Positions 1-64,000 of a DNA stretch of 64,000 nucleotides are shown one piece after another; the stretch's first letter is position 1, and every line of letters begins with the position of its first letter. Under the pieces are notes generated by a model. It worked only from the letters and a program-made list of their open reading frames with translations. It made no database searches and had not been told where the DNA came from. The position numbers were made by a program, and so were the translations under genes. This DNA is from Verrucomicrobiota bacterium (GTDB lineage Bacteria > Verrucomicrobiota > Verrucomicrobiia > Opitutales > UBA953): assembly GCA_016871415.1 (NCBI GenBank), contig VHDL01000010.1, forward strand, positions 1-64,000, in the 5' to 3' direction.

Positions 1-130
1 GGTGGCCGTAGCACCCCAGATCCCCGTAGCCCAGGTCGTCGGCGAAGATGATGACGACATTGGGCTGTCGGGCCGAGGCGGAGAGTCCGAAGGCGAGTAG
101 GGCGATGAATGAGGTTAGGAGGCGGGGCAT
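1..130 (-). CDS. sulfatase, N-terminal part (cut by window edge)
   Basis: This gene reads leftwards out of the window, so only its first 43 codons are seen. The start ATG is at 130-128. The product opens with a hydrophobic signal peptide of about 20 residues. It is followed by [20 protein letters not shown], the classic N-terminal sulfatase motif whose paired Asp residues bind the active-site calcium. The family hydrolyses sulfate esters, here probably outside the cytoplasm on sulfated polysaccharides. The catalytic Cys/Ser motif lies outside the window. The start is supported by a promoter six bases upstream, whose -35 box is shared with the divergent gene at 193. Confidence 0.9.
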
Positions 131-136
131 GAGGAT

Positions 137-186
137 ATCTGACTTCGCCAGCGTGACGTTGCAAGAGGACGCTGACAGGGCAGGGT
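137..186. promoter_or_regulatory. divergent promoters sharing one palindromic -35 box
   Basis: TTGCAA at 159-164 is its own reverse complement. Rightwards it is followed by 16 bases, CAGGGT (181-186), six bases and the GTG at 193. Leftwards it is followed by 16 bases, TCAGAT (142-137), six bases and the ATG at 130. Both arms therefore have identical geometry. The -10 matches are weak (A2 and T6 on the right, T1, A5 and T6 on the left), so the call rests on the symmetry and on the same spacing seen at other starts in this window. Confidence 0.5.
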
Positions 187-192
187 GGGGAC

Positions 193-600
193 GTGACCCC
201 TTCGCAACTCCGCCTGTATCGATCCACCGTCTTCCTCGGTCGAAAGCCGAAGGTCGGCTGGCCGGCGGAGTTCGCCGTCATCACCGCATGGGAGCCGACC
301 GGTGAGAAATGGTCGCCGGCCAGGAATCGTGCGGCCGACCGTAAACTCCGTCGTGCGCTGATCTCGGAGGGCCACCGCGCCTGGCGCATCACCGGGGCCT
401 CCCCGGACTTCGTCCATCGCGAGCCCGGCTGGCTCGTCCCCATCGGGCGGAAGGATGCCATCAGGATCGGCCGGGATTTCCTGCAGATCGCCGTGTTCCA
501 TGTCAGGAGGGGTCGGGTGACCGTCCTGCCGTGCTTCCGGGGCCGTCCGGCGCCCTTTGGCAGACCCTGGGGCGAGGCGTGGGTGGGGCGGCCGGTTTAG
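193..600 (+). CDS. DUF3293 domain protein
   Basis: A 135-residue protein that matches the DUF3293 pattern as I know it: a [17 protein letters not shown] segment near residue 22, a following N-x-A-x-x-x-L-R stretch, and EPGWLVP around residue 78. It is small, soluble and has no signal peptide. The family has no established function and I do not assign one. The start is GTG at 193, chosen because a promoter-like TTGCAA-16-CAGGGT lies exactly six bases upstream; there is no Shine-Dalgarno sequence. It is divergent from the sulfatase and 48 bases upstream of the redoxin gene. Confidence 0.7.
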
Positions 601-648
601 GGTTGGAAAAGCCCGTCTGAAGGGGATTCTGGGAGCACCCCGCTTCCC

Positions 649-1881
649 ATGAGATTCCTCACCCTCATCGCCGCCCTCGTCCTGGGCGCATCCGTCCGTG
701 CCGCCGACGCGCCCGGACTCGTCAACGGCCACCCGGCCGACATCAAGACCCTGGCCATCGGTGATACCGCGCCGGAGTTCGAGCTGATCGGCACCGACGG
801 CAAGATGCACAAGCTCGATGAATACAAGGGCGGCGAGGCCCTCGTCGTCCTCTTCACCTCCAACCACTGCCCGACCTCCCACAGCATCGAGCGCCGCCTC
901 CAGCGCTTCTGGGAGGCCTACCAGCAGAAGGGCGTCAAGCTCGTCGCCATCAACCCCAACCACCCGGACGGCCTCTCCAAGGACGAGCTCGGCTACGGCG
1001 AGTTCGGCGACTCCTACGAGGAGATGAAGCCCTACGCCCTGAAGAACAAGTGGACCTTCGACTACCTGTATGACGGCGACAAGCAGCTCACCGCCCGCGC
1101 CTACGGCTGCCTTGCGACCCCTCACGTCTTCATCTTCGACAAGAATCTCAAGCTCCGCTACCAGGGCCGCTTCGACGACTCCCGCTTCTACGACGACAGC
1201 ACCGTCAAGTCACCTGATGCCCAGAACGCCGTCGACGCCATCCTGGCCGGCAAGCCCGTGCCCGTCGAGCTGACCCGCCCTATGGGCTGCTCCACCAAGT
1301 GGCGCGAGAAGAAGCCCCTGCACGACGCCAAGCACGCCGAGTGGGCCGCCATCCCCGTCAAGGCCGAGACCATCGACGCCAAGGGCCTCGCCGCCCTGCG
1401 CAAGAACCCCACCAACAAGTACCGCATGGTCAACGTCTGGGCCACCTGGTGCGGCCCGTGCGTCAAGGAGTTCCCCGACATCGTCGAGCTCACCCGGAAG
1501 TTCGGCATGCGCGACTTCGAGCTGATCACCCTCAGCATGGACGACCCCAAGGACCTCCCGAAGGTCGAGGCCTTCCTGGGCAAGAACTCCGCCGGCACCG
1601 CGCCCAAGATCCAGAACGGCCTGAAGAACGAGGGCCGCACCACCAACCATTACGTCTTCACCGGCAGCGCCGATGAACTCGCCGCCTCCCTCGACAAGGA
1701 CATGCCGGGTCCCATCCCGCACACCGTCGTCATCGCTCCCGGAGGCGAGATCGTCTACCGCCACACCGGCATCATCGACCGCGAGCAGGCCGCGTCCGCC
1801 ATCCTCGACCGGATGAACCGCTTCTACTCGCCGGGCACCGCCACCGCGGCCGCTCCCAAGAAGGCCGCGAAGAAGAAGTGA
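649..1881 (+). CDS. secreted protein with two thioredoxin-fold domains
   Basis: A 410-residue protein with a Sec signal peptide (residues 1-19, ending VRA-ADA). The first domain, about 38-190, is redoxin/AhpC-TSA-like with a single Cys in NHCPTSH (Cys74). The second, about 235-385, is a TlpA/ResA-like thioredoxin with WCGPC (Trp267, Cys268, Cys271). It is probably a periplasmic thiol oxidoreductase or peroxidase; the substrate is unknown. The C-terminus is a Lys-rich tail (PKKAAKKK). A strong hairpin with a T run follows the stop. A TTGGAA-16-GATTCT promoter candidate lies at 603-630. Confidence 0.85.
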   Translation: MRFLTLIAALVLGASVRAADAPGLVNGHPADIKTLAIGDTAPEFELIGTDGKMHKLDEYKGGEALVVLFTSNHCPTSHSIERRLQRFWEAYQQKGVKLVAINPNHPDGLSKDELGYGEFGDSYEEMKPYALKNKWTFDYLYDGDKQLTARAYGCLATPHVFIFDKNLKLRYQGRFDDSRFYDDSTVKSPDAQNAVDAILAGKPVPVELTRPMGCSTKWREKKPLHDAKHAEWAAIPVKAETIDAKGLAALRKNPTNKYRMVNVWATWCGPCVKEFPDIVELTRKFGMRDFELITLSMDDPKDLPKVEAFLGKNSAGTAPKIQNGLKNEGRTTNHYVFTGSADELAASLDKDMPGPIPHTVVIAPGGEIVYRHTGIIDREQAASAILDRMNRFYSPGTATAAAPKKAAKKK

Positions 1882-1900
1882 CCGGCCTCTGCGCCTGAAC

Positions 1901-1932
1901 AAAAGGCCCCGGCGTCATGCCGGGGCCTTTTT
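1901..1932. terminator. rho-independent terminator
   Basis: The inverted repeat AGGCCCCGGC / GCCGGGGCCT with loop GTCAT is flanked by AAAA on the left and TTTTT on the right. It can therefore stop transcription of both the rightward redoxin gene (ends 1881) and the leftward protease gene (ends 1939). Confidence 0.9.
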
Positions 1933-1938
1933 CGTGGG

Positions 1939-2628
1939 TCACTTGCGGGGGCCGACCTTCATCCGGCCGCCCTTCAGATCGAGCCACGTGCTCCTTCCGG
2001 GCATCCAGGAGGGCCCGAAGATCGCGTCGAACCCGAAGACCCCGACGCTCATCTTCATGACCGCGGGCGCGAGTCCGAAGATGTCCTCGACCTTTTCCTC
2101 GCCGAGGGTAAAGGGCAGCTTCCATGCGTCCGTGGGCTCGAGGTCGCCCATGATGGGGTGGAAGTCCTTGAACGTCGCGGTCCGGAAACTTTCGACGCCG
2201 AACTTCGCGTCCATCACGTAGCCATACTGGGCTCCCGTGTCGAAGATGGCCTTCGCGCCGTGGCCGTTGAGCCTGATGTTGACGACGGGCATGCCCATGG
2301 TGCTCGTGTCGATTTCGAACGAGCCTTCGGCAGGCGTCGCCACCCCGAGTTCCATCCGGCCAGCGATTAGGTCGAAGCGCATCGCCTCTTCCGACAGCAG
2401 GTCCAGTCCAACCAGAGCGTCGACCTGGGCGCCGATGTTCGCGGACAGGGTGTCGAAGTCGAAGCCCAGGTAGCCGCCCTTGCGGACCTCATGGGATGAA
2501 CCGCCCCAGCTCAGCCTGCCGGTGCGGCTGGCCGTGAAGGGAGCCCCCGTGTCGATGAGCGTCCGCCCCTCGGCGGTGTCGGCGAACAGGTGCTTGCGGA
2601 GGATGTAGAGAGGAAGAGAGGAGGCCAT
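1939..2628 (-). CDS. retropepsin-like aspartic protease with two DTGA lobes
   Basis: A 229-residue protein with two copies of the aspartic-protease core. Lobe one has IDTGAPFTA (Asp26) and, about 70 residues later, ALVGLDLL. Lobe two has FDTGAQYGY (Asp130) and AIFGPSW. Each copy pairs the catalytic Asp-Thr-Gly with the hydrophobic-Gly strand of the retropepsin fold. Bacterial members usually have one lobe per chain and dimerise; here both seem joined, as in pepsins. There is no signal peptide, so it is probably cytoplasmic unless anchored otherwise. The start is the ATG at 2628. An in-frame GTG at 2643 is an alternative. TTGACA (2669-2664) upstream is a likely -35. It is transcribed separately from the Gfo/Idh gene, with a terminator between them. 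Confidence 0.75.
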   Translation of the reverse strand: MASSLPLYILRKHLFADTAEGRTLIDTGAPFTASRTGRLSWGGSSHEVRKGGYLGFDFDTLSANIGAQVDALVGLDLLSEEAMRFDLIAGRMELGVATPAEGSFEIDTSTMGMPVVNIRLNGHGAKAIFDTGAQYGYVMDAKFGVESFRTATFKDFHPIMGDLEPTDAWKLPFTLGEEKVEDIFGLAPAVMKMSVGVFGFDAIFGPSWMPGRSTWLDLKGGRMKVGPRK

Positions 2629-2688
2629 AGATGTGAACTTCACGCTGTAAGCATACAGGCTACTGTCAACTCTGTTCTTCCCATCAAC

Positions 2689-2715
2689 AAAAAGCCCCGG
2701 TTTCCCGGGGCTTTT
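2689..2715 (-). terminator. rho-independent terminator
   Basis: The hairpin AAAAGCCCCGG-TTT-CCCGGGGCTTTT ends the leftward Gfo/Idh operon, whose last stop is at 2735. On the minus strand the stem is followed by TTTTTG, a usable U tract. Confidence 0.9.
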
Positions 2716-2734
2716 GACCTTCATTTGAGGGTTT

Positions 2735-3898
<1,164 letters not shown>

Positions 3899-3937
3899 GT
3901 TGGTGCGGGGATGGTTCGGGGGGATGAGGGATGCGGC

Positions 3938-4942
3938 TCAGAGCGCCCTCTTCACCTTCACCATCGCGGAGAGGATGGTGTTCCAGGTCTTCGGGTTCTC
4001 GAGGGTCGCGTTGGGGAACATGCAGCCGTCCCAGCAGAGGTGCTTCATGCCGCGATCGGCGGCGCCTTCGAGCCAGACCTTGGAGCAGGCGGCGATGTCG
4101 AGCTTGCCGTTGGGATCGTCGGCCTGGCAGTGACGTCCGGTCTTCTCGTGGGAGCCGGTGCCGTGCACCGTGCCGTCGTTCTGGGCCACGTGGAAGTCGA
4201 TCGTCCAGGGGCGGAGCTTGCCGACCATTTCGCGGTAGGCGGGCCAGAACTGCTCCTGCGTGTAGCCTTCCTTCAGCAGGGCGGCTTCGGGCTCATTGTA
4301 GCCCATCAGGTAGAGGTAGGTGTGGGCGAGGTCGGCCTGGAAGCCGAACGTCTTGGGCATCCCGACACCTTCGAGCGTGTCGAGGATGGCCTTCCAGGAG
4401 TGCATGCCGGCCCAGCAGATCTCGCCTTCGGCGGCGAGACGCTCGCCGTGGTCGGCGGCGATCTTCGCGGCCTTCTTGAACGTGTCGACGATGCGGGCCG
4501 TGTTGGCCTTGGGGTTCTCGCGCCACTTCTGCACGCCGAACTCGGCGGAATCCACGCGGATGATGCCGTACTTGCGCACGCCGTGCTTGTTGAGGAGCTT
4601 GGCGATGCGGCAGGCCTTCTCGATGGCCAGGAGGAACTTCTGCTGCTGCTCGTCGGTGCCCATGGCGGAGTCGCCGACCGTGCCGCCCCAGACGGGGGCC
4701 ACGAGCGAGCCCACGTTGAGGCCCTTGGACGCGATGAGGTCCGCCATCTTCTTCAGACCGTCCTCGGAGATGTCCGGGTCGGTGTGGGGATGGAACAGGA
4801 AGAGGTCGACGCCGTCGAACTTCTGGCCGTCGACGGAGGCGTTGACCGTGAGCTCGAGCATGCGTTCGAGGGCGATCGGGGGGTGGTCGGTGTTGGGCTC
4901 CTTGCCGACGAGGCCGGGCCACATCGCGTTGTGCAGTTTCAT
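3938..4942 (-). CDS. sugar phosphate isomerase/epimerase-like TIM barrel
   Basis: A 334-residue protein of the AP-endonuclease-2 / xylose-isomerase-like barrel family. Features are alternating beta-alpha units, [14 protein letters not shown] near residue 41, an acidic GEICWAG segment around residue 205, [13 protein letters not shown] near residue 233, and [11 protein letters not shown] near residue 283. The Glu, Asp and His residues in these segments are those expected to bind the divalent metal. Such enzymes isomerise or epimerise keto/aldo sugars. It sits between the cupin and Gfo/Idh genes, all leftward and 37-39 bases apart, so the three probably act on one sugar derivative. Confidence 0.82.
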
Positions 4943-4979
4943 GGTGTGGGGTGCTGGGGTTGAGAGGGGGAGGGCGGGC

Positions 4980-6251
4980 TCACTTCTTGCGCGCCTTCTT
5001 GTGGGCTCCGACCGCGGGGGCGTCGGGGTTCACTTCGGGGCCGAAGTAGCGGAGGCAGACGAGCGGCTCGGTGGTCGAGGTGTTGCGGAACGTCACGCCG
5101 GCCTTGGCGCCGTCCTCGGTGCAGAAGTACTCGTCCTCGGTGAGCTCGTTGAAGCGGATCAGCTTGGGGCTGTTGAGCACCTCGCCGTTGATCGTGCCGG
5201 AGCCCTGGACGCAGATCAGTCCGTAGGCGCCCTTGTCCTTGATGGTGCACTCGGAGCCGGGCTCGAGGGTGAGCTCCTTGGCGGTGAAGTACTGGAACTT
5301 GTCGATCTTGCCGTAGACGATCCACTTGTCGACCCAGCCCTTGCCCTTGGCGGCCGCGACGGGTTCGAGGTAGTGGTTGTCCTTGAAGTTCGGGTCGACG
5401 TTCTTCTCCCAGTGCAGCTGGTCGACGATGAAGTCCACGTCCTTGTGCTTGGACTTGGGCATGTCCTTCACCAGCAGCGACCACGGCACTTCGCGTCCTT
5501 CGACGAGGTTCTGGTACATGCCGAAGACGTCGGAGCCCCACTGCGGCTCGTAGGTGCAGAGCGAGCCCGGGGCGTGGAGCACGCAGGGGTCGATCAGCCA
5601 GCCCGTGCCGGGCTCGAGCTTGTAGGCCTTGGAGAGCGCGAGGATCTTGTTGTCACCCTTGTGCCAGTTGGCGATGCACTCGCGGACCTGGGCCTTGGTG
5701 GTGCCGGGCTCGAAGCCCATGAAGGTGTAGGGGAAGTTGTTGCCGACGTTGTTGTGCTGGGGCGGGAAGTAGTAGGACTCCGGCTTGCCCTCCTGGCCCA
5801 CGAGCTTCGCCTGCTTGGCGTCCTGGTGCATGTGGTGCGGGATGGGACCCATGTTGTCGAAGAACTTGGAGTAGACGGGCCACTTCTTGTACTTCTTCCA
5901 GATCTTGGAGCCGATGAGCGCGGCGCCGCACTCCTTGACGGCCTGCTTCAGGGTGAAGCGGGTGCCGCCGATGACGACGTAGCTCAGGCCTTCGTCCGGC
6001 GTGCGGTTCTCGTTGGCGGCTTCGGTCGTGGAGGCGAACCAGCGCTCGTCGATGCCGCCGCGGCTCAGGCCGAAGGCGTAAAGGTCATCCGGATGCAGCT
6101 TGAGGCGCTTGCCGGGCTGCAGGAAGGAGCGCGGCACCCAGCAGGGGGCGAGGCGGAGCAGGCCGCCCGTGCGGACGAGCTCCTTGGCGACCAGTTTGGA
6201 CACGCCGGTCTTCTTGGTGTTGAGGTCCTGGACGATCTTGGGGGAGGGCAT
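4980..6251 (-). CDS. cupin-type protein, mannose-6-phosphate isomerase-like
   Basis: A 423-residue protein with two cupin-like halves. The first carries [10 protein letters not shown] (around residue 135) and later LHAPGSLC, which look like the His-rich metal site of type I isomerases. The second, about 310-410, has [20 protein letters not shown] and GTINGE, a typical cupin barrel. It ends in a basic HKKARKK tail. A sugar isomerase or a sugar-binding role is inferred, not shown. The ATG at 6251 gives the N-terminus PSPKIVQDL; an upstream in-frame ATG at 6293 is possible and would put the start about 11 bases from the predicted transcription start. It is the first gene of the operon with the isomerase and Gfo/Idh genes. 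Confidence 0.65.
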
Positions 6252-6310
6252 GGGTGGAAAAAGGGTGGGGCGGCGTCGGACCAGCCGAGCCATCCTGAAT
6301 GGGGACCCGA

Positions 6311-6339
6311 TAGATAGTAAGGGACCCGTCCGCCTACAA
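6311..6339 (-). promoter_or_regulatory. promoter of the cupin-isomerase-Gfo/Idh operon
   Basis: On the minus strand TTGTAG (6339-6334) is followed by 17 bases and TATCTA (6316-6311). Transcription would start near 6304. That gives a leader of about 11 bases if the ATG at 6293 is used, or about 53 bases for the ATG at 6251. Confidence 0.4.
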
Positions 6340-6357
6340 GATTTGAGTGAAACGGGC

Positions 6358-7461
6358 TTAACGCTTCAAAAACTTCCAATTAACCGGGGCCCTTACCGAC
6401 TGCCTGGATTCGGATTCGATACGAATATGCGCAGGTCCGTCGGCCGAGATGGAGGTGACCAGACCGAAGTCGGACGGTACGGCGGCGGCTCCTTGGATCA
6501 TGGGCAGGCGGACGGTCTCGTTGGGTCGGAAAGCACGGGAGGTGGGGACGCCCTCTCCGGCCAGCAGGTCCTTGCGGGCGTCGGCCACGCCGTCGCAGAA
6601 ATGTGAGCAGACCTCCTCCACGCCAAGACGGCCGAGGTGCCGACCGTTCCAAGGTGCGCCGGGTCGGCCGCCGTTGGAGATCCAGAACAGGGTGGATGGG
6701 AAGTCGGCGACTTTCTTGAGGGCGAACCAGACAGCCCCGGGGAAGGTCACCGCGGACCATCCGAAGGGGCGTTTCTCGGTCTCGGGTTCGCTGACCATCA
6801 TGACCAGGTCATCGTTGCCCTTGCGGGCGGGGTAGCGGGTGAGGTCGGCGGTCGACCCGTCCTTCATGGGCACTTTGGACAGATTATTGAATCGCGCGCC
6901 TGGCTTGAGCGCGCCTCGCTCGCCCGCGGCCGGATCGGAAAACTCCTTGTGATAGACCGAGCCCCAGCGGAAAGGACCGATGGAAATCCGGGCCGCCCCC
7001 TCGGGAAGCTCGGAGAGGTCGAGGATTGGGTGCGTCCCGTAGTTCCATCGTCCTTCCAGTCCGTGGATCAGATGTTCGACGTAGACCACGTGATGGCCGG
7101 GCTCGACGGACAGCGTCTTGGAAACCACGGCGCCCGTGTCGGCGCCTTTCTGCTCGAGCGAGAGGTGACGAGGACCGGAGGATTTGAGCGTCCAGCGGGC
7201 GTTGGCGACGTCTCCATGGGGCGGGCCGGACTCCTGGCCGCCGAAGGGAAGGCAGAGGAAATCTCCCCTCAGGTGCACCAGCAACGGCGGAAGCGACGCG
7301 TCGACGTCCTCGGGCTTCCAGGGCGACAGGGAGTAGGGCGAGAAGTCGCCGTTGGTCAGACGGAACATGACCGGGGCCAGATGTCCCGCCGTCTCGGTGA
7401 CGGCGACTTCCGCTTCCGGGGTGGCGAGCACATGGCTGGGGGAGCCGTGGATGGTTCGCAT
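6358..7461 (-). CDS. galactose mutarotase-like (aldose 1-epimerase superfamily) protein
   Basis: A 367-residue all-beta protein starting MRTIHGSPSHVLATPE. The order of segments is APVMFRLTNG, FLCLPFGGQESGPPHGDVANARW (roughly residues 60-85), a central VVYVEHLIHGLEG and GWSAVTFPG. This resembles the galactose mutarotase-like sandwich, with the His of the PHGD segment in the usual substrate position. It may interconvert anomers of a sugar or simply bind one. No signal peptide is seen. The start at 7461 was chosen because the frame upstream has no ATG and runs over a TTGACT promoter-like box. It may be co-regulated with the sugar operon just downstream. Confidence 0.6.
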   Translation of the reverse strand: MRTIHGSPSHVLATPEAEVAVTETAGHLAPVMFRLTNGDFSPYSLSPWKPEDVDASLPPLLVHLRGDFLCLPFGGQESGPPHGDVANARWTLKSSGPRHLSLEQKGADTGAVVSKTLSVEPGHHVVYVEHLIHGLEGRWNYGTHPILDLSELPEGAARISIGPFRWGSVYHKEFSDPAAGERGALKPGARFNNLSKVPMKDGSTADLTRYPARKGNDDLVMMVSEPETEKRPFGWSAVTFPGAVWFALKKVADFPSTLFWISNGGRPGAPWNGRHLGRLGVEEVCSHFCDGVADARKDLLAGEGVPTSRAFRPNETVRLPMIQGAAAVPSDFGLVTSISADGPAHIRIESESRQSVRAPVNWKFLKR

Positions 7462-7512
7462 GGGGAGAGAGGTTCTTGTCCATCGGTGATGGCAAGTCAA
7501 TGACCGCAGGGC

Positions 7513-7540
7513 TTGATAAGGGCCGTGGCGCCGGCAATCT
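7513..7540 (+). promoter_or_regulatory. leaderless-type promoter of the glutaredoxin gene
   Basis: TTGATA (7513-7518), 16 bases, CAATCT (7535-7540), then six bases (CACCGC) to the ATG at 7547. There is no Shine-Dalgarno sequence. The geometry matches other starts in the window. Confidence 0.45.
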
Positions 7541-7546
7541 CACCGC

Positions 7547-7822
7547 ATGAATCCGAAGCCGATCCTCTATCACAAGCATGGCTGCCCTTGGTGCGACGAG
7601 GCCATGGCTTTCTTCGCGGCCCAAGGGGTGGAGCTCGACGTCAGGGACGTGTTGGCCGACATGCACGAGATGCGGCAGCTCGTGGCCCTCACGGGACAAT
7701 CCAAGTGCCCTTCTTTCCGCTACAAAGACTTCATCGTGGCGGACTTCTCCGTGGATGAATTTAAGGCCAAGGCGGCGCGCCGGCCGGACGTCTGCTTGGA
7801 GTTGGGCTTAAGATTGGATTGA
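7547..7822 (+). CDS. glutaredoxin family protein
   Basis: A 91-residue single-domain protein with a redox CPWC motif (Cys13, Cys16) after the first beta strand. A later KCPSFRYKDFIV segment gives the conserved cis-Pro at the position that binds the substrate thiol. Length and layout fit a cytosolic glutaredoxin using glutathione or a thioredoxin reductase as electron source. The partner is unknown. It lies 48 bases before the sulfatase start at 7871, but that gene appears to have its own promoter. Confidence 0.9.
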   Translation: MNPKPILYHKHGCPWCDEAMAFFAAQGVELDVRDVLADMHEMRQLVALTGQSKCPSFRYKDFIVADFSVDEFKAKAARRPDVCLELGLRLD

Positions 7823-7834
7823 TTGAAGAGCCCC

Positions 7835-7862
7835 TTGACCATTAGGGTTTTTACCCTAGTCA
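7835..7862 (+). promoter_or_regulatory. sulfatase promoter with a palindrome between -35 and -10
   Basis: TTGACC (7835-7840), 16 bases, TAGTCA (7857-7862), then eight bases to the GTG at 7871. The spacer holds a perfect inverted repeat TAGGGT-TTTT-ACCCTA at 7843-7858, just where a repressor or activator would act. The same repeat could fold as a small hairpin, but it lies upstream of the expected transcript. Confidence 0.45.
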
Positions 7863-7870
7863 TTCTCCCT

Positions 7871-9271
7871 GTGAGGCTCGCCCCCCTCCTCGGCCTTCTG
7901 TATGTTCTGAATGCGGCGCTTCCTGCCGCCACCTCCCCCAATGTGGTCCTCATCATGGCCGATGACCTCGGGTGGGGTGACCTCGGGTCCTACGGATCCA
8001 AGCAGAACCACACACCCAACTTGGACCGTCTGGCCACCGAGGGGATGCGGTTCACGAGTTTCTACGCGACCCAGGCCGTCTGCACTTCGTCCCGTGTCGC
8101 GCTGATGACGGGGTGCTACCCCAATCGTCTCGGACTGGGCGGCACGGCGTTGCCTCCTGACTCCAAGCTCGGACTCGCCGAGACCGAGCAGACCCTCGGC
8201 GCCCTCTTCCGCAACGCCGGATATGTCACCGCGGTCATCGGCAAGTGGCATCTTGGCGACGCCCCGAAATTCCTGCCCCCCGCGCATGGCTTCGATGAGT
8301 CGATGATCATCCCGTATTCCAACGACATGTGGCCGTTGGGATATTTCCCGGGTGACGAGAGCAGGAAGACGCGTTATCCGGTCCTGCCGCGTTACACGGA
8401 CGGCCACCGGATGGGGTTGTTGAACGACTGGAACGACATGGATGAACTCACGAGCATGCAGGGCTACCGGTCCATGAAGTTCATCCGCGACTGCGCGCGC
8501 CGAGGACGGAGTTTCTTCCTCTACGTGCCCACCTCGATGCCGCACACCCCCCTGGGCGCGTCCTCCGACTTCAAGGGAAAGGGGCCCACTCCTTACGCCG
8601 AAACCCTAGCTGACATCGACCGGGCCGTGGGAGGCATCATGAGGACCCTCGACGAGGAGAAGGTCGCATCGGACACCATCCTCATCTTCACCAGCGACAA
8701 CGGGCCTTGGCTGAACTTCGGAAAGCATGCCGGGTCGGCCGCGCATTTCCGTGAAGGCAAGGGCACGACATTCGAGGGTGGCGTGCGCGTGCCCCTCATC
8801 GTGCGCTGGCCGGACAAGGTGGAGGCGGGAGCCGTCTCCGGCGCTTTGGTCGCAAACCTCGACGTCGTGCCCACTCTGGTGAAGGCCTGCGGCCTCACGC
8901 CTCCGGCCCTGCCCATCGACGGACAGTCCTTCCTCCCCATCCTGCGAGGCGAGTCCGCCAAGGTGCGCGATGAATTCGTCTATTACTACGGCGACAGGAT
9001 CGAGGCCGTCCGCAAGGGTCGCTGGAAGCTCCACCTGCCCCACGCCTACCTCAGCTACGAGAACATGCCGCCGCCTCCCAAGGACGGTGCGCCTGCCACC
9101 ACGAGCCGGAGGCAGATCGAGCTGTCCCTTTACGACCTGGTCGCCGACCCCGGCGAACGCGTGAATCTGGCCGACAAGAATCCGGAAGTGGTCAAGGACC
9201 TGCAGTCGTTTGCCGCCGCGGAACGAAAGCGGCTGGATGCAGGCAAGCGTCCGGTCGGCCGGGCCGACTGA
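7871..9271 (+). CDS. secreted sulfatase (arylsulfatase family)
   Basis: A 466-residue sulfatase with a signal peptide in the first 20 residues. PNVVLIMADDLGWGDLGSYG is the metal-binding start of the fold. The formylglycine site is C71-T-S-S-R75 followed by VALMTGCYPNR. VIGKWHLG near residue 121, IFTSDNGPW around residue 275 and LPIDGQSFLP complete the family pattern. The third position of the active-site motif is Ser where Pro or Ala is usual. It would cleave sulfate esters in the periplasm or outside. A TTG at 7823 opens the same frame earlier, but GTG 7871 gives a proper signal peptide and fits the promoter. Confidence 0.88.
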   Translation: MRLAPLLGLLYVLNAALPAATSPNVVLIMADDLGWGDLGSYGSKQNHTPNLDRLATEGMRFTSFYATQAVCTSSRVALMTGCYPNRLGLGGTALPPDSKLGLAETEQTLGALFRNAGYVTAVIGKWHLGDAPKFLPPAHGFDESMIIPYSNDMWPLGYFPGDESRKTRYPVLPRYTDGHRMGLLNDWNDMDELTSMQGYRSMKFIRDCARRGRSFFLYVPTSMPHTPLGASSDFKGKGPTPYAETLADIDRAVGGIMRTLDEEKVASDTILIFTSDNGPWLNFGKHAGSAAHFREGKGTTFEGGVRVPLIVRWPDKVEAGAVSGALVANLDVVPTLVKACGLTPPALPIDGQSFLPILRGESAKVRDEFVYYYGDRIEAVRKGRWKLHLPHAYLSYENMPPPPKDGAPATTSRRQIELSLYDLVADPGERVNLADKNPEVVKDLQSFAAAERKRLDAGKRPVGRAD

Positions 9272-10396
9272 TCAGAGACTGAGTAACCCCAGGGCGCGTT
9301 CGAGGCACACGGAGACGCCGACTGCGCAGACCACGATGGCGGCGCCCTTTCGGGCCGGTAGCGAGGGCCAGGCTCGGTTGAGCAGGCCGAAGACGCCGGC
9401 CGAAACCAGCACGATCCCGACCTGGGCTGATTCGATGCCGACGTTGAAGCCCACGAGCAACACGACGATGCCGGCCTTGTCCCAGCCTTCGAGCCGCTCC
9501 GCCGCTGCGGCGGCGAAGCCGAGACCGTGGACGAGACCGAAGGTCAGGGGCACCAGCCATCGGACCGGCAAGAGCGCGCCTCTCCAGGCCTCATAGCCCG
9601 CCCAGGCGATGGTGAAGGCGATCACAGGCTCGATCCAGGCGCCCGTGGGCGGCAGCGCGCCCGTGACCACGAGCGTCAGCGTGACGGCGTGACCGGCGGT
9701 GAAGATGAGCGAGCGCAGGAGGGCCAGTCTGATCGTCCCTGCGCACAGGAACATCGCCAACATGAAGAGGCAGTGGTCCCAGCCCGCGGGAATCACGTGC
9801 TCAAATCCGGAAAGGAGGAACACGGTTAGGCCCGTCATGGGCAGGTCCACGTCGAAGGCCGCGGCCTCGCCGGGGATGACCGCGGTGACCACCTGATACT
9901 CCATCCCTTTCCTGAAATTGGTGAAGACCGTGCCGAGTTCGGGCGGGAAGGCGATTTCGACGCGTCGGGTACCGGCGGGAAGCTCCGCTCCCATGCGGGC
10001 GTTCATCAGCACTGGATAGCGGTCGGCCTCGCCTTGTCGCGCGCACTGGATCCTGACGGCTCCGGCCTCGGGAAACTGCCGAAGCTCGAGACTGACCGGT
10101 GTCCCGTCAGCGGTGACCTTCAGCGTGCGCAGGAACTTCGCGTGTGCGCCGTCCATGGCCTTCTCCAGCGCATCCGGGGTGCGCATGAGCGCGTCAAGTT
10201 CCTCGATGGGTGCGTCCTTGGGGAGCTTGCCCGTGAGGTAGGAGGGCACGTCGAACTTGATCGTCAGCGAAACGGAGCCGGAATCCTCGACTACCGCGAT
10301 GCAGTTGGCCTCCTTCCACTGAGGATGGGCGCAAAGGGCGGAGGTCGCGAGGGTCAGGCCGCCCAGCAAGGCACGCCAGAGTAGGCGGGCATTCAT
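9272..10396 (-). CDS. HupE/UreJ-family membrane protein with N-terminal extracytoplasmic domain
   Basis: A 374-residue protein with a signal peptide (ending ALCAHP). An extracytoplasmic beta-rich domain covers about 23-190. The C-terminal half carries about six membrane segments. FEHVIPAGWDHCLFML near residue 205, TAGHAVTLTL and TFGLVHGLGFA carry the conserved His and Asp residues of the HupE/UreJ_2 group. Such proteins are thought to bind or transport metal ions, but evidence is thin. It is the last gene of ruvX-truA-this gene, with a 4-base ATGA overlap to truA. Its stop abuts the sulfatase stop on the other strand. Confidence 0.72.
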   Translation of the reverse strand: MNARLLWRALLGGLTLATSALCAHPQWKEANCIAVVEDSGSVSLTIKFDVPSYLTGKLPKDAPIEELDALMRTPDALEKAMDGAHAKFLRTLKVTADGTPVSLELRQFPEAGAVRIQCARQGEADRYPVLMNARMGAELPAGTRRVEIAFPPELGTVFTNFRKGMEYQVVTAVIPGEAAAFDVDLPMTGLTVFLLSGFEHVIPAGWDHCLFMLAMFLCAGTIRLALLRSLIFTAGHAVTLTLVVTGALPPTGAWIEPVIAFTIAWAGYEAWRGALLPVRWLVPLTFGLVHGLGFAAAAAERLEGWDKAGIVVLLVGFNVGIESAQVGIVLVSAGVFGLLNRAWPSLPARKGAAIVVCAVGVSVCLERALGLLSL

Positions 10397-11190
10397 CGGC
10401 GGCCGGGGCGTCTGGCCGAATAAAAGACTTTCTCCATGAAAAGGCCGCGGGCCGGGGCGGTGGGCACTTCGGCCGTGATGACACGTTCGTCGCGGTAGGC
10501 GGCGAGGCGCTCGGGCGGAAGCTTGCCTTCGCCGACGCGGATGAGCCCTCCGACCAGCCGTCGCACCATCTTGTAGAGGTAGCCGCTGGCTTCGGTGACG
10601 ACGGTGATGCGCGGGCCGCGTCGGCGTACGCTGAGGCGTCGCAGGTCCTTGACGGGGTTCTCACCCTCCATGCCCTGTCCGTGCATGCCGCCGAAGGCGG
10701 TGAAGTCATGTTTGCCGAGGAGCATCCTGGCGGCACGCGCCATGGCCTTGACGTCGAGCCTACGCTTGCGGGTGTCGTGGCAGTAGCGGGCCTCGAAAGG
10801 CGAGGGCCATCCTTCGTAGATCTCGTAACGATACCGCTTGCCGGTGGCGCTGAAGCGGCAGTGGAAATCCCCCGGGGCGCGACGCAGGTCGGTGATGAGC
10901 ATGCCCTTGGGCTCGCTGGAGTTGAAGGCGAGGAGGAGGTGCTTGGCGGGATGAGGCCAGAAGGCGTCGAAGTGGAAGCGCTGCCCGACGCTGTGCACGC
11001 CAGCGTCGGTGCGTCCGCTGCCATGGACATCAATGTCCGTCTGGAGGATGCGTGAGAGGCGCGCCTCGATCTCGGCTTCGACCGAATGACCGGTCCTTTG
11101 CACCTGCCATCCCGCGTAGTCCGTGCCGTCGTAGGCCACCGTGGCCACGAATCGCTCCGCCTTCAGCGGCTTCCGGTCAGGTTTGGCCAT
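10393..11190 (-). CDS. truA: tRNA pseudouridine synthase A
   Basis: A 265-residue protein that converts uridines 38-40 of the tRNA anticodon stem to pseudouridine. VAYDGTDYAGWQVQ lies at the N-terminus, and GSGRTDAGVHSVGQ (around residue 56) carries the catalytic Asp. GKRYRYEIY and YLYKMVRRLVGGLIRVGEG in the C-terminal half complete the family. Length is typical. It starts one base after the ruvX stop and overlaps the HupE-like gene by four bases, so the three are co-transcribed. Confidence 0.95.
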   Translation of the reverse strand: MAKPDRKPLKAERFVATVAYDGTDYAGWQVQRTGHSVEAEIEARLSRILQTDIDVHGSGRTDAGVHSVGQRFHFDAFWPHPAKHLLLAFNSSEPKGMLITDLRRAPGDFHCRFSATGKRYRYEIYEGWPSPFEARYCHDTRKRRLDVKAMARAARMLLGKHDFTAFGGMHGQGMEGENPVKDLRRLSVRRRGPRITVVTEASGYLYKMVRRLVGGLIRVGEGKLPPERLAAYRDERVITAEVPTAPARGLFMEKVFYSARRPGRR

Positions 11191-11191
11191 G

Positions 11192-11635
11192 TCAGCCCGG
11201 GCCTCCGATACCGCGGCTGTTGAGAAAGTCCTGAAGCAGGATCGCGGCGGCCCGCGAGTCCCGTTCTCCGCCGGCCCGCTGCCGTCGCCGCTCCCCGATA
11301 CCCCGCGGTTTGCGACCCCCGTGCTCGTCGGCGGACTGGCTGGTGAGGCCTTCGTCGACCCGTTCGATCGGAAGGCCGAACCTGTCGCTCAGCAGGGCTG
11401 TGAAAGCGTCGACTTCCTCGCAGCGCTTCGTGCGTCCGCCTTCCAAGGATAAAGGGTATCCGACCACGAGCTGGGTCACCTTCAATCGGGCTATCTCGGA
11501 GCCGATGTGATTCAGGCGGGCCTCTGGGTCCGCTTCGGTGGCCGCTGGCATCGGGAAAGCCATGCCGAGGTCGTCCGCATGGCTCAGGCCGATGCGCTTG
11601 GAGCCATAGTCGATGCCGAGGTAGACCTCCCCCAT
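11192..11635 (-). CDS. ruvX: Holliday junction resolvase-like RuvX (YqgF)
   Basis: A 147-residue RNase H-fold protein beginning MGEVYLGIDYGSKRIGLS, with the first catalytic Asp in GIDYG. LVVGYPLSLEGG (near residue 68) and VDEGLTSQSAD (near residue 101) give the other family blocks. RuvX acts in processing the 5' end of pre-16S rRNA and has been proposed as a resolvase. The start at 11635 is preferred over an ATG at 11695. It gives the normal family length, and a TTGAAA-17-CACGTT promoter ends exactly six bases before it. First gene of ruvX-truA-HupE-like. Confidence 0.88.
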   Translation of the reverse strand: MGEVYLGIDYGSKRIGLSHADDLGMAFPMPAATEADPEARLNHIGSEIARLKVTQLVVGYPLSLEGGRTKRCEEVDAFTALLSDRFGLPIERVDEGLTSQSADEHGGRKPRGIGERRRQRAGGERDSRAAAILLQDFLNSRGIGGPG

Positions 11636-11641
11636 GGGGTA

Positions 11642-11670
11642 AACGTGGCGGTTCGGTTCGGGGTTTTCAA
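11642..11670 (-). promoter_or_regulatory. leaderless-type promoter of ruvX
   Basis: On the minus strand TTGAAA (11670-11665), 17 bases, CACGTT (11647-11642), then six bases to the ATG at 11635. This decides the start of ruvX. Confidence 0.45.
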
Positions 11671-11688
11671 CACGTCTCGGGGGCGGGT

Positions 11689-11716
11689 TTGACATGGTGA
11701 CGCCGAGGGTTGTGCT
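11689..11716 (+). promoter_or_regulatory. leaderless-type promoter of the moeB-like gene
   Basis: A perfect -35 TTGACA (11689-11694), 16 bases, TGTGCT (11711-11716), then six bases to the ATG at 11723. It is divergent from the ruvX promoter, with 18 bases between the two -35 boxes. Confidence 0.45.
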
Positions 11717-11722
11717 GTCTGC

Positions 11723-12862
11723 ATGGCGACCGAAGGAGGACTCAACGACCACGAGAGGTCCCTTTATTCACGCCAGTTGCGTCTTCCCGGAGTGGGGGAG
11801 GGCGGTCAGTTGCGGCTCAAGCATGCTAAGGTGCTGATTGTCGGCGCCGGCGGCCTGGGGTCCCCCGCGGCCATCTACCTGGCTGCCGCCGGCGTCGGCG
11901 TGATCGGACTGGCCGATCCGGACAAAGTCGAGATCAGCAACCTGCACCGGCAGGTCCTGCACGGATTCGACACCCTCGGTCTGCCCAAGACGCTGTCCGC
12001 CGCTGAAGCCTTGGCCGAAATCAACCCCGGAATCGAGATGCCCCTTCACCCCGAGGGACTGACCGCCGAGAACGCATTGGAGCTGGTCGGCAGATACGAC
12101 CTGGTAATCGACGGGGCCGATAACTTCTCCACCCGCTTTCTGGTCGCGGATGCCTGCGTCTTGAGCCGACGACCCCTGATCCACGGCAGTGTGCTGCGGT
12201 CCGAGGGCCAGGTGGGCACGTTCCTGCCCGGAGCCGGCTGCTACCGCTGCCTTTACCCCAAGATGCCGGACCCCTCCGAGGTGCCCACCTGCTCCGCGGC
12301 CGGTGTGCTTGGGGCGACCTGCGGCATCGTCGGTTCCTGGATGGCCTCCGAGGCGCTGGCGGTGCTTCTGGGCTCCCGGAATGCTTCCAGACTTCTCCAA
12401 GTCGATGCCAGGCTGGGACTGACCCGGCCGTTGGACCTGTCCGCCGACCCGGACTGCCCCGTTTGCTCCTCTCGGCCCCGCATCACCCGAATCATTCCTG
12501 AAAACTATCGTTTCTCCTGCCCTTCGCCCGTCATGAGCGAACACCCCCTCGAAGTCACCGTGCGCGAAGCCGCCGCCGCGCTCGCATCCCCCGCACCACC
12601 CCTCCTGATCGATGTTAGGGAACCCGATGAGCACGCCCTCTGCCGCATCGCCGGAGCCCGGCTCATTCCCATGGGGCAGGTGCCCGAGCAGATGGCGGAG
12701 CTCCCGCAGGACGCCGTCATCCTCGTCCACTGCCACCACGGCGGGCGCAGCCTGCGCGTGACCCAGTTCCTCCGCGCCAAGGGCTACAGGGCCGTCTCTA
12801 ACGTCAAGGGGGGCATCGACGCCTGGTCCCGCGAGGTCGACGCCGCCGTCCCACGTTACTGA
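11723..12862 (+). CDS. ThiF/MoeB-type adenylyltransferase with C-terminal rhodanese domain
   Basis: A 379-residue protein of the MoeB-rhodanese type. The ATP site VLIVGAGGLGSPAAIYL lies near residue 38, and DKVEISNLHRQVLH carries the conserved Arg and Asn. Zinc cysteines are in CYRCLYP and CPVCSS, and the transfer Cys is in PTCSAAGVLG. From about residue 275 a rhodanese domain ends in HCHHGGRS with persulfide Cys337. It adenylates the C-terminus of a ubiquitin-like sulfur carrier (MoaD or ThiS) and passes sulfur to it, in molybdopterin, thiamine or tRNA thiolation. No carrier gene is nearby, so the pathway is open. Confidence 0.92.
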   Translation: MATEGGLNDHERSLYSRQLRLPGVGEGGQLRLKHAKVLIVGAGGLGSPAAIYLAAAGVGVIGLADPDKVEISNLHRQVLHGFDTLGLPKTLSAAEALAEINPGIEMPLHPEGLTAENALELVGRYDLVIDGADNFSTRFLVADACVLSRRPLIHGSVLRSEGQVGTFLPGAGCYRCLYPKMPDPSEVPTCSAAGVLGATCGIVGSWMASEALAVLLGSRNASRLLQVDARLGLTRPLDLSADPDCPVCSSRPRITRIIPENYRFSCPSPVMSEHPLEVTVREAAAALASPAPPLLIDVREPDEHALCRIAGARLIPMGQVPEQMAELPQDAVILVHCHHGGRSLRVTQFLRAKGYRAVSNVKGGIDAWSREVDAAVPRY

Positions 12863-12873
12863 GGTTTAGAGGC

Positions 12874-12900
12874 TTGCCGAAATACCGCCCTCGCTACAAT
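12874..12900 (+). promoter_or_regulatory. promoter of the Pal-like lipoprotein gene
   Basis: TTGCCG (12874-12879), 15 bases, TACAAT (12895-12900). The -10 is the best match in the window. The ATG at 12913 is only 12 bases further, so the leader would be about five bases. Confidence 0.5.
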
Positions 12901-12912
12901 TCATTCCCACAC

Positions 12913-13515
12913 ATGAAGCGCCTATCCCTGCTCCTTCTAATCGCCGGCCTCAGCGTCGGGTGCACCTCCAATCTTCCCGAAGGTTTCGACACCACCGGCA
13001 AGGTCGGCGGATTTGGCGCCGCCGGAGGAGCCACCGACCTCGACACCCGGCCCTCGGGCTTCGACGCGATGGCCGCTGCCATCCGTGCCGGCAACATCCC
13101 TCCCGAGGCCATCCTGACCACGGTCTACTTCGACTTCGACCGCTACACCGTGGGCGGCGCCGAACGCGGCAAGCTTGACGCCATTTCGGGACGCGCCCGC
13201 TCCACCAAGATCATCGTGGCCGGTTACACCGACCACTTCGGTACCGAGGAATACAACCTCGCGCTCTCCGACCGCCGCGCCCAGTCCGTCCGCGAGTACC
13301 TCGTCGGCCTCGGTTGCGCCAACGCCAGCATCGAGATCATCGCCCTGGGCGAGCAGCAGGCCGACAAGAACGCGGCCGGACGTCAGTCTGGCGCCAAGGA
13401 CCGCAAAGCCATCGTGGTCGATGTGAACTATTCCGGAGCGATCAGGCAGCCCGTCTCCGCGCCAGCGCCCGCTCCTGCCACGGGCGGAGCACCCGCCCCC
13501 GTCACCGCCCTCTGA
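12913..13515 (+). CDS. pal: peptidoglycan-associated lipoprotein (OmpA-like)
   Basis: A 200-residue lipoprotein. The signal peptide ends in the lipobox LSVG-C (Cys17), followed by a low-complexity Gly-rich linker. The OmpA/Pal domain, about 75-180, contains TTVYFDFDRYTV and VAGYTDHFGTEEYNLALSD. It also has RAQSVREYL, the segment that binds diaminopimelate in peptidoglycan. It would tether the outer membrane to the wall, usually with the Tol complex, which is not in this window. The C-terminus is Pro/Ala-rich. A hairpin at 13536-13559 follows. Confidence 0.9.
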   Translation: MKRLSLLLLIAGLSVGCTSNLPEGFDTTGKVGGFGAAGGATDLDTRPSGFDAMAAAIRAGNIPPEAILTTVYFDFDRYTVGGAERGKLDAISGRARSTKIIVAGYTDHFGTEEYNLALSDRRAQSVREYLVGLGCANASIEIIALGEQQADKNAAGRQSGAKDRKAIVVDVNYSGAIRQPVSAPAPAPATGGAPAPVTAL

Positions 13516-13535
13516 GCGGTTTGCGAATCAAGACG

Positions 13536-13559
13536 AAGGCCCGCCGCGCGGTGGGCCTT
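13536..13559. terminator. hairpin between convergent genes
   Basis: AAGGCCCGCC-GCGC-GGTGGGCCTT is a ten-pair stem with one G-T pair, lying between the stops of pal and dsbD. The T tract after it is short and broken (CTGCTTTT), so it is a moderate terminator candidate for pal. Confidence 0.6.
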
Positions 13560-13575
13560 CTGCTTTTCCGACGGC

Positions 13576-15594
13576 TCAGGGGAGCGTCACGAACAGGTAC
13601 GTCAAGGTCCCCAGGTAGAGCGCGGCGGCGACGCCTTTGCCCACCATGCGCTCCCTGTCCTCACGATGCGGCGCGGCCCAGCGGCCGTAGATCCAGCAGG
13701 CCGTCGCGATGACGGCCAGCCCGACGGAGACGTCACGCACCCATTCCGCGTCCTCGACCAGTCCGTTCAGTACCCAGAGCAGGTAGAGCGCGTAGGCGAA
13801 CAACGGGAAGGACATGCCCTGTTTCAGGGACTCCATCCACTCGCCGGGCTTCGGCAGCTTGGAGGAGAGTGCGGGGAAGACCGCCAGCAGCAGGTAGGGC
13901 AGGGCCATGCCTGCGCCGATGACTAGGAAGAAGAGCACCGTCTCGAGCCCCGACCTCTCCTGATCCAGCGCGAATCCGAGCGCTGCGCCCAGTCCGGGAG
14001 CCGTGCAGGGCGTCGCGACCGCCGTCGCGAGCACGCCTGAGAGGAAGGAATTGGCGCCGCCCTGAACCGCGCCGGCGACATTGCCGGCGAAGGCCGCACC
14101 GACCTCGAACACGCCCGAGAAGCTGAGGCCCAGGGTAAGCATTAGGACGCAGGTCCCGAGCACGAAGCCGGACGATTGCATCTGGAAACCCCAGCCCACG
14201 GAGGCGCCTCCGGTCTTCAGCGCGACGATGAGCGCGCCGAGCGCCATGAAGCTCATCACGACGCCGAGCGAGTAGAGGGATGCGTTGGTGACCGCCGTGT
14301 GACGGTCGGCGGCGGCGTCCTTGGCGAAGGAAAAAACCTTGAGTCCAATCATGGGAAACACGCAGGGCATGAGGTTGAGCAGCGCGCCGCCCAGGAAGCC
14401 CAGCGCCATCCAGTAGGCGGCCGAGTGGGTCTCGGTCGTGACGACGTGCTCCTTGCCGGCGGCCACAGCGTCCAGGGCGGACACGACCTCGCCCCCCGTG
14501 AGAATTTCGGACAGTACCGCCGTGGGCGATCCGGTCTTGAGGGCGACGTTCAGCGGGATGCCCTCCCGGCCGTATCTCTTGAGTTCGGCCGCGATGACGG
14601 CGTCCTTCTTGGTCCAGTCGGCCTTCATCAGCACGACGCCCTGGGCGGCGATAGCCCGGCTGACTTTGTCCTGCGTGTAGACGCGCTTGTTGACCTGGCA
14701 GGTGGTGCACCAGCGGGCGGTGAAATCCACGTAGACGATCTTGCCCTCCGCCAGGGCTCTGGCCTGGGCGTCCGGCGACCATGGGAGCCACTCTCCGGGC
14801 ATGGCGGCCTGGGTCTTTCCGGGGGCGGGAACGGGCGCTGAGGGCGCATTCAGGACGGCCTCCACGTTGACGAACGTTCCGTCAGGCTGTCGCGTCGTGA
14901 AGACGGCCTTGGCGTCGGCCATTTTTTCGGTGGCCTCCCTGGTCGAGAAGGTGACCCTGCCGTCCGCATGCTTCTGCTGGAAGGTCGCCGTCGGGGTGAT
15001 GAAGTTGGCGTGGGGGAACCAGGTGCCCGTGAGGAAGGGAGAGGGCAGCACGACCGTCAGCAGATCGCCCTTGACGCTTGCGGTGGTCTTGAGGGACGGA
15101 CGCAGGTCAGGATAGAGCTTGGGGTCGTGGGCGATGACGGCGTCGGGGCCGTCCAGGTCCAAGGTGAGGGCGACGTCCTTTTCCTGAGGCACGCAGCCCT
15201 TGTCATCACATTCGAGCCAGGAAACGAGTCCTTTGAGCGTGACCTTTCCCTTGGTGCCGGCCGGAATTTCGACCGGGATGAGAATAAGCGTCTCGTCCTC
15301 ATAGACGAAATTGTAGACCCCGGCCTGGTCCAGTATCTTGGGGCCGGGCCAGATGAATTCACCCGGATTGAGCCCGGCCTTGTCGGTCCATTCAATCGTG
15401 GGCGATTCGCCGGCGTCGCCGGGATTCTTCCAGTAGACGTGCCAGTGCGGATCGCACCTCATCCGGAGCGCCACCATGGCCTTGGTCCCCGGTGTCGCGT
15501 CGCTGAGTGCGACGAGGTCGACCTTGGTGCGTGCCGCGCCGAAGAGCTGGGCCAGGGGTAACAGGAGGGCGAGGAGCAGGGTCAGCTTGCGCAT
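13576..15594 (-). CDS. DsbD-type thiol:disulfide interchange protein, permuted domain order
   Basis: A 672-residue protein. Signal peptide, then a DsbD N-terminal-like domain (about 25-180, with cysteines in WLECDDKGCVPQ). Next is a thioredoxin domain with WCTTC (Trp295-Cys299), and last about eight membrane segments from residue 395 on, with LMPCVFPM and ATPCTAPG as the redox cysteines. Classic DsbD has the thioredoxin domain last; here it precedes the membrane part. It should carry electrons from cytosolic thioredoxin to periplasmic thiols, possibly to the thioredoxin-fold protein at 649. The start is fixed by a TTGCCA-17-CACGAT promoter six bases upstream. Confidence 0.88.
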   Translation of the reverse strand: MRKLTLLLALLLPLAQLFGAARTKVDLVALSDATPGTKAMVALRMRCDPHWHVYWKNPGDAGESPTIEWTDKAGLNPGEFIWPGPKILDQAGVYNFVYEDETLILIPVEIPAGTKGKVTLKGLVSWLECDDKGCVPQEKDVALTLDLDGPDAVIAHDPKLYPDLRPSLKTTASVKGDLLTVVLPSPFLTGTWFPHANFITPTATFQQKHADGRVTFSTREATEKMADAKAVFTTRQPDGTFVNVEAVLNAPSAPVPAPGKTQAAMPGEWLPWSPDAQARALAEGKIVYVDFTARWCTTCQVNKRVYTQDKVSRAIAAQGVVLMKADWTKKDAVIAAELKRYGREGIPLNVALKTGSPTAVLSEILTGGEVVSALDAVAAGKEHVVTTETHSAAYWMALGFLGGALLNLMPCVFPMIGLKVFSFAKDAAADRHTAVTNASLYSLGVVMSFMALGALIVALKTGGASVGWGFQMQSSGFVLGTCVLMLTLGLSFSGVFEVGAAFAGNVAGAVQGGANSFLSGVLATAVATPCTAPGLGAALGFALDQERSGLETVLFFLVIGAGMALPYLLLAVFPALSSKLPKPGEWMESLKQGMSFPLFAYALYLLWVLNGLVEDAEWVRDVSVGLAVIATACWIYGRWAAPHREDRERMVGKGVAAALYLGTLTYLFVTLP

Positions 15595-15600
15595 GACGTC

Positions 15601-15629
15601 ATCGTGGGCGTCCCCCCGGAGGTTGGCAA
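15601..15629 (-). promoter_or_regulatory. leaderless-type promoter of the DsbD-like gene
   Basis: On the minus strand TTGCCA (15629-15624), 17 bases, CACGAT (15606-15601), then six bases (GACGTC, a palindrome) to the ATG at 15594. Confidence 0.45.
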
Positions 15630-15639
15630 GAGCCGCGGC

Positions 15640-17028
15640 TCAGCCGACCAGCGCGCAGGGCAGCAGGGCGGCGTCCGTCATTCCGTGGATGATCTTCTTG
15701 TCCGCAGGGCAGAAGGTGGCCAGCACGCCAGAAAGTTCGGTCGAATCCCCGTCGACGAGGAAGTAGGGGCAGAGCCGAACGCGTCCGTCCGCCAGCGTGA
15801 GGGAACCGTCCTCCGCATAGACCGGATGTCGCAGGCGCGAGGGCTTGTGATACTCCTGCATGACGTGGAAGGTCTCGTTGTCGGGACTCAGCGCGGATTC
15901 AATCGCCTCCAGCCACTGGTCCCTCGAGACGTCGCTGCCCAGGGTGACGCTCCGAGCCCCCCAGGCCGTCTCGTGGAAGCCCGAGGCCTTGATGATGAGG
16001 TTGCGTTCCCGCTGGGACGCGTCGGCCAGCTCAGCCCAGTCCCGGATCGGCCTTCCGCCCACCAGGGGCGCGTGAAGGACGGCGGTGGGGGGCAGTTCGA
16101 CCCGTTCCATGATCCAAGTCTTTGGGACGATGCGCAGGAGGGCGTCGTGATGGTCCTCGGGCAGATTTTCTTTCCAGAATTCGGCCAGTTGCGGGTGGTG
16201 GAGCAGCGCGAGCCCCAGCTTCTCTTCCTGGAACGCCCTCATCGGCGGAGTGAGCACCAGACGGCCGGATTCCACCGCGGCGAAGATGCCTTCGGCGCTC
16301 CGGACGTTGGCCAGGTCGAACAGCTCGAAGAACCGGTAGAGAAGGTCGACCTTGCGCGGCGCTCCGTCGACCGGAATGAAAGCCTCCTCGCCCATCCTCA
16401 TGACCTGGGACGGGTCGACCACCTGAACGTCATGGCCCAGTTCCCGCAGACGGCCGGCCAGCCATTCGAATTCCGGCCGGTAGGTCGCGGACTCTTCGCT
16501 CACCACAACGGCGAACAGCGGGAATTTCTGCCCGGGTGTGAGGGCGGCGAGCGCCTTGTGGAACCTGGCGGGCATCTCGCGTCCGCCGATGACGTTCGGG
16601 AAGTCGTCGGCGTAGACCTCATTAAGGTAGGCCGTCAGTCCCACGCCGCCCGGCACGCTGTCGAGCTCCGTCATGGTAAAGCCTGAATCGGTGATGAGCA
16701 GGTCGGGGCGAAGCACCATCGGGTGCTGGCCTTTGACCGTGCGGTGACGTCCGTGCTCGATGAGTCCGGCGGGCTTGTGGCGGTCGAGGTACTGCGCCAC
16801 CCAGGGGGCGTGGATCTCGCGGTTACGCAGGATCTTCCTGCCCGAGAACGTGCGGACGTAGAGCCGCTCCAGGGCGCGCTGGTAGCTCAGGCAGGCTCCG
16901 CCGATGGTCCTCAACTCACCCAGCTGCGCGGCGCTGATGGGCCAGGGCTCGGGAGATAGCTTCCAGATCTTCTCGGCGAAGAGGGGAGGTTCGAGCAGCT
17001 TCTGGCGGAGGACGTCCTGGCTGGGCAT
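15640..17028 (-). CDS. uncharacterised protein, possibly circularly permuted ATP-grasp
   Basis: A 462-residue soluble protein of no family I can name with confidence. The segment LRPDLLITDSGFTMTELDSV followed by PGGVGLTAYLNEVY (about residues 107-140) resembles the entry of circularly permuted ATP-grasp proteins. NLIIKASGFHETAWGARSV (about 343-361) could hold a nucleotide-binding Lys. It may be an amide or peptide ligase, but this is only a resemblance. It follows prfB by four bases and is probably co-transcribed with it. No signal peptide or membrane segment. Confidence 0.55.
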   Translation of the reverse strand: MPSQDVLRQKLLEPPLFAEKIWKLSPEPWPISAAQLGELRTIGGACLSYQRALERLYVRTFSGRKILRNREIHAPWVAQYLDRHKPAGLIEHGRHRTVKGQHPMVLRPDLLITDSGFTMTELDSVPGGVGLTAYLNEVYADDFPNVIGGREMPARFHKALAALTPGQKFPLFAVVVSEESATYRPEFEWLAGRLRELGHDVQVVDPSQVMRMGEEAFIPVDGAPRKVDLLYRFFELFDLANVRSAEGIFAAVESGRLVLTPPMRAFQEEKLGLALLHHPQLAEFWKENLPEDHHDALLRIVPKTWIMERVELPPTAVLHAPLVGGRPIRDWAELADASQRERNLIIKASGFHETAWGARSVTLGSDVSRDQWLEAIESALSPDNETFHVMQEYHKPSRLRHPVYAEDGSLTLADGRVRLCPYFLVDGDSTELSGVLATFCPADKKIIHGMTDAALLPCALVG

Positions 17029-17032
17029 CGGC

Positions 17033-18178
17033 TCAGTCCTCGATCTTAATGTCTTTGTTGCGCGTGCGGGGTCCGCCGGCGCGGAGCCAGCCGTTGATGA
17101 ACGCGTCGATGTCGCCGTCCATGACCGCCTGGATGTTACCGGTCTCCACGCCCGTGCGGAGGTCCTTCACCATCTGGTAGGGCTGGAACACGTAGGAGCG
17201 GATCTGGTTGCCCCAGCCGATATCGCCCTTTTCGCCGTAGAAGCGCTCCATCTCGGCGCGCTTGTCGTCGATCATCTTCTCGTAGATGCGGGCGCGCAGG
17301 ATCTTCATTGCCAGGGCGCGGTTCTTGACCTGGGAGCGTTCGCGCTGGCAGGCCACGACGATGCCCGTCGGGATGTGCGTCAGGCGTACGGCCGATTCCG
17401 TCTTGTTGACGTGTTGACCGCCCTTGCCGCTGGAGCGGTAGACGTCTACGCGGAGGTCTGCTTCGGCGACCTCGACGTCGATGTCGTCGTCGATTTCGGC
17501 CACGACGTCCACGGAGGCGAAGGAGGTATGGCGGCGCGCGTTGGCGTCGAAGGGGGAGATGCGGACGAGCCGGTGCACGCCGCGTTCGGCCTTGGCGTAG
17601 CCGTAGGCGTTCGGTCCCTCGATGCGGAGGGTCGCCTGGCTGATGCCGGCGCCTTCCCCTTCGGCGATGTCTTCAATCTCGACCTTGAAGCCGCGCCGTT
17701 CGGCCCAGCGGGTGTACATGCGGAAGAGCATGTCCGCCCAATCATTGGATTCCGTGCCGCCGGCGCCGGCCTTGACCGTGACGATGGCGTTGGACTGGTC
17801 ATGCGGTCCTGAGAGGAACGAGGAGATCTCCAGCTCGGCAACCGCCACGAGCAGGTCGGCGGCCAGCCTGCGGAGCTCCTCGAGTTCGCTTTCGGCGGTG
17901 CCGTCGGGTGACTCGACGATCAGTTCGGCGAGGGTCTTGGCGTCCTCGAGCCGCCGGCGGAAGGCCGCCTGGGGGGCCACGATATTCTTCAGGACGTTGC
18001 AGTCGCCGATCACCTTCTGCGCGGCCTTCTGGCTGTCCCAGAAGGAGGCACCGGCCATCTGCTCCTCGAAGGCCGCGATCTGGGCCTGCTTGCCGGGCAC
18101 GTCGAGAAACTTCCAGAGGTGTCCCGAACGGCGTTCGACCTCTTCAAGGTTGGCTCGTGTTTCGGGTGGGATGTACAT
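17033..18178 (-). CDS. prfB: peptide chain release factor 2
   Basis: A 381-residue class I release factor. The stop-codon tripeptide is SPF in [13 protein letters not shown], which marks RF2 (UGA/UAA) and not RF1. The catalytic GGQ is in [14 protein letters not shown] (residues 253-255). In most bacteria an in-frame UGA near codon 26 and a +1 frameshift control this gene. Here the equivalent place reads AAG TTT CTC GAC in one open frame, so the frameshift is absent. First gene of a two-gene leftward unit with its own promoter. Confidence 0.96.
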
Positions 18179-18192
18179 CGCGGGAACGGCGG

Positions 18193-18221
18193 GTGATAGG
18201 TCACGTCAGCCCCCTTTTCAA
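18193..18221 (-). promoter_or_regulatory. promoter of prfB
   Basis: On the minus strand TTGAAA (18221-18216), 17 bases, TATCAC (18198-18193), then 14 bases to the ATG at 18178. Both boxes are good matches and the leader would be about eight bases. Confidence 0.55.
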
Positions 18222-18246
18222 TGGCAGATTGCGTGCGGCAACGCGC

Positions 18247-18274
18247 TTGCGCCCGCCGGGCGCGAGGGCATACC
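18247..18274 (+). promoter_or_regulatory. leaderless-type promoter of the M16 peptidase gene
   Basis: TTGCGC (18247-18252), 16 bases, CATACC (18269-18274), then six bases to the ATG at 18281. The boxes are weak but the geometry is the same as elsewhere and selects this start over an ATG at 18221. Confidence 0.35.
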
Positions 18275-18280
18275 AGCCTC

Positions 18281-20839
18281 ATGTCCGAACTTGAAGGCCT
18301 GACTCACGAGCAGATCGCCGGGCCTCCTCCCGAACGCAGGGTTCTCTCCAACGGTCTCGAGGTGCTGTTCTGCCATCGTCCCGGCATCGGTCTCTGCACC
18401 GTGCAGGCCTGGGTCAGGACGGGCAGCGTGGACGAGGGTCGCTGGGAGGGCTCGGGCATCTCCCACTACCTCGAGCATATGGTCTTCAAGGGGACCGAGC
18501 GCTTCAACGGACGCCAGCTTACCGAGGCCGTGCACCGCGTTGGCGGCACGTCCAACGCCTACACCACCTTCGACCGGACGGTCTACTACGTCGACGCGCC
18601 GGAGGAAGGCTTTGAGACCGCGATGGAGGCCGTCTCGGAGATGGTCTTCGCGCCGTTGCTCTCCGATGAGGATGCCAGGATGGAGCGGGAGGTCATCCTC
18701 CGGGAGATTGCCATGCGCGATGACGACCATGATTCGGTGCTGGCTGAGGCGGTCCTGGCGGAGGCCGTGCGCCGCAATCCCCTGCGTCATCCGATCATCG
18801 GACACCGCGAGAGCTTCGTCGCCATCACGGCGGACGACCTGCGACGCTACCACCGTGAACGATACGTGACTTCCAACGTCGTGCTGGCCGTCGGCGGCTC
18901 GATGTCTGCTGAGCAGGCCTTTGATTCCGCCGAACGTTGGTTCGGAAGCCACCTCCGTCGGCCGCTGGTCGATTCCCTTCCTCCGTCCGAGCCGCCTCAG
19001 GCGCTCAGGAGACGCGTCGAGGTCATCCGTGACGTCAGCACCCTGCGGGGAGTCAGCTGCTGGCGTGCCCCGGCCCTGTTCGACGAGGGTCGGCAGGCCT
19101 TCGACGTGTTCATGGGCATCCTCGGCTCCGGCCAGAGTTCGCCGCTCTGGACCGAGCTCCGTGAACGTCGGAAGCTCGTGCATGGTGTCGACGTCTCGGT
19201 CTTCGGCACGCGTGATGTCGGCCTCGCCTGGGCCGGTTGGAACGCCGACGCCGGGGCGGACGCGGGGGTCATCGAGGACGCGCTCGCTGAGGTCGCGGCA
19301 AAGACCGCCACGGGGGGTGTCGACGAGGCCGCCGTACGTCGGGTGCGACGGCAGTCGGTCGTGACCATGGTCAACGGCTTGAAGTCTATCCATGGTCTGA
19401 CGGCACGGGCGGCGTCCACCGTGACTTCGGGACATGACGTCGGCTGGACGCTGCGTACGATCCGCAAACTGGCGGAGCTTACTCCCGAGGAGGTGGCCGA
19501 GGAAGGCTCCCGTTGGATCGGTCCGGACAATCTGACGGTCGGCGTACTCCGCAAAGTGTCCGCCGTCGCGGCCTCCGGGTCCGTCGCGGCCCAGGGTCGT
19601 TCCAACGGGGAATTCGAAGTGAGGACGCTCGACAACGGCGTCCGCGTGGTGCTCCAGCTTGACCGGTCGCTCCCGAAGGCCGGTTTCGGCGCCTTCATGT
19701 CGGCCGGCGGTCCCTTCGAGCCCGCTGACCGCCGAGGCGCGACGGCGCTGCTTTCGACGATGCTGACCAAGGATGCCGCCGGACGCACCCGAGCGGACAT
19801 CTCGGCCGAGACCGACGCCCTGGGCATGACGTTCGCGGAGCACGCATCCCAGCTCAGTTGCGGCCTCTGGGGGGAGGCGCTTGTCTCCGACTTCGATCGC
19901 ATGACGCACCTGGTGTCGGACGGATTGCTGAGGCCTGACTTCGACCCAGAGGCGTTCGAGCAGGAGAAGGCCTCGCAGATCGCCTCCTGCAAGGAGGCCG
20001 AGGACGACATCGTCGAGAAGGCGAGGCTGGCCCTGCTGCGCCAGTTCTTCGGCCAGCATCCGCTGGGCGTGGACACCTCCGGCACGCCGGAGACGCTTGC
20101 GCGCAACGACCTCGAGGGCGTGCGCGGTCTGCATGCCGCGCTGATCGTGCCGGAAAATCTCGTCCTCGGCTTCTCGGGTGATTTCGACGTTTCACGGGCC
20201 ATGCAGCTCGCTCAGGCGAGGTTCGGGGGGCTGTCCAAGTCCTCGTTCAAGCCGAGGGGGTTCGCTCCGCACACGCCTGGCGTCGCCCGCAAGGCGCGCA
20301 TGGAGGCCGTCGGCGAGCAGGCCGTCGTGGCCCTGGCCTTCCCCCATTGCGGCTTCGGGGCCGAGGCGGTGGTCGCGGCCGGCATCGTCGACGAACTGCT
20401 CAGCGGCATGGCCTCCGGGCTTTTCCGCCGCATCCGGGAGGAGCGCGGCCTAGCCTATTTTGTCGGCGCCTCACGGGTCGAGACGGCCGATCAGGGCATG
20501 TTCTACCTCTTCGCCGGGACCGCTCCTGGCGCGGAAGGCGAGGTTCTCCGTGAGATGCGCGCCGAGCTTGAACGCATCCGTACGGGTCATTTCGCCGCGG
20601 ACGAACTCGATGACGTCAAGCGCAGCATGCGCGCCGCCAGACGGCAGGCCCGGCAGTCACCCGGAGCTAGGGTGCAGGGCGCCATGCTTCGCGAGCTCGT
20701 CGGGCTGGGTGCCAACTTCGATTCTGAATGGGAACGACGGATGTCCACCACCGGGCCCGCCCAGGTGTCGGCCTATGCGCGGGACTGGCTCAGCGCCAGG
20801 CATGAGCAGGAGCTCGTGGTCGTGCCTAAGCGTCCCTGA
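18281..20839 (+). CDS. M16 family zinc metallopeptidase, two-domain
   Basis: An 852-residue insulinase-like protein with two M16 halves. The first half holds the inverted zinc motif H62-YLE-H66, and TERFNGRQLTEAVHRVGG follows. The distal Glu lies in the MEREVILREIAMRDDDHD stretch. The second half, from about 445, lacks the HxxEH motif and has RRIREERGLAYFVGASR (near residue 715), the substrate-binding block usual for the inactive half. It degrades peptides; there is no signal peptide, so it is likely cytosolic or exported by another route. Its 3' end overlaps the convergent MFS gene by 14 bases. Confidence 0.9.
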   Translation: MSELEGLTHEQIAGPPPERRVLSNGLEVLFCHRPGIGLCTVQAWVRTGSVDEGRWEGSGISHYLEHMVFKGTERFNGRQLTEAVHRVGGTSNAYTTFDRTVYYVDAPEEGFETAMEAVSEMVFAPLLSDEDARMEREVILREIAMRDDDHDSVLAEAVLAEAVRRNPLRHPIIGHRESFVAITADDLRRYHRERYVTSNVVLAVGGSMSAEQAFDSAERWFGSHLRRPLVDSLPPSEPPQALRRRVEVIRDVSTLRGVSCWRAPALFDEGRQAFDVFMGILGSGQSSPLWTELRERRKLVHGVDVSVFGTRDVGLAWAGWNADAGADAGVIEDALAEVAAKTATGGVDEAAVRRVRRQSVVTMVNGLKSIHGLTARAASTVTSGHDVGWTLRTIRKLAELTPEEVAEEGSRWIGPDNLTVGVLRKVSAVAASGSVAAQGRSNGEFEVRTLDNGVRVVLQLDRSLPKAGFGAFMSAGGPFEPADRRGATALLSTMLTKDAAGRTRADISAETDALGMTFAEHASQLSCGLWGEALVSDFDRMTHLVSDGLLRPDFDPEAFEQEKASQIASCKEAEDDIVEKARLALLRQFFGQHPLGVDTSGTPETLARNDLEGVRGLHAALIVPENLVLGFSGDFDVSRAMQLAQARFGGLSKSSFKPRGFAPHTPGVARKARMEAVGEQAVVALAFPHCGFGAEAVVAAGIVDELLSGMASGLFRRIREERGLAYFVGASRVETADQGMFYLFAGTAPGAEGEVLREMRAELERIRTGHFAADELDDVKRSMRAARRQARQSPGARVQGAMLRELVGLGANFDSEWERRMSTTGPAQVSAYARDWLSARHEQELVVVPKRP

Positions 20840-22103
20840 AGTGCCTGCGGGCCCAGACGGCGGCGGCCATGCCGGGCAGCGCCAGCGCCAGGGAGAACAG
20901 GAAGTAGCGGGCGTAGCCCATTTCTTGGGCCAGCCAGCCCGCCCAGAGGCCGGGCAAGTAGGTGGCGATCAGCGCCAAAGTGGACAGGGCCGCGTAACGA
21001 ACGGCGGCCGAGGCCCCTTCGGCCAGCTTCATCATGGACAGGAGCAGCGCGCAGAGTCCGGCGCCATAAGCGAGGTATTCGATGAAGAAGACTGCGCCGA
21101 CCGTCCAGACGCTGTGCCCGGACCCGTAGGCGAGCCATGTGACGGCCAGCAAAGGCGCATGCATAGCCAGTCCGAGCGGAAGCAGGGCGTTGCCGACGCG
21201 CAGCCGGGTGACGACGATTGAGCCGATGACGCCGCCGGCCGCCAGTCCTCCCACGGCCGTGAACATGCGGATGAGCGCATAGGTCTCATTGTCGAGGGCG
21301 AGCCCGCCCCTCTCGAGCGGCGCGAGCGAATACAGGGGTAGGATCCTCGCCATGTGAATCTCGCTCGCCCGGTAGAGCAGGATGAGCGCCGCGACCGCCG
21401 GCAGCCTGGGGTCGCGGAGGAGGTCGCGGAGGCCGGCGCCCATCGCCTGGAGCCTGCTCCTGACGTCCATGCCGTCGGCCTCGTGCTCCGGTTCGTCGCG
21501 GAAGGCGCGCAGGTTAATCAAGCTGAGCGCGAGCGCGAACCCGGCTGCGGTGAGAAGCGCGGTCGACCAGGCGGCGGCGATGCCTTCGCCCCGGTGGATG
21601 AGCATGCCCGCCAGGCCGATCAGGCAAGGCCCGGCGAGCACGGAGCCGACCTTGGAGGCCACGTTGAGCAGCCCGGAGTGGCTGGCCCGGCTCCGCTCAT
21701 CGAGTGAGGCGACGAAATAGCCGTCTAGAGCGAAGTCATGCGCCGCCGCGACCACCGACAGGAGCACCAGGCAGGCCACCACCGGCGCTCCGCCGGATTC
21801 AGCCAGGTAGGGCAGGGCGCAGCCCGCTAGAAGCAGCAGCACCGCCGTCGAGGCCTGGGTCAGGACAATGAGGGGCCTCGGCCGGAATGCGGCGATGAAC
21901 GGGGCCATCAGCACCTTGAAGCCGAAGATCAGCCCCAGGGCCGACTGGATGCGCGTGATGCCCGCGTCGGCCGAACCGAGGTTGCGCAGGGCCACGGGCA
22001 GCGCCTCGTCACGCACCGCTGCGGGGAGGGCTTGGAAGACATAGCAGCCAGCCACCCACGCCCAGACGGCGCGCCTCTGAACGGGGGTCGGGACCTCTTG
22101 CAT
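20826..22103 (-). CDS. MFS transporter, AmpG-like
   Basis: A 425-residue membrane protein with about 12 predicted helices. Segments such as QSALGLIFGFKVLMAPFIAAF and AAAHDFALDGYFVASL resemble the AmpG/PAT-type major facilitator group, which imports anhydromuropeptides or related cell-wall fragments. The substrate is inferred from resemblance only. It is the last gene of the long leftward operon led by mlaE, four bases after the gene before it. Confidence 0.72.
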   Translation of the reverse strand: MQEVPTPVQRRAVWAWVAGCYVFQALPAAVRDEALPVALRNLGSADAGITRIQSALGLIFGFKVLMAPFIAAFRPRPLIVLTQASTAVLLLLAGCALPYLAESGGAPVVACLVLLSVVAAAHDFALDGYFVASLDERSRASHSGLLNVASKVGSVLAGPCLIGLAGMLIHRGEGIAAAWSTALLTAAGFALALSLINLRAFRDEPEHEADGMDVRSRLQAMGAGLRDLLRDPRLPAVAALILLYRASEIHMARILPLYSLAPLERGGLALDNETYALIRMFTAVGGLAAGGVIGSIVVTRLRVGNALLPLGLAMHAPLLAVTWLAYGSGHSVWTVGAVFFIEYLAYGAGLCALLLSMMKLAEGASAAVRYAALSTLALIATYLPGLWAGWLAQEMGYARYFLFSLALALPGMAAAVWARRHFRDA

Positions 22104-22107
22104 GTTT

Positions 22108-22956
22108 TCAGGAGCCCTTGCCGTCGCCGAGCTGGTTCTTGGCGTAGAAGTCGACCGACTTCAGGAGCCCGTCGACGAACTTGGCGGCGGTGATGTTGAG
22201 TCCGAGCAGCTCGGCATCCCCGAGCTCCAGCATCGTGCCGGGCTTGAAGGTGCGGGTGGTGTCGACGAGGCGGGAGATTGTCTTTGTGCGGGCGTGCAGG
22301 ACGTCGCCGATGGGGTGCCTGACCACGCCCTCGGGCGCGAGGGCCTCGGCCGAGGTGGTCTCCTGCGAGTCTTCCGGCACCTCGCAGTCCTGCATGGACT
22401 TGAATTCCAGCGTCAGCGAGCCGTCGGGCGCGATGTCATCGTTCGTGACCATGCCCCCGCGCGAAAGCACCCGGAGGGCGGCGGCGAGGCTGAAGACGCC
22501 GTCTTCCAGCTCGCAGACGATACCGTAGGTCTCCTCAAGGGCCCCGAACTTCTCCTGCAGGTTCATGCGGGCGAAGGAGGCGTGCTCCTTTTCAACCTGC
22601 TCGATGAGCTCCTTGCCCGGCTGGGTGTTGCGTCCGCAATAGCGCACGAAAAGGCACAGGTGATGGCAGTCCACCATGCACTCAACCGTGAGCACGAGGA
22701 GGTCGTTGATGGTCGTCCGCAGCATTAGGCCTCTGGCGAACGCCAGCATCTGGGGGGCGGGCAGGTGCGCCTGGGGCAGCGGCATGACTCGTGAGAGGCC
22801 GGAGAAACGGTCGTAGGCCGCGGGGTCGGCGGTCTTCAGGCCCGCGAGATTGAAGGCGAGAAGGTCGTGCTGGCGCTGCAGGGCGGTGAAGAACTTGCGG
22901 CTGATTGACTGCAGCGAGATGACGCTGTCGCGAGGGACTGGAGCGGGCTGTGGCAT
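22108..22956 (-). CDS. uncharacterised protein with a Cys/His cluster
   Basis: A 282-residue soluble protein I do not recognise. It looks mostly helical. It has a compact metal-site-like cluster, CMVDCHHLCLFVRYC (Cys93, Cys97, His98, His99, Cys101, Cys107). The C-terminal third has many Val/Ile/Asp residues (GDVLHARTKTISRLVDT). It lies between the RNA methyltransferase-like gene (3-base gap) and the AmpG-like transporter (4-base gap) in the mla operon. A link to envelope lipid handling would be guilt by association only. Confidence 0.6.
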   Translation of the reverse strand: MPQPAPVPRDSVISLQSISRKFFTALQRQHDLLAFNLAGLKTADPAAYDRFSGLSRVMPLPQAHLPAPQMLAFARGLMLRTTINDLLVLTVECMVDCHHLCLFVRYCGRNTQPGKELIEQVEKEHASFARMNLQEKFGALEETYGIVCELEDGVFSLAAALRVLSRGGMVTNDDIAPDGSLTLEFKSMQDCEVPEDSQETTSAEALAPEGVVRHPIGDVLHARTKTISRLVDTTRTFKPGTMLELGDAELLGLNITAAKFVDGLLKSVDFYAKNQLGDGKGS

Positions 22957-22959
22957 GGC

Positions 22960-23784
22960 TCAGGGCTGAGGATTGGACCCTTTGTCCTTGCTGTGGCGAG
23001 CCCTTTTGCGGGCAAGGAAGCCGTCCTTGCGCGGGGCCGTGGCGGTGGAGATCCAGGCGGCCGCCACGGGGATGATTTCCGCCAAGGACAGACGGCGGCG
23101 GTCCGGATGGCCCGGAAAGCGGAAGCAGTGGGTGACCTTGGAACGCAAGTCGGGATCGAGGTTGCCCCCTGAGACGAGCAGGGCGAGATGGAGGCCGGGA
23201 ACGCGCACGGGGACGGCGAGGTCGATCTTGCGTCCCTCCGACGGGCTCAGCGCGACCACGCAGCAGCGGTCCTCGACGAGACCGAGGAGGCCGCCGAGCG
23301 CGGCGGCCCGCATGAGGATCACCTCCTCCAGCGCGCCACGCGCCAACGCCCAGGCCGCGGGGTGATGCGCCAGTTTCTCGCTACCCGAGGAGAGCAGCAG
23401 GCGTCGCAGACCGAAGGCCGACATCGCCCGGGCGATCGCGGCGAGGTCGGCGGGATCCCGCAGTCCGTCGGCGATCACGACCGTCTCGTGGGCTTCGCGC
23501 CAGTCGGTGAAGTCGCTGACCCTTGCCAAGCTCGGCTCGGGACGGAAGGTCACCGCGCAGGCGTCGTCGCAGGGACCTTCGGCGGCCCTGGTGAGCTCGG
23601 GTCCGGAGACGGTGCGAAGCGGGATGCCGAGGGCCTTGATTTCGGTGGCATGCTCGGCGAGAGCGTCCTCGCCCTCGCGTGCCATCGTGACCTCACGCAG
23701 GGCCTTGGGGTGGTTTCGGAGGCAGGCCAGCACGGCCTCGGCGCCCCGGAGCACCAGACGCGAGCGGTTCGGGTCCTCGCTCAC
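22960..23784 (-). CDS. degenerate SpoU/TrmH-like RNA methyltransferase homologue
   Basis: A 274-residue protein whose layout follows the TrmH family. There is an N-terminal L30e-like substrate domain, VVIADGLRDPADLAAIARAM (about 97-116), WALARGALEEVILM, and a C-terminal IIPVAAAW. The cofactor-knot signatures are eroded. The usual GNEGxGL is replaced by SGGNLDPDL, and SLNVSVAAA by SLAEIIPVAAA, losing the conserved Asn. It may bind RNA without methylating it. The C-terminus is basic (RKRARHSKDK). It overlaps the DUF5069 gene by four bases. Confidence 0.6.
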   Translation of the reverse strand: MSEDPNRSRLVLRGAEAVLACLRNHPKALREVTMAREGEDALAEHATEIKALGIPLRTVSGPELTRAAEGPCDDACAVTFRPEPSLARVSDFTDWREAHETVVIADGLRDPADLAAIARAMSAFGLRRLLLSSGSEKLAHHPAAWALARGALEEVILMRAAALGGLLGLVEDRCCVVALSPSEGRKIDLAVPVRVPGLHLALLVSGGNLDPDLRSKVTHCFRFPGHPDRRRLSLAEIIPVAAAWISTATAPRKDGFLARKRARHSKDKGSNPQP

Positions 23785-24251
23785 GGCAGGCGGCCCTCGT
23801 CGAGGTCGATCATGTCCGCGAACGAGATGACGTCGGTGCGGTGGGCGGCGCCCATCTTGCGCTTTGCGTCGTCGAGGGCTTCGCGGCCCATCTCGCTCAT
23901 GCCCTTCTGCACGAGCTCACGATTCCAGACATGGACCCTGAGGTCGGCGGGGAAGAGGGCGAGCAGCCGGGCGTCGAGCGACCGTTCGTCGACAGATTCT
24001 CTAACGGCTGCGATGACCTGTTCGGGGTCGACGCCGAGGTGCAGGCAGAGGAAGCGGTCGAATCCCTTGCAGAAATTTCGCTGATAGGACTTCGGCAGCT
24101 CACCCGCAAGATGCTTGCGGATCTTGGCGACAAATCTCGGCAGGTGCAGCAGTCCCGTGGCGGGATGCGGAAGGTACGAGGAGGGTAGGTCGTAGCAGAT
24201 CTCCCCGGTGGCTTCGGAGAAGCCCATCGGGCGTCGCGGTCCGGAACTCAT
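23781..24251 (-). CDS. DUF5069 domain protein
   Basis: A 156-residue protein. TGLLHLPRFVAKIRKHLAGEL (split here: LLHLPRF then KIRKHLAG) near residues 33-52 followed by a D-rich FDRFLCLHLGVD is the pattern of DUF5069. This family is frequent in Verrucomicrobiota and Planctomycetota and has unknown function. Its stop and start overlap those of the neighbours by four bases each, so it is translationally coupled inside the mla operon. Confidence 0.72.
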   Translation of the reverse strand: MSSGPRRPMGFSEATGEICYDLPSSYLPHPATGLLHLPRFVAKIRKHLAGELPKSYQRNFCKGFDRFLCLHLGVDPEQVIAAVRESVDERSLDARLLALFPADLRVHVWNRELVQKGMSEMGREALDDAKRKMGAAHRTDVISFADMIDLDEGRLP

Positions 24252-24799
24252 CGCTTGGGCAGGAGGGAGACGAGTGACGCCGCCGCCTTATCGAGATTGG
24301 ATGACTGGGCTGCCACGAATTCACCGGGTTCATCCGTGGCCAACGGGCTGCTCCACTCCGCCTCGGACTCATGGCGTCGTTCACCCGCTGATGTTTCGAG
24401 GCGGAACCTGAGGCGAAGCCGCGCGAGGCCGTCCACCACGTCCATGCGCAGCAGGTCCGCATGAAGCACGAAGTGGTCCTCCGCAGGAGGCTGGGAGGCG
24501 CACGGCAGACCGGTGAGGGCCGTGAGCCTGCGCCCGACGGCTTCAGGGACGGCTGACTCTAGGGGGGCGAGCCAGCGGTGCGAATCTTGGACGAGCACGG
24601 AGCCCAGGCGTTCGATGACGAGCGTCGGACGGCGCAGACCGGCCGGCACGCCGGCACGGGGCAGGTAGAGCGTGGGTTGCGTTCGGTCGGCCAGGCCGGA
24701 CGGCGAGGAAAATGCGTGGAAGACCACCGTCTCGCTGCGACTTCCCGGCATCAGGCAGCCGGTGAGGATCGTCAGCAGCAGGAGGGCCGCGTGCCTCAT
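24248..24799 (-). CDS. ABC-type transport auxiliary lipoprotein (PqiC/MlaD-associated)
   Basis: A 183-residue lipoprotein. The signal peptide ends LLTILTG-C (Cys15). The ABC_trans_aux pattern is visible as YLPRAGVPAGLRRPTLVIER and LVQDSHRWLAPLESAVPEAV, with a C-terminal EFVAAQSSNLDKAAASLVSL. Such lipoproteins sit on the inner face of the outer membrane and partner MCE-domain proteins in lipid transport. The overlap of four bases with mlaD supports that role. Confidence 0.82.
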   Translation of the reverse strand: MRHAALLLLTILTGCLMPGSRSETVVFHAFSSPSGLADRTQPTLYLPRAGVPAGLRRPTLVIERLGSVLVQDSHRWLAPLESAVPEAVGRRLTALTGLPCASQPPAEDHFVLHADLLRMDVVDGLARLRLRFRLETSAGERRHESEAEWSSPLATDEPGEFVAAQSSNLDKAAASLVSLLPKR

Positions 24800-25842
24800 T
24801 TTACGCCGGCGGCCTCCTTGCCGTCCACTTCAACCCTGCGCTCGGTCGCTTCGCGTCCCCTGCGTCCGGTTAGCACGGTCTCGGGATTGCGTTCGATGAA
24901 GTCCGCCAGAGAGCGGATCGCCTGCGCGGCCTCGGAGACGTCGGAGAGGGCCTGCTCGAGGTCGCGTCGGGCGGGCGAACCGGGTCGGGTGAGGGAGCGC
25001 AGGTTCGCGGAGGACTCCTCGAGCCGCTGGAGAGCCTTCCGGCCGGCCTCAGCCATGGCTCCGACGTCGGCCGCGACCGGATCAACCTTGCTGTCGAGCC
25101 GCCGGGCGAGCGCTTCGATGCCCTTCATGGCGGCTGAAAAGTCGCGGACCGCTTGCGTGATTGCGGGATCGGAGGTCACCTTGGCGATGTTCTCGGAGGC
25201 CGCGACCAGATTACCGTTGATCTTCTGGAACTCGATGCGCGAGGCCCCTTCGTCCAGTCTGCCCAGAATCGCGTCCGCCTTCCGCGTGATCGAGACGAAG
25301 TCCACCTTGCTGAGCTGGGTGAGCGTCTGGGAGACGGCCTTGGTGAGCGCGCCAAGGTTGGACGGAAGGGTGGGCACTTCGGGCAGTTCGCCCTTGGGGT
25401 CGTGCAGTTTGGCCGGAGTGTCAGGGAAGTAGTCGAGCTCCACGTAGAGCACTCCGGTGATCACCGACTGCTGCTGAAGCTTGGCCCGGAGGCCCTTTTC
25501 GATGGAGAGCCCCAGGCCTTTCTTTTCGAGGAGGGCCTCGTCGATACCCCTTCGCGTGAGCAGGTCCGGCGTGAACTCCATCACGACGGGAACCGCGTAG
25601 TCGGATCCTATCTGTCCCGGGGTGCGCAGCAGGACCTGGGAGACCTTGCCGACGGACACGCCCCTAAACTTGACCGGCGCGCCGATGTCGAGGCCGCTCA
25701 CGGAGTCCTCAAAGAAGGCGATGGCGACGGGCTTGCGCCCCGAGAAGGAGCCGGCACCCAGCAGCACCATGGCGACGATGAAGAGCACGACCCCTCCGGC
25801 CACGAAGGCCCCGATTAGGGTGACATTGGCGGATCGTCTCAT
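24796..25842 (-). CDS. mlaD: MCE-domain lipid transport protein (MlaD/PqiB type)
   Basis: A 348-residue protein with one N-terminal membrane anchor (about residues 8-29). An MCE domain, about 38-120, starts VAIAFFEDSVSGLDIGAPVK and continues FRGVSVGKV. A long helical C-terminal region, about 160-310, follows; it may form a tunnel or coiled needle. It binds phospholipid between the inner-membrane permease MlaE and the outer membrane. It is longer than E. coli MlaD (183 residues) and closer to the single-MCE proteins of other phyla. It lies one base after mlaF. Confidence 0.9.
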   Translation of the reverse strand: MRRSANVTLIGAFVAGGVVLFIVAMVLLGAGSFSGRKPVAIAFFEDSVSGLDIGAPVKFRGVSVGKVSQVLLRTPGQIGSDYAVPVVMEFTPDLLTRRGIDEALLEKKGLGLSIEKGLRAKLQQQSVITGVLYVELDYFPDTPAKLHDPKGELPEVPTLPSNLGALTKAVSQTLTQLSKVDFVSITRKADAILGRLDEGASRIEFQKINGNLVAASENIAKVTSDPAITQAVRDFSAAMKGIEALARRLDSKVDPVAADVGAMAEAGRKALQRLEESSANLRSLTRPGSPARRDLEQALSDVSEAAQAIRSLADFIERNPETVLTGRRGREATERRVEVDGKEAAGVK

Positions 25843-25843
25843 C

Positions 25844-26596
25844 TCAGTTTCGGTGATTCTGCTGGAAGAAGGCGTAGGCCCTCGGGTGCGCGCCCAGCGA
25901 GAGGAAATCCCGGGGCGGCGCGTAGGCCTCCATCCTGCCCGTCTCAGTGTCGAGGTAAACGCAGAAGTCCGCGGTGCGGAGGATGCTCGGCACTTCGTGA
26001 CTCACCATGACGATGGTGGTTCCGAAGGCCTCGCGGACGCGCAGGATGAGTTCGTCCATCCTGGCCGCGGTCAGGGGGTCGAGCCCGGCGCCGGGCTCAT
26101 CCAGGAAAAGGACCTCGGGGTCGAGGGCCAGGGCGCGGGCCAGCGCCGCCCGTTTGGCCATGCCGCCGCTGATCTCGGAGGGCAGCTTGTCCATGGCGTC
26201 CGCCAGGCCGACCAGGGACAGCTTGTATTCGGCCAGCTGCCGCTGTTCCCGGCGTGGAGGTGAGAGGAACTCACGGATGGGCAGTTCGACGTTCTCGCGT
26301 AGGGTGAGCGACGAGAACAGCGCCGAGCCCTGGAACAGGAAGCCCAGCCGCCGAAGCGCCTGCTCGCGCTCCTCGGTGGAGACGCTCGTGAGGTCCCGTC
26401 CCAGCAGCCGTGAACTGCCGGAGACGGGGTCGTCGAGTCCGCTGAGGGCCCGCATCAGCGTGCTCTTGCCGCAGCCGCTGGGACCCACGACGGCGAGGAT
26501 CCGTCCCGGCTTCAGCGCGAAGGTGATGCCGGACATAATGGCTTTGCCGCCGTGACCCACGGCGAGCTCCTCGCATGCAATCGCTTCGGCGGCCAT
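25844..26596 (-). CDS. mlaF: ABC transporter ATP-binding protein MlaF
   Basis: A 250-residue ATPase. Walker A is GPSGCGKST, the signature is ISGGMAKR, Walker B is VLFLDEPGAGLDP, and the H-loop is MVSHEVPS. The A-loop lies in the first strand. It powers phospholipid movement by the MlaE permease. The start MAAEAIACEEL at 26596 is one base after the mlaE stop; an ATG at 26608 overlapping mlaE by 11 bases is equally possible. Confidence 0.93.
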   Translation of the reverse strand: MAAEAIACEELAVGHGGKAIMSGITFALKPGRILAVVGPSGCGKSTLMRALSGLDDPVSGSSRLLGRDLTSVSTEEREQALRRLGFLFQGSALFSSLTLRENVELPIREFLSPPRREQRQLAEYKLSLVGLADAMDKLPSEISGGMAKRAALARALALDPEVLFLDEPGAGLDPLTAARMDELILRVREAFGTTIVMVSHEVPSILRTADFCVYLDTETGRMEAYAPPRDFLSLGAHPRAYAFFQQNHRN

Positions 26597-26597
26597 G

Positions 26598-27692
26598 TCA
26601 GATGTCATAAAGGTTGAAGATGACCGCGAACACGGCGTCGGCGATTACGATGAGGGTGATGCCCAGCACGGCGGCCGAGGTGGCCGCCTCACCGACCCCG
26701 AGGGCCGATCGGCGCGCGACATGGCCGCGGTAGCATCCGGCCCAGGCCGCGATGAAGCCGAAGACGACGGACTTGATGAATCCGGCGACGAAGCTCTTCC
26801 AGCTCACCGCCTTGACGGCCTGCGTCACGTATTGGTCTACGCTCAGATCCCCGGAGCAGGCGACCACCATGCCGCCGAGCACGCCCACGAAGGTAGCGAA
26901 GACGGAGAGCAGGGGTACCATCAGCGAGACCGCGAGAATCCTCGGCAGGGCGAGGAACTCGACGGGATTGATGCCGAGGGCTCGCAGCGCGTCGCTCTCC
27001 TGGCTGAGGTTCATGCTGCCCAGCTGTGAGGCGAAGGCGGTGGAGGTCCGTCCGCAGGCGATCACCCCGGTCATGAGGGCACCCATCTCGCGCGCCATCG
27101 CCAGGGCGACGAGGTTGGCCACGTAAACGGTGGCGCCCACCTGCTTGAGCTGAATGAGGCCAACGTAAGCCATGATCAGTCCGGTGAGGAAGCCGAGCAG
27201 GGCGACGATGGGCAGGGCGTCGACGCCCGCAGTCTGCATCTGCAAGGGCAGTTCGTTCCAATTGACCCTGGCGCGTCCTAGCCCGGCGCGCAGGAAGCCC
27301 AGGGCCGTGTGCCCGATATGCTCCAGGGCGCGCCCCCATGACGAGCCGCTTTCCGCACCCCAGGCGCCGAGGTTCTCGAGCAGTCCGGCTTCGGCGTTGG
27401 CTGTTTCGGTCACGGCAACGGTCTCGGCCATCCGCACGAGGGACTGCAGTCTCAACGGGAGCGACGAGAGGTCGGGGCTTCGGATCGACCTCAGGTGGGC
27501 GTGCAGCCATGCCGGAAGGCAGGAATCGAAATCTTCGAGACCTTCAGTCCTGACCGCGACCCTGTCGGCGCGAAAGGCCACCTCAGGCAGGGCCGACCCG
27601 GATTTCCATGCGCCTCCGATGGTCAGCAGGACGGCGCCGTCGGCAGATACCTCCGTGCGGGCCCAGGCCTGACTGGGGGAGGTCTGCGACAT
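26598..27692 (-). CDS. mlaE: MlaE permease with N-terminal STAS-like domain
   Basis: A 364-residue protein. The first ~100 residues look like a STAS domain (MlaB fused to the permease). From about residue 145 the MlaE fold follows, with IVALLGFLTGLIMAYVG and LVALAMAREMGALMTGVIAC. GRTSTAFASQLGSM and ALRALGINPVEFLALPRILA are the family's coupling and signature segments. About five membrane helices are expected. It is the first gene of an eight-gene leftward operon. TTGTGG-16-TTACTG (27730-27703) is a plausible promoter ten bases before the ATG at 27692. Confidence 0.9.
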   Translation of the reverse strand: MSQTSPSQAWARTEVSADGAVLLTIGGAWKSGSALPEVAFRADRVAVRTEGLEDFDSCLPAWLHAHLRSIRSPDLSSLPLRLQSLVRMAETVAVTETANAEAGLLENLGAWGAESGSSWGRALEHIGHTALGFLRAGLGRARVNWNELPLQMQTAGVDALPIVALLGFLTGLIMAYVGLIQLKQVGATVYVANLVALAMAREMGALMTGVIACGRTSTAFASQLGSMNLSQESDALRALGINPVEFLALPRILAVSLMVPLLSVFATFVGVLGGMVVACSGDLSVDQYVTQAVKAVSWKSFVAGFIKSVVFGFIAAWAGCYRGHVARRSALGVGEAATSAAVLGITLIVIADAVFAVIFNLYDI

Positions 27693-27781
27693 GCTGATGT
27701 TCAGTAAGTTGAGACCAACTTGTCCCACAAGTCAGAAAGACGTTGTCGGGGGGCTTGCTCGGGCTTTGCTTGATTTTCCTG

Positions 27782-28714
27782 ATGCGTCACCAGAAAGGCA
27801 AAATCCTTCTCCTCGTATGCGCACCCGTGCTCTGCCTCGGGCTGGAGTCTCCGTTCCCAAGGGAGGGCTTGCCGACGCGATTCACCTTCGAGGTGGAGAA
27901 TGACAAGTTCGGGCAGGACAACTTGGACCGCTATTACACGCAGGGACTCAGGTTCACGATGCAGACCGGTGACCACGCCTACCTATCCGTCGGGCAGGAG
28001 ATCAACACGCCGTCGGACACGTCCGACCCGAATCCTCCCGAAACCGACATGGCCTACTCGGGCGCACTTTATCTCGCCTACGGGCATGGGCACGTGTTCA
28101 GCCGCGGCGGGCGCAATGACGTGCTCGTCTCGGTCGAGCTCAAGGCGGGCCTCGTCGGCCCCGGGGCCGGCGGAGAGACCATCCAGAACAAGTTCCATGA
28201 CCTCATCGGCCAGCCGGCCGCCGCCGGCTGGGGTACCCAGACGCCCAATGAGCCGGTGGTGAATCTCGACGGTGAGATCCGTCGGCGGTTCGGCGACGAC
28301 CATCAGGACTTCATCGCCCGTTCGGTGGCGCAGCTGGGCACGCTCCGCACCGGCTTCCTCGTGGGCGGTCAGCTCCGCTACGGACGTGGCCTTGGCTCCT
28401 CCTGGGGTGGCAGCACCATCCGCAGCAACAACGCCTTCCTCGGGCCGTCGACACCGGTTGAAGGCTTCGCTTGGAACGTCTACGTTGACCTGCAGACCGA
28501 GGCCGTCGTCAGGAACTACGCCACCGACGGCGGTCACTTCAGGGAATCTCCCGGCGTCGTACGAAAGGCCGTGGTCGGACAGGCCTCCTTCGGCGTGTCC
28601 CTGTCTTACAGAGACCTCTCCATGCTGGTCTTCACCACCATGAGGACCTACGAGTTTGAGACGCAGGTCGCAGCCCATCACTTCGGCGGTTTCAAGGCCG
28701 GGGTCCGGTTCTGA
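27782..28714 (+). CDS. LpxR-like lipid A deacylase family protein (DUF2219)
   Basis: A 310-residue outer membrane protein with a signal peptide. The family blocks are FEVENDKFGQDNLDRYYTQG (about residues 34-53), MAYSGALYLAYG, GLVGPGAGGETIQNKFHDLI and GWGTQTPNEP. In LpxR the Asn of the first block and the His of the third form the active site that removes the 3'-acyl chains of lipid A, and both are present here (N36, and H in NKFHDL). It ends in FGGFKAGVRF, a typical barrel end. The ATG at 27782 was chosen for the signal peptide. The Ppx/GppA gene starts one base after its stop. Confidence 0.85.
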   Translation: MRHQKGKILLLVCAPVLCLGLESPFPREGLPTRFTFEVENDKFGQDNLDRYYTQGLRFTMQTGDHAYLSVGQEINTPSDTSDPNPPETDMAYSGALYLAYGHGHVFSRGGRNDVLVSVELKAGLVGPGAGGETIQNKFHDLIGQPAAAGWGTQTPNEPVVNLDGEIRRRFGDDHQDFIARSVAQLGTLRTGFLVGGQLRYGRGLGSSWGGSTIRSNNAFLGPSTPVEGFAWNVYVDLQTEAVVRNYATDGGHFRESPGVVRKAVVGQASFGVSLSYRDLSMLVFTTMRTYEFETQVAAHHFGGFKAGVRF

Positions 28715-28715
28715 G

Positions 28716-29636
28716 ATGGATCGCGTCGTCGTCATCGACATCGGGTCCAACTCGATCAAGGCCACCGTTTTCGTCGTTGCGGACCGCTCCGAGGCCGCCC
28801 GCGCCACCGAATCGGTACGCATCTTTCCGGTCGGCGTTAATGACGGCATCGCCGCAGACCAACTGCGTGAGGCGACGGAGGCTGTGCGCAGGCTGAAGGA
28901 TTTCGCTCTCTCCCACGGTGCGGCCCGAATGGTGGTTGTAGGAACCGCGGCGATGCGCGAGAGCAGGGGTGCCTCCCAACTGGTCAAGGCCGTACAGGAG
29001 GTCGCCGGACTCCGTGTCAACGTGCTATCCGGAGAGTCGGAAGCCCGCGTCTTCGCCCGCGGGGTGCGATCCGACCCCGCCTACGCTTCCTACCCCGACT
29101 TGCTCGCCTTCGACCTAGGCGGAGGAAGCCTCGAGGTCGTGCAGCTCCGGGGTGGCGCCATGCTGAAGGCGCGCAGCCTCCCGCTGGGATCCGTCCGACT
29201 GACCAACGGCTTCCTCGGCGGCGGCCATTCGCCCCTGAGCAACCTCGACATCAAATCGATCAACAACCACGTGGCTTCGATGACGAATGTGCTTCTCAGG
29301 CCGACCATGGCGGAATCGCATCTGGTGCTCGGCGCCGGCGGAGCCTTCAGCGCCATCGCCCTGCACCTCGAGGCCGTCGGGGAGCCAATCCAAGGCGGCC
29401 GTATCCCCGTCCTGCGCATCCGAGGTCTGCGGGACCGGCTCTGCAAGCTGGACGTCGAGGAGCGACGCAAGGTGCCCGGCATCCCTGCGGACCGCGCTGA
29501 CATCATGCCCGCGGCGTTGGTGACCCTCTGCACCGTGGCCGAGCTCTGCGGAGCCGAGGCCTTCCATCTGACGCAACACGGCGTCAGGCATGGTATCCTC
29601 GACGTGATGCTGACCGAAGAAGGGGGGCTGCTGTGA
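28716..29636 (+). CDS. Ppx/GppA phosphatase family protein
   Basis: A 306-residue member of the exopolyphosphatase/pppGpp phosphatase group. DIGSNSIKATVF is at residues 6-17, VVGTAAMRESRG near residue 73 and LLAFDLGGGSLEVVQL near residue 128. It is the core ASKHA domain only, lacking the C-terminal HD-like part of larger Ppx proteins. It would release phosphate from polyphosphate or from pppGpp. It joins the LpxR-like gene with a one-base gap and overlaps the SCO-like gene by four bases. The ppk gene at the right end of the window is a possible metabolic counterpart. Confidence 0.88.
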   Translation: MDRVVVIDIGSNSIKATVFVVADRSEAARATESVRIFPVGVNDGIAADQLREATEAVRRLKDFALSHGAARMVVVGTAAMRESRGASQLVKAVQEVAGLRVNVLSGESEARVFARGVRSDPAYASYPDLLAFDLGGGSLEVVQLRGGAMLKARSLPLGSVRLTNGFLGGGHSPLSNLDIKSINNHVASMTNVLLRPTMAESHLVLGAGGAFSAIALHLEAVGEPIQGGRIPVLRIRGLRDRLCKLDVEERRKVPGIPADRADIMPAALVTLCTVAELCGAEAFHLTQHGVRHGILDVMLTEEGGLL

Positions 29637-30460
29637 GGTCTGTCCTGACAATCCTGCTGCTGTCGACGGCGATCTGCGCCTCAGGGAAGTCCGTCGAAGC
29701 GGACGTGGTCTCGGTTGATTCCGCCACCGGCGTCGCGACGCTCAGACTTTCCAGGGCGGGGGAAACGCTCGAAGTTAGGCTTTCGTCCGCCGACGTGGCG
29801 TTGGGCTGGAGCGGGAAGCGGATTCGCTACCTGCCGGTAAAGGACGGCGACGAAGTCAGGGCCGACCGCGTCTTTCCCGCGGATCCGGAGGAGCTGCGGA
29901 GGATGCAGGAGACGACGGACGTCTTGAGGCGCGCCACCCTCGACCGGGGACGGATGGTCTCCCGCATGCCCGCCGAACTGGTTCCCGACATGGCCCTGTG
30001 GGATCAGGCCGCCAAGGTCGTGACCAAACGGGACCTGCTCGGACGTCCGTTCGTCCTCAACTTCATCTTCACCAGCTGCCGTGACGCCAAGATGTGCCCT
30101 GCCTCGACCCGATGCATGAAGCAGCTGGGCGACCTGCTGCAGAAGGGCGGATCGGAGACCAGGCTCGTCACCATCACTTTCGATCCAGAGGTGGATTCTC
30201 CGGCCACGTTGCGTGCCTACGCCGAAGGCTACGGCATCGACGGCAATCGGCACCGCTTCCTCACCGGTGACGAGGGTCAGATCCGGGACTTGATGCGCCA
30301 GTACGGTATCCTGACTGCGGAATCTGACGGAACCATCGTCCACAACGCCGCGACGTTGGTCGTGAGCGCCGAAGGCCGCATTGTCCGACGCTTCGAAGGA
30401 GCGACCTTCGATCCGCAGCAGGTGGCCGACACGCTCGCCGAACTCTCCCGCCCGAAATGA
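29633..30460 (+). CDS. SCO1/SenC-like protein with a CX5C metal motif
   Basis: A 275-residue exported protein (signal peptide ending ICASGK). An N-terminal ~80-residue small domain resembles a copper-binding accessory region. The SCO thioredoxin fold follows from about residue 110. The copper-binding cysteines are C149-RDAKM-C155, a CX5C form instead of the classic CX3C, with the conserved His237 in IVHNAATLVV. SCO proteins deliver copper to cytochrome c oxidase. The start is GTG at 29633, overlapping the upstream stop by four bases; the next gene overlaps by four bases too. Confidence 0.85.
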   Translation: MRSVLTILLLSTAICASGKSVEADVVSVDSATGVATLRLSRAGETLEVRLSSADVALGWSGKRIRYLPVKDGDEVRADRVFPADPEELRRMQETTDVLRRATLDRGRMVSRMPAELVPDMALWDQAAKVVTKRDLLGRPFVLNFIFTSCRDAKMCPASTRCMKQLGDLLQKGGSETRLVTITFDPEVDSPATLRAYAEGYGIDGNRHRFLTGDEGQIRDLMRQYGILTAESDGTIVHNAATLVVSAEGRIVRRFEGATFDPQQVADTLAELSRPK

Positions 30461-31317
30461 GCCCCGCATGGAAAGGCACCTTGTTCCTCACGCTGGGCGC
30501 GGCCTGCGTTTTCGCCATCCTGCGGGCCCTTCCTGACACGCAGTGCACGTTGCTTCACACCGGCCATGAGCCGGTGGTGCAGGATGGGGTCGCGTTCTGC
30601 GGCGTGAACGAGCAGGCTAACTACTACTCGCCGGCCGCGCTCAGGTTTCCCGTCTCCGCCTCGCTCCGTTTCGGTTCCGGAAAGGGCGAACTGACGTTGC
30701 TGGTGGAGGGCGACCGGCCCTTACTTGCGCACGAAGTCGCCGTCTCCCATACGCGCAAGGTGCATCTCCATCTCCGTCAGGAGGGAGGGGAGAGGGCATA
30801 CGCCCACGTGCATCCCGAACCGACGGACGACGGACGATGGGTCTTCGACCTGCCCGCTGCCTTCGGCTCCGCCGCCGGCGGTTCATCGGTGAAGGCGTTC
30901 GTGGATTTCACCTCTATGAGGACACGGCGCACCATGTTGGCCGAATGTCGCGCGACCCTGCCCGGAGCGCCGACCGCACTTGCGGTGGAGCCCGGTTTGG
31001 TCGTCAGGCTTGAAGCGGACCGTTTCCGGACCGATGAGGCCGCCACAATCCGCGTCCGGCTGGAAGGCAGGGGCGGTAGGCCCGTCGTGCTGCGACCGGT
31101 GATGGGGGCGCTCGGCCATGCGGTCGTCTTCGGCGACCAGGCTACCAATCCAGGCTATGCGCATATGCACCCCTCCTGGGAGGGAGCCGAGAGGGATGAT
31201 GCGCCCACGCTGACCTTCCGGCTCCGCATGCCTCCACCGGGACGGTACGACCTCTGGATCCATGTCGACGACGGCGTCGAACGGTTCCTGCGGACGGAGT
31301 TCGAGGTCACTCCCTGA
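30457..31317 (+). CDS. membrane-anchored protein with two His-rich HxHP domains
   Basis: A 286-residue protein with an N-terminal anchor or signal (residues 8-26) and two similar extracytoplasmic domains. Domain one has LAHEVAVSHTRKVHLHL and YAHVHPEP (about 91-123). Domain two has MGALGHAVVFG and YAHMHPSWEG (about 215-245). The paired GHxVV plus YxHxHP pattern is seen in secreted proteins beside heavy-metal transport genes in other phyla. Because it is translationally coupled to the SCO-like gene, a copper-binding or copper-sensing role is a fair guess. Its last 11 bases overlap the convergent epimerase gene. Confidence 0.65.
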   Translation: MSPAWKGTLFLTLGAACVFAILRALPDTQCTLLHTGHEPVVQDGVAFCGVNEQANYYSPAALRFPVSASLRFGSGKGELTLLVEGDRPLLAHEVAVSHTRKVHLHLRQEGGERAYAHVHPEPTDDGRWVFDLPAAFGSAAGGSSVKAFVDFTSMRTRRTMLAECRATLPGAPTALAVEPGLVVRLEADRFRTDEAATIRVRLEGRGGRPVVLRPVMGALGHAVVFGDQATNPGYAHMHPSWEGAERDDAPTLTFRLRMPPPGRYDLWIHVDDGVERFLRTEFEVTP

Positions 31318-32224
31318 CCGAGCGGTACCACTCGACCGTCCTGACCAGACCTTCCGCGAGGGTATGGGAGGGCCGCCAGCCCGTGCCGCGGAGCTTGTCG
31401 GCGGACGCCAAGGAATGACGCACGTCCCCCGGCCGGACAGGTAGATGAATCACGGATGACGAGGAGCCGGTGAGCCGGAGGATCTCGGCTGCGAGTTCCG
31501 AGATGGTCATGCTCGCGCCGTAGCCGACGTTGAAGGAGCCGAGGACGTCCGGGCGGGAGGCCACGTGGACGAGGGCGCCGACGATGTCCTTCACGTAGAT
31601 GAAGTCCCGCGTCTGTCCGCCGTCACCGTATACCGTGATCGTCTCGCCGCTCAGGGCCTTGCGGATGAAGATGGGGACGGCCGCGGCATAGGCCGAGGCG
31701 GGATCCTGCCTCGGGCCGAAGACGTTGAAGAGCCGGAGGGATGTCGTGGACAGTGCGCCGTCGGCCGCCTCCGCGAGTAGCCTCTCTCCGGCCAGCTTGG
31801 TCGCCGCATAGGGTGACCGGGGCTCGGGAGCCATCGTCTCGAGTTTGGGCACCATGGGGTTGTCCCCGTAGATTGCGGCGGACGACGCTAGGACGACCTT
31901 GGTGGCGCCGGCACCGCGGGCGGCGGCGAGCACGCGGGCTGTCCCCGTCACATTGAGCGATTCGCAGGCCGCCGGCTGGGAGACCGACTCCGGGACCGAC
32001 ACCATGGCGGCCAGATGGAAGACCAGGTCCGCGCCCGCCGAGGCGTCGGCCAGCGCGCCCTCATCGAGGATCGAACCTTGGACGAGGCGGTGTCGGAGTC
32101 CCTCCAGGTTGCGCAGTCGTCCGGTCCGCAAATCATCCAACACCACGACCTCGTGATCACGATGGAAGTGCTCCACAACATGCGAGCCGATGAAACCGGC
32201 CCCTCCGGTGACCAGGATTCTCAT
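31307..32224 (-). CDS. NAD-dependent sugar-nucleotide epimerase (GalE/WbpP-like)
   Basis: A 305-residue extended SDR protein. NAD is bound by GGAGFIGSHVVEHF (residues 7-20). The catalytic triad is visible as Ser in LASSAAIYG and Tyr/Lys in SPYAATKLAGE. GGQTRDFIYVKDIVGA near residue 205 marks the UDP-sugar 4-epimerases. It would interconvert UDP-Glc/UDP-Gal or their N-acetyl forms. It is the last gene of the amino-sugar operon, overlapping the NahK-like kinase by four bases. Confidence 0.85.
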   Translation of the reverse strand: MRILVTGGAGFIGSHVVEHFHRDHEVVVLDDLRTGRLRNLEGLRHRLVQGSILDEGALADASAGADLVFHLAAMVSVPESVSQPAACESLNVTGTARVLAAARGAGATKVVLASSAAIYGDNPMVPKLETMAPEPRSPYAATKLAGERLLAEAADGALSTTSLRLFNVFGPRQDPASAYAAAVPIFIRKALSGETITVYGDGGQTRDFIYVKDIVGALVHVASRPDVLGSFNVGYGASMTISELAAEILRLTGSSSSVIHLPVRPGDVRHSLASADKLRGTGWRPSHTLAEGLVRTVEWYRSVRE

Positions 32225-33330
32225 CGTTTGAACGCGGCCACGGAAGCCTCCATAGCCGGCATCTGGCGCTCGATGGAACGAACCAGGGCGAACTGCGTCC
32301 GGCAGCGGTCGAGATTGTGGCCTGGCCGACGGACCTTGAAGTAGACGTCGCCTTCCAGCCAGTCCGTCAGGAACCTGAGGCCGATCTCAAGCGTGATGAG
32401 CTTGCCGGAGAATGCGAGTAGCCTGCGTTCCTCCGTAGTCAGGAAGCCTGCCGCCGTCGAAAGGTAGCCGTCGACTAGGGCCTCGAACATCGGCAGTTGC
32501 ATCTCGACCTTGGAGAGGTCCGTCTCGTCCTCCGCGGCGGGCGAGGTCGAGGTCCTGACCAAGTCGCCGAAATCGTAGAGCGCCGATCCGGGCATCATCG
32601 TGTCGAGGTCGATGACGCAGATTCCCTCGCCCGTGCAGTCGTCGATGAGCACGTTGTTGAGCTTGGTGTCGTTATGGGTGACGCGCTCTGGGATCCCGCC
32701 CGCGGCCATGGCCTCCGCGATGACGCCGACGTCCCCCGCGTGCGCCAGGGCGAAGGCGATCTCCTCGGCGGCCGCCGCGGCGCGTCCGTGCGCGTCCGTC
32801 CGTAGCGCCCGCTGGAAGTTCGCAAAGCGGGTCGGCGTGTGATGGAAGTCCGGGATGGTCTCGTTGAGCCGTCCCCCCGGAAGGTCGGCGAGCAGCGACT
32901 GGAAGCCGCCGAACGCACGGGCGGCCTCGCGGGCCTGGTCAGCGTCGCGGATGACGTCATGTCCAGTTGCCCCCTCGATGAAAAGGTAGCCGCGCCAGTA
33001 ACCGCCGAGCTCGTCCTGGTGCCAGTCGCGGTCCTCGCAGGTGGGTACGAGCGTGAGGGCGCGCCTTTCGGCGTCCTTGCGCCCCTCAAGACGGAGACGC
33101 GCTTGCGCATGGGCGCATACCCTGGCCACGTTCTGCATGAGGGCAGGAGGATTCCTGAACACCTTCTCATTGATCCGTTGGAGCAGGAAACGTCGGGGGC
33201 CGTCCGCGCAGGCCTGCACGACCGCGTAGGTGTCGTTGATGTGGCCGCTGCCGTAGGTCGTGGCGGAGACGAAAGTCCCCGGAAGACGGAATGCTGAGGC
33301 CACCTTGGCGATGTCGACTGGATTCTTCAT
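32221..33330 (-). CDS. NahK-like anomeric kinase (aminoglycoside phosphotransferase fold)
   Basis: A 369-residue kinase of the APH fold. The N-lobe has YGSGHINDTYAV (about residues 27-38) and FLLQRINEKVF. The catalytic loop is THNDTKLNNVLID (near residue 210) and the metal Asp is in VIDLDTMMPGSALYDFGDLV. This combination matches N-acetylhexosamine 1-kinases, which make GlcNAc-1-P or GalNAc-1-P. The next gene upstream is a nucleotidyltransferase and the next downstream an epimerase, as expected for such a pathway. Confidence 0.82.
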   Translation of the reverse strand: MKNPVDIAKVASAFRLPGTFVSATTYGSGHINDTYAVVQACADGPRRFLLQRINEKVFRNPPALMQNVARVCAHAQARLRLEGRKDAERRALTLVPTCEDRDWHQDELGGYWRGYLFIEGATGHDVIRDADQAREAARAFGGFQSLLADLPGGRLNETIPDFHHTPTRFANFQRALRTDAHGRAAAAAEEIAFALAHAGDVGVIAEAMAAGGIPERVTHNDTKLNNVLIDDCTGEGICVIDLDTMMPGSALYDFGDLVRTSTSPAAEDETDLSKVEMQLPMFEALVDGYLSTAAGFLTTEERRLLAFSGKLITLEIGLRFLTDWLEGDVYFKVRRPGHNLDRCRTQFALVRSIERQMPAMEASVAAFKR

Positions 33331-33331
33331 C

Positions 33332-34240
33332 TCATGCCCAGAGGCTATGAGGGAAGTCTCCGCTGGCGACCAGGGAACGGATGCTCGCCTGCACCATCGG
33401 CTTGTCCTCGCGGTAGGTGATGCCGAACCAGGCCGAATGCGTGCGCAGAACCCGGCAGGAAACCTTGGATTCGCGGATGAGCGAGCCGACGGTGATGGGT
33501 ATGTAGCACTCGCTCTTGAGCTCCGAGCCCTTGGCGGTCAAGAAGGCTCGGAATTCCTGGTCAAGGAGCGGGAACACGGAGGGGGCAAAGCCCCACATGT
33601 TCATCGAAACCGGCTCCTCTCCGGTCAGGGACACGACCGCGCCGTCATCTCCGCGGTGTTCGGCGCCGGTTCCCATGCGGGCGATCTTGGTCAGTTCGCG
33701 GATGTCCGTCAGCCGACCGTGTGGATCGGTGCGGCAGACGCCACGGGCCACCGTCCCGTGATCCGAGAGGGTGTTCTTGAGGGTGAAACCCACCATCGAG
33801 TAGTCGGTCGTGCTGGCATCCATTGCGGAGAGGTCCTTGCCGAGCACCGCGTAGGAATCGCTTCCGTAGAAGTCATCGGCATTGATGACCGCGAAGGGCG
33901 TGCGCACCTGCTCGCGGGCGCAGAGGATGGCGTGCGTGGTCCCCCAAGGCTTTTCACGCCCCGCCGGAAGCGTGAAGCCGGACGGCAGTCGGTCGAGTGT
34001 CTGGAAGGCGAAGTCGACTTCGACCTTGTTGGCGAAGCGCGCGGCGACCCGCTCCCGGAAGTCCTTCTCGAAGTCGGGTCGGATGATGAAGACGACCTTG
34101 CCGAACCCGGAACGCAGGGCGTCGAAGACGGAGTAGTCCAGGATGGTCTCGCCCGAGGGGCCCATCGGGTCAATCTGCTTGAGGCCGCCGTAGCGACTTC
34201 CCATTCCTGCGGCCAGCACGAGCAAGGTTGGTTTCATCAT
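33332..34240 (-). CDS. sugar-1-phosphate nucleotidyltransferase
   Basis: A 302-residue NTP-transferase fold. The nucleotide site is LVLAAGMGSRYGGLKQIDPM (residues 6-25). VINADDFYG (about residue 119) is the metal-binding Asp block. PWGTTHAILCA (about residue 96) contacts the base. The length and NADDFYG motif fit a UTP:hexose(-NAc)-1-phosphate uridylyltransferase. It would activate the sugar phosphate made by the NahK-like kinase. It overlaps the PIG-L gene by four bases and ends one base before the kinase start. Confidence 0.85.
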   Translation of the reverse strand: MMKPTLLVLAAGMGSRYGGLKQIDPMGPSGETILDYSVFDALRSGFGKVVFIIRPDFEKDFRERVAARFANKVEVDFAFQTLDRLPSGFTLPAGREKPWGTTHAILCAREQVRTPFAVINADDFYGSDSYAVLGKDLSAMDASTTDYSMVGFTLKNTLSDHGTVARGVCRTDPHGRLTDIRELTKIARMGTGAEHRGDDGAVVSLTGEEPVSMNMWGFAPSVFPLLDQEFRAFLTAKGSELKSECYIPITVGSLIRESKVSCRVLRTHSAWFGITYREDKPMVQASIRSLVASGDFPHSLWA

Positions 34241-35085
34241 CGGAAGCGAGAGATGCGGTCGGCGACGTCGGAGCGGAAGCGGTCGATGTATCCGAGGACG
34301 TGGCCGGTGAGGTCGAGGGAATCATCGTGCGCCAGCGGCGTCAGGTCGAGCGCCCATGACATCGCGGGCTCGCGGTCGGAGGTGTGGGCGTCGCTGAAGG
34401 TAGCGTTGGCCAGCCTGCGTCCGAGCACGGCCAGTTCGTATCGCTTGCCCCCGGCGATCTGGGTCGCGAAGACGCCGTTGATGCGTTCCGCCAGCCCAGG
34501 CGGTCCGGAGACTGGCATGGGGGTCTTCTCGGAGTCGACGACCCAGTCGAGGTCTCGCCAGACCTCGCAGCCATACACCTTTTCGGGACGGTGTTCGGCG
34601 GGCAGGCGCCGGATGGCCTCGAGCGAGCGGAGGAGGCAGGCCACGTGGGTGTCGTGCTTGTCGGCCGGATTGTGCAGGTAGACCCGGCGGGGCATGGCGG
34701 CTTCGAGCACGGCGTGGATGTCGTCGACGACTTCGCGTCGCATTGGATCCTTGGCCGTGCGGCTCGGGTGACCCAGCTGCGCGACGAACGAATACTGTCC
34801 AATGTCGGCGGCCAACTTCTGCTCACGCACCCTCTCTGCGGCGATCTGGTCGTCGGTCCATTCGGCATAGGGGCCGGCACGGGAGGAACCGCGGCCGTCC
34901 GTGACGATGATGCCGCCGAACCAGCGGTCGTTCCGTTCATGGCATTCGACGATGCCGTGGAAAGCCATGAACTCCAAGTCGTCCTGATGCGCGCCGATGC
35001 CGAGGTGGGTGGTACGGGAGACGGCTGCGGGCAGGCCGGTCCCGTCCGGCACGTGAAGGTCGGCTAAGGGTGAGGAGAGCTTCAT
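34237..35085 (-). CDS. PIG-L family de-N-acetylase
   Basis: A 282-residue zinc hydrolase. IGAHQDDLEFMAFHG (about residues 30-44) is the family AHxDD motif, where Asp is the general base and His/Asp hold zinc. HNPADKHDTHVA (near residue 136) provides the third zinc His. PIG-L enzymes remove acetyl groups from GlcNAc or its derivatives. No nagA is present, so this enzyme may supply the GlcN-6-P used by nagB. It overlaps the ROK gene and the nucleotidyltransferase by four bases each. Confidence 0.85.
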   Translation of the reverse strand: MKLSSPLADLHVPDGTGLPAAVSRTTHLGIGAHQDDLEFMAFHGIVECHERNDRWFGGIIVTDGRGSSRAGPYAEWTDDQIAAERVREQKLAADIGQYSFVAQLGHPSRTAKDPMRREVVDDIHAVLEAAMPRRVYLHNPADKHDTHVACLLRSLEAIRRLPAEHRPEKVYGCEVWRDLDWVVDSEKTPMPVSGPPGLAERINGVFATQIAGGKRYELAVLGRRLANATFSDAHTSDREPAMSWALDLTPLAHDDSLDLTGHVLGYIDRFRSDVADRISRFR

Positions 35086-36473
35086 GCTCGGACGGCGGGG
35101 GCTAGGGATGCGGCGGCAACGGCCTGTCCGTGCCTCCTGTCTTTCTCATCGGGGGCCAGGATGTCCACCCGAAGTTCGGGAAACTCGGCTCGGAGCACCT
35201 CTGACGCCCTCGAGGAGATCAAATCGCCACCGGGGCCGGTCGTAACCCGGCCCATGGTGAGGATGGCGTCTATGTCGTAGAAGTCGGCGAAATGGGCGAC
35301 GGCGTAACCGAAGGCCGTGCCGACAGCCTCATACACCGCGGCGGCGCGCGGATCGCCCTTCTTCATGCGTTCCTGCAGGAGTTCGACCTGCTCGGGCAGC
35401 CGCATCCCCGCGGGCGGAATGATGCCGGCGGCGGGTAGGAGCCTTCCGACGGCCTGCTGGCTGAAGTATTGCACCGAGCACCCGCGATCGCCCGACCACT
35501 CGTCGGCGGGGGCGTCCGCCCGGAAATCGACGGGCACGAAGGCGAGCTCGCTCAGCCAGTTGGTCAGGTTGCCGGAGCGGTCGACGTAGCCGGCGGCGAC
35601 GCTGGTGCCCATCGCGACCCCCAGGACGGCGTTGCGGCCGAGAGACATCGAGGCGGCCAGCGCGGTCACGTCGCCGTCATTGATCACCGCAAAGGGCACT
35701 TTCCATTCCTCGGCGAGGCGGAGAAACATGTCCTTCACTTCACGGTCGAGGACCGTCCGGTCCGTCACGCCACGGAAGAGCGAGGCCGCCCTGACTTGGT
35801 TGCTGATGTAGACGCCCGCTGAGGAGCCGCCGATGGCGTCGACTCTGGGCAGATGGGCGGCGGCCCGTCTGAGGGAATCCCGGATGCCCTCGAGATGGTA
35901 GGCGGGGTCGGACTGGAAGTAGGGATCCCACTTGACCTCTTCCGAATGCACCACCTTGCCGTCGATGACCGCCGCGCACTTGCGGTCGGAGCCGCCGAGG
36001 TCGAAGCCGATCCGGCAGCCCTCAAGGTGACGGCCGAGCCTCACGTGCGCGGTGGATTCCTGTGGGAGCACGCCCATGGCCACCGTCTGGAACGAAAGCT
36101 CACGCTCGAAAAGCCGAAGGTTGAAGTCGGCGTCGAAGGCGCGCAGGCCCGCGGGCGCGTAGCAGGCCGAGAGGCGACGGGCGTATTCCTCTGCCCGGGC
36201 TCCCGACAGCAGCACGCGGTCGCCGCCACGGGACCAGAGGAGGAACTTGACTGTGCGTTCGACATGGAGCCAGGCGTCCGCGTCCATGGCGCCCTCGGGA
36301 GGGACGAGCGTGGTGAATCGCGAGGCGGTGCCGTCTGGCCTGTTGAGACAGATAATCAGCTCGCCCACACCCTTGTTCGCCCTTGCCGAGGACAGGTACT
36401 CCCTGGTCCACAGCGAGGCGGGAATGAGCCCGGGGTCGGCCTGGGCGACTAATCTCGGGCGGACCGTGACCAT
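35082..36473 (-). CDS. ROK family sugar kinase with long N-terminal extension
   Basis: A 463-residue protein. The first ~160 residues are an extension of unknown role. The ROK domain follows: phosphate-binding IGFDLGGSDRKCAAVIDGK (about 157-175), GGSSAGVYISNQV, VINDGDVTALAA with the catalytic Asp, and VAMGTSVAAGYVD. The usual CXCGXXGC zinc motif of ROK proteins is not visible; RGCSVQYFSQQA stands at that place. It may phosphorylate an amino sugar such as GlcNAc or ManNAc. There is no helix-turn-helix, so it is an enzyme, not a NagC-type repressor. nagB is four bases upstream. Confidence 0.78.
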   Translation of the reverse strand: MVTVRPRLVAQADPGLIPASLWTREYLSSARANKGVGELIICLNRPDGTASRFTTLVPPEGAMDADAWLHVERTVKFLLWSRGGDRVLLSGARAEEYARRLSACYAPAGLRAFDADFNLRLFERELSFQTVAMGVLPQESTAHVRLGRHLEGCRIGFDLGGSDRKCAAVIDGKVVHSEEVKWDPYFQSDPAYHLEGIRDSLRRAAAHLPRVDAIGGSSAGVYISNQVRAASLFRGVTDRTVLDREVKDMFLRLAEEWKVPFAVINDGDVTALAASMSLGRNAVLGVAMGTSVAAGYVDRSGNLTNWLSELAFVPVDFRADAPADEWSGDRGCSVQYFSQQAVGRLLPAAGIIPPAGMRLPEQVELLQERMKKGDPRAAAVYEAVGTAFGYAVAHFADFYDIDAILTMGRVTTGPGGDLISSRASEVLRAEFPELRVDILAPDEKDRRHGQAVAAASLAPAVRA

Positions 36474-36477
36474 GCCG

Positions 36478-37224
36478 TCAGATGGCGGAGCCAGAGGCCG
36501 ACTCCGGGTCGAGGTGGAAGGTGCAGGCCCCGTGATCCTGCAGCCAGGTCGCCGGGCAATCAGGTCCGGGCTTCTCCTGCCGGGCCCGACGGACGATCTC
36601 CGCCTTGCCCCGGCCGAAGGCCAGAAGCTCGATCCGGCGCGCGTCAAGGATGGTGGCGATGCCCATGGTGAGGGCCGCACGCGGCACGCTTTCGATGTTT
36701 CCGAAGAAGACAGAATTGTCCCGGCGGGTAGTCTCATCCAGCACCACCCGTCTCGTGCGCGATTCGCGTAGCGAGGGCGGCTCGTTGAAACCGATGTGCC
36801 CGGTACGTCCGATGCCGAGGATTTGCAGGTCGACGCCTCCCGCACGCCTGATGGCGTCTTCGATGTCGCGGCAGGCTTGCTCAGGGTCGGCGGCGGTGCC
36901 GTCGGGCACGTGCGTGGCGGAGGCCGGGATGTCCACTTGGCTGAACAGGTGTTCGTCCATGTAACGCCGATAGGACTGCGGATGGGAGCCAGCCAGGCCC
37001 TCATACTCATCGAGGTTGAAGGTGATGACGTCGGCGAAGCTGAGCCCCTGCTCCCGGTGGAGCCTGACGAGCTCGCGGTAGAAGGGGAGGGGAGTCAATC
37101 CCGTCGCAAGGCCCAGGACGGCCTTGCGGTCCTGCCGCCGGGCGTCCCGGATGACTTGCGCCACCGATGCGGCGACGGCGGCCGCCGCGGACGCGGCGTC
37201 AGGATGCACGATGACGTTCGACAT
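36478..37224 (-). CDS. nagB: glucosamine-6-phosphate deaminase
   Basis: A 248-residue isomerase/deaminase that turns glucosamine-6-phosphate into fructose-6-phosphate and ammonia. LGLATGLTPLPFYREL (about residues 37-52) binds phosphate, and FNLDEYEGL carries the catalytic Asp. LGIGRTGHIGFNEP (around residue 136) includes the conserved His and Glu. Length is normal for monomer-type NagB. The ATG overlaps the valS stop as TGATG. It is the first gene of the amino-sugar operon, which may be read partly from valS since no separate promoter is obvious. Confidence 0.94.
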   Translation of the reverse strand: MSNVIVHPDAASAAAAVAASVAQVIRDARRQDRKAVLGLATGLTPLPFYRELVRLHREQGLSFADVITFNLDEYEGLAGSHPQSYRRYMDEHLFSQVDIPASATHVPDGTAADPEQACRDIEDAIRRAGGVDLQILGIGRTGHIGFNEPPSLRESRTRRVVLDETTRRDNSVFFGNIESVPRAALTMGIATILDARRIELLAFGRGKAEIVRRARQEKPGPDCPATWLQDHGACTFHLDPESASGSAI

Positions 37225-39947
37225 CAGCCCAAGGCGGCCAGCATCCGCTTCAGTTCGTCACGCCGGGCCCTGGCCTCGTCCAGCTGCTTACGTGCACCGT
37301 CAAGGATCTGCGGCGGCGCCTTGGAGACGAAGGCTTCGTTGGTGAGCCTGGCCTCACCGGCTGAGACGGCCTTCTCGGCTTTTTCGAGTTCCTTGCTGAG
37401 CCTTGTTTTTTCGGCCCCGACGTCGACGTCGGAGCCCAGTTCAAGGGCGACCGTGCCCAGCGTGGTGAGAGAACCGGGTCTGCCTCCAAGGTCATCCGTG
37501 AACCGTATTTCCGAGAGTCCGGCGAGACGGCTGACCTTGTCCCTGGCCGATTCAAGCAGCGCACGGCCGGTGGCGTCCTTGGATTGGACCGCGATGACGG
37601 AGTCCCGGCGCGTCGCCTGACCGGCTTGGGACTTGAGGGCGCGCACTGCGGCGACGAATTCGCGCAGCGCGGCCACCGCGGCCACCCGTCCCGCCGCGGG
37701 CTTGATGCCGCGCTCACGGAGGGCCTTGAGCAGGTCGCCGCCCGTGCCCGTGTGGTGCCGTTGGATGAAGTCCGCGTGGCCGCCGTAGCCGAGCAGGTGC
37801 CAGAGCTCCTCGCTGATGAAGGGCGCCACGGGGTGAAGCATCAGCAGGAACTGCCTCAGCACGAGATCCTGCACGGCCAAGCAGGAGTCTCGGTGGGCCG
37901 GATCAGCCAGTCGCGATTTGGAGGCTTCCACGTACCAGTCGCAGAAGTCCCCCCAGAAGTAGGAGTAAAGTTCCTGGGCGTACGCGGTGAACTCGTGATT
38001 TGCCAGATTGCGGTTGGTCGAGTCCGTCAGTTCGGCCAGCCCGTGCAGGATTGAGAAGTCGTCGTCATCGAGGCTGGAGGCGCAGATGCGGGGGATGATT
38101 GCGGCTAGGCTTGAATTGTCAGCCATGGGGCCGGACATCTGCCTGAAGCGTGAAGCGTTCCAGAGCTTGTTACAGAAGTTGCGGCCCTGGGCGACGCGGT
38201 CTTCGTCGAACAGGATGTCCTGCCCCTTGGGGGCGATGGACAGCAGGCCGAACCTAAGCCCGTCCGCGCCGAACTTGGCAATCAGGTCAAGGGGCTCCGG
38301 CGAATTGCCGAGCGACTTGGACATCTTGCGGCCAAGCTTGTCGCGGATGATACCGTTAAAATAGACGCGGCGGAACGGTACCCGGGCGCGGATGTCATCG
38401 TCGGTGAGGGACTTCTTCTCGGGGCCGTGCAACTCGAGGCCCGCGATGATCATGCGCGCGACCCAGAGGAAGATGATGTCGGGACCGGTGGCGAGGGCTC
38501 CGGTCGGATACCAGTGGGCGAGCTCGGAGGTGGTCTCGCCGGGCTTGCGCCATCCGATGGTAGCCAGACACCAGAGCCAGGAGGAGGCCCACGTGTCGAG
38601 CACGTCGAGGTCCTGTTCCCAGCCCGCGGGATCGGTCGGCGGCGTGAGCGAGACGTGGCGGTTGGCTGGGTCATTGCGATCGGCTCCCTTGCGATACCAG
38701 ACCGGAATGCGGTGGCCCCACCAGAGCTGGCGGCTCACGCACCAGTCCTGAATGTCGTCGAGCCAGTGAAGGTAGGTCTTCGTCCAACGTTCCGGATGGA
38801 AGCGGATGATGCCCGCGGTGACGGCCCGCCTGGCCTCCTCGACCTTCGGATAGCGGATGAACCACTGCTCGCTGAGTCTCGGCTCGATGGGCACGTCGGC
38901 CCGTTCGGAGTAGGCCACGGTGTTCTCGTAGGGCTCAGCCTTGACCAGGGCGCCGAGCTCCTCGAGCAGCTTCGCGGCCGCGTCGCGGGCCTTGAAACGC
39001 TCCATGCCGGCGAGTGGGCCCGCGTCGGCCGACAGGGTCCCGTCGGGATTCATGACGTCGAGCACCGGGAGGGAGTGGCGCTTGCCGATGTCGAAGTCGG
39101 TCCGGTCGTGGGCGGGCGTGACCTTGAGCACGCCAGTACCGAATTTCCTGTCGACGGCGGCGTCACCGACGATTGGTATCCGCGCCCTCGGGAAGGGCCG
39201 CCAGACGTGCTTGCCGATGAGATGACGGTAGCGCTCGTCCTCCGGATGGACCGCGACGGCGGCGTCGCCGGGAATCGTCTCGGGCCGGGTGGTCGAGATC
39301 TCGAGCCAGGTGCCGGGGTGTTCCGCGACCTCATAACGCATCCGGAAGAGCCGGCTCTTGGACGGCTTCATCACGACCTCCTCGTCGGAGAGTCCGGTCT
39401 GGGACACCGGGCACCAGTTGACCATGCGTTTACCACGGTAGACGTAGCCGCGCTCGTACAGCGTCACGAAGGCCTGAAGGACCGCCTGGGAGTAGCCTAC
39501 GTCCAGCGTGTGCACCGTGCGATCCCAGTCGCAGGAGGCGCCGAGCTTGCGCAGTTGGGAGAGGATGATGCCGCCGTGCTTGTCCCGCCACTCGGAAGCC
39601 AGCTTTAGAAACTTGTCGCGGCCAAGCTCGTGGCGGGTCTTGCCCTGCTTCTGACGGAGTTCGCGTTCCACCCGGGACTGCGTGGCGATACCGGCGTGGT
39701 CCGTGCCGGGCAGCCAAAGCGCCGACTTGCCCTCCTGACGGGCCCGGCGGACCATGATGTCCTGCAGGGTGTTGTTGAGGAGGTGGCCCATGTGGAGCAC
39801 GCCCGTGACGTTCGGCGGCGGAATCATCACCGCGAACGACTCGCGTCCCGCGTCCACCGCGCCCTTGAAGCATCCTGAGGAGACCCAGAGGTCGTACCAG
39901 CGCTGTTCGACGCCCTGGGGGTCATAGGACTTGGGAATTTCTGCCAT
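37224..39947 (-). CDS. valS: valyl-tRNA synthetase
   Basis: A 907-residue class I synthetase. The HIGH-type motif is PPPNVTGVLHMGH (about residues 44-56). The editing domain carries TTRPETIPGDAAVAVHPED. The KMSKS loop is GRKMSKSLGNSPEP (near residue 540). A C-terminal coiled-coil arm (ELGSDVDVGAEKTRLSKELE) is present, as in typical ValRS. It charges tRNA-Val and hydrolyses mischarged Thr. Its stop overlaps the nagB start. A weak TAATCC -10 lies 11 bases before the ATG. Confidence 0.97.
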   Translation of the reverse strand: MAEIPKSYDPQGVEQRWYDLWVSSGCFKGAVDAGRESFAVMIPPPNVTGVLHMGHLLNNTLQDIMVRRARQEGKSALWLPGTDHAGIATQSRVERELRQKQGKTRHELGRDKFLKLASEWRDKHGGIILSQLRKLGASCDWDRTVHTLDVGYSQAVLQAFVTLYERGYVYRGKRMVNWCPVSQTGLSDEEVVMKPSKSRLFRMRYEVAEHPGTWLEISTTRPETIPGDAAVAVHPEDERYRHLIGKHVWRPFPRARIPIVGDAAVDRKFGTGVLKVTPAHDRTDFDIGKRHSLPVLDVMNPDGTLSADAGPLAGMERFKARDAAAKLLEELGALVKAEPYENTVAYSERADVPIEPRLSEQWFIRYPKVEEARRAVTAGIIRFHPERWTKTYLHWLDDIQDWCVSRQLWWGHRIPVWYRKGADRNDPANRHVSLTPPTDPAGWEQDLDVLDTWASSWLWCLATIGWRKPGETTSELAHWYPTGALATGPDIIFLWVARMIIAGLELHGPEKKSLTDDDIRARVPFRRVYFNGIIRDKLGRKMSKSLGNSPEPLDLIAKFGADGLRFGLLSIAPKGQDILFDEDRVAQGRNFCNKLWNASRFRQMSGPMADNSSLAAIIPRICASSLDDDDFSILHGLAELTDSTNRNLANHEFTAYAQELYSYFWGDFCDWYVEASKSRLADPAHRDSCLAVQDLVLRQFLLMLHPVAPFISEELWHLLGYGGHADFIQRHHTGTGGDLLKALRERGIKPAAGRVAAVAALREFVAAVRALKSQAGQATRRDSVIAVQSKDATGRALLESARDKVSRLAGLSEIRFTDDLGGRPGSLTTLGTVALELGSDVDVGAEKTRLSKELEKAEKAVSAGEARLTNEAFVSKAPPQILDGARKQLDEARARRDELKRMLAALG

Positions 39948-40013
39948 CGGAAGGCAGAGGATTAGGGTCTAAGAACAGGATTGAAAAGCGCGGATTATGA
40001 CCGCATTTGTTCA

Positions 40014-40116
40014 TGCAGGCCAGGCCCCATGCAGCGGGCCGACGACGAATCCCGCCAGGTCCGGAAGGAAGCAACGGCAGTCGACCGGGACGCGTGCCGT
40101 GGCAAGCCTGGCCCCC
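40014..40116 (+). ncRNA. ffs: signal recognition particle RNA, small bacterial (4.5S) type
   Basis: The conserved SRP helix 8 is plain: CAGGTCCGGAAGGAAGCA at 40056-40073 holds the GGAA tetraloop and the AAGCA asymmetric loop that bind Ffh. The closing stem pairs GGCCAGGC (40018-40025) with GCCTGGCC (40106-40113). The RNA is about 100 bases and lacks the Alu domain. It guides ribosomes making membrane proteins to FtsY. The ends are set from the stem and are accurate to a few bases. A TATGAC at 39996-40001 could be its -10 box. Confidence 0.93.
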
Positions 40117-40158
40117 GATTTTCTGACCGCTATCCAGCGTATAGCGTGCTGGCCGACA

Positions 40159-40185
40159 AGAAGGGCGTCCCGAGGACGCCCTTCT
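40159..40185. terminator. hairpin between SRP RNA and lpd
   Basis: AGAAGGGCGTCC-CGA-GGACGCCCTTCT is a perfect 12-pair stem between the rightward SRP RNA and the end of the leftward lpd gene (40204). Neither side has a real U tract, so it is a terminator candidate by position and strength only. Confidence 0.6.
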
Positions 40186-40203
40186 GCGTGACCGTGACTG
40201 AGT

Positions 40204-41604
40204 TCAGAGCGAGTGGATGCTCGACTTGCTGACGGCCATCGCGGCTTCCTTGAAGGATTCGCTGATGGTCGGGTGCGCGAAACAGGTGCGCGCGATGTCC
40301 TCGGCGCTACCGCCGTACTCCATGTGCGCGCAGGCGGCGGCGATCATCTCGGAAGTGCCGCGACCGACCATCTGGACGCCGAGGACCTTGTCGGTCTTAG
40401 CGTCGGCGATGACCTTGACGAGGCCGGTGGTGGCGTCGGAGGCGATGGCGCGGCCGTTGCCCTGAAGTTGGAACTTGCCGACGCGGACTTCGACGCCCTT
40501 GGCCTTAGCCTCGGTTTCGGACATGCCGACGCAGGCGACTTCGGGATCGGTGTAGACCACGCCCGGAATCACCCCGTAGTTCACGTGGCCGTGCTTGCCG
40601 GCGATGTTCTCGACGCAGGCCACGCCCTCCTCCTCGGCCTTGTGGGCGAGCATCGGGCCGGCCACGACGTCGCCGATGGCGTAGACGCCGGGCAAGTTGG
40701 TCTTGAAATGGGAGTCGATGACCACGCGACCGCGCTCATCGAGCTTGAGGCCCGCCTCGACAGCGCCGAGTCCGGTGGTGTTGGCCTTGCGACCGACGGC
40801 TACGAGGATGCGGTTAGCGGGAAACTCCAGGACCTTGCCGTCGCGCTCAGCGGTCAGCGCGACCCCCGCGGCGCTCTTCTTGAAGCCGGTGACCTTGGCT
40901 CCGAGTTCGAACTTGATGCCCTGCTTCTCAAAGGCCGTTTGCGCGGCCTTGGCGATGTCAGGGTCGTACGACGGACCGCAGATGCCGGTGAGCATCTCGA
41001 CGACGGTCACCTGGGAGCCCAGTCGTGCCCAGACGCTGCTCAGCTCGAGACCGATCGCGCCGGCTCCGACGACGACCATGCGTTCGGGGACGGAGGGGAG
41101 GGCGATGCCCTGGTCGGAGGAGATGACGGTTTCGCCGTCGAACTTCATGAAGGGGAGCTCGATCGGCACCGAGCCGGTGGCGATGATGACGTTCTTGGTC
41201 TCAAGCGTGCGGTCTCCGGCCGCGCTGCGCACGAGCACCATGCCCTGCTTGCCCAGCCGTCCGAGCCCGCGGACGATCTCGACGCCGCGCTTGGTCGTGA
41301 GGAACTCGACGCCCTTGTTGAGCTGTGCGACGACCTTGTCCTTGTTGGCCATCATGGCCTGGACGTCGAAGGTGAGCTTTTCGGCGCCCTGTAGGCCGTG
41401 CTTCTTGCCTTCGCGGGCGAGGTGCCAGACCTCGGTGGAGTGCAGGAGGGCCTTGGAAGGGATGCAGCCGACGTTGAGGCAGGTGCCGCCCAGGGTGGGA
41501 TCCTTTTCGACCAGGGCCACCTTGAGGCCGAGCTGCGCGGCCTTGATAGCGGCCACGTAGCCTCCGGGTCCGGAACCGATTACGACGAGATCGAGCTGAG
41601 ACAT
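40204..41604 (-). CDS. lpdA: dihydrolipoyl dehydrogenase (E3)
   Basis: A 466-residue flavoenzyme. FAD is bound by VIGSGPGGYVAAIKAAQLG (residues 8-26). The redox disulfide is in GGTCLNVGCIPSKALL (about 39-54), NAD is bound by VVVGAGAIGLELSSVW (near 177), and the catalytic His/Glu pair is in CFAHPTISESFKEA near the C-terminus. It re-oxidises the lipoyl arm of the 2-oxoacid dehydrogenase complex. It is 27 bases downstream of sucB in the same orientation, which ties it to the 2-oxoglutarate complex. Confidence 0.96.
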   Translation of the reverse strand: MSQLDLVVIGSGPGGYVAAIKAAQLGLKVALVEKDPTLGGTCLNVGCIPSKALLHSTEVWHLAREGKKHGLQGAEKLTFDVQAMMANKDKVVAQLNKGVEFLTTKRGVEIVRGLGRLGKQGMVLVRSAAGDRTLETKNVIIATGSVPIELPFMKFDGETVISSDQGIALPSVPERMVVVGAGAIGLELSSVWARLGSQVTVVEMLTGICGPSYDPDIAKAAQTAFEKQGIKFELGAKVTGFKKSAAGVALTAERDGKVLEFPANRILVAVGRKANTTGLGAVEAGLKLDERGRVVIDSHFKTNLPGVYAIGDVVAGPMLAHKAEEEGVACVENIAGKHGHVNYGVIPGVVYTDPEVACVGMSETEAKAKGVEVRVGKFQLQGNGRAIASDATTGLVKVIADAKTDKVLGVQMVGRGTSEMIAAACAHMEYGGSAEDIARTCFAHPTISESFKEAAMAVSKSSIHSL

Positions 41605-41631
41605 GGGTTGGAAGGGGTGTTCGGGGCGGGT

Positions 41632-42903
41632 TCAGATGCCGAAGAGCAGGGGCTGGGGATCCTCAATCGCCTGCTTCACCTTCACGAGGAAGGTGACGGC
41701 CTCCTTGCCGTCGATGATGCGATGGTCATAGGAGAGGGCGAGGTACATGATCGGCCGGATGATGATCTGTCCGTTTTCCACGACCGGACGTTCGACGATG
41801 TTGTGCAGGCCCATAATCGCGGCCTGAGGGTGATTGAGGATGGGGGTCGAGAGCATCGACCCGTAGATGCCGCCGTTGGAGATCGTGAAGACGCCGCCCT
41901 GGAGCTCAGGCAGCTGGATCTTTCCGTCGCGGGCGCGCTTGCCGAAGTCGACAATCGCCTTCTCGATGCCCGCGAAGGTCAGCCGGTCGCAGTCACGGAC
42001 GACGGGGACCATGAGCCCCTTGTCCGTGCCCACCGCCACGCCTACGTCGTAGAAGTTATTCTCCACGATTTCCTCGCCGTCGAGCTGAGCGTTGACCTGC
42101 GGGATCTCCTTAAGGGCGCGCACGGCGGCCTTAACGAAGAAGGACATGAAGCCAAGCTTGACGCCATGCTTCTTGAGGAACTCCTCGCCGTGACGCTTGC
42201 GCAGCTCCATGACGGGGGCCATGTTCACCTCGTTGAAGGTGGTGAGCATGGCGGCCTCCGACTTGGCCTGCACGAGACGCTCGGCGATCTTCTTGCGAAG
42301 CGGGGACATCTTGCGACGGGTGATACGTCCGTCGCGGGAGGGAATGACGGCGGGCACCGCGGAAGACGCGGGCGCGGAGGCGTCTACGGGCGCGGAGGGC
42401 GCGGAAGCCTTGGCGATGGATGCGCCTACGGCCAACGCGACCAGCATGTCCCCCTTCGTGACGCGGCCGGCCTTGCCGGTGCCTTGGACGGCGGCGGGAT
42501 CGAGTCCGGATTCCTCAGCGATTCTGCGCACGGCGGGGGAGATCTCCGCCGCAGAGCCGGACTTGGATGCAATTGGGGCGGGTGCGGGCGCGACTTTGGC
42601 AACGGGGACGGACGCCGGAGTGGTCGTGGCGACAGGCGCGGCGGCGGGCGAGGGGGCGTTCCCGGCGGCTCCAGCCTCGATGGCGGCCACCACCTGGCCG
42701 ATGAGGACTTCCGTTCCGGCGGGCACCTTGATGGTGATCCGACCATCCACCTCAGCGGTCGCCTCGGAGGTGACCTTGTCGGTTTCGAAAGAGAACAGCG
42801 GCTGGCCCTTGCGGACCGCATCACCGTTCTTCACGAACCAGGTCGACAACAGACCCCCCGTGATGGATTCGCCAGAGGGAGGGATTTTGACGTCGACAGC
42901 CAT
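41632..42903 (-). CDS. sucB: 2-oxoglutarate dehydrogenase E2 (dihydrolipoyl succinyltransferase)
   Basis: A 423-residue E2. The lipoyl domain, about 1-78, has the lipoylated Lys in [10 protein letters not shown] (Lys43). A Pro/Ala-rich linker follows. The E3-binding domain, about 120-160, contains [15 protein letters not shown]. The C-terminal catalytic domain ends in [17 protein letters not shown] with the active His. There is one lipoyl domain, as is usual for SucB. It passes the succinyl group to CoA in the TCA cycle. A 100-base gap upstream holds its own promoter, separating it from sucA. Confidence 0.94.
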
Positions 42904-42919
42904 GAAGATGAACAGTGCT

Positions 42920-42947
42920 GATTTACCCCTGCAGAGTCAGATTTCAA
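42920..42947 (-). promoter_or_regulatory. promoter of sucB-lpd
   Basis: On the minus strand TTGAAA (42947-42942), 16 bases, TAAATC (42925-42920), then 16 bases to the ATG at 42903. Both boxes are good; the leader would be about nine bases. Confidence 0.5.
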
Positions 42948-43003
42948 TGGAAAATGGGCGATTTTTGGCACCCAAGGCCGCTTTTTGAACTTTCTGGGGG
43001 CGG

Positions 43004-45733
43004 TCAGGCCGAGAATGCCTGCCTGATGACATCGGCCTGTTCGATCTTGTGGACTGAAAGGGAGCCGACTGCGGGTGAGGCGGCTGCGTCACGCCCCGCA
43101 TACTTCGGGCGGATGCCCAAGGCAGATTCGATCTGCTCGGAGACGAAGCCCCAGCCGCCCATGTTGCGGGGTTCGTCCTGGACCCAGACCACCTGAGTCG
43201 GAGACCCTGCGTCCCGGTGCGCACGCCTCAGCGCTTCGGTGTCGAAGGGGTAGAATTGCTCAACTCGGGCGATCGCCATGCCGGCGTCACCGAGTCGGGA
43301 CCTCTCGGCTTCGAGCTCGAAGTAAACCTTGCCCGAACAGAGCAGCAGACGACGGGCCGCCTTGACGCCTCCCTGGTCGGGCAGGATCGCACGGAAACCT
43401 CCGGCAGTGAAGTCCTCCAGCGCGCTGACGCAGGACTTGTGACGGAGCAGACTCTTGGGGGTCATCACAACGAGCGGTTTGCGGTGCTCGGCCTTGACCT
43501 GACGACGCAGGGCGTGGAAGAGCTGGGCCGGCGTCGAGGGCTGGACCACCTGGATGTTGTTCTCGGCGCAGAGCTGCAGGAAGCGCTCCAACCGCGCCGA
43601 GGAATGCTCCGGGCCCTGGCCTTCGAAGCCGTGGGGAAGGAGCATCACCAGTCCGCTCGTCTGGGCCCACTTGGATTCAGCGGAGGCGATGAACTGGTCG
43701 ATTATGATCTGCGCGCCGTTGGAGAAATCTCCGAACTGGGCCTCCCAAATCACGAGCGCGTCAGGAGACTCCAGCGAGTAGCCGTAGTCGAAGCCGAGCA
43801 CGGCGTATTCGGAGAGCGAGGAGTTGACGAACTCGATGCCGGCGCCGCCCACCGCGGAGAGCGGCACGTATTCCGCGTCATTCGAGGGGTCATGCAGCAC
43901 GCCGTGGCGATGGGCGAAGGTGCCGCGCTCGCAGTCCTGTCCGGAGATGCGCACCGGATGCCCTTCCGCCAAGAGCGTCCCGAGGGCGAGCCCTTCGCCG
44001 AGGCTCCAGTCGTAGTTGGCGCCTGAACGATAGGCATCGGCTCGGATATCCAGCATCCGTTTGATCTTCGGATTGGGGGTGAAGTCGGGCGGCATCTCCC
44101 AGAGGCAGGGCGCCACGCGCTCGATGAGGCCCACGGGGGCGGCGGTGTCGGCCTCGTGGGAGTAGGGGGACTGGAAGGGCCGCAGCGAGGGTGCCTGGTC
44201 CTTGCGCGCCTCAAGGTCAGCGTTGAGCGAGGCGCGCGCGCGGTCGAGGGCGGCGTTGAGCAGCACGTCAATTTCGGTGCGGAGGGCGACGAGTTCGCCG
44301 TCCGGAGCGGCTTTGGTTTCGATGAGGCGCCTAGCGTAAACCTCGCAGGGGGAGGGGAAGGAGGCGATGGTCTTGTAGAGGATGGGCTGGGTGAACAGCG
44401 GCTCGTCCATCTCGTTGTGCCCGTAGCGGCGGTAGCAGACGATGTCCACGACCACGTCGGCGCCAAACTTTTGGCGGTAGTCGAAGGCGATTTCGGCAGC
44501 GAGGGCCACGGAATCGGGATCGTCTCCGTTCACGTGGAGCACAGGGGCTTCGACGAACTTCGCGATCTCGGTGCAGTGGTTGCCGGAGCGGGCCTCGTCG
44601 GGCGTGGTGGTGAAACCAATCTGGTTGTTGCTGACGAAATGGACGGTGCCGCCGACCGAATAGCCCCTGAGCGTGGCGAGGTTGAGGGTCTCCATGACCA
44701 CGCCCTGTCCTGCGAAGGAGGCGTCTCCGTGGATCAGCACCGGAAGCAGGGATGAGCGGGGCGCCTCCTGCACGTCGGCCCGGGCGCGCGCACGTCCGAG
44801 CACGACGGGGTTGACGGCCTCGAGGTGGCTCGGGTTGTAGGCGAGCGTGACGGCCACCTTGTTAGCGCCCACGTTACGTTCCCCCTCGTAGCCGAGGTGA
44901 TATTTCACGTCACCGTCGCCACTGGACGTGTCAGGCAGATGCTTCTCGTCGAAGGCCTTGAAGAACGCCTCGGCCTTCTTGCCGCAGAAGTTGACCTGCA
45001 CGTTGAGACGGCCCCGGTGGGCCATGCCGAGGATGATGTCGGTCACCTTGGCGCCCGGGGCCCTTTCCAAGAGGGTCTCCAGGGCGACCATCAGGGATTC
45101 TCCGCCTTCGATGGAGAACCGCTTGGCGCCCACGAAGGTGCGATGGAGGAATCGTTCGAACTGCTCGGCCTGCACCATGGTGCGCAGGAAGGCGCGGCGC
45201 TTTTCGGGTCCGAAGGACGCGGTGAGTCCGCCGTTCTCGACGCGTTCCTGCAGCCAGCGACGGCGTGCGCCGTCCTGGATGTGGGCGTACTCGACGGTCA
45301 GCGGGCCGCAATAGGTCGACTTCAGCCGGTTGAGGATTTCCGGAAGCAGGAGGTTCTGGCCGCCCAGGAAGTCACCCGTAAAGAAGGGGCGGTCAGCGGG
45401 GACGCCTTCGAGACCGAGGGCGCGTTCGTTCAGCTCGTGACAAGGCACGGGCTCATTCAGGGGGCTGAGCTTGGCCTGTCGGTGTCCGAGCATCCGGTAG
45501 GCCTGAATCGCAGCCAGCACTTTGTACTGTGCGGTCAGATCTCCGGACGCCGGGGCGGCGGATGAGCCTGCGCCCGCCTTGGACGGCTTGGGCGGCAGAC
45601 TGAGGCCGAGCTCAAATCCCTCGAAGAAAGCCCTCCATTCTGAGTCGACCGAGGCCGGATCCTTCATCCACTGCTCGTGGTAAGAAGCGAGGAGGTCGGC
45701 GTTCCAACGGGAACCTACGCTGAGATGCTTCAT
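43004..45733 (-). CDS. sucA: 2-oxoglutarate dehydrogenase E1
   Basis: A 909-residue thiamine-diphosphate enzyme. The N-terminal YHEQWMKDPASVDSEWRAFFEG is typical of SucA. LGMAHRGRLNVQ (about residue 235), the TPP site region HGDASFAGQGVVMETLNLA, and the C-terminal QVVWVQDEPRNMGGW are all present. It decarboxylates 2-oxoglutarate and succinylates the E2 lipoyl arm. The start ATG at 45733 gives the normal N-terminus; the frame runs further upstream but codes nothing family-like. TTAGTA-17-CTCATT ends six bases before the ATG, a weak leaderless-type promoter. Confidence 0.95.
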   Translation of the reverse strand: MKHLSVGSRWNADLLASYHEQWMKDPASVDSEWRAFFEGFELGLSLPPKPSKAGAGSSAAPASGDLTAQYKVLAAIQAYRMLGHRQAKLSPLNEPVPCHELNERALGLEGVPADRPFFTGDFLGGQNLLLPEILNRLKSTYCGPLTVEYAHIQDGARRRWLQERVENGGLTASFGPEKRRAFLRTMVQAEQFERFLHRTFVGAKRFSIEGGESLMVALETLLERAPGAKVTDIILGMAHRGRLNVQVNFCGKKAEAFFKAFDEKHLPDTSSGDGDVKYHLGYEGERNVGANKVAVTLAYNPSHLEAVNPVVLGRARARADVQEAPRSSLLPVLIHGDASFAGQGVVMETLNLATLRGYSVGGTVHFVSNNQIGFTTTPDEARSGNHCTEIAKFVEAPVLHVNGDDPDSVALAAEIAFDYRQKFGADVVVDIVCYRRYGHNEMDEPLFTQPILYKTIASFPSPCEVYARRLIETKAAPDGELVALRTEIDVLLNAALDRARASLNADLEARKDQAPSLRPFQSPYSHEADTAAPVGLIERVAPCLWEMPPDFTPNPKIKRMLDIRADAYRSGANYDWSLGEGLALGTLLAEGHPVRISGQDCERGTFAHRHGVLHDPSNDAEYVPLSAVGGAGIEFVNSSLSEYAVLGFDYGYSLESPDALVIWEAQFGDFSNGAQIIIDQFIASAESKWAQTSGLVMLLPHGFEGQGPEHSSARLERFLQLCAENNIQVVQPSTPAQLFHALRRQVKAEHRKPLVVMTPKSLLRHKSCVSALEDFTAGGFRAILPDQGGVKAARRLLLCSGKVYFELEAERSRLGDAGMAIARVEQFYPFDTEALRRAHRDAGSPTQVVWVQDEPRNMGGWGFVSEQIESALGIRPKYAGRDAAASPAVGSLSVHKIEQADVIRQAFSA

Positions 45734-45800
45734 GAAATTAATGAGCGATTGACGACCATACTTACTAATCTGCCGTCCGCGACCTACAAGTCCAGACGGG

Positions 45801-45816
45801 TGTGGAAAAATCCACA
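45801..45816. promoter_or_regulatory. inverted repeat in the sucA / SNF2 divergent region
   Basis: TGTGGA-AAAA-TCCACA is a perfect six-base inverted repeat with a four-base gap. It lies in the 135-base region between the divergent sucA and helicase genes, upstream of both predicted promoters. It looks like a dimeric regulator site; no regulator is identified. Confidence 0.35.
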
Positions 45817-45826
45817 AGATTGGTGG

Positions 45827-45855
45827 TTGAGTCACACTTTTTTGAGTGGTTTACT
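45827..45855 (+). promoter_or_regulatory. promoter of the SNF2 helicase gene
   Basis: TTGAGT (45827-45832), 17 bases, TTTACT (45850-45855). A GAAGGA at 45856-45861 looks like a ribosome site for the ATG at 45869 but would fall at or before the transcript start, so the two readings compete. Confidence 0.4.
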
Positions 45856-45868
45856 GAAGGACGCGTCG

Positions 45869-48373
45869 ATGTCCACCCCGCGCCCCGCCAACCGTTCCTA
45901 TTCCACGGAAGCCTTGGAAAGGTGGTTCGCATCCTTGCCCGAGGATTGGGAAGGTTGCTTCGAAGCCACCGATCTCGAGGAGGGGCGGCGCATCTACACG
46001 GAAGGCATGGTCCGGTCGCTTGAACTGAGGCCCGATGCCGCCGAAGCGGTGACCCGGACCGACGCCCTGACGGTGCGTGCCGTCATCGAACTCACCGACA
46101 GCCAGCTTGAATGGCGCACCTCGCTGCCCGAGGAGGAGAACGGCGCCCCGTTCGCCATCGCTGCGATGTACGAGGTGGAGGAACTGCTGGCCGACGAGAT
46201 ACCCGCTATCGACGATTCCGCCTCCGTCCAACCGGCGGTGGCCGTGCCCGAGCCAGAACGCAAGGAGACCGGCAGCAAGACCTCGCTCAAACTGCAAGTC
46301 AGCTTCATCCTGACTTCGCAGGGGCTGACCGCCGCCGCCGCATGGACCGGACGTGGAGGCCAGAGTCTCAACTGCTTCGGTCCGGGCGCGATTCCGGGCG
46401 ACGAACTTTCGGACGAGCAGCGCCAGACGCTCTTCAGGTTCAGCACGGTGGCCCATCGGGCCGGCTTCGTCTACGCGAAGGCCTCCGGACAGTGGGCGAT
46501 CGACAACATTGGAAGGATTGAGCGGTTCGTGCGCGAAGACCTTGGCGATTGGCGCAGGCGCTTTAAGCTAGTCGGCGAGGCGGCCCTCAACATCTTCCGT
46601 AACGAACAGCTCCAGGTGGCGGTCGACGCCGAGGCGGAATCGACCGAGGACGGCAGGTCCTTCCGGCTGAACTGGCGGCTCAAGGCCGGCAGCCACCGTC
46701 TTCTGGCCGACGAGCAGAAACTTCTCCTCAAGGCCGGCGGCCGTCCAGTCATCCTCCCGGGCAAGGGCGTCGTGGCCTACAACGCCGCGGTGGCCGATTT
46801 CTCCGAGGACTGGAGGGCCAAGGACGGCGAGGTGCCGCGCTACCTGCTGCTGTCGCTCTTCGACCATGCCGCGGTCGGGGCGTTGCGGCTCAACGACGAC
46901 CTGCGTGAGTGGAAGGACCGGCTGCTGCAGGAGCCCGAGCCGTCCGACCGTCTCCCCGCCCATCTTCGCCCTTATCAGGCCAAGGGCGTCGCCTGGCTCG
47001 GCCGCCTCTGCGATCTGGGCGCCCACCCGCTACTGGCCGACGAGATGGGTCTCGGCAAGACCATCCAGGTGCTCGCCCTGCTGGCCTCGCGGCCCGCGGG
47101 AGAGAGGTCCATCATCGTCTGCCCCGCGAGCGTCATCCCCGTCTGGCTGGGTGAGATTCGCCGATTCCACCCCGAACTCAGCGCCTCCGTGCTCACCGCC
47201 GAGGACGACTTCGCCCGCAGGCCCGAGGTCCGAATCTGGGTTTCCAGCTACACCCAGCTCAGGCGTCACGCCGAGCTCCTCCCGAGGGCGCGGTTCGGTT
47301 ACGCCGTGCTCGACGAAGCCCAGGCCATCAAGAATCCCGAATCCAAGACGACGCAGACCTGCGTCCTCATCCAGTCCGACCATCGCATCGCCATCACTGG
47401 CACGCCCTTGGAGAACCGCCCCACGGACCTCTGGGCCATCTTCCGTTTCCTCATGCCCGGACTGCTCGGCAAGCGGGCCAACTTTGAGCGCATGATGCTG
47501 CGCGACCCCCAGTCCGGCCTGGGGAAGGTCCGAAGGCAGGTCAGCCCCTTCATTCTGAGGCGGCTCAAGCGTCACGTGGCCGCCGACATCCCGCCCAAGA
47601 TGGAGGTCATGCTTCCGTGCCCGCTCACGCACGAGCAGAGGGCCCTCTATCAGCATCTCACCCAGGGCAGCGGACTCACGGGAGAGCTGGCCGGACTGCT
47701 CTCCCGGGACGCCACCTCGGTGCTGACGCTGCTCATGCGGCTGCGCCAGGTCTGCTGCGACCCGGGCCTGCTGCCCGAAAATTCCTGCTGCCCCTCCGCC
47801 CATTCCGGCAAGGTCACGATGCTCATGTCCAAACTGGCCGAAGTGGCGGCCAACGGGTCCAAGGCCGTGGTCTTCTCGCAGTTCGTCTCGCTGATCGAAC
47901 GCGTCAAATCATCTCTTGCACGCGAGCTGCCTCAGCTGCCCGTCTTCGAGCTGACGGGTGAGACCAAGGACCGTTCTGCCCCGGTCGAGCAGTTCAAGGA
48001 GACCCGTGGGCCGGCCCTCTTCCTCGCTTCACTCAAGGCGGGCGGAACCGGCATCACCCTGAACACTGCGGAATACGTCTTCCTGCTCGACCCCTGGTGG
48101 AATCCCGCGGTCGAGGCCCAGGCGGTCGACCGTGTCCACCGCATCGGCCAGAAGAATCCGGTGCTGATTTACCGGATGATCTCCCCGGGCACGGTCGAAG
48201 AGCGCATCGAGGAGCTCAAGCAGGAGAAGCGCGAACTCTTCTCGACGGTGGTCGGCGACATCCCGGACATGACGGACTGGACGCGGCACTTCTCCTCGAT
48301 CGAGGCGCTCATCCGTCTCAGCGACTCTCCGGCGGCCTCCGAGTCCGCCCAGGAGCGCGACGCCGAGGCCTGA
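45869..48373 (+). CDS. SNF2-family helicase/ATPase
   Basis: An 834-residue Swi2/Snf2-type DNA translocase. An N-terminal region of about 360 residues matches nothing I know. The ATPase part starts LRPYQAKGVAWLGRL, with motif I LLADEMGLGKTIQ, motif II VLDEAQAIKN, and motif III ITGTPLENRPTDLWAIF. The C-lobe has SLKAGGTGITLNTAEYVF and AVDRVHRIGQKNPV (motif VI). It lacks a recognisable zinc-SWIM motif. Such bacterial proteins remodel DNA-protein complexes, for example after RNA polymerase stalls. The start at 45869 follows a GAAGGA. Its stop is one base from the rimO stop. Confidence 0.9.
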   Translation: MSTPRPANRSYSTEALERWFASLPEDWEGCFEATDLEEGRRIYTEGMVRSLELRPDAAEAVTRTDALTVRAVIELTDSQLEWRTSLPEEENGAPFAIAAMYEVEELLADEIPAIDDSASVQPAVAVPEPERKETGSKTSLKLQVSFILTSQGLTAAAAWTGRGGQSLNCFGPGAIPGDELSDEQRQTLFRFSTVAHRAGFVYAKASGQWAIDNIGRIERFVREDLGDWRRRFKLVGEAALNIFRNEQLQVAVDAEAESTEDGRSFRLNWRLKAGSHRLLADEQKLLLKAGGRPVILPGKGVVAYNAAVADFSEDWRAKDGEVPRYLLLSLFDHAAVGALRLNDDLREWKDRLLQEPEPSDRLPAHLRPYQAKGVAWLGRLCDLGAHPLLADEMGLGKTIQVLALLASRPAGERSIIVCPASVIPVWLGEIRRFHPELSASVLTAEDDFARRPEVRIWVSSYTQLRRHAELLPRARFGYAVLDEAQAIKNPESKTTQTCVLIQSDHRIAITGTPLENRPTDLWAIFRFLMPGLLGKRANFERMMLRDPQSGLGKVRRQVSPFILRRLKRHVAADIPPKMEVMLPCPLTHEQRALYQHLTQGSGLTGELAGLLSRDATSVLTLLMRLRQVCCDPGLLPENSCCPSAHSGKVTMLMSKLAEVAANGSKAVVFSQFVSLIERVKSSLARELPQLPVFELTGETKDRSAPVEQFKETRGPALFLASLKAGGTGITLNTAEYVFLLDPWWNPAVEAQAVDRVHRIGQKNPVLIYRMISPGTVEERIEELKQEKRELFSTVVGDIPDMTDWTRHFSSIEALIRLSDSPAASESAQERDAEA

Positions 48374-48374
48374 G

Positions 48375-49754
48375 TCACTTCGCGGTCAGGTCGTACTCGG
48401 TGGCGCCGGTGACGGTCACCTCGGCGAATTCGCCGACGGGAAGCGTCCTGGGCACGCGCACCGTGCCGTCGATCTCCATCGCGTCGCCTTCGCCACGGGC
48501 GACGCCTGGACTCTCGACGAGCACGCGCAGGCGTCGGCCGACCTGGGACTTTCCTCGTTCCCTGGAAAGCCGCTGCAGTAGGGTCATGGCCCGCGCGTGG
48601 CGATCGGCCTTCACCTCATCGGAGAGGTGTCCGTCCATGCGGTCCGCCTTGGTGCCTTCCTCCTTGGAATACTTGAAGACCCCGACGCGGTCGAAGCGGG
48701 CCTCCTCCAGGAAGCCTAGCAGCTCGCTGAAGTCCTCCTCGGTCTCGCCGGGGAAGCCGACGATGAAGGTGGTGCGTATAGCGATGTCCGGGACGCCGGA
48801 GCGGATCCTCCGGATGAGGTCGCGGATGTAGGCGCCGTCGGTTTCCCGCTGCATCGCGGTCAGCATGCGGTCGGAGACGTGCTGGAGGGGGATGTCGACG
48901 TATCTGGCCACATGCCGTGAGGCGGCGATGGTCTCAATCAGTTCGTCGCTCCAGTGCGCCGGATGGGTGTAGAGGAGCCGGATCCAGAAATCGCCTTCAA
49001 TCCGGTCCAGTTCGCGGAGTAGCGAGGCCAGGGACTCCCCCTTGGACGAGTCGACCTTGCTGCGGGGTCCCGGACGGACGTCGGTCCAGCGGTCCATGCC
49101 GAAGAAGGTGGTGTCCTGGGAGATGAGGTTGATCTCCTTGACCCCTTCGGCGACCAGCCGGCGGACCTCCTTGACCACAGACTCTACAGTCCGGCTGCGG
49201 TGCCTGCCACGGATGCGGGGGATGATGCAGAAGGAGCAGGGGTGGTTACAGCCCTCGGCAATCTTGACGTAGGCGGCATGACGCGGCGTGAGACGCACGC
49301 GCGGCGTGTCGAAGTCGGGGATGTAGGTGGTGGTTTTGGCCAGGAACTCCGTCCGTCCGGCCTCGCCCCCCATGACCTTGCGGATGACCGGCACGATGTT
49401 GGCCACCTGGTCGAGTCCGATGAAGGCGTCCACGGCGGGCAGTTCCACGCGGCCCATGGCGCCTTCGACGACGGGGAGGGCGCCCTGGTAGCGCTGTGAC
49501 ATGCAGCCGGCCACGATGAGCTTCTGCCCCTTGCGTCGGGCGGTGGCCTTGCCGTCGCTCATCTCGTAGATGGCCTCGAGGGCCTCGTGCTTGGAGGCGT
49601 CGATGAAAGAGCAGGTGTTGACGATCACGACGTCCGCCTCGGAGGCGTCGGGCGTCATGGACATCCCGGCGCCGGCCAGGTGACCGATCATGATCTCGGA
49701 ATCGATGAGGTTCTTGGCGCAGCCGAGCGAGACGAGGCCTACTTTAACGGACAT
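48375..49754 (-). CDS. rimO: ribosomal protein S12 methylthiotransferase
   Basis: A 459-residue radical-SAM enzyme. The N-terminal MTTase domain has cysteines in GLVSLGCAKNLIDSE, VNTCSFIDASK and VAGCMSQRY. The radical-SAM cluster is CNHPCSFC in IAEGCNHPCSFCIIP. A C-terminal TRAM domain (about 395-459) binds RNA or the ribosome. It adds a methylthio group to Asp88 of S12. It is the third gene after trpC and ksgA, 40 bases after ksgA, and also has a TTGCCT-16-TCCATT promoter six bases before its ATG. Confidence 0.94.
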   Translation of the reverse strand: MSVKVGLVSLGCAKNLIDSEIMIGHLAGAGMSMTPDASEADVVIVNTCSFIDASKHEALEAIYEMSDGKATARRKGQKLIVAGCMSQRYQGALPVVEGAMGRVELPAVDAFIGLDQVANIVPVIRKVMGGEAGRTEFLAKTTTYIPDFDTPRVRLTPRHAAYVKIAEGCNHPCSFCIIPRIRGRHRSRTVESVVKEVRRLVAEGVKEINLISQDTTFFGMDRWTDVRPGPRSKVDSSKGESLASLLRELDRIEGDFWIRLLYTHPAHWSDELIETIAASRHVARYVDIPLQHVSDRMLTAMQRETDGAYIRDLIRRIRSGVPDIAIRTTFIVGFPGETEEDFSELLGFLEEARFDRVGVFKYSKEEGTKADRMDGHLSDEVKADRHARAMTLLQRLSRERGKSQVGRRLRVLVESPGVARGEGDAMEIDGTVRVPRTLPVGEFAEVTVTGATEYDLTAK

Positions 49755-49760
49755 GGGCTG

Positions 49761-49788
49761 AATGGAGCAGGGTTTCCGAGGAAGGCAA
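49761..49788 (-). promoter_or_regulatory. leaderless-type promoter of rimO
   Basis: On the minus strand TTGCCT (49788-49783), 16 bases, TCCATT (49766-49761), then six bases to the ATG at 49754. It lies in the ksgA-rimO gap, so rimO may be expressed alone. Confidence 0.4.
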
Positions 49789-49794
49789 CCCGGC

Positions 49795-50628
49795 TCACAG
49801 CCCCAGCCAAGCCTCGGCCGGCACTTCCTGCGGTCTGGCAGTGGGTCCCAGTCCGTAGGCGCCGAGTCCAGCCAGCCACGCCCTGACGTCCGCAGCTTCC
49901 GGGAAAAGGGTGCGCACCGAGGCACCGAGCTGCTTGCGACGCAGGGTGAAGAGCATGCGCGCAACCTCGCGGGCGCGGGGGCTCAGCCGTCGCGCGTCCG
50001 GACGCCGACGCAGCGCCAGCAGGCAGGAGTCGACCTTCGGCGGAGGGTTGAAGGACTGTCCGGGCACGGGGTGGATGCGCACTTTCTCAAACGCCAGCGA
50101 CACCTGCGCTGTGGCCGCGGACCAATGGGCCCCTCCGACCTGAGCGGTGAGTCGCTCGGCCGCCTCCCTCTGGAGCATGAGCACCATGACCGAGGGGTGA
50201 GGCCCCCGGCACACCGCATCCATCCAGGGAGTCGAGATCGCGTAGGGCAGGTTGGCGATCACCTTGAAGGAGCCGTCCGCCGGATCGCGCAGGTCGGCCA
50301 GCGGGCTTTCGACTGCATCACCCTCCACAAGGAAGAATCCATGGCCCAGCTTTTCGGCCATGAACTCACGTAGGTGGGCGGCCATCGCGGGGTCGGCCTC
50401 GACGGCGTGGACCTCGGCACCAGCGGTCAGTAGGGTGCGCGTCAGTGTCCCCAGGCCGGGGCCCACTTCAACGACGACGTCCCCAGCCCTGACGTCTCCG
50501 AGCTCCAGTGACTTGCGGACGATGTTTCCGTCGACGAGGTAGTTCTGCCCGAGGGCATGCCTGGGGCGGTGGCCCAGCCGTGATAGCAGTTCCTTGGTCT
50601 CTCGGACTGAAAGGGGGCCTTCCTTCAT
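49795..50628 (-). CDS. rsmA: 16S rRNA dimethyltransferase (KsgA/RsmA)
   Basis: A 277-residue SAM-dependent methyltransferase. HALGQNYLVDGNIV (about residues 23-36) is the family start, VVEVGPGLGTLTRTLL (near 52) binds SAM, and VIANLPYAISTPWM (near 123) carries the catalytic NLPY. It dimethylates two adenines of helix 45 in 16S rRNA. The C-terminal helical domain is present. It overlaps trpC by four bases. Confidence 0.94.
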   Translation of the reverse strand: MKEGPLSVRETKELLSRLGHRPRHALGQNYLVDGNIVRKSLELGDVRAGDVVVEVGPGLGTLTRTLLTAGAEVHAVEADPAMAAHLREFMAEKLGHGFFLVEGDAVESPLADLRDPADGSFKVIANLPYAISTPWMDAVCRGPHPSVMVLMLQREAAERLTAQVGGAHWSAATAQVSLAFEKVRIHPVPGQSFNPPPKVDSCLLALRRRPDARRLSPRAREVARMLFTLRRKQLGASVRTLFPEAADVRAWLAGLGAYGLGPTARPQEVPAEAWLGL

Positions 50629-51413
50629 GCTTCACGGAAGGAACGCAGCAGGGCGGCGGGGTCCGTTGCCCGCATCAGCGATTCGCCCACGAGCAGCGCC
50701 TCCGCGCCGGCGGCGCGCATCCGGGCCGCATCCTCGGCCGTCTTGATGCCGCTTTCCGCGACCTTAAGCACTGTGCCGGGCATGCGGGGGATCACGCGTT
50801 CGGCGAAGGTAAGGTCGATCTCGAAGGTGGAAAGGTTGCGGTTGTTCACTCCGACCATGTCAGGATTGTGACGCAGGGCCCGCTCAAGCTCATGCTCGTC
50901 ATGGACCTCGAAGAGGACGTCGAGCCCGGTAAGACGGGCCGCATGATGGATGGGGCGGATTTCGGCGTCGGTCAGACCACGCACAATGATGAGGATGCAG
51001 CGGGCTCCGGCCCGGGCGGCCTCGAGCACCTGCCAGGGGTGGACCATGAAGTCCTTACGGATGCAGGGGAGGGGACGGGCGCGCGTGGACTGGTCCCTAA
51101 CCACGGAATCAAGGTCGGCCAGCGAGCCCCTGAAGTAGGCGGACTCCGTCAGCACCGAAAGGCAGTCCGCACCCGCGTCGGCGTAGAGCCTGGCCTGAGC
51201 GACAGCATCCACCTCGGTGCGGATGGTTCCCACGCTGGGAGAGGCCCGCTTGACCTCGGCGATGATGGTCAGACGCCCGGGTGCGGCAAGGGAAGCGCGG
51301 AAACCGGGACCACGGGGCCCGGGGAGGGAGGAGAGTTCCTCATCCGTGACGGGCCGCACGCGGTCGGCAATCTCCCGACGCTTGGCGTCCATGATTTCGG
51401 TCAGCCGGTCCAC
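50625..51413 (-). CDS. trpC: indole-3-glycerol phosphate synthase
   Basis: A 262-residue TIM barrel of tryptophan synthesis. The start VDRLTEIMDAKRREIADR matches the family N-terminus. IIAEVKRASPS (about residue 49), RKDFMVHPWQVLEA (about 112), VGVNNRNLSTFEID (about 180) and VAESGIKTAEDA carry the catalytic Lys, Glu and Asn positions. No other trp gene is in the window. The start is GTG at 51413, supported by TTGCCA-16-TTTCGG six bases upstream; an in-frame ATG at 51392 would cut a conserved helix. Confidence 0.93.
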   Translation of the reverse strand: MDRLTEIMDAKRREIADRVRPVTDEELSSLPGPRGPGFRASLAAPGRLTIIAEVKRASPSVGTIRTEVDAVAQARLYADAGADCLSVLTESAYFRGSLADLDSVVRDQSTRARPLPCIRKDFMVHPWQVLEAARAGARCILIIVRGLTDAEIRPIHHAARLTGLDVLFEVHDEHELERALRHNPDMVGVNNRNLSTFEIDLTFAERVIPRMPGTVLKVAESGIKTAEDAARMRAAGAEALLVGESLMRATDPAALLRSFREA

Positions 51414-51419
51414 GCACCA

Positions 51420-51447
51420 CCGAAAGCCCGCGCGGGGAGTCTGGCAA
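51420..51447 (-). promoter_or_regulatory. leaderless-type promoter of trpC-ksgA
   Basis: On the minus strand TTGCCA (51447-51442), 16 bases, TTTCGG (51425-51420), then six bases to the GTG at 51413. It is divergent from the mazG promoter, with five bases between the two -35 boxes. Confidence 0.4.
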
Positions 51448-51452
51448 TCGTT

Positions 51453-51480
51453 TTGACTCCCTCGCCGGTCGGGTTCTCCT
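51453..51480 (+). promoter_or_regulatory. leaderless-type promoter of mazG
   Basis: TTGACT (51453-51458), 16 bases, TCTCCT (51475-51480), then six bases to the ATG at 51487. A TCCTAA two bases later is an alternative -10 box. Confidence 0.45.
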
Positions 51481-51486
51481 AACCCC

Positions 51487-52137
51487 ATGACCGGCATCGA
51501 GGCGCTTCTCAGGACCACCGCCAGACTCCGTGCTCCCGACGGCTGCCCCTGGGACCGTGAGCAGACCCACCGGAGCATCTGCGACTGTCTGGTCGAGGAA
51601 GTCTGCGAGCTCCTGCAGGCCATCGACCGCGAGGATGATGCAAACCTGAGGGAGGAACTGGGTGACCTGCTCTTCCACGTCGTGCTGCACGCCCAGATGG
51701 CCTCCGAATCGGGCAGGTTCGATTTCGACGCGGTCGCCCATGAGGTGAACGAAAAGATGGTACGGCGTCATCCCCACGTTTTCGGTGAGGGCGTCAGGCT
51801 CTCCGACTCCGAGGCGGTGATCCGCCAGTGGGAGCAGATTAAGCTGAAGGAGAAAGGAACCCCCGCCGCCAGTCCTTTCAATGAGCTGCCGCCGGCGCTC
51901 AATTCCATCCTCCGCGCGCGCGAAGTCTGGAAGCAAGTGCGGAAGAAGTCCTTGAATCCTGGCGACTCGGTCGATGGCGGGCAAGTCGCGGCGGAGGCCG
52001 CCCGGCTCGACGAGGCTTCCGCCGGCCGCGCCCTGTTCGCGCTCGTGGCCGCCTGCCGTGACGCCGGCATCGATCCCGACTCCGCCTTGCGGAGGCACAC
52101 CGACAGGGTGATGAAAGCCTGCGGGGGCGGCGCCTGA
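51487..52137 (+). CDS. mazG: nucleoside triphosphate pyrophosphohydrolase MazG
   Basis: A 216-residue all-alpha NTP pyrophosphatase. LRAPDGCPWDREQTHRSI lies near residue 15. LVEEVCELLQAI and LREELGDLLFHVVLHAQ give the EExxE and ExxD magnesium sites. KMVRRHPHVFGE follows. Only the N-terminal MazG repeat is complete; the C-terminal half is shortened compared with the 263-residue E. coli protein. It removes non-standard or excess NTPs and may lower (p)ppGpp. First gene of mazG-YgjP-NUDIX-DUF374. Confidence 0.93.
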   Translation: MTGIEALLRTTARLRAPDGCPWDREQTHRSICDCLVEEVCELLQAIDREDDANLREELGDLLFHVVLHAQMASESGRFDFDAVAHEVNEKMVRRHPHVFGEGVRLSDSEAVIRQWEQIKLKEKGTPAASPFNELPPALNSILRAREVWKQVRKKSLNPGDSVDGGQVAAEAARLDEASAGRALFALVAACRDAGIDPDSALRRHTDRVMKACGGGA

Positions 52138-52140
52138 CCC

Positions 52141-52869
52141 ATGCGGGGCGCCGGCCAGCCGATCACGGTGCACGTCGGTGGGCGTGAGACCCACGTCTGG
52201 CCGAGGATTTCCGAGCGCTCGCTTCGGATGCGCCTGAGCGTGAAGCCCGGACCTAAAGTGGTCCTTTCGTATCCGCCCCATGCGACCCACGCCTCGGCGA
52301 TCACCTTCCTGAAGGACAATCTCGGCTGGCTGGAGCGCGCCCTGGGTCGCTCTCGCGCCGTGCAGCCTTCGCTGCTTCGGCATCTTGAGAGATTTCCCTG
52401 GATGACCCATGACGACCGTCTGCTGGACGTGCGCATCGAGACCGCCGGCCGCATCCTCGTGAGGATGGACCAGGAGGAGGACGCCGTGACGCTGGCGCTG
52501 CCTGTCGAGCGGCGTGACCTCGCCGCCGCTAAGGCCGTACGCCGCGCCGCGGAGGATGGACTGTGCAGGGCGGTGAGCAGGCTCGGTCGCCTGACCGGAG
52601 TCGCCTTCGCCGACGTGACCGTGCGGGATCAGACGTCCCGTTGGGGGTCGTGTTCAGCCAGCGGATCACTTTCGCTCAACTGGAGGCTGGTGCTGCTTCC
52701 GCCCAAGCTGCACGACCATGTGATCCTGCACGAGCTGGCCCATCGCAGGCACATGGACCATTCCGACCGGTTCTGGGCCCAGCTGGCCGCCTGGGATCCT
52801 GACTGGAAGAAGCACGACCGTGAGCTCACCAGAAGCTGGTCGGTCATTATGGACCTGGGTCGCGCATGA
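52141..52869 (+). CDS. YgjP-type zinc metallopeptidase (DUF45)
   Basis: A 242-residue protein. QTSRWGSCSASGSLSLNWRL (about 162-181) and HVILHELAHRRHMDHSDRFW (about 193-213) form the YgjP pattern, with HELAH binding zinc and a third His in MDHSDRFW. The N-terminus has the family's Arg-rich beta strand (RSLRMRLSVKPG). It is predicted to be a cytosolic metalloprotease; its substrates are not known to me. It starts three bases after mazG and overlaps the NUDIX gene by four bases. Confidence 0.88.
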   Translation: MRGAGQPITVHVGGRETHVWPRISERSLRMRLSVKPGPKVVLSYPPHATHASAITFLKDNLGWLERALGRSRAVQPSLLRHLERFPWMTHDDRLLDVRIETAGRILVRMDQEEDAVTLALPVERRDLAAAKAVRRAAEDGLCRAVSRLGRLTGVAFADVTVRDQTSRWGSCSASGSLSLNWRLVLLPPKLHDHVILHELAHRRHMDHSDRFWAQLAAWDPDWKKHDRELTRSWSVIMDLGRA

Positions 52870-53429
52870 GCGTCGTCCGCGCTGCGCAGAGTCCCGACGA
52901 AAGGTTCGACGTCGTCGACGAGCACGACCGCGTCATCGGCGTGGCCGAGCGTGGCGAAGTCCACCGCCTCGGACTGCGTCACCGGGCCGTGCACATCTTC
53001 TGGGCATCCTCCCGTGGCCTGGTCTGTCTCCAACGCCGATCGTATTCCAAGGATTCGTCGCCGGGCCTGCTCAGTTCATCCTGCGCCGGCCATGTCGATT
53101 CCGGTGAGACCTACTTGCGGGCCGCCGTCAGGGAGTTCCGCGAGGAACTGGGGATTACGCTCAGCGCCGACGATCTGCTCGAAGTGGATTACGCGTCCTG
53201 TCACCCGGAGCTCGGCAATGAGTTCGTGAGGACCTACGTCGTGCGGGGCGACTGGCGTCCCGCCCCCTCAGGCAGCGAGGTTGACTCCCTGATCTGGCGC
53301 AGCCCCCCGGAAGTTATCGCATGGGTCGCGACCGAGCCCGCGCTTTTCGCCAGCCCGCTCCATCACCTGCTTGCGCGGGACGCCGTCGAAAAGGCCTTCC
53401 GGGCACTAGGAGATTGTCACGCTTCGTGA
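52866..53429 (+). CDS. NUDIX hydrolase (Idi/YfcD-like)
   Basis: A 187-residue NUDIX protein. FDVVDEHDRVIGVAERGEVH at the N-terminus resembles the isopentenyl-diphosphate isomerase/YfcD subgroup. The Nudix box is GHVDSGETYLRAAVREFREE followed by LGI (about 78-100), with all Glu residues present. It hydrolyses a nucleoside diphosphate linked to another group; the substrate cannot be told. It lies between the YgjP-type gene and the acyltransferase gene and belongs to the same operon. Confidence 0.88.
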   Translation: MSVVRAAQSPDERFDVVDEHDRVIGVAERGEVHRLGLRHRAVHIFWASSRGLVCLQRRSYSKDSSPGLLSSSCAGHVDSGETYLRAAVREFREELGITLSADDLLEVDYASCHPELGNEFVRTYVVRGDWRPAPSGSEVDSLIWRSPPEVIAWVATEPALFASPLHHLLARDAVEKAFRALGDCHAS

Positions 53430-53447
53430 GCTGAAGGATAAAGCGCC

Positions 53448-54101
53448 GTGACCGCCTCAGCCCCCCAGTCCGCCGAAGCGCCCGAAAGGGTGCCTTGGTA
53501 TCACTGGATCTGGGTCGCCCCAGTGGCCGTCCTGTTGCGTCTTTGGCTGGCGACCCTGAGGTTCCGCCCGGAACCGGTACGGGTTGAAGATGCGGGCGGT
53601 CCGCGGATCATCGTCCTCTGGCATGAGAACCTTTTCGTGACGGTGCTGGTCGTGCAGCGTTGCCTGGGCAGGAGGGTCACCGCCCTCATCAGCGCCAGCA
53701 AGGACGGCGCCTGGCTCGCGGCCTTCTACCGGATGATGGGCGTCTCCGCCGTGCGCGGTTCCTCCCATCGGGGAGGGGTCGGGGCGCTCGTCGCGTTGAC
53801 CCGTGCGGTCCGGTCGGGCTCCCATGCCGGAGTGACCCCCGACGGTCCACGCGGACCCCGAAGGATAGTCAAGCCGGGGGTGGCCGCGCTCGCGCGTCTT
53901 ACTGGCGCGCCTTTTCTCGTCCTCGGCATCCGGCACGCCTCCGCCTTGAGTCTGTCCAGCTGGGACCGCTTCCGTCTTCCCGTGCCTTTCAGCGTGGTCG
54001 AGGTGGACATGGTCGAACTTCCCGGCCCTTCCGCCGATGAGTCCGACGAGCAGGTGACCGCCCGGCTGGGGTCGTGCCTGGGCAGGCTCAGCCCCGATTG
54101 A
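53448..54101 (+). CDS. DUF374 lysophospholipid acyltransferase-like protein
   Basis: A 217-residue protein with an N-terminal membrane segment (about 20-37). The DUF374 pattern is clear: IIVLWHENLF (about residue 51), LISASKDGAWLAAF, VRGSSHRGGVGAL and VTPDGPRGPRRIVKPG (about 126). It likely transfers an acyl chain to a lysophospholipid or lipid A precursor; in LPS-bearing bacteria such genes often sit beside kdtA or lpx genes. The start is GTG at 53448 with AAGGA ten bases before it. The 3' end overlaps ribE by 14 bases. Confidence 0.87.
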   Translation: MTASAPQSAEAPERVPWYHWIWVAPVAVLLRLWLATLRFRPEPVRVEDAGGPRIIVLWHENLFVTVLVVQRCLGRRVTALISASKDGAWLAAFYRMMGVSAVRGSSHRGGVGALVALTRAVRSGSHAGVTPDGPRGPRRIVKPGVAALARLTGAPFLVLGIRHASALSLSSWDRFRLPVPFSVVEVDMVELPGPSADESDEQVTARLGSCLGRLSPD

Positions 54102-54687
54102 CGGGACCGAGCAGCTTCTCGGCATACTTGGCCAGAAGGTCCGACTCGAGGTTGATCCGATCGCCGGCTTTTCTTTCCGCCAGGTTGGTGCAGGTGAAGG
54201 TATGCGGGATGATCCAGATGGTGAAGCCGTCGTCAGCGACTCCGGCCACCGTCAGTGACATACCGTCCACCGTGACGCAGCCTTTGAGCACGATGTGACG
54301 CATCACGCCTGGCGGCGCCGTGACCACAAGCTTCCAATCCCCGCCGACCTGAGCGAAGGAGGCGACCGATCCGCAGCCGTCGACATGTCCGGTGACGAAA
54401 TGACCGCCCATGCGGTCCGTGGGACGGAGGCTGGGCTCGAGATTGACCCGGAGGCCGGGCTTGAGGTCGCCGAGGTTCGTGAGACGGAGCGTCTCCTCCA
54501 GCAGGTCGAAGGATCCGCCGTCGGTCAGCTTTTCGGACACCGTGAGGCAGCACCCGTTGACGGCGATGCTGGCACCGACCTCCGCCCGTGCGACGACGTC
54601 AGACCGGACCGTGAGCCTGGCTCCGCCGTTTTCGCGGGACTGGATTCGGACGACCTTCCCGGCCTCCTTGACCAATCCCGTGAACAT
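54088..54687 (-). CDS. ribE: riboflavin synthase, alpha chain
   Basis: A 199-residue protein made of two lumazine-binding repeats. The first starts MFTGLVKEAGKVV with VNGCCLTVSEK (about 42-52). The second has GGHFVTGHVDGCGSV (about 95-110) and MSLTVAGVADDGFTIWIIPH. It joins two molecules of dimethyl-ribityl-lumazine into riboflavin. It has no other rib genes nearby. A CGTTTA six bases before the ATG has no matching -35, so the promoter is unclear. Confidence 0.95.
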   Translation of the reverse strand: MFTGLVKEAGKVVRIQSRENGGARLTVRSDVVARAEVGASIAVNGCCLTVSEKLTDGGSFDLLEETLRLTNLGDLKPGLRVNLEPSLRPTDRMGGHFVTGHVDGCGSVASFAQVGGDWKLVVTAPPGVMRHIVLKGCVTVDGMSLTVAGVADDGFTIWIIPHTFTCTNLAERKAGDRINLESDLLAKYAEKLLGPVNRG

Positions 54688-54726
54688 GCGGTTTAAACGA
54701 AAGGGTCCGTCACCGGCCCCGGGGGA

Positions 54727-55023
54727 TCAGTTCTGCTTGCCGTCCTGCGCCCGCTTGGCCTTCTCTTCAGCCTCAATCTGGGCGCGGATGCGGTCTCGCT
54801 CTTCCTGCTCGATGTTCTTGAGTCTGGCCTGGCGACGCTCGTCCTCTTCGACGGCACTGCGAACCTCGTGTTCCACCTCTTCGGAAGCCTTCTTGAACTC
54901 GCGCTTGGCCTTGCCGAGACCGCGGGCGAGTTCGGGAATCTTAGAACCACCGAACAGCAGGAGGGCGACGGCGAGAATGGCCCAGAAAACAGGGCCGTCG
55001 AGCAAGGCGAGGGGGAGGTTCAT
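54727..55023 (-). CDS. tatA: twin-arginine translocase subunit TatA/TatE
   Basis: A 98-residue protein. One N-terminal membrane helix (about 9-24) is followed by the [16 protein letters not shown] hinge and amphipathic helix of TatA/E. A long acidic-basic tail ([19 protein letters not shown]) is likely coiled. It forms the pore of the Tat pathway for folded proteins. The tail is longer than in most TatA. No tatC is in the window. ribE is 39 bases downstream. Confidence 0.93.
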
Positions 55024-55036
55024 GGTCGGATTGCGT

Positions 55037-55066
55037 TTGCTGGGATGACTGAATGGTCACTATTAA
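55037..55066 (+). promoter_or_regulatory. promoter of the acylphosphatase-ABC operon
   Basis: TTGCTG (55037-55042), 18 bases, TATTAA (55061-55066), then 13 bases to the ATG at 55080. AAAGGA at 55069-55074 just before the ATG can serve as the ribosome site if transcription starts early. Confidence 0.4.
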
Positions 55067-55079
55067 CGAAAGGAACCCC

Positions 55080-55361
55080 ATGTCAACCCACGTCTCCCAT
55101 CGTGAAGTATGGTACACGGGTCGCGTCCAAGGGGTGGGATTCAGGGCGGGCGTGCTGGGTGTGTCGAGGGGGTTCGAGGTCACGGGCTACGTCCAGAATC
55201 TGACCGACGGCAGGGTGTATCTCCATGCGGAGGGCCTTGAGCCCGAGCTGGTGGACTTCCTCGCCCAGATTGAGACCTCCATGGACGGACACATACGCGG
55301 TGCCGAAGTACGCGCCTTCACGGGCGTACGCACCTGTTGCGAATTCTCCATCCGCCGATGA
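55080..55361 (+). CDS. acyP: acylphosphatase
   Basis: A 93-residue single-domain enzyme. GRVQGVGFRAGV (about residues 15-26) has the phosphate-binding Arg and GYVQNLTDGRVYL (about 39-51) the catalytic Asn. It hydrolyses acyl phosphates such as acetyl or carbamoyl phosphate. The ATG at 55080 has an AAAGGA ribosome site; an upstream ATG in frame would add nine non-conserved residues. It overlaps the ABC ATPase gene by four bases. Confidence 0.93.
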   Translation: MSTHVSHREVWYTGRVQGVGFRAGVLGVSRGFEVTGYVQNLTDGRVYLHAEGLEPELVDFLAQIETSMDGHIRGAEVRAFTGVRTCCEFSIRR

Positions 55362-56209
55362 AGTCCGCCGTCTCCATCCGCAATCTTACCAAGGACTTCG
55401 CCGTCGGCATGCGCGGACTCAAGTTGCGCGCGGTCGACGACGTCAGCATCGAGATGCCGGCTGGGCAGGTCTTCGGACTGCTCGGTCCCAACGGATGCGG
55501 CAAGAGCACGACGCTGAAGATCGCGCTCGGACTCGTGCAGCCGACCTCCGGGACGACCTCAATCCTCGGGGATGGGGCCGCCTCGCCGGAGGCGCGTCGT
55601 CGGACGGGGTTCCTTCCGGAGGCGCCGTATTTCCACCGATTCCTCACCGGACGCGAACTGGTGCGCTACTGCGCGAGGCTCAGCGGCGTCGGCGAAGACG
55701 GGCTCGACGATGCGGTCGGGCGGGCCCTTGAGCTGACCGCAATGAGCTCCGCCGCCGACCGGCCCGTCGGCACCTATTCCAAGGGCATGCTGCAGCGCAT
55801 CGGCCTTGCTCAGGCGGTCGTGCACGGCCCCGAACTGGTCATCCTGGACGAGCCGACCGCGGGCGTCGACCCGGTCGGCGCGGCGGCCATCGGCGGCATG
55901 ATTGCGGAGATGCGCAGTCAGGGCCGGACCGTCGTCCTCTGCTCTCACCTGCTGGGGCAGGTCGAGCAGGTCTGCGACCGCATCGCCATCATGGACCGGG
56001 GCATGGTCGTGCTTCAAGGCGCCGTGGACGAGGTCCTCGCCGGCCGCGACCGGCATCTCATCGAGGTCAGCTCCTTGACGCGGGAGGCCGAGTCGGCCGC
56101 ACGTGAAGCGCTGGCTCGGGCGGGCGCCGTGGTGGAGGGCGTCAGCCGGCCCCGCCGGACGCTCGAGGAACTTTTCCGCGAGCTCGTCACCGGCAGCAAG
56201 GACGCATGA
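55358..56209 (+). CDS. ABC transporter ATP-binding protein (ABC-2 type)
   Basis: A 283-residue ATPase. Walker A is GPNGCGKSTT (Lys49), the signature region is YSKGMLQRIGLAQA (the LSGGQ motif is reduced to YSKGM, as in many ABC-2 exporters), Walker B is LVILDEPTAGVDP, and the H-loop is VVLCSHLL. It drives the membrane protein encoded by the next gene, with a four-base overlap. The exported substrate is unknown. Confidence 0.92.
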   Translation: MKSAVSIRNLTKDFAVGMRGLKLRAVDDVSIEMPAGQVFGLLGPNGCGKSTTLKIALGLVQPTSGTTSILGDGAASPEARRRTGFLPEAPYFHRFLTGRELVRYCARLSGVGEDGLDDAVGRALELTAMSSAADRPVGTYSKGMLQRIGLAQAVVHGPELVILDEPTAGVDPVGAAAIGGMIAEMRSQGRTVVLCSHLLGQVEQVCDRIAIMDRGMVVLQGAVDEVLAGRDRHLIEVSSLTREAESAAREALARAGAVVEGVSRPRRTLEELFRELVTGSKDA

Positions 56210-57042
56210 CCATGGACGCCCTGCGCCGAACCCATTGGATTGCCCGGATCACCTTCCTGGAAGCCGTCCGCCAGCGTCTCTTCTCCTTCCTCTTGCTCCT
56301 CGGGGCCGCCCTAGCCGTCTCCTCGGTGGCCTTCCGTTTCCTCAACTTCGGACATGGCGAACTCAAGTTCGTCGCCGACTTCGGGTTCGGCATCCTCTTC
56401 CTCTTCGGTTCGCTGCTGGCCGTCGTCATGACCGCCCAGCTTCTTTACGCCGAACTGGACAACCGTACCGCGCTGACGCTCCTCGCTAAGCCCGTCAGCA
56501 GGTCGGAATTCCTCCTCGGAAAATTTCTCGGAGTCTGGGCCGTCCTCGGCGTCTTCATCGTACTGCTCTGCTCCATCCTGGCGGGCGTCTTGCTGACCCG
56601 TGCGGCCGAAATCGCGCCGGTCGCCGAGGCCGCGGGCAGGGTGCCGCCGTCGGTCAACGCCGCGGGTCTGGCGATTTTCGCGCTGCTGCAGTGGATGAGG
56701 CTCGGCATCATCGCGGCCCTGACCCTCTTCCTCGCCGCCGGCGCCAGGACCTTCCTCTTCAGCGTCGTGGCCGGCATGCTCGCCGTCCTCGGAGGGCAGC
56801 TGCAGTGGCTGGCCCAGGATCTCCTCACCAAACCCGACGTCGGCTTTTTCCAGCGTTCCCTCGCGTGGTTCGCCACGCGGGCTGTGCCGAACCTGCAGCA
56901 GTTCAACATCGGCGACGCCCTCGTGCTCGAGTCCGCCGGAGCCCCCGCCGGAGCGGCGGCCTCCGCGCTCCTGGCCGGCTCGCTGCACCTGCTGGCCTTC
57001 CTGTTCCTGGCCTGCGCGCTTTTCCGGCGCCGGGAGATCTGA
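56206..57042 (+). CDS. ABC-2 type permease
   Basis: A 278-residue membrane protein with about six helices, including FLLLLGAALAVSSVAFRFL and FGILFLFGSLLAVVMTAQLL. TALTLLAKPVSRSEFLLGKF is the typical ABC-2 block near residue 90. It forms the pore for the adjacent ATPase. It overlaps the ATPase gene by four bases, and its stop shares a base with the next start (TGATG), so the three genes are coupled. Confidence 0.88.
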   Translation: MTMDALRRTHWIARITFLEAVRQRLFSFLLLLGAALAVSSVAFRFLNFGHGELKFVADFGFGILFLFGSLLAVVMTAQLLYAELDNRTALTLLAKPVSRSEFLLGKFLGVWAVLGVFIVLLCSILAGVLLTRAAEIAPVAEAAGRVPPSVNAAGLAIFALLQWMRLGIIAALTLFLAAGARTFLFSVVAGMLAVLGGQLQWLAQDLLTKPDVGFFQRSLAWFATRAVPNLQQFNIGDALVLESAGAPAGAAASALLAGSLHLLAFLFLACALFRRREI

Positions 57043-57815
57043 TGTCGGCCTGGGCGACATGGACGGCGTCCGCGGCCTTGCTCATCGCGGCCGGGTCGGC
57101 CTCCGACCGTTCCTGGGCGGCCGTTCGTCCGTGCATTCCCGAACTCGGCGCACGGCAGCTGGAGCTGAGTGCAGGGCAGGGCGTGCTCCTGGGCGTGCTC
57201 GGCGGCCTCCGCACCCTCGTGGCCGACGTGTCCTGGCTGCGCAGCTACGTCCTGTGGGAGCGTAAGGAGGAGGCCGGCTGCGAGGCCCTGATGCGGCTGG
57301 CGTGCACGCTTGACCCGCATGCCCGCTATTTCTGGGAGCAGACCGGTTTCGCCGTCGGTCTCGACATGGCCAACTGGGAGATTCGACGTCGCGGTGGATA
57401 CGCGCGGGTCTCGAAGGAGGTCCAGGATCACGTCTTCGCCGCGTACGCGCGCAAGGGCATCGCCGTCCTCGAGGAGGGCGCGAGGACCTCGCGGAACCGC
57501 GCGCCCTTCCTGATCGTCGCCGGACAGCTCGCGGAGATGAAGGTCAGGGATCAACGGATGGCCGCCACCTACTACCGGGCGGCCGCGGAGTCGGAAGACG
57601 CGCCGTGGTATGCTGCCAGGTTTGCCGCGCGCACGGCCTGGGAGGCGGGCGATCGTGCGCAGGCCTACGCGTGGTATCGCGACCATTGGTCTTCGGTGCT
57701 CCGCGTCAGGCACGAGGACCGCGCTCCGGATGACCTCGCGGAGCTGCGGATGATGGAGGACGCCCTGGGGGTTCCGGCGATGCGACGCATTCCGAGACAG
57801 CCTTGGGAGCGCTGA
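57042..57815 (+). CDS. uncharacterised TPR-like anchored protein
   Basis: A 257-residue protein that begins with a signal or anchor (residues 5-20). The rest is helical and TPR-like; a repeat region ASEDAPWYAARFAARTAWEA near residue 193 and AYAWYRDHW later are typical of tetratricopeptide pairs. The segment ADVSWLRSYVLWERKEEAGC lies near residue 63. I know no name for it. It is coupled to the ABC pair and may be a partner of that exporter. Its stop abuts the topB stop on the other strand with no bases between. Confidence 0.65.
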   Translation: MSAWATWTASAALLIAAGSASDRSWAAVRPCIPELGARQLELSAGQGVLLGVLGGLRTLVADVSWLRSYVLWERKEEAGCEALMRLACTLDPHARYFWEQTGFAVGLDMANWEIRRRGGYARVSKEVQDHVFAAYARKGIAVLEEGARTSRNRAPFLIVAGQLAEMKVRDQRMAATYYRAAAESEDAPWYAARFAARTAWEAGDRAQAYAWYRDHWSSVLRVRHEDRAPDDLAELRMMEDALGVPAMRRIPRQPWER

Positions 57816-60440
57816 TCAGAAGGGGTCGTCCGGCTTCTTCTCCGCCTTTGGCGCCTTAGGCTTCCGAGGGGGGAACTCGAACCACCAGCCCCGCTCCTTG
57901 TCAGCTACGAGGAAAGCCTCGAAGGTGCGCCGGGTCCGGTTGGAGACGAACTTCTTCGGCCCCGTCCGCCCTTCGCGGAGGATCTTGGAGACATCCTCCG
58001 GGGAAATCGGGCACTTGAGCATCTCGACGTTGAGGCTGAAGGTCTTCTTGGCACCGGCCGCCTTGGCCTTGGCGGGGCAGACGCGGTAGCCGGCGGCGGG
58101 CGTCTGCTGGACCGGCAGACCGCTCACGGGACAGTCGCCCAGCACGGGCCATGATTCGTCGAACGGCGCACCGTCCGGATCTCCGTCGCGAGGAGGGAGG
58201 TCGAGCGCCGAACGCAGCTGTCCGTCCTTGTCCTCGAGCTTGATGTAACCGGAATAATTGCGTCCTGACTTGAGGGATTTGAAGTCATGGAACGGGCCGA
58301 TGCGCCTGGTGCTGATGAGTTCGGCGAGTTCGGACGGCGAGAGCGGCCTACCACCGAGCTCCCGGTAGACGAGGACGGCGGGAACGGTCTTCCTTCCCTG
58401 CGTAACTGTCTCGGTGGAGACGTACCTGCGGTCATCGCCCATCATGGGCGTGCCTCCGGGGGAAAGGACCTCCGGCTCGACCTTCTCCGCCACGACGGGC
58501 GTGTCGATGCGCTTGCGCACCTTGTCGATCATCTCTGCGACCTGGCTGCGGATGCCTTCCATGAAGACCACGGGATCCAGCTGGCCACGCTCCATCTCAC
58601 GCAGCCGATGCTCCCATTCACCAGTCAGCACGGGGTCGGCGAGGAGCAGGAGTTCGTTGCCGGACAGGAAGCGCTCCAGCTTGAAGGCCTTGCCCGTGGG
58701 CACCAGCTCCTTGCCCTGACGCTCGATGTACTTCTGTGACAGAAGCCCCTCAATGGTGGCCGCACGCGTGGCGGGCGTGCCGAGACCGCGCTCCTTCATG
58801 GCCTCGGCCAGCGCCTCGTCATCGACCAGCTTGCCGGCGTTCTCCATCGCGCCGAGCAGCGAGGCCTCGTTGTAACGGGCGGGAGGCTTGGTCGCGTCCT
58901 CCCTGATGTCGACGCCGAGCACGTCGGCCCGGGCGGGATCACCGTCGGCGGCGCTGAGCGCGGGCAGGCTCGCCGAGCCTTCCTTGTCACGATCATCCTC
59001 GACCTCGGCCTCCTGGCCCCAGACGGCGCGCCAGCCGGCCACGACGAGGACCTTGCCGGACGTGCGGAAGGCGTGGTCGCCCACCTGAGTGATACGTACC
59101 GTCTCCTCAAACTCCGCCTGCGGGAAGAAGACGGCGACGAACCGGCGTACGACGAGGTCGTAGATCCGCTGTTCCACGTCGGTGAGTCCGACGGGGATGG
59201 TGCCCGTGGGGACAATCGCGAAGTGGTCGCTGACCTTCTTGTTGTCGAAGACCCGTCGGCCGGCCGCGTCGACCCATCCGCTCGAAAGGACCGTGCGGGC
59301 GTGCTCGCCCGAGGCGTGCCCGGCGGCGAGCTGGGTCAGGACCTCCTTGGCCGTGGCCACGTAGTCCTCGGGCAGATGCTGGGAGTCCGTGCGCGGGTAG
59401 GTGAGCGCCTTGTGCTTTTCGTAGAGGGACTGGGCCACGCCGAGGGTCGTCTTGGCCGAGAATCCGTAACGGCGGTTACCTTCGCGCTGGAGGGTAGTCA
59501 GGTCGAAGAGCCGCGGGGCGGAATCCTTCTTGGGCTTCTTCTCATCCGTAACCGTGCCGCGGCCGGCGGCGCGGGCGGATTCGGCGACGGCCCTCGCCTG
59601 CGTCTCATCGTAAAAGCGTTCGGCCTCCTTGCGGTCTTGGACGCCGGGCACTTGCGCGGAGCCGCGGTACTGTCCGGCCCGCACGCCGAAATCGGCCTCC
59701 ACCTTCCAGAATGCCTTCGGTACGAAGTTGCGGATCTCCAGCTCGCGTCGCACGACCAGCATCAGCGTCGGGGTCTGCACGCGGCCAACGGGGTGGACGC
59801 TCTCCTTGCTGATCTTGCCACCACCGAGCATCTTGGAGGCGGCCCGCGTCAGGTTGAGCCCCACGATCCAGTCCGATTGAGAGCGGCAGATGGAGGAGGC
59901 CCGGAGGCCGGATTTCTCGGACTTCTCCAGGAGGTGGTCGAAGGACTCACGAATCGCGGAGGGCGTCATGCTCGTGAGCCAAAGCCGACGTTCGGGCAAC
60001 TTCGAGCCGGCCAGGACGCAGACCATGTGGAAGATCAGTTCGCCTTCGCGTCCGGCGTCACAGGCGTTGACGACGTCGCCGACGTCATTGCGCTGGAGCA
60101 GCTTCTTGAGCAGCTGGAAGCGTTCGCCGGAACCGCGCTCGGACCTGGTGCGGAGCACTTCCTTGCTCAAGCGACCGTCAAACTGTGGCGGCAGGATGGG
60201 GAGGTTGCGCAGGGTCCAGGATTTCCAGTCAGGATTGAGTTCGTGCGGTTCGACCAGTTCCGCGAGATGACCCACCGCGGAGGAGATTACCCAGCGGTCA
60301 TCCTCGAAGACGTCGCCGGACTTTGGGACTTTCAGGACCTTGGCGAGGTCGGCCGCGACGGACGGCTTTTCGGCGATGACGAGGGTCTTGCCGCTGTTGG
60401 CGACAGCGTCATCGGACTTCTTCTGGGGCTTCTTGGGCAT
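57816..60440 (-). CDS. topB: DNA topoisomerase III (type IA)
   Basis: An 874-residue type IA topoisomerase. The Toprim domain has LVIAEKPSVAADLAKVL (about 20-36) and NACDAGREGELIFH (about 125) with the metal Asp/Glu residues. The active Tyr is in ALTYPRTDSQHLP (near residue 350). VGRVQTPTLMLVV and MKERGLGTPATRAATIEGLL are family blocks. The C-terminal ~150 residues hold a zinc-finger-like or degenerate repeat (CPVSGLPVQQT, KCPISPEDV). It decatenates DNA and relaxes negative supercoils. It follows the aminotransferase gene by 31 bases. Confidence 0.93.
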   Translation of the reverse strand: MPKKPQKKSDDAVANSGKTLVIAEKPSVAADLAKVLKVPKSGDVFEDDRWVISSAVGHLAELVEPHELNPDWKSWTLRNLPILPPQFDGRLSKEVLRTRSERGSGERFQLLKKLLQRNDVGDVVNACDAGREGELIFHMVCVLAGSKLPERRLWLTSMTPSAIRESFDHLLEKSEKSGLRASSICRSQSDWIVGLNLTRAASKMLGGGKISKESVHPVGRVQTPTLMLVVRRELEIRNFVPKAFWKVEADFGVRAGQYRGSAQVPGVQDRKEAERFYDETQARAVAESARAAGRGTVTDEKKPKKDSAPRLFDLTTLQREGNRRYGFSAKTTLGVAQSLYEKHKALTYPRTDSQHLPEDYVATAKEVLTQLAAGHASGEHARTVLSSGWVDAAGRRVFDNKKVSDHFAIVPTGTIPVGLTDVEQRIYDLVVRRFVAVFFPQAEFEETVRITQVGDHAFRTSGKVLVVAGWRAVWGQEAEVEDDRDKEGSASLPALSAADGDPARADVLGVDIREDATKPPARYNEASLLGAMENAGKLVDDEALAEAMKERGLGTPATRAATIEGLLSQKYIERQGKELVPTGKAFKLERFLSGNELLLLADPVLTGEWEHRLREMERGQLDPVVFMEGIRSQVAEMIDKVRKRIDTPVVAEKVEPEVLSPGGTPMMGDDRRYVSTETVTQGRKTVPAVLVYRELGGRPLSPSELAELISTRRIGPFHDFKSLKSGRNYSGYIKLEDKDGQLRSALDLPPRDGDPDGAPFDESWPVLGDCPVSGLPVQQTPAAGYRVCPAKAKAAGAKKTFSLNVEMLKCPISPEDVSKILREGRTGPKKFVSNRTRRTFEAFLVADKERGWWFEFPPRKPKAPKAEKKPDDPF

Positions 60441-60471
60441 GCGTAGGATGATAACCGACTGTCAAATCGGG

Positions 60472-61551
60472 TCACATCCCTTGCTCGGCGAAGGCGTCGT
60501 CAAGCGCGGCGATGAGCGTTCCGATCGTGGCGTCGGTCTCGTCACCCATGTTGGAGATACGGAAGGTCTTGCCCTTCAGCTTGCCGTAACCTCCGTCGAT
60601 AACGATCTTGTGGCGCGACTTGAGCGTCTCGTTGAGACGTTCAAGGTCCGCATTGCGCGCGTTACGGAAGCAGTTGAGTCCGCGGGTGCCGAATTCCGGG
60701 GAGGGCAGGAGGGGGAAACCCTTGGCCAGCCCCCAGGCTCTCATGCGTTCGTTGAGCCGGAGATGGCGCGCAAAGCGGTTCTCAAGCCCTTCCGCCTCAA
60801 CCTCAGTCAGCTTCTGCTGAAGACCGTAGAGAAGGGGGATGCAGGGCGTCGACGGGGTCATGCCCTTGACGTGGTTGTCGTGGAACTCGATCAGGTCGAA
60901 GTAATAACCGCGGTCCGCGGACTGCCTGGCGCGTTCACGGGCCCGCTCGCTCACGGAGGCGATGGCGAGCCCCGGGGGCAGCGCGAGGGCCTTCTGGGAA
61001 CCGGTCAGCAGGATGTCGATTCCGAGCCGATCCTTGTGAATCGGCAGGGTGGAGAATGAGCTGACGGAATCGACAATCGAGATCACGTCAGGAAACCCAC
61101 GGATCACGGCCATGAGTTCCTCGATGGGGGAGAGGGTGCCGGTCGAGGTCTCCGAATGGATGAAGGTGACGCAGTCGAACTTACCGGAGGTGAGCGCCTG
61201 CCGGACGGCGGCGGGATCGACGGGGGTGCCCCACTCGAACTTGAGCGCCTCCGCGGACCGACCGCAGCGTCTGGCGACGTCGTTCCACTTGTCGGAGAAG
61301 GCGCCGTTCATGCAGTTGAGCACGCCCTTCCGGCAGACGTTGCGGAGGGCCCCCTCCATCACGCCCCAGGCCGAGCTGGTCGACAGGTAGACGGGGTCCT
61401 TAGTGAAGAACATCGACTGCAGCTTGGGCTGCATCTCGTTGTAGAGGCTGACGAAGGCTTTGGAGCGGTGCCCGACCATGGGACGTCCCATGGCCTTGAT
61501 CACGCTTTCGGACACCGTGAGGGGGCCGGGGATGTAGAGACGGTTGCTCAT
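60472..61551 (-). CDS. class V aminotransferase (alanine-glyoxylate/serine type)
   Basis: A 359-residue PLP enzyme. It begins YIPGPLTVSESVIKAMGRPM with the family's PGP start. IHSETSTGTLSPI (about residue 131) contacts substrate, SIVDSVSSF binds the PLP ring, and TGSQKALALPPGLA (about 184-197) holds the Schiff-base Lys. This matches alanine-glyoxylate or serine-pyruvate aminotransferases, which in some bacteria replace SerC in serine synthesis; the true reaction is not set by sequence. It overlaps panD by four bases. Confidence 0.88.
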   Translation of the reverse strand: MSNRLYIPGPLTVSESVIKAMGRPMVGHRSKAFVSLYNEMQPKLQSMFFTKDPVYLSTSSAWGVMEGALRNVCRKGVLNCMNGAFSDKWNDVARRCGRSAEALKFEWGTPVDPAAVRQALTSGKFDCVTFIHSETSTGTLSPIEELMAVIRGFPDVISIVDSVSSFSTLPIHKDRLGIDILLTGSQKALALPPGLAIASVSERARERARQSADRGYYFDLIEFHDNHVKGMTPSTPCIPLLYGLQQKLTEVEAEGLENRFARHLRLNERMRAWGLAKGFPLLPSPEFGTRGLNCFRNARNADLERLNETLKSRHKIVIDGGYGKLKGKTFRISNMGDETDATIGTLIAALDDAFAEQGM

Positions 61552-61949
61552 CGTTGGAAAGTGCTGAGGAGGTCGGCAGAGACGTCCGGGTTGTCGATGC
61601 GCATGAGACGCCGGTTCCGGTCCGCCAAGGTGGCGGTGCGGGGTCGCCAGGCCGCGGCTTCAGCCACCTCGACCTCCGCGAAGCTCATGACCACGAGCAT
61701 GTCGCCGGGCTTGCCGAGGTGGGCGGTCGCTCCGTTGAGACAGACCTCGCGGGTGCCGGCCGGAGCCGGGATGGCGTAGGTCTCGAAGCGCTGTCCATCG
61801 GCGAGATTGCCGACCAGGATGCGCTCGTAAGGGAGCAAGCCCACCAGCGCCATGAGCTCATGGTCCAAGGCGAGGGAGCCCTCGTAATCCAGACGAGCGG
61901 CGGTGACCTCCGCCCGGAGTAGCTTGGTGCGCAGCAGGTGGACGTACAT
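61548..61949 (-). CDS. panD: aspartate 1-decarboxylase
   Basis: A 133-residue pyruvoyl enzyme that makes beta-alanine for coenzyme A. The self-cleavage site is Gly24-Ser25 in RLDYEGSLALDH, exactly as in E. coli PanD, which fixes the ATG at 61949. Tyr58-type residues lie in FETYAIPAPAG, and CLNGATAHLGKPGDMLVV is the family end. An upstream in-frame ATG at 62006 would add 19 non-family residues. First gene of panD-aminotransferase-topB. It is divergent from lpxK. Confidence 0.93.
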   Translation of the reverse strand: MYVHLLRTKLLRAEVTAARLDYEGSLALDHELMALVGLLPYERILVGNLADGQRFETYAIPAPAGTREVCLNGATAHLGKPGDMLVVMSFAEVEVAEAAAWRPRTATLADRNRRLMRIDNPDVSADLLSTFQR

Positions 61950-61981
61950 GGCGCGGTATTGGCCGTTCTCAATCGGTAAGG

Positions 61982-62011
61982 TTGCCTTCGTCAAACAACT
62001 TTGCATCTTAT
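61982..62011 (+). promoter_or_regulatory. leaderless-type promoter of lpxK
   Basis: TTGCCT (61982-61987), 18 bases, TCTTAT (62006-62011), then six bases to the ATG at 62018. It overlaps the region upstream of panD. Confidence 0.45.
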
Positions 62012-62017
62012 TGCGTA

Positions 62018-63223
62018 ATGTCCGGCAATCACAGAGGGCTGTTTTCCTCTACGGCCGAGGCCGTCGCGGCCTTTGCGGTGGACGTCGTCTACGAGCGTCG
62101 CAAGGGGCTTGGCGCCAGCCTGCTGGCAGCGCTCCTCAGGGCGCTCTCATGGATCTTCAGCCTGCTCGTCAGGCTGCGGATCTGGCTCTACAAGCACCGG
62201 CTTTTCCGCGACACCCCGCTGGGCTGCAAGGTAGTCGTGGTCGGTAATCTCACCGTGGGCGGTACCGGCAAGACGCCCGTGGTCCACAAGATGGCGCAGG
62301 TGCTGGCGCGCCGGGGGCGTCGGGTGGCGGTGCTGTCCCGAGGTTACAAGGGAGCGAGCGATTCGATGTTTAAGCGTTTCTGGCGTTGGATCAGCCATGG
62401 CAGCCGCCCTGAGCCGCTCGTGGTGTCCGACGGCAGGAAGGTGATGGCCGGACCTGATGAGGCCGGAGACGAGCCCTTCATGCTGGCGCGCAATCTCCTG
62501 GCCGACGGCGTGGTCGTCATCGTCGACCGCGACCGCGTCGAAGCCGGCCGCTTCGCGCTCCGTCGGTTCGGGGTAGATACAATCCTGCTTGATGACGGCC
62601 TCCAGTATCTGCCCTTGCGGGGGCAGATTAATTTGCTGCTCGTGGACAGCCGCGACCCCTTCGGCAATGGCGCCATGCTCCCCCGGGGCATCCTCCGTGA
62701 ACCGGTCTCCAACCTCAGCCGGGCGTCGTACGTCTTCATCACCAAGTCACCAGGTCCTCCTGATCCGGAGCTGGTGGCCCTCATCCGCCGCCATAACCCG
62801 AAGGCCGAGATCATTCCCTGCGCCCACCGTCCGTCCGAACTGGTCGCGGTGGACGGCGATGCCGTCCGGCCGCTCGATTGGCTTCGTGGCATGAAGGTCG
62901 CGGTCTTCTGCGGCATCGCCACGCCGGAAAGGTTCGAGGAGACGGTCGCTGCGCTGGGCGCCGACATGGTCAGCAGCCGCAGGTTCCTCGACCACCACGC
63001 CTTCACGGACGAGGACCTCGACGAGGTGCTGGAACAGGCGCTCGCCTCGGGCGCCCAGGCGATTGTAACGACCGAGAAGGACGCGGTGCGGCTTCAGTCG
63101 CGCTTCAGTCCGCCGCTCCCACTGCTCTACGTCAGGCTGGAGGTCGGCATCCTCGGCGATCCCGATGGGTTCAACGGCGCCGTCGAGCGGATCTGCCTCG
63201 GGCCTTCCTCCTCGGGGCGCTGA
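62018..63223 (+). CDS. lpxK: tetraacyldisaccharide 4'-kinase
   Basis: A 401-residue inner-membrane kinase that adds the 4'-phosphate to the lipid A precursor. An N-terminal membrane segment covers about 35-60 ([20 protein letters not shown]). Walker A is [15 protein letters not shown] (Lys85), [11 protein letters not shown] (about 192) is the Walker B-like block, and [11 protein letters not shown] near the C-terminus is conserved. It implies a complete lipid A pathway. Its last 53 bases overlap the convergent ppk gene. Confidence 0.94.
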
Positions 63224-64000
63224 CCGGCTCCGAGTCGTGCCTGGAGGCGAGGGAGAGGAAGGCGTCCTGGGCGCACCGGCCTCGGCGCCCTTCGGGCACG
63301 CACGGGGCGTAGGTCCCGTCAATCCTTAGCTCCTGGGCGTCACCGAGACGCTCCGCGTAGGTGCCCAGGATCTCCTGTTCGATGCGCCGGCGGAGCGACT
63401 TGTCCCGGACCGGAAACACGCACTCGATGCGACGCACGAAGTTGCGCTGCATCCAATCCGCGCTGCCTAGCAGGATGACCGGCTCCCCGCCCGAATTCTC
63501 GAAGCGGAAGACGCGGCTGTGCTCGAGGAACCGGCCGAGCACGCTGCGCACCCGGATGTTCTCGCTGAGCCCCGGCACTCCGGGACGGAGGCAGCACACG
63601 CCGCGCACGAGCAGCTCCACCTTCACGCCCGCCCGTGAGGCCCGATGCAGCGCCTCGATGACCTCGGGGTCGACGAGGCTGTTGACCTTAGCGAAGACGC
63701 CCGACTTACGTCCTGCCTTGGCCGCCGAAGCTTCCGAGTCGATGAGGTCGATGATGCGCCTCGAAAGCTCGAAGGGAGCGACGAGGAGGTGCCTGAACTT
63801 CGATCGGCCGAGATTGCCGGTGAGCACGTTGAAGAGCAGGCCGACTTCCGCTGTGATCTCCTCGTCCGCGGTCAGGAGCGAGAAGTCGGTGTAGATGCGG
63901 GCGGTGCGGGGATTGTAGTTGCCGGTGCCGAGGTGGGCGTAACGGCGGAGCCCCGCCTTCTCCTTGCGGACGACGAGGCAGGCCTTGCAGTGGGTCTTCA
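63171..64000 (-). CDS. ppk1: polyphosphate kinase, C-terminal part (cut by window edge)
   Basis: The last 276 codons of a leftward gene that begins beyond the right edge. KTHCKACLVVRKE and RYAHLGTGNYNPRTARIY followed by TDFSLLTAD are the C1 domain of PPK1. RIIDLIDSEA, KVNSLVDPEVIEALHRAS and GVCCLRPGVPGLSENI form the C2 domain with the second phosphohistidine region. It makes polyphosphate from ATP. The C-terminus carries an extra basic tail ([13 protein letters not shown]) that is encoded within the lpxK 3' end. Confidence 0.93.
   Translation of the reverse strand, partial: KTHCKACLVVRKEKAGLRRYAHLGTGNYNPRTARIYTDFSLLTADEEITAEVGLLFNVLTGNLGRSKFRHLLVAPFELSRRIIDLIDSEASAAKAGRKSGVFAKVNSLVDPEVIEALHRASRAGVKVELLVRGVCCLRPGVPGLSENIRVRSVLGRFLEHSRVFRFENSGGEPVILLGSADWMQRNFVRRIECVFPVRDKSLRRRIEQEILGTYAERLGDAQELRIDGTYAPCVPEGRRGRCAQDAFLSLASRHDSEPVSAPRRKARGRSARRRR

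Follow-up and report, generated by a model that had tools for sequence, protein, structure and literature searches.

The window analysed here, a stretch of 64,000 nucleotides, contains on its reverse strand a gene for a two-lobed aspartic protease-like protein of 229 amino acids (1939..2628; stop codon at 1939-1941, coding sequence at 1942-2628). Translation, orthologues and dN/dS agree that this is a real gene, and it is conserved in one genus of freshwater Opitutae. Its product is probably an aspartic peptidase of clan AA that is cytoplasmic and has both lobes in a single chain, as a pseudo-dimer in which Asp26 and Asp130 would share one active site.

The gene, its motifs and its conservation

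Lobe 1 covers about residues 1-98 (2335..2628, reverse strand) and lobe 2 about residues 105-229 (1942..2316, reverse strand). These limits are based on the AlphaFold2 model and on the lobe profiles, of which A1 matches lobe 1 of a paralogue, here called C, over its full length and A2 matches lobe 2 of the same paralogue. The catalytic motif of lobe 1 is DTGA, Asp26-Ala29 (2542..2553, reverse strand), identified from the translation and the orthologue alignment. It is followed by a hydrophobic-hydrophobic-Gly element, LVG at residues 72-74 (2407..2415, reverse strand) within VDALVGLDLL, read from the sequence; this is where the match to Ddi1 falls. The translation and the orthologue alignment also give the lobe 2 motif, DTGA within DTGAQ, Asp130-Ala133 (2230..2241, reverse strand), which coincides with a weak PF13650/RVP match. 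Its hydrophobic-hydrophobic-Gly element, again from the sequence, is IFG at residues 203-205 (2014..2022, reverse strand) within FDAIFGPSW. Two hydrophobic residues followed by DTG[AST] did not occur twice in any of 20,000 shuffles of the protein, and occurred at least once in 108 of the 20,000. Lobe 1 also has a near-invariant Gly-rich sequence, GGYxGFxF (window 2455-2478), at the expected position of the flap, which we take to resemble the Gly-rich flap of HIV protease. By eye, no signal peptide is seen at the N-terminus, where the conserved part begins at the first Met, and the location of the protein is therefore probably cytoplasmic.

Orthologues were sought in 95 genomes, 55 from the same genus (G000-G054) and 40 from outside it. 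All 30 full-length copies, including that of the window, are within the 55 genomes of the genus, two more of which (G016 and G029) have fragments. The 40 other genomes contain one weak local match, which is probably a paralogue. Across 273 genomes of the order, a profile search gave 13 in the genus, including G016 in broken pieces, and a single partial match outside it. The 29 named relatives come mainly from freshwater Opitutae or Verrucomicrobiota assemblies, the term 'freshwater' being taken from isolate names; four bear other titles (one Akkermansia, one Polynucleobacter and two Opitutus). Copies broken by a stop or frameshifts are found at G016:C11:386-1094 and L066:6001-6714 and represent either assembly error or gene decay.

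Asp26 and Asp130 are retained in all 30 full-length orthologues. The lobe 1 DTGA is intact in 29, the exception being DIGA in L019, and the lobe 2 DTGAQ is intact in all 30. The Asp and Gly of both DTG motifs are invariant among relatives down to about 41% identity, as are Gly74 and Gly205 in the same alignment. The sequence-only reading had proposed a DTGA and hydrophobic-Gly core in both halves of the protein, with Asp26 and Asp130, and this is borne out by the translation and by the 30 orthologues. Comparison with the two nearest relatives gives a dN/dS of 0.17 (L039) and 0.36 (L040), and the locus is under purifying selection.

Gene order is also conserved among the 29 named loci. A gene on the convergent side, presumably thioredoxin-like, is present in 28, and an upstream gene, presumably a Gfo/Idh-type oxidoreductase, in 26; the exceptions have a contig end near by. 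In five loci (L048, L061, L062, L063 and L064) the thioredoxin-like neighbour is about 1.4 kb from the protease match, compared with about 0.1 kb elsewhere, as if an extra gene had been inserted. Between the convergent protease and thioredoxin-like genes there is a strong hairpin at 1896..1936 (-26.9 kcal/mol, z -5.6 by folding), probably a two-way terminator. A second hairpin, with a U run, is found on the reverse strand between the upstream oxidoreductase gene and the protease gene (2678..2722; -21.4 kcal/mol, z -3.4 by folding) and suggests that the protease gene is its own transcription unit. A simple promoter and terminator scan at the locus found neither feature, despite the strong hairpins found by folding. 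An operon with the neighbouring genes was considered and rejected, because the second hairpin parts the oxidoreductase gene from the protease gene and the other neighbour is convergent.

Identity to L039 is 87% for the protease and 97% for the syntenic neighbours (window 649-1881 and 2735-6293), with dS of 0.47 and 0.14-0.23, respectively. Against L041 the protease is 45% identical, whereas the three upstream neighbours are 90-94% identical and the thioredoxin-like gene 76%. Both dS and dN of the protease are raised, a hint that alleles may have been replaced or that codon usage constrains the neighbours. There is no support for a viral or plasmid origin of the gene, since none of eight pattern matches in viral contigs was confirmed as a relative and the plasmids searched contained none.

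Family assignment and duplication of the lobes

Current Pfam and NCBIfam models miss this family. The Pfam matches are sub-threshold and confined to lobe 2: PF13650 (Asp_protease_2; 17.5 bits against a curated cut-off of 24.3), RVP (PF00077; 16.7 bits against 20.7), gag-asp_proteas and Asp_protease. Up to E = 1 these four are the only Pfam families matched, pepsin not being among them, and NCBIfam gives no match. When solved structures were searched with the single protein only Ddi1 was returned (E 0.23-0.4); with the family profile Ddi1 was matched at E 0.0014. The same Ddi1 domain is matched twice, by lobe 2 at DTGAQ and by lobe 1 at the (I/L)GLD-L element, which points directly to a retropepsin/Ddi1-like nature of both lobes.

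The sequence features of clan AA are present, with D[ST]G preceded by hydrophobic residues twice and a downstream hydrophobic-hydrophobic-Gly in each lobe. Retropepsins of family A2 have one lobe per chain and act as homodimers; here two motif-bearing lobes are in one chain. The pepsins of family A1 share the two lobes in one chain, but not a Pfam sequence match with this protein. A 2024 paper on the fold, in its excerpted text, divides it into four SCOP families, the pepsin-like one alone being two-lobed in a single chain (PMC11313796). The protein fits cleanly into none of the four.

The similarity between the two halves is real but weak. Local profile comparison of lobe 1 with lobe 2 places the DTGA motifs in register (E 0.0011-0.0019, probability 14-20%); global alignment of the profiles found nothing, and only the local alignment brought the motifs together. 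In a pairwise test the observed score is equalled or exceeded in 48 of 2000 shuffles, the best stretch being the hydrophobic-Gly part with 9 of 26 residues identical. The same test is less marked in four orthologues, for which 29 to 65 of 500 shuffles reach the scores. The similarity of the halves in a profile comparison, which had been named beforehand as a check on the two-lobed reading, is thus present in the register of the motifs, but at a low probability.

Comparison with paralogue C bears on the age of the duplication. The family lobe 1 profile matches lobe 1 of paralogue C at 98.4% over 93 columns, and the lobe 2 profiles match at 97.6% over 124 columns, whereas lobe 1 against lobe 2 inside either family gives 14.5% and 12%. 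Since the lobes match their counterparts far better than they match each other, the duplication is, on these profiles, older than the split of the two families. It is also plausible that it was independent of the duplication in pepsin, as no pepsin is found among the solved structures that match the protein plausibly, if weakly, in sequence, namely Ddi1, retroviral proteases and 9iy9. Profile matches to other bacterial two-lobed families and to pepsin are weak and mixed.

Two-lobed proteins of this type are not rare in the phylum. A search of 145 Verrucomicrobiota genomes with PF13650 found a match in 64, and 21 open frames in 19 of the 145 have two tandem matches. The contrast drawn by the sequence-only reading with bacterial relatives that have a single copy therefore fails in Verrucomicrobiota. 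Nine of the best 20 PF13650 loci have two DTG/DSG motifs in the trimmed frames, the trimming having cut a few others among the 20. The tandem proteins resemble the window protein in having two lobes per open frame with DTG or DSG in each; they differ in that most have one or both lobes above the Pfam cut-off and many look secreted, and neither is true of the window protein. Four same-order proteins (L079, L081, L084 and L087) are likewise two-lobed and protease-like, with DTG in lobe 1, DSG in lobe 2 and, by eye, a PDZ-like tail.

The genome of the window has two paralogues. Paralogue B (contig C14) is matched by PF13650 twice in tandem, with one match scoring over the cut-off, and its start resembles a signal peptide. 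Searches of solved structures with paralogue B and with a protein that we guess to be of Akkermansia type returned no useful solved relative for either. Paralogue C (contig C44) is cut by the contig end. The lobe 2 Asp of paralogue C has been lost, SSG or ASG replacing DTG, in L145 (G000:C44), L146 (G005:C29) and L147 (G035:C42). These three genomes, which also carry the window's family, are probably close relatives, and the loss may have been one event; eight other members of C keep DTG in both lobes.

Predicted structure and mode of action

The AlphaFold2 model, built from 28 sequences, has a pLDDT of 68.4 and a pTM of 0.63. Averaged over blocks of ten residues, pLDDT is 71-87 between residues 11 and 80 and 69-90 between residues 121 and 200; the linker (82-111) and the tail (209-229) are poorly modelled (pLDDT <50). 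The top Foldseek matches are 9iy9 (E 1e-5) and tethered or covalent-dimer HIV-1 proteases, the latter over both lobes (E 2.8e-5 to 6e-4). In a second structural comparison 9iy9 has a Z of 10.0 (202 residues, 4.2 Å, 13% identity), its superposition spanning model residues 1-226 and chain residues 158-437. Tethered HIV-1 proteases follow with Z 9.0-9.4 (146-160 residues, 3.3-3.8 Å, from model residue 5/6 to 215/217), and then a xylanase inhibitor and pepsin-type chains with Z 8.1-8.7, rhizopuspepsin and beta-secretase being at about 8.1; a Z of about 9 barely exceeds the range reached by unrelated models, and the rank among 9iy9, the HIV proteases and the pepsin-type chains is not firm. A second model, led by an orthologue of the main clade, has a pLDDT of 68.3 and a pTM of 0.65, and its confidence is low in lobe 1. 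The structures that match it best (4ehc, foamy virus protease and APRc) do so mainly over lobe 2, and 9iy9 is absent among the 50 matches listed for it.

Superposed on a tethered dimer over both lobes, the model would place Asp26 and Asp130 at the positions of Asp25 and Asp25' of HIV protease. The earlier suggestion that an active site could form within one chain gains from this superposition of the predicted monomer on tethered HIV dimers, but the model, at pLDDT 68, is a middling one.

The two retropepsin-like lobes, of about 100-125 residues, would pack together like an artificially tethered HIV protease dimer, with the catalytic water held by Asp26 and Asp130 and one active site per chain. 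The protein would act as a monomer, expressed from its own unit with hairpins on both sides, and would have peptidase activity. Ala after DTG has been tied to neutral pH in renin, HIV protease and bacterial pepsin homologues (PMC2761423, in excerpt); since both DTG motifs are followed by this residue, as is the case in retropepsins, peptides would be cleaved near neutral pH. Narrow regulatory cleavage of the cell's own proteins seems more likely than bulk degradation. The middling model, the low confidence of lobe 1 in the second model, the weak similarity of the halves, the pepsin-type Z scores close behind, the DIGA of L019 and the broken copies in G016 and L066 all count against this reading, as does PE_PGRS16, a bacterial two-lobed protein of the same fold described without demonstrated activity in the excerpted source (PMC6819658).

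Conservation of both Asp residues in every full-length orthologue, and of the Asp and Gly of DTG among more distant relatives, is as expected for an active site. It makes it unlikely that the protein is a pseudo-peptidase, having the two-lobed clan AA fold without cleavage and a binding or inhibitor-like role. Some pepsin-family proteins are non-cleaving and do have such roles. A non-peptidase of the same fold, the wheat xylanase inhibitor, is among the structural matches here, paralogue C of the same lineage has lost its lobe 2 Asp, and the protease gene changes faster than its neighbours, all of which would suit a pseudo-peptidase.

The pairing of each lobe with its counterpart in a second chain, with active sites between chains, is very improbable, given that the prediction for the single chain is a pseudo-dimer that superposes on tethered dimers over both lobes. 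This arrangement would accord with the weak similarity of the lobes within the chain and with single-lobed bacterial proteins, as RloA is a dimer by SEC-MALS and in crystals (PMC12239564, in excerpt) and APRc was cross-linked as a dimer, though on a sizing column it ran mostly as a monomer (PMC4140852, in excerpt). Least probable of all is a shortened true member of pepsin family A1, which the two lobes per chain and the matches to rhizopuspepsin and beta-secretase would allow, but which is opposed by the lack of a Pfam pepsin match up to E = 1, by plausible, if weak, solved-structure sequence matches to Ddi1, retroviral proteases and 9iy9 instead, and by a chain about 100 residues shorter than pepsins.

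The single-chain peptidase may be taken one step further, to a natural counterpart of tethered HIV protease: a minimal cytoplasmic bacterial enzyme of about 230 residues, its retropepsin-type lobes fused independently of the pepsin fusion, with a partner paralogue in the same genomes that lacks one catalytic Asp. This fuller picture is possible but tentative.

Comparison with known systems

The best structural match of the model over both lobes in one chain, 9iy9, is a putative endopeptidase/exported protein of Bacteroides fragilis. It is likened to the window protein by superposition of the fold, and differs in being an exported protein of greater length (420 residues), in which a long stretch precedes the match. 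A literature search for the code 9iy9 found nothing on the protein. The tethered HIV-1 protease dimers (3kt5, 1lv1 and 1hvc) combine two retropepsin lobes, each of about 100 residues, in a chain of about 200 and also superpose over both lobes. However, they are engineered copies of one lobe, whereas the lobes of the window protein have diverged and lobe 2 is longer. The retroviral-protease-like domain of Ddi1 is the closest by sequence profile, with DTGAQ corresponding to lobe 2 and (L/I)GLD-L to lobe 1, but it is eukaryotic, with one lobe per chain, and a homodimer. RloA/RimB and APRc are bacterial and have DTG, APRc also having the hydrophobic-hydrophobic-Gly; they differ in having one lobe per chain, RloA being a dimer and APRc thought to act as one.

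Pepsin is thought to derive from a duplicated half-sized retropepsin-like ancestor. A small, clearly retropepsin-type two-lobed family, from a bacterial phylum that also has single-lobed relatives and further two-lobed ones, offers material on how often such fusions occur and on whether they preceded, or stood apart from, pepsin.

Two-lobed single-chain bacterial aspartic proteases are already in print. PecA/PE_PGRS16 of mycobacteria (Rv0977, PDB 4ehc) has a single-chain aspartic protease domain with DTG and DSG, and 4ehc matches both models structurally. PecA requires its Asp for processing, according to the excerpted source (PMC6819658). It differs in that it is a PE_PGRS protein exposed at the surface, and its protease domain is longer. 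The bacterial pepsin homologues of family A1, the shewasins, are described in excerpt as two-lobed and intracellular without a signal peptide, like the window protein (PMC2761423), but belong to family A1 by sequence, where the window protein has no Pfam match. Literature searches on this family and on two-lobed bacterial retropepsin-like proteins found no description of the family among the papers listed. What had first been observed in the sequence is right, and the two-lobed architecture is probably right, but not the rarity: the window protein represents a well-conserved new family, with a two-lobed layout that is itself known in bacteria.
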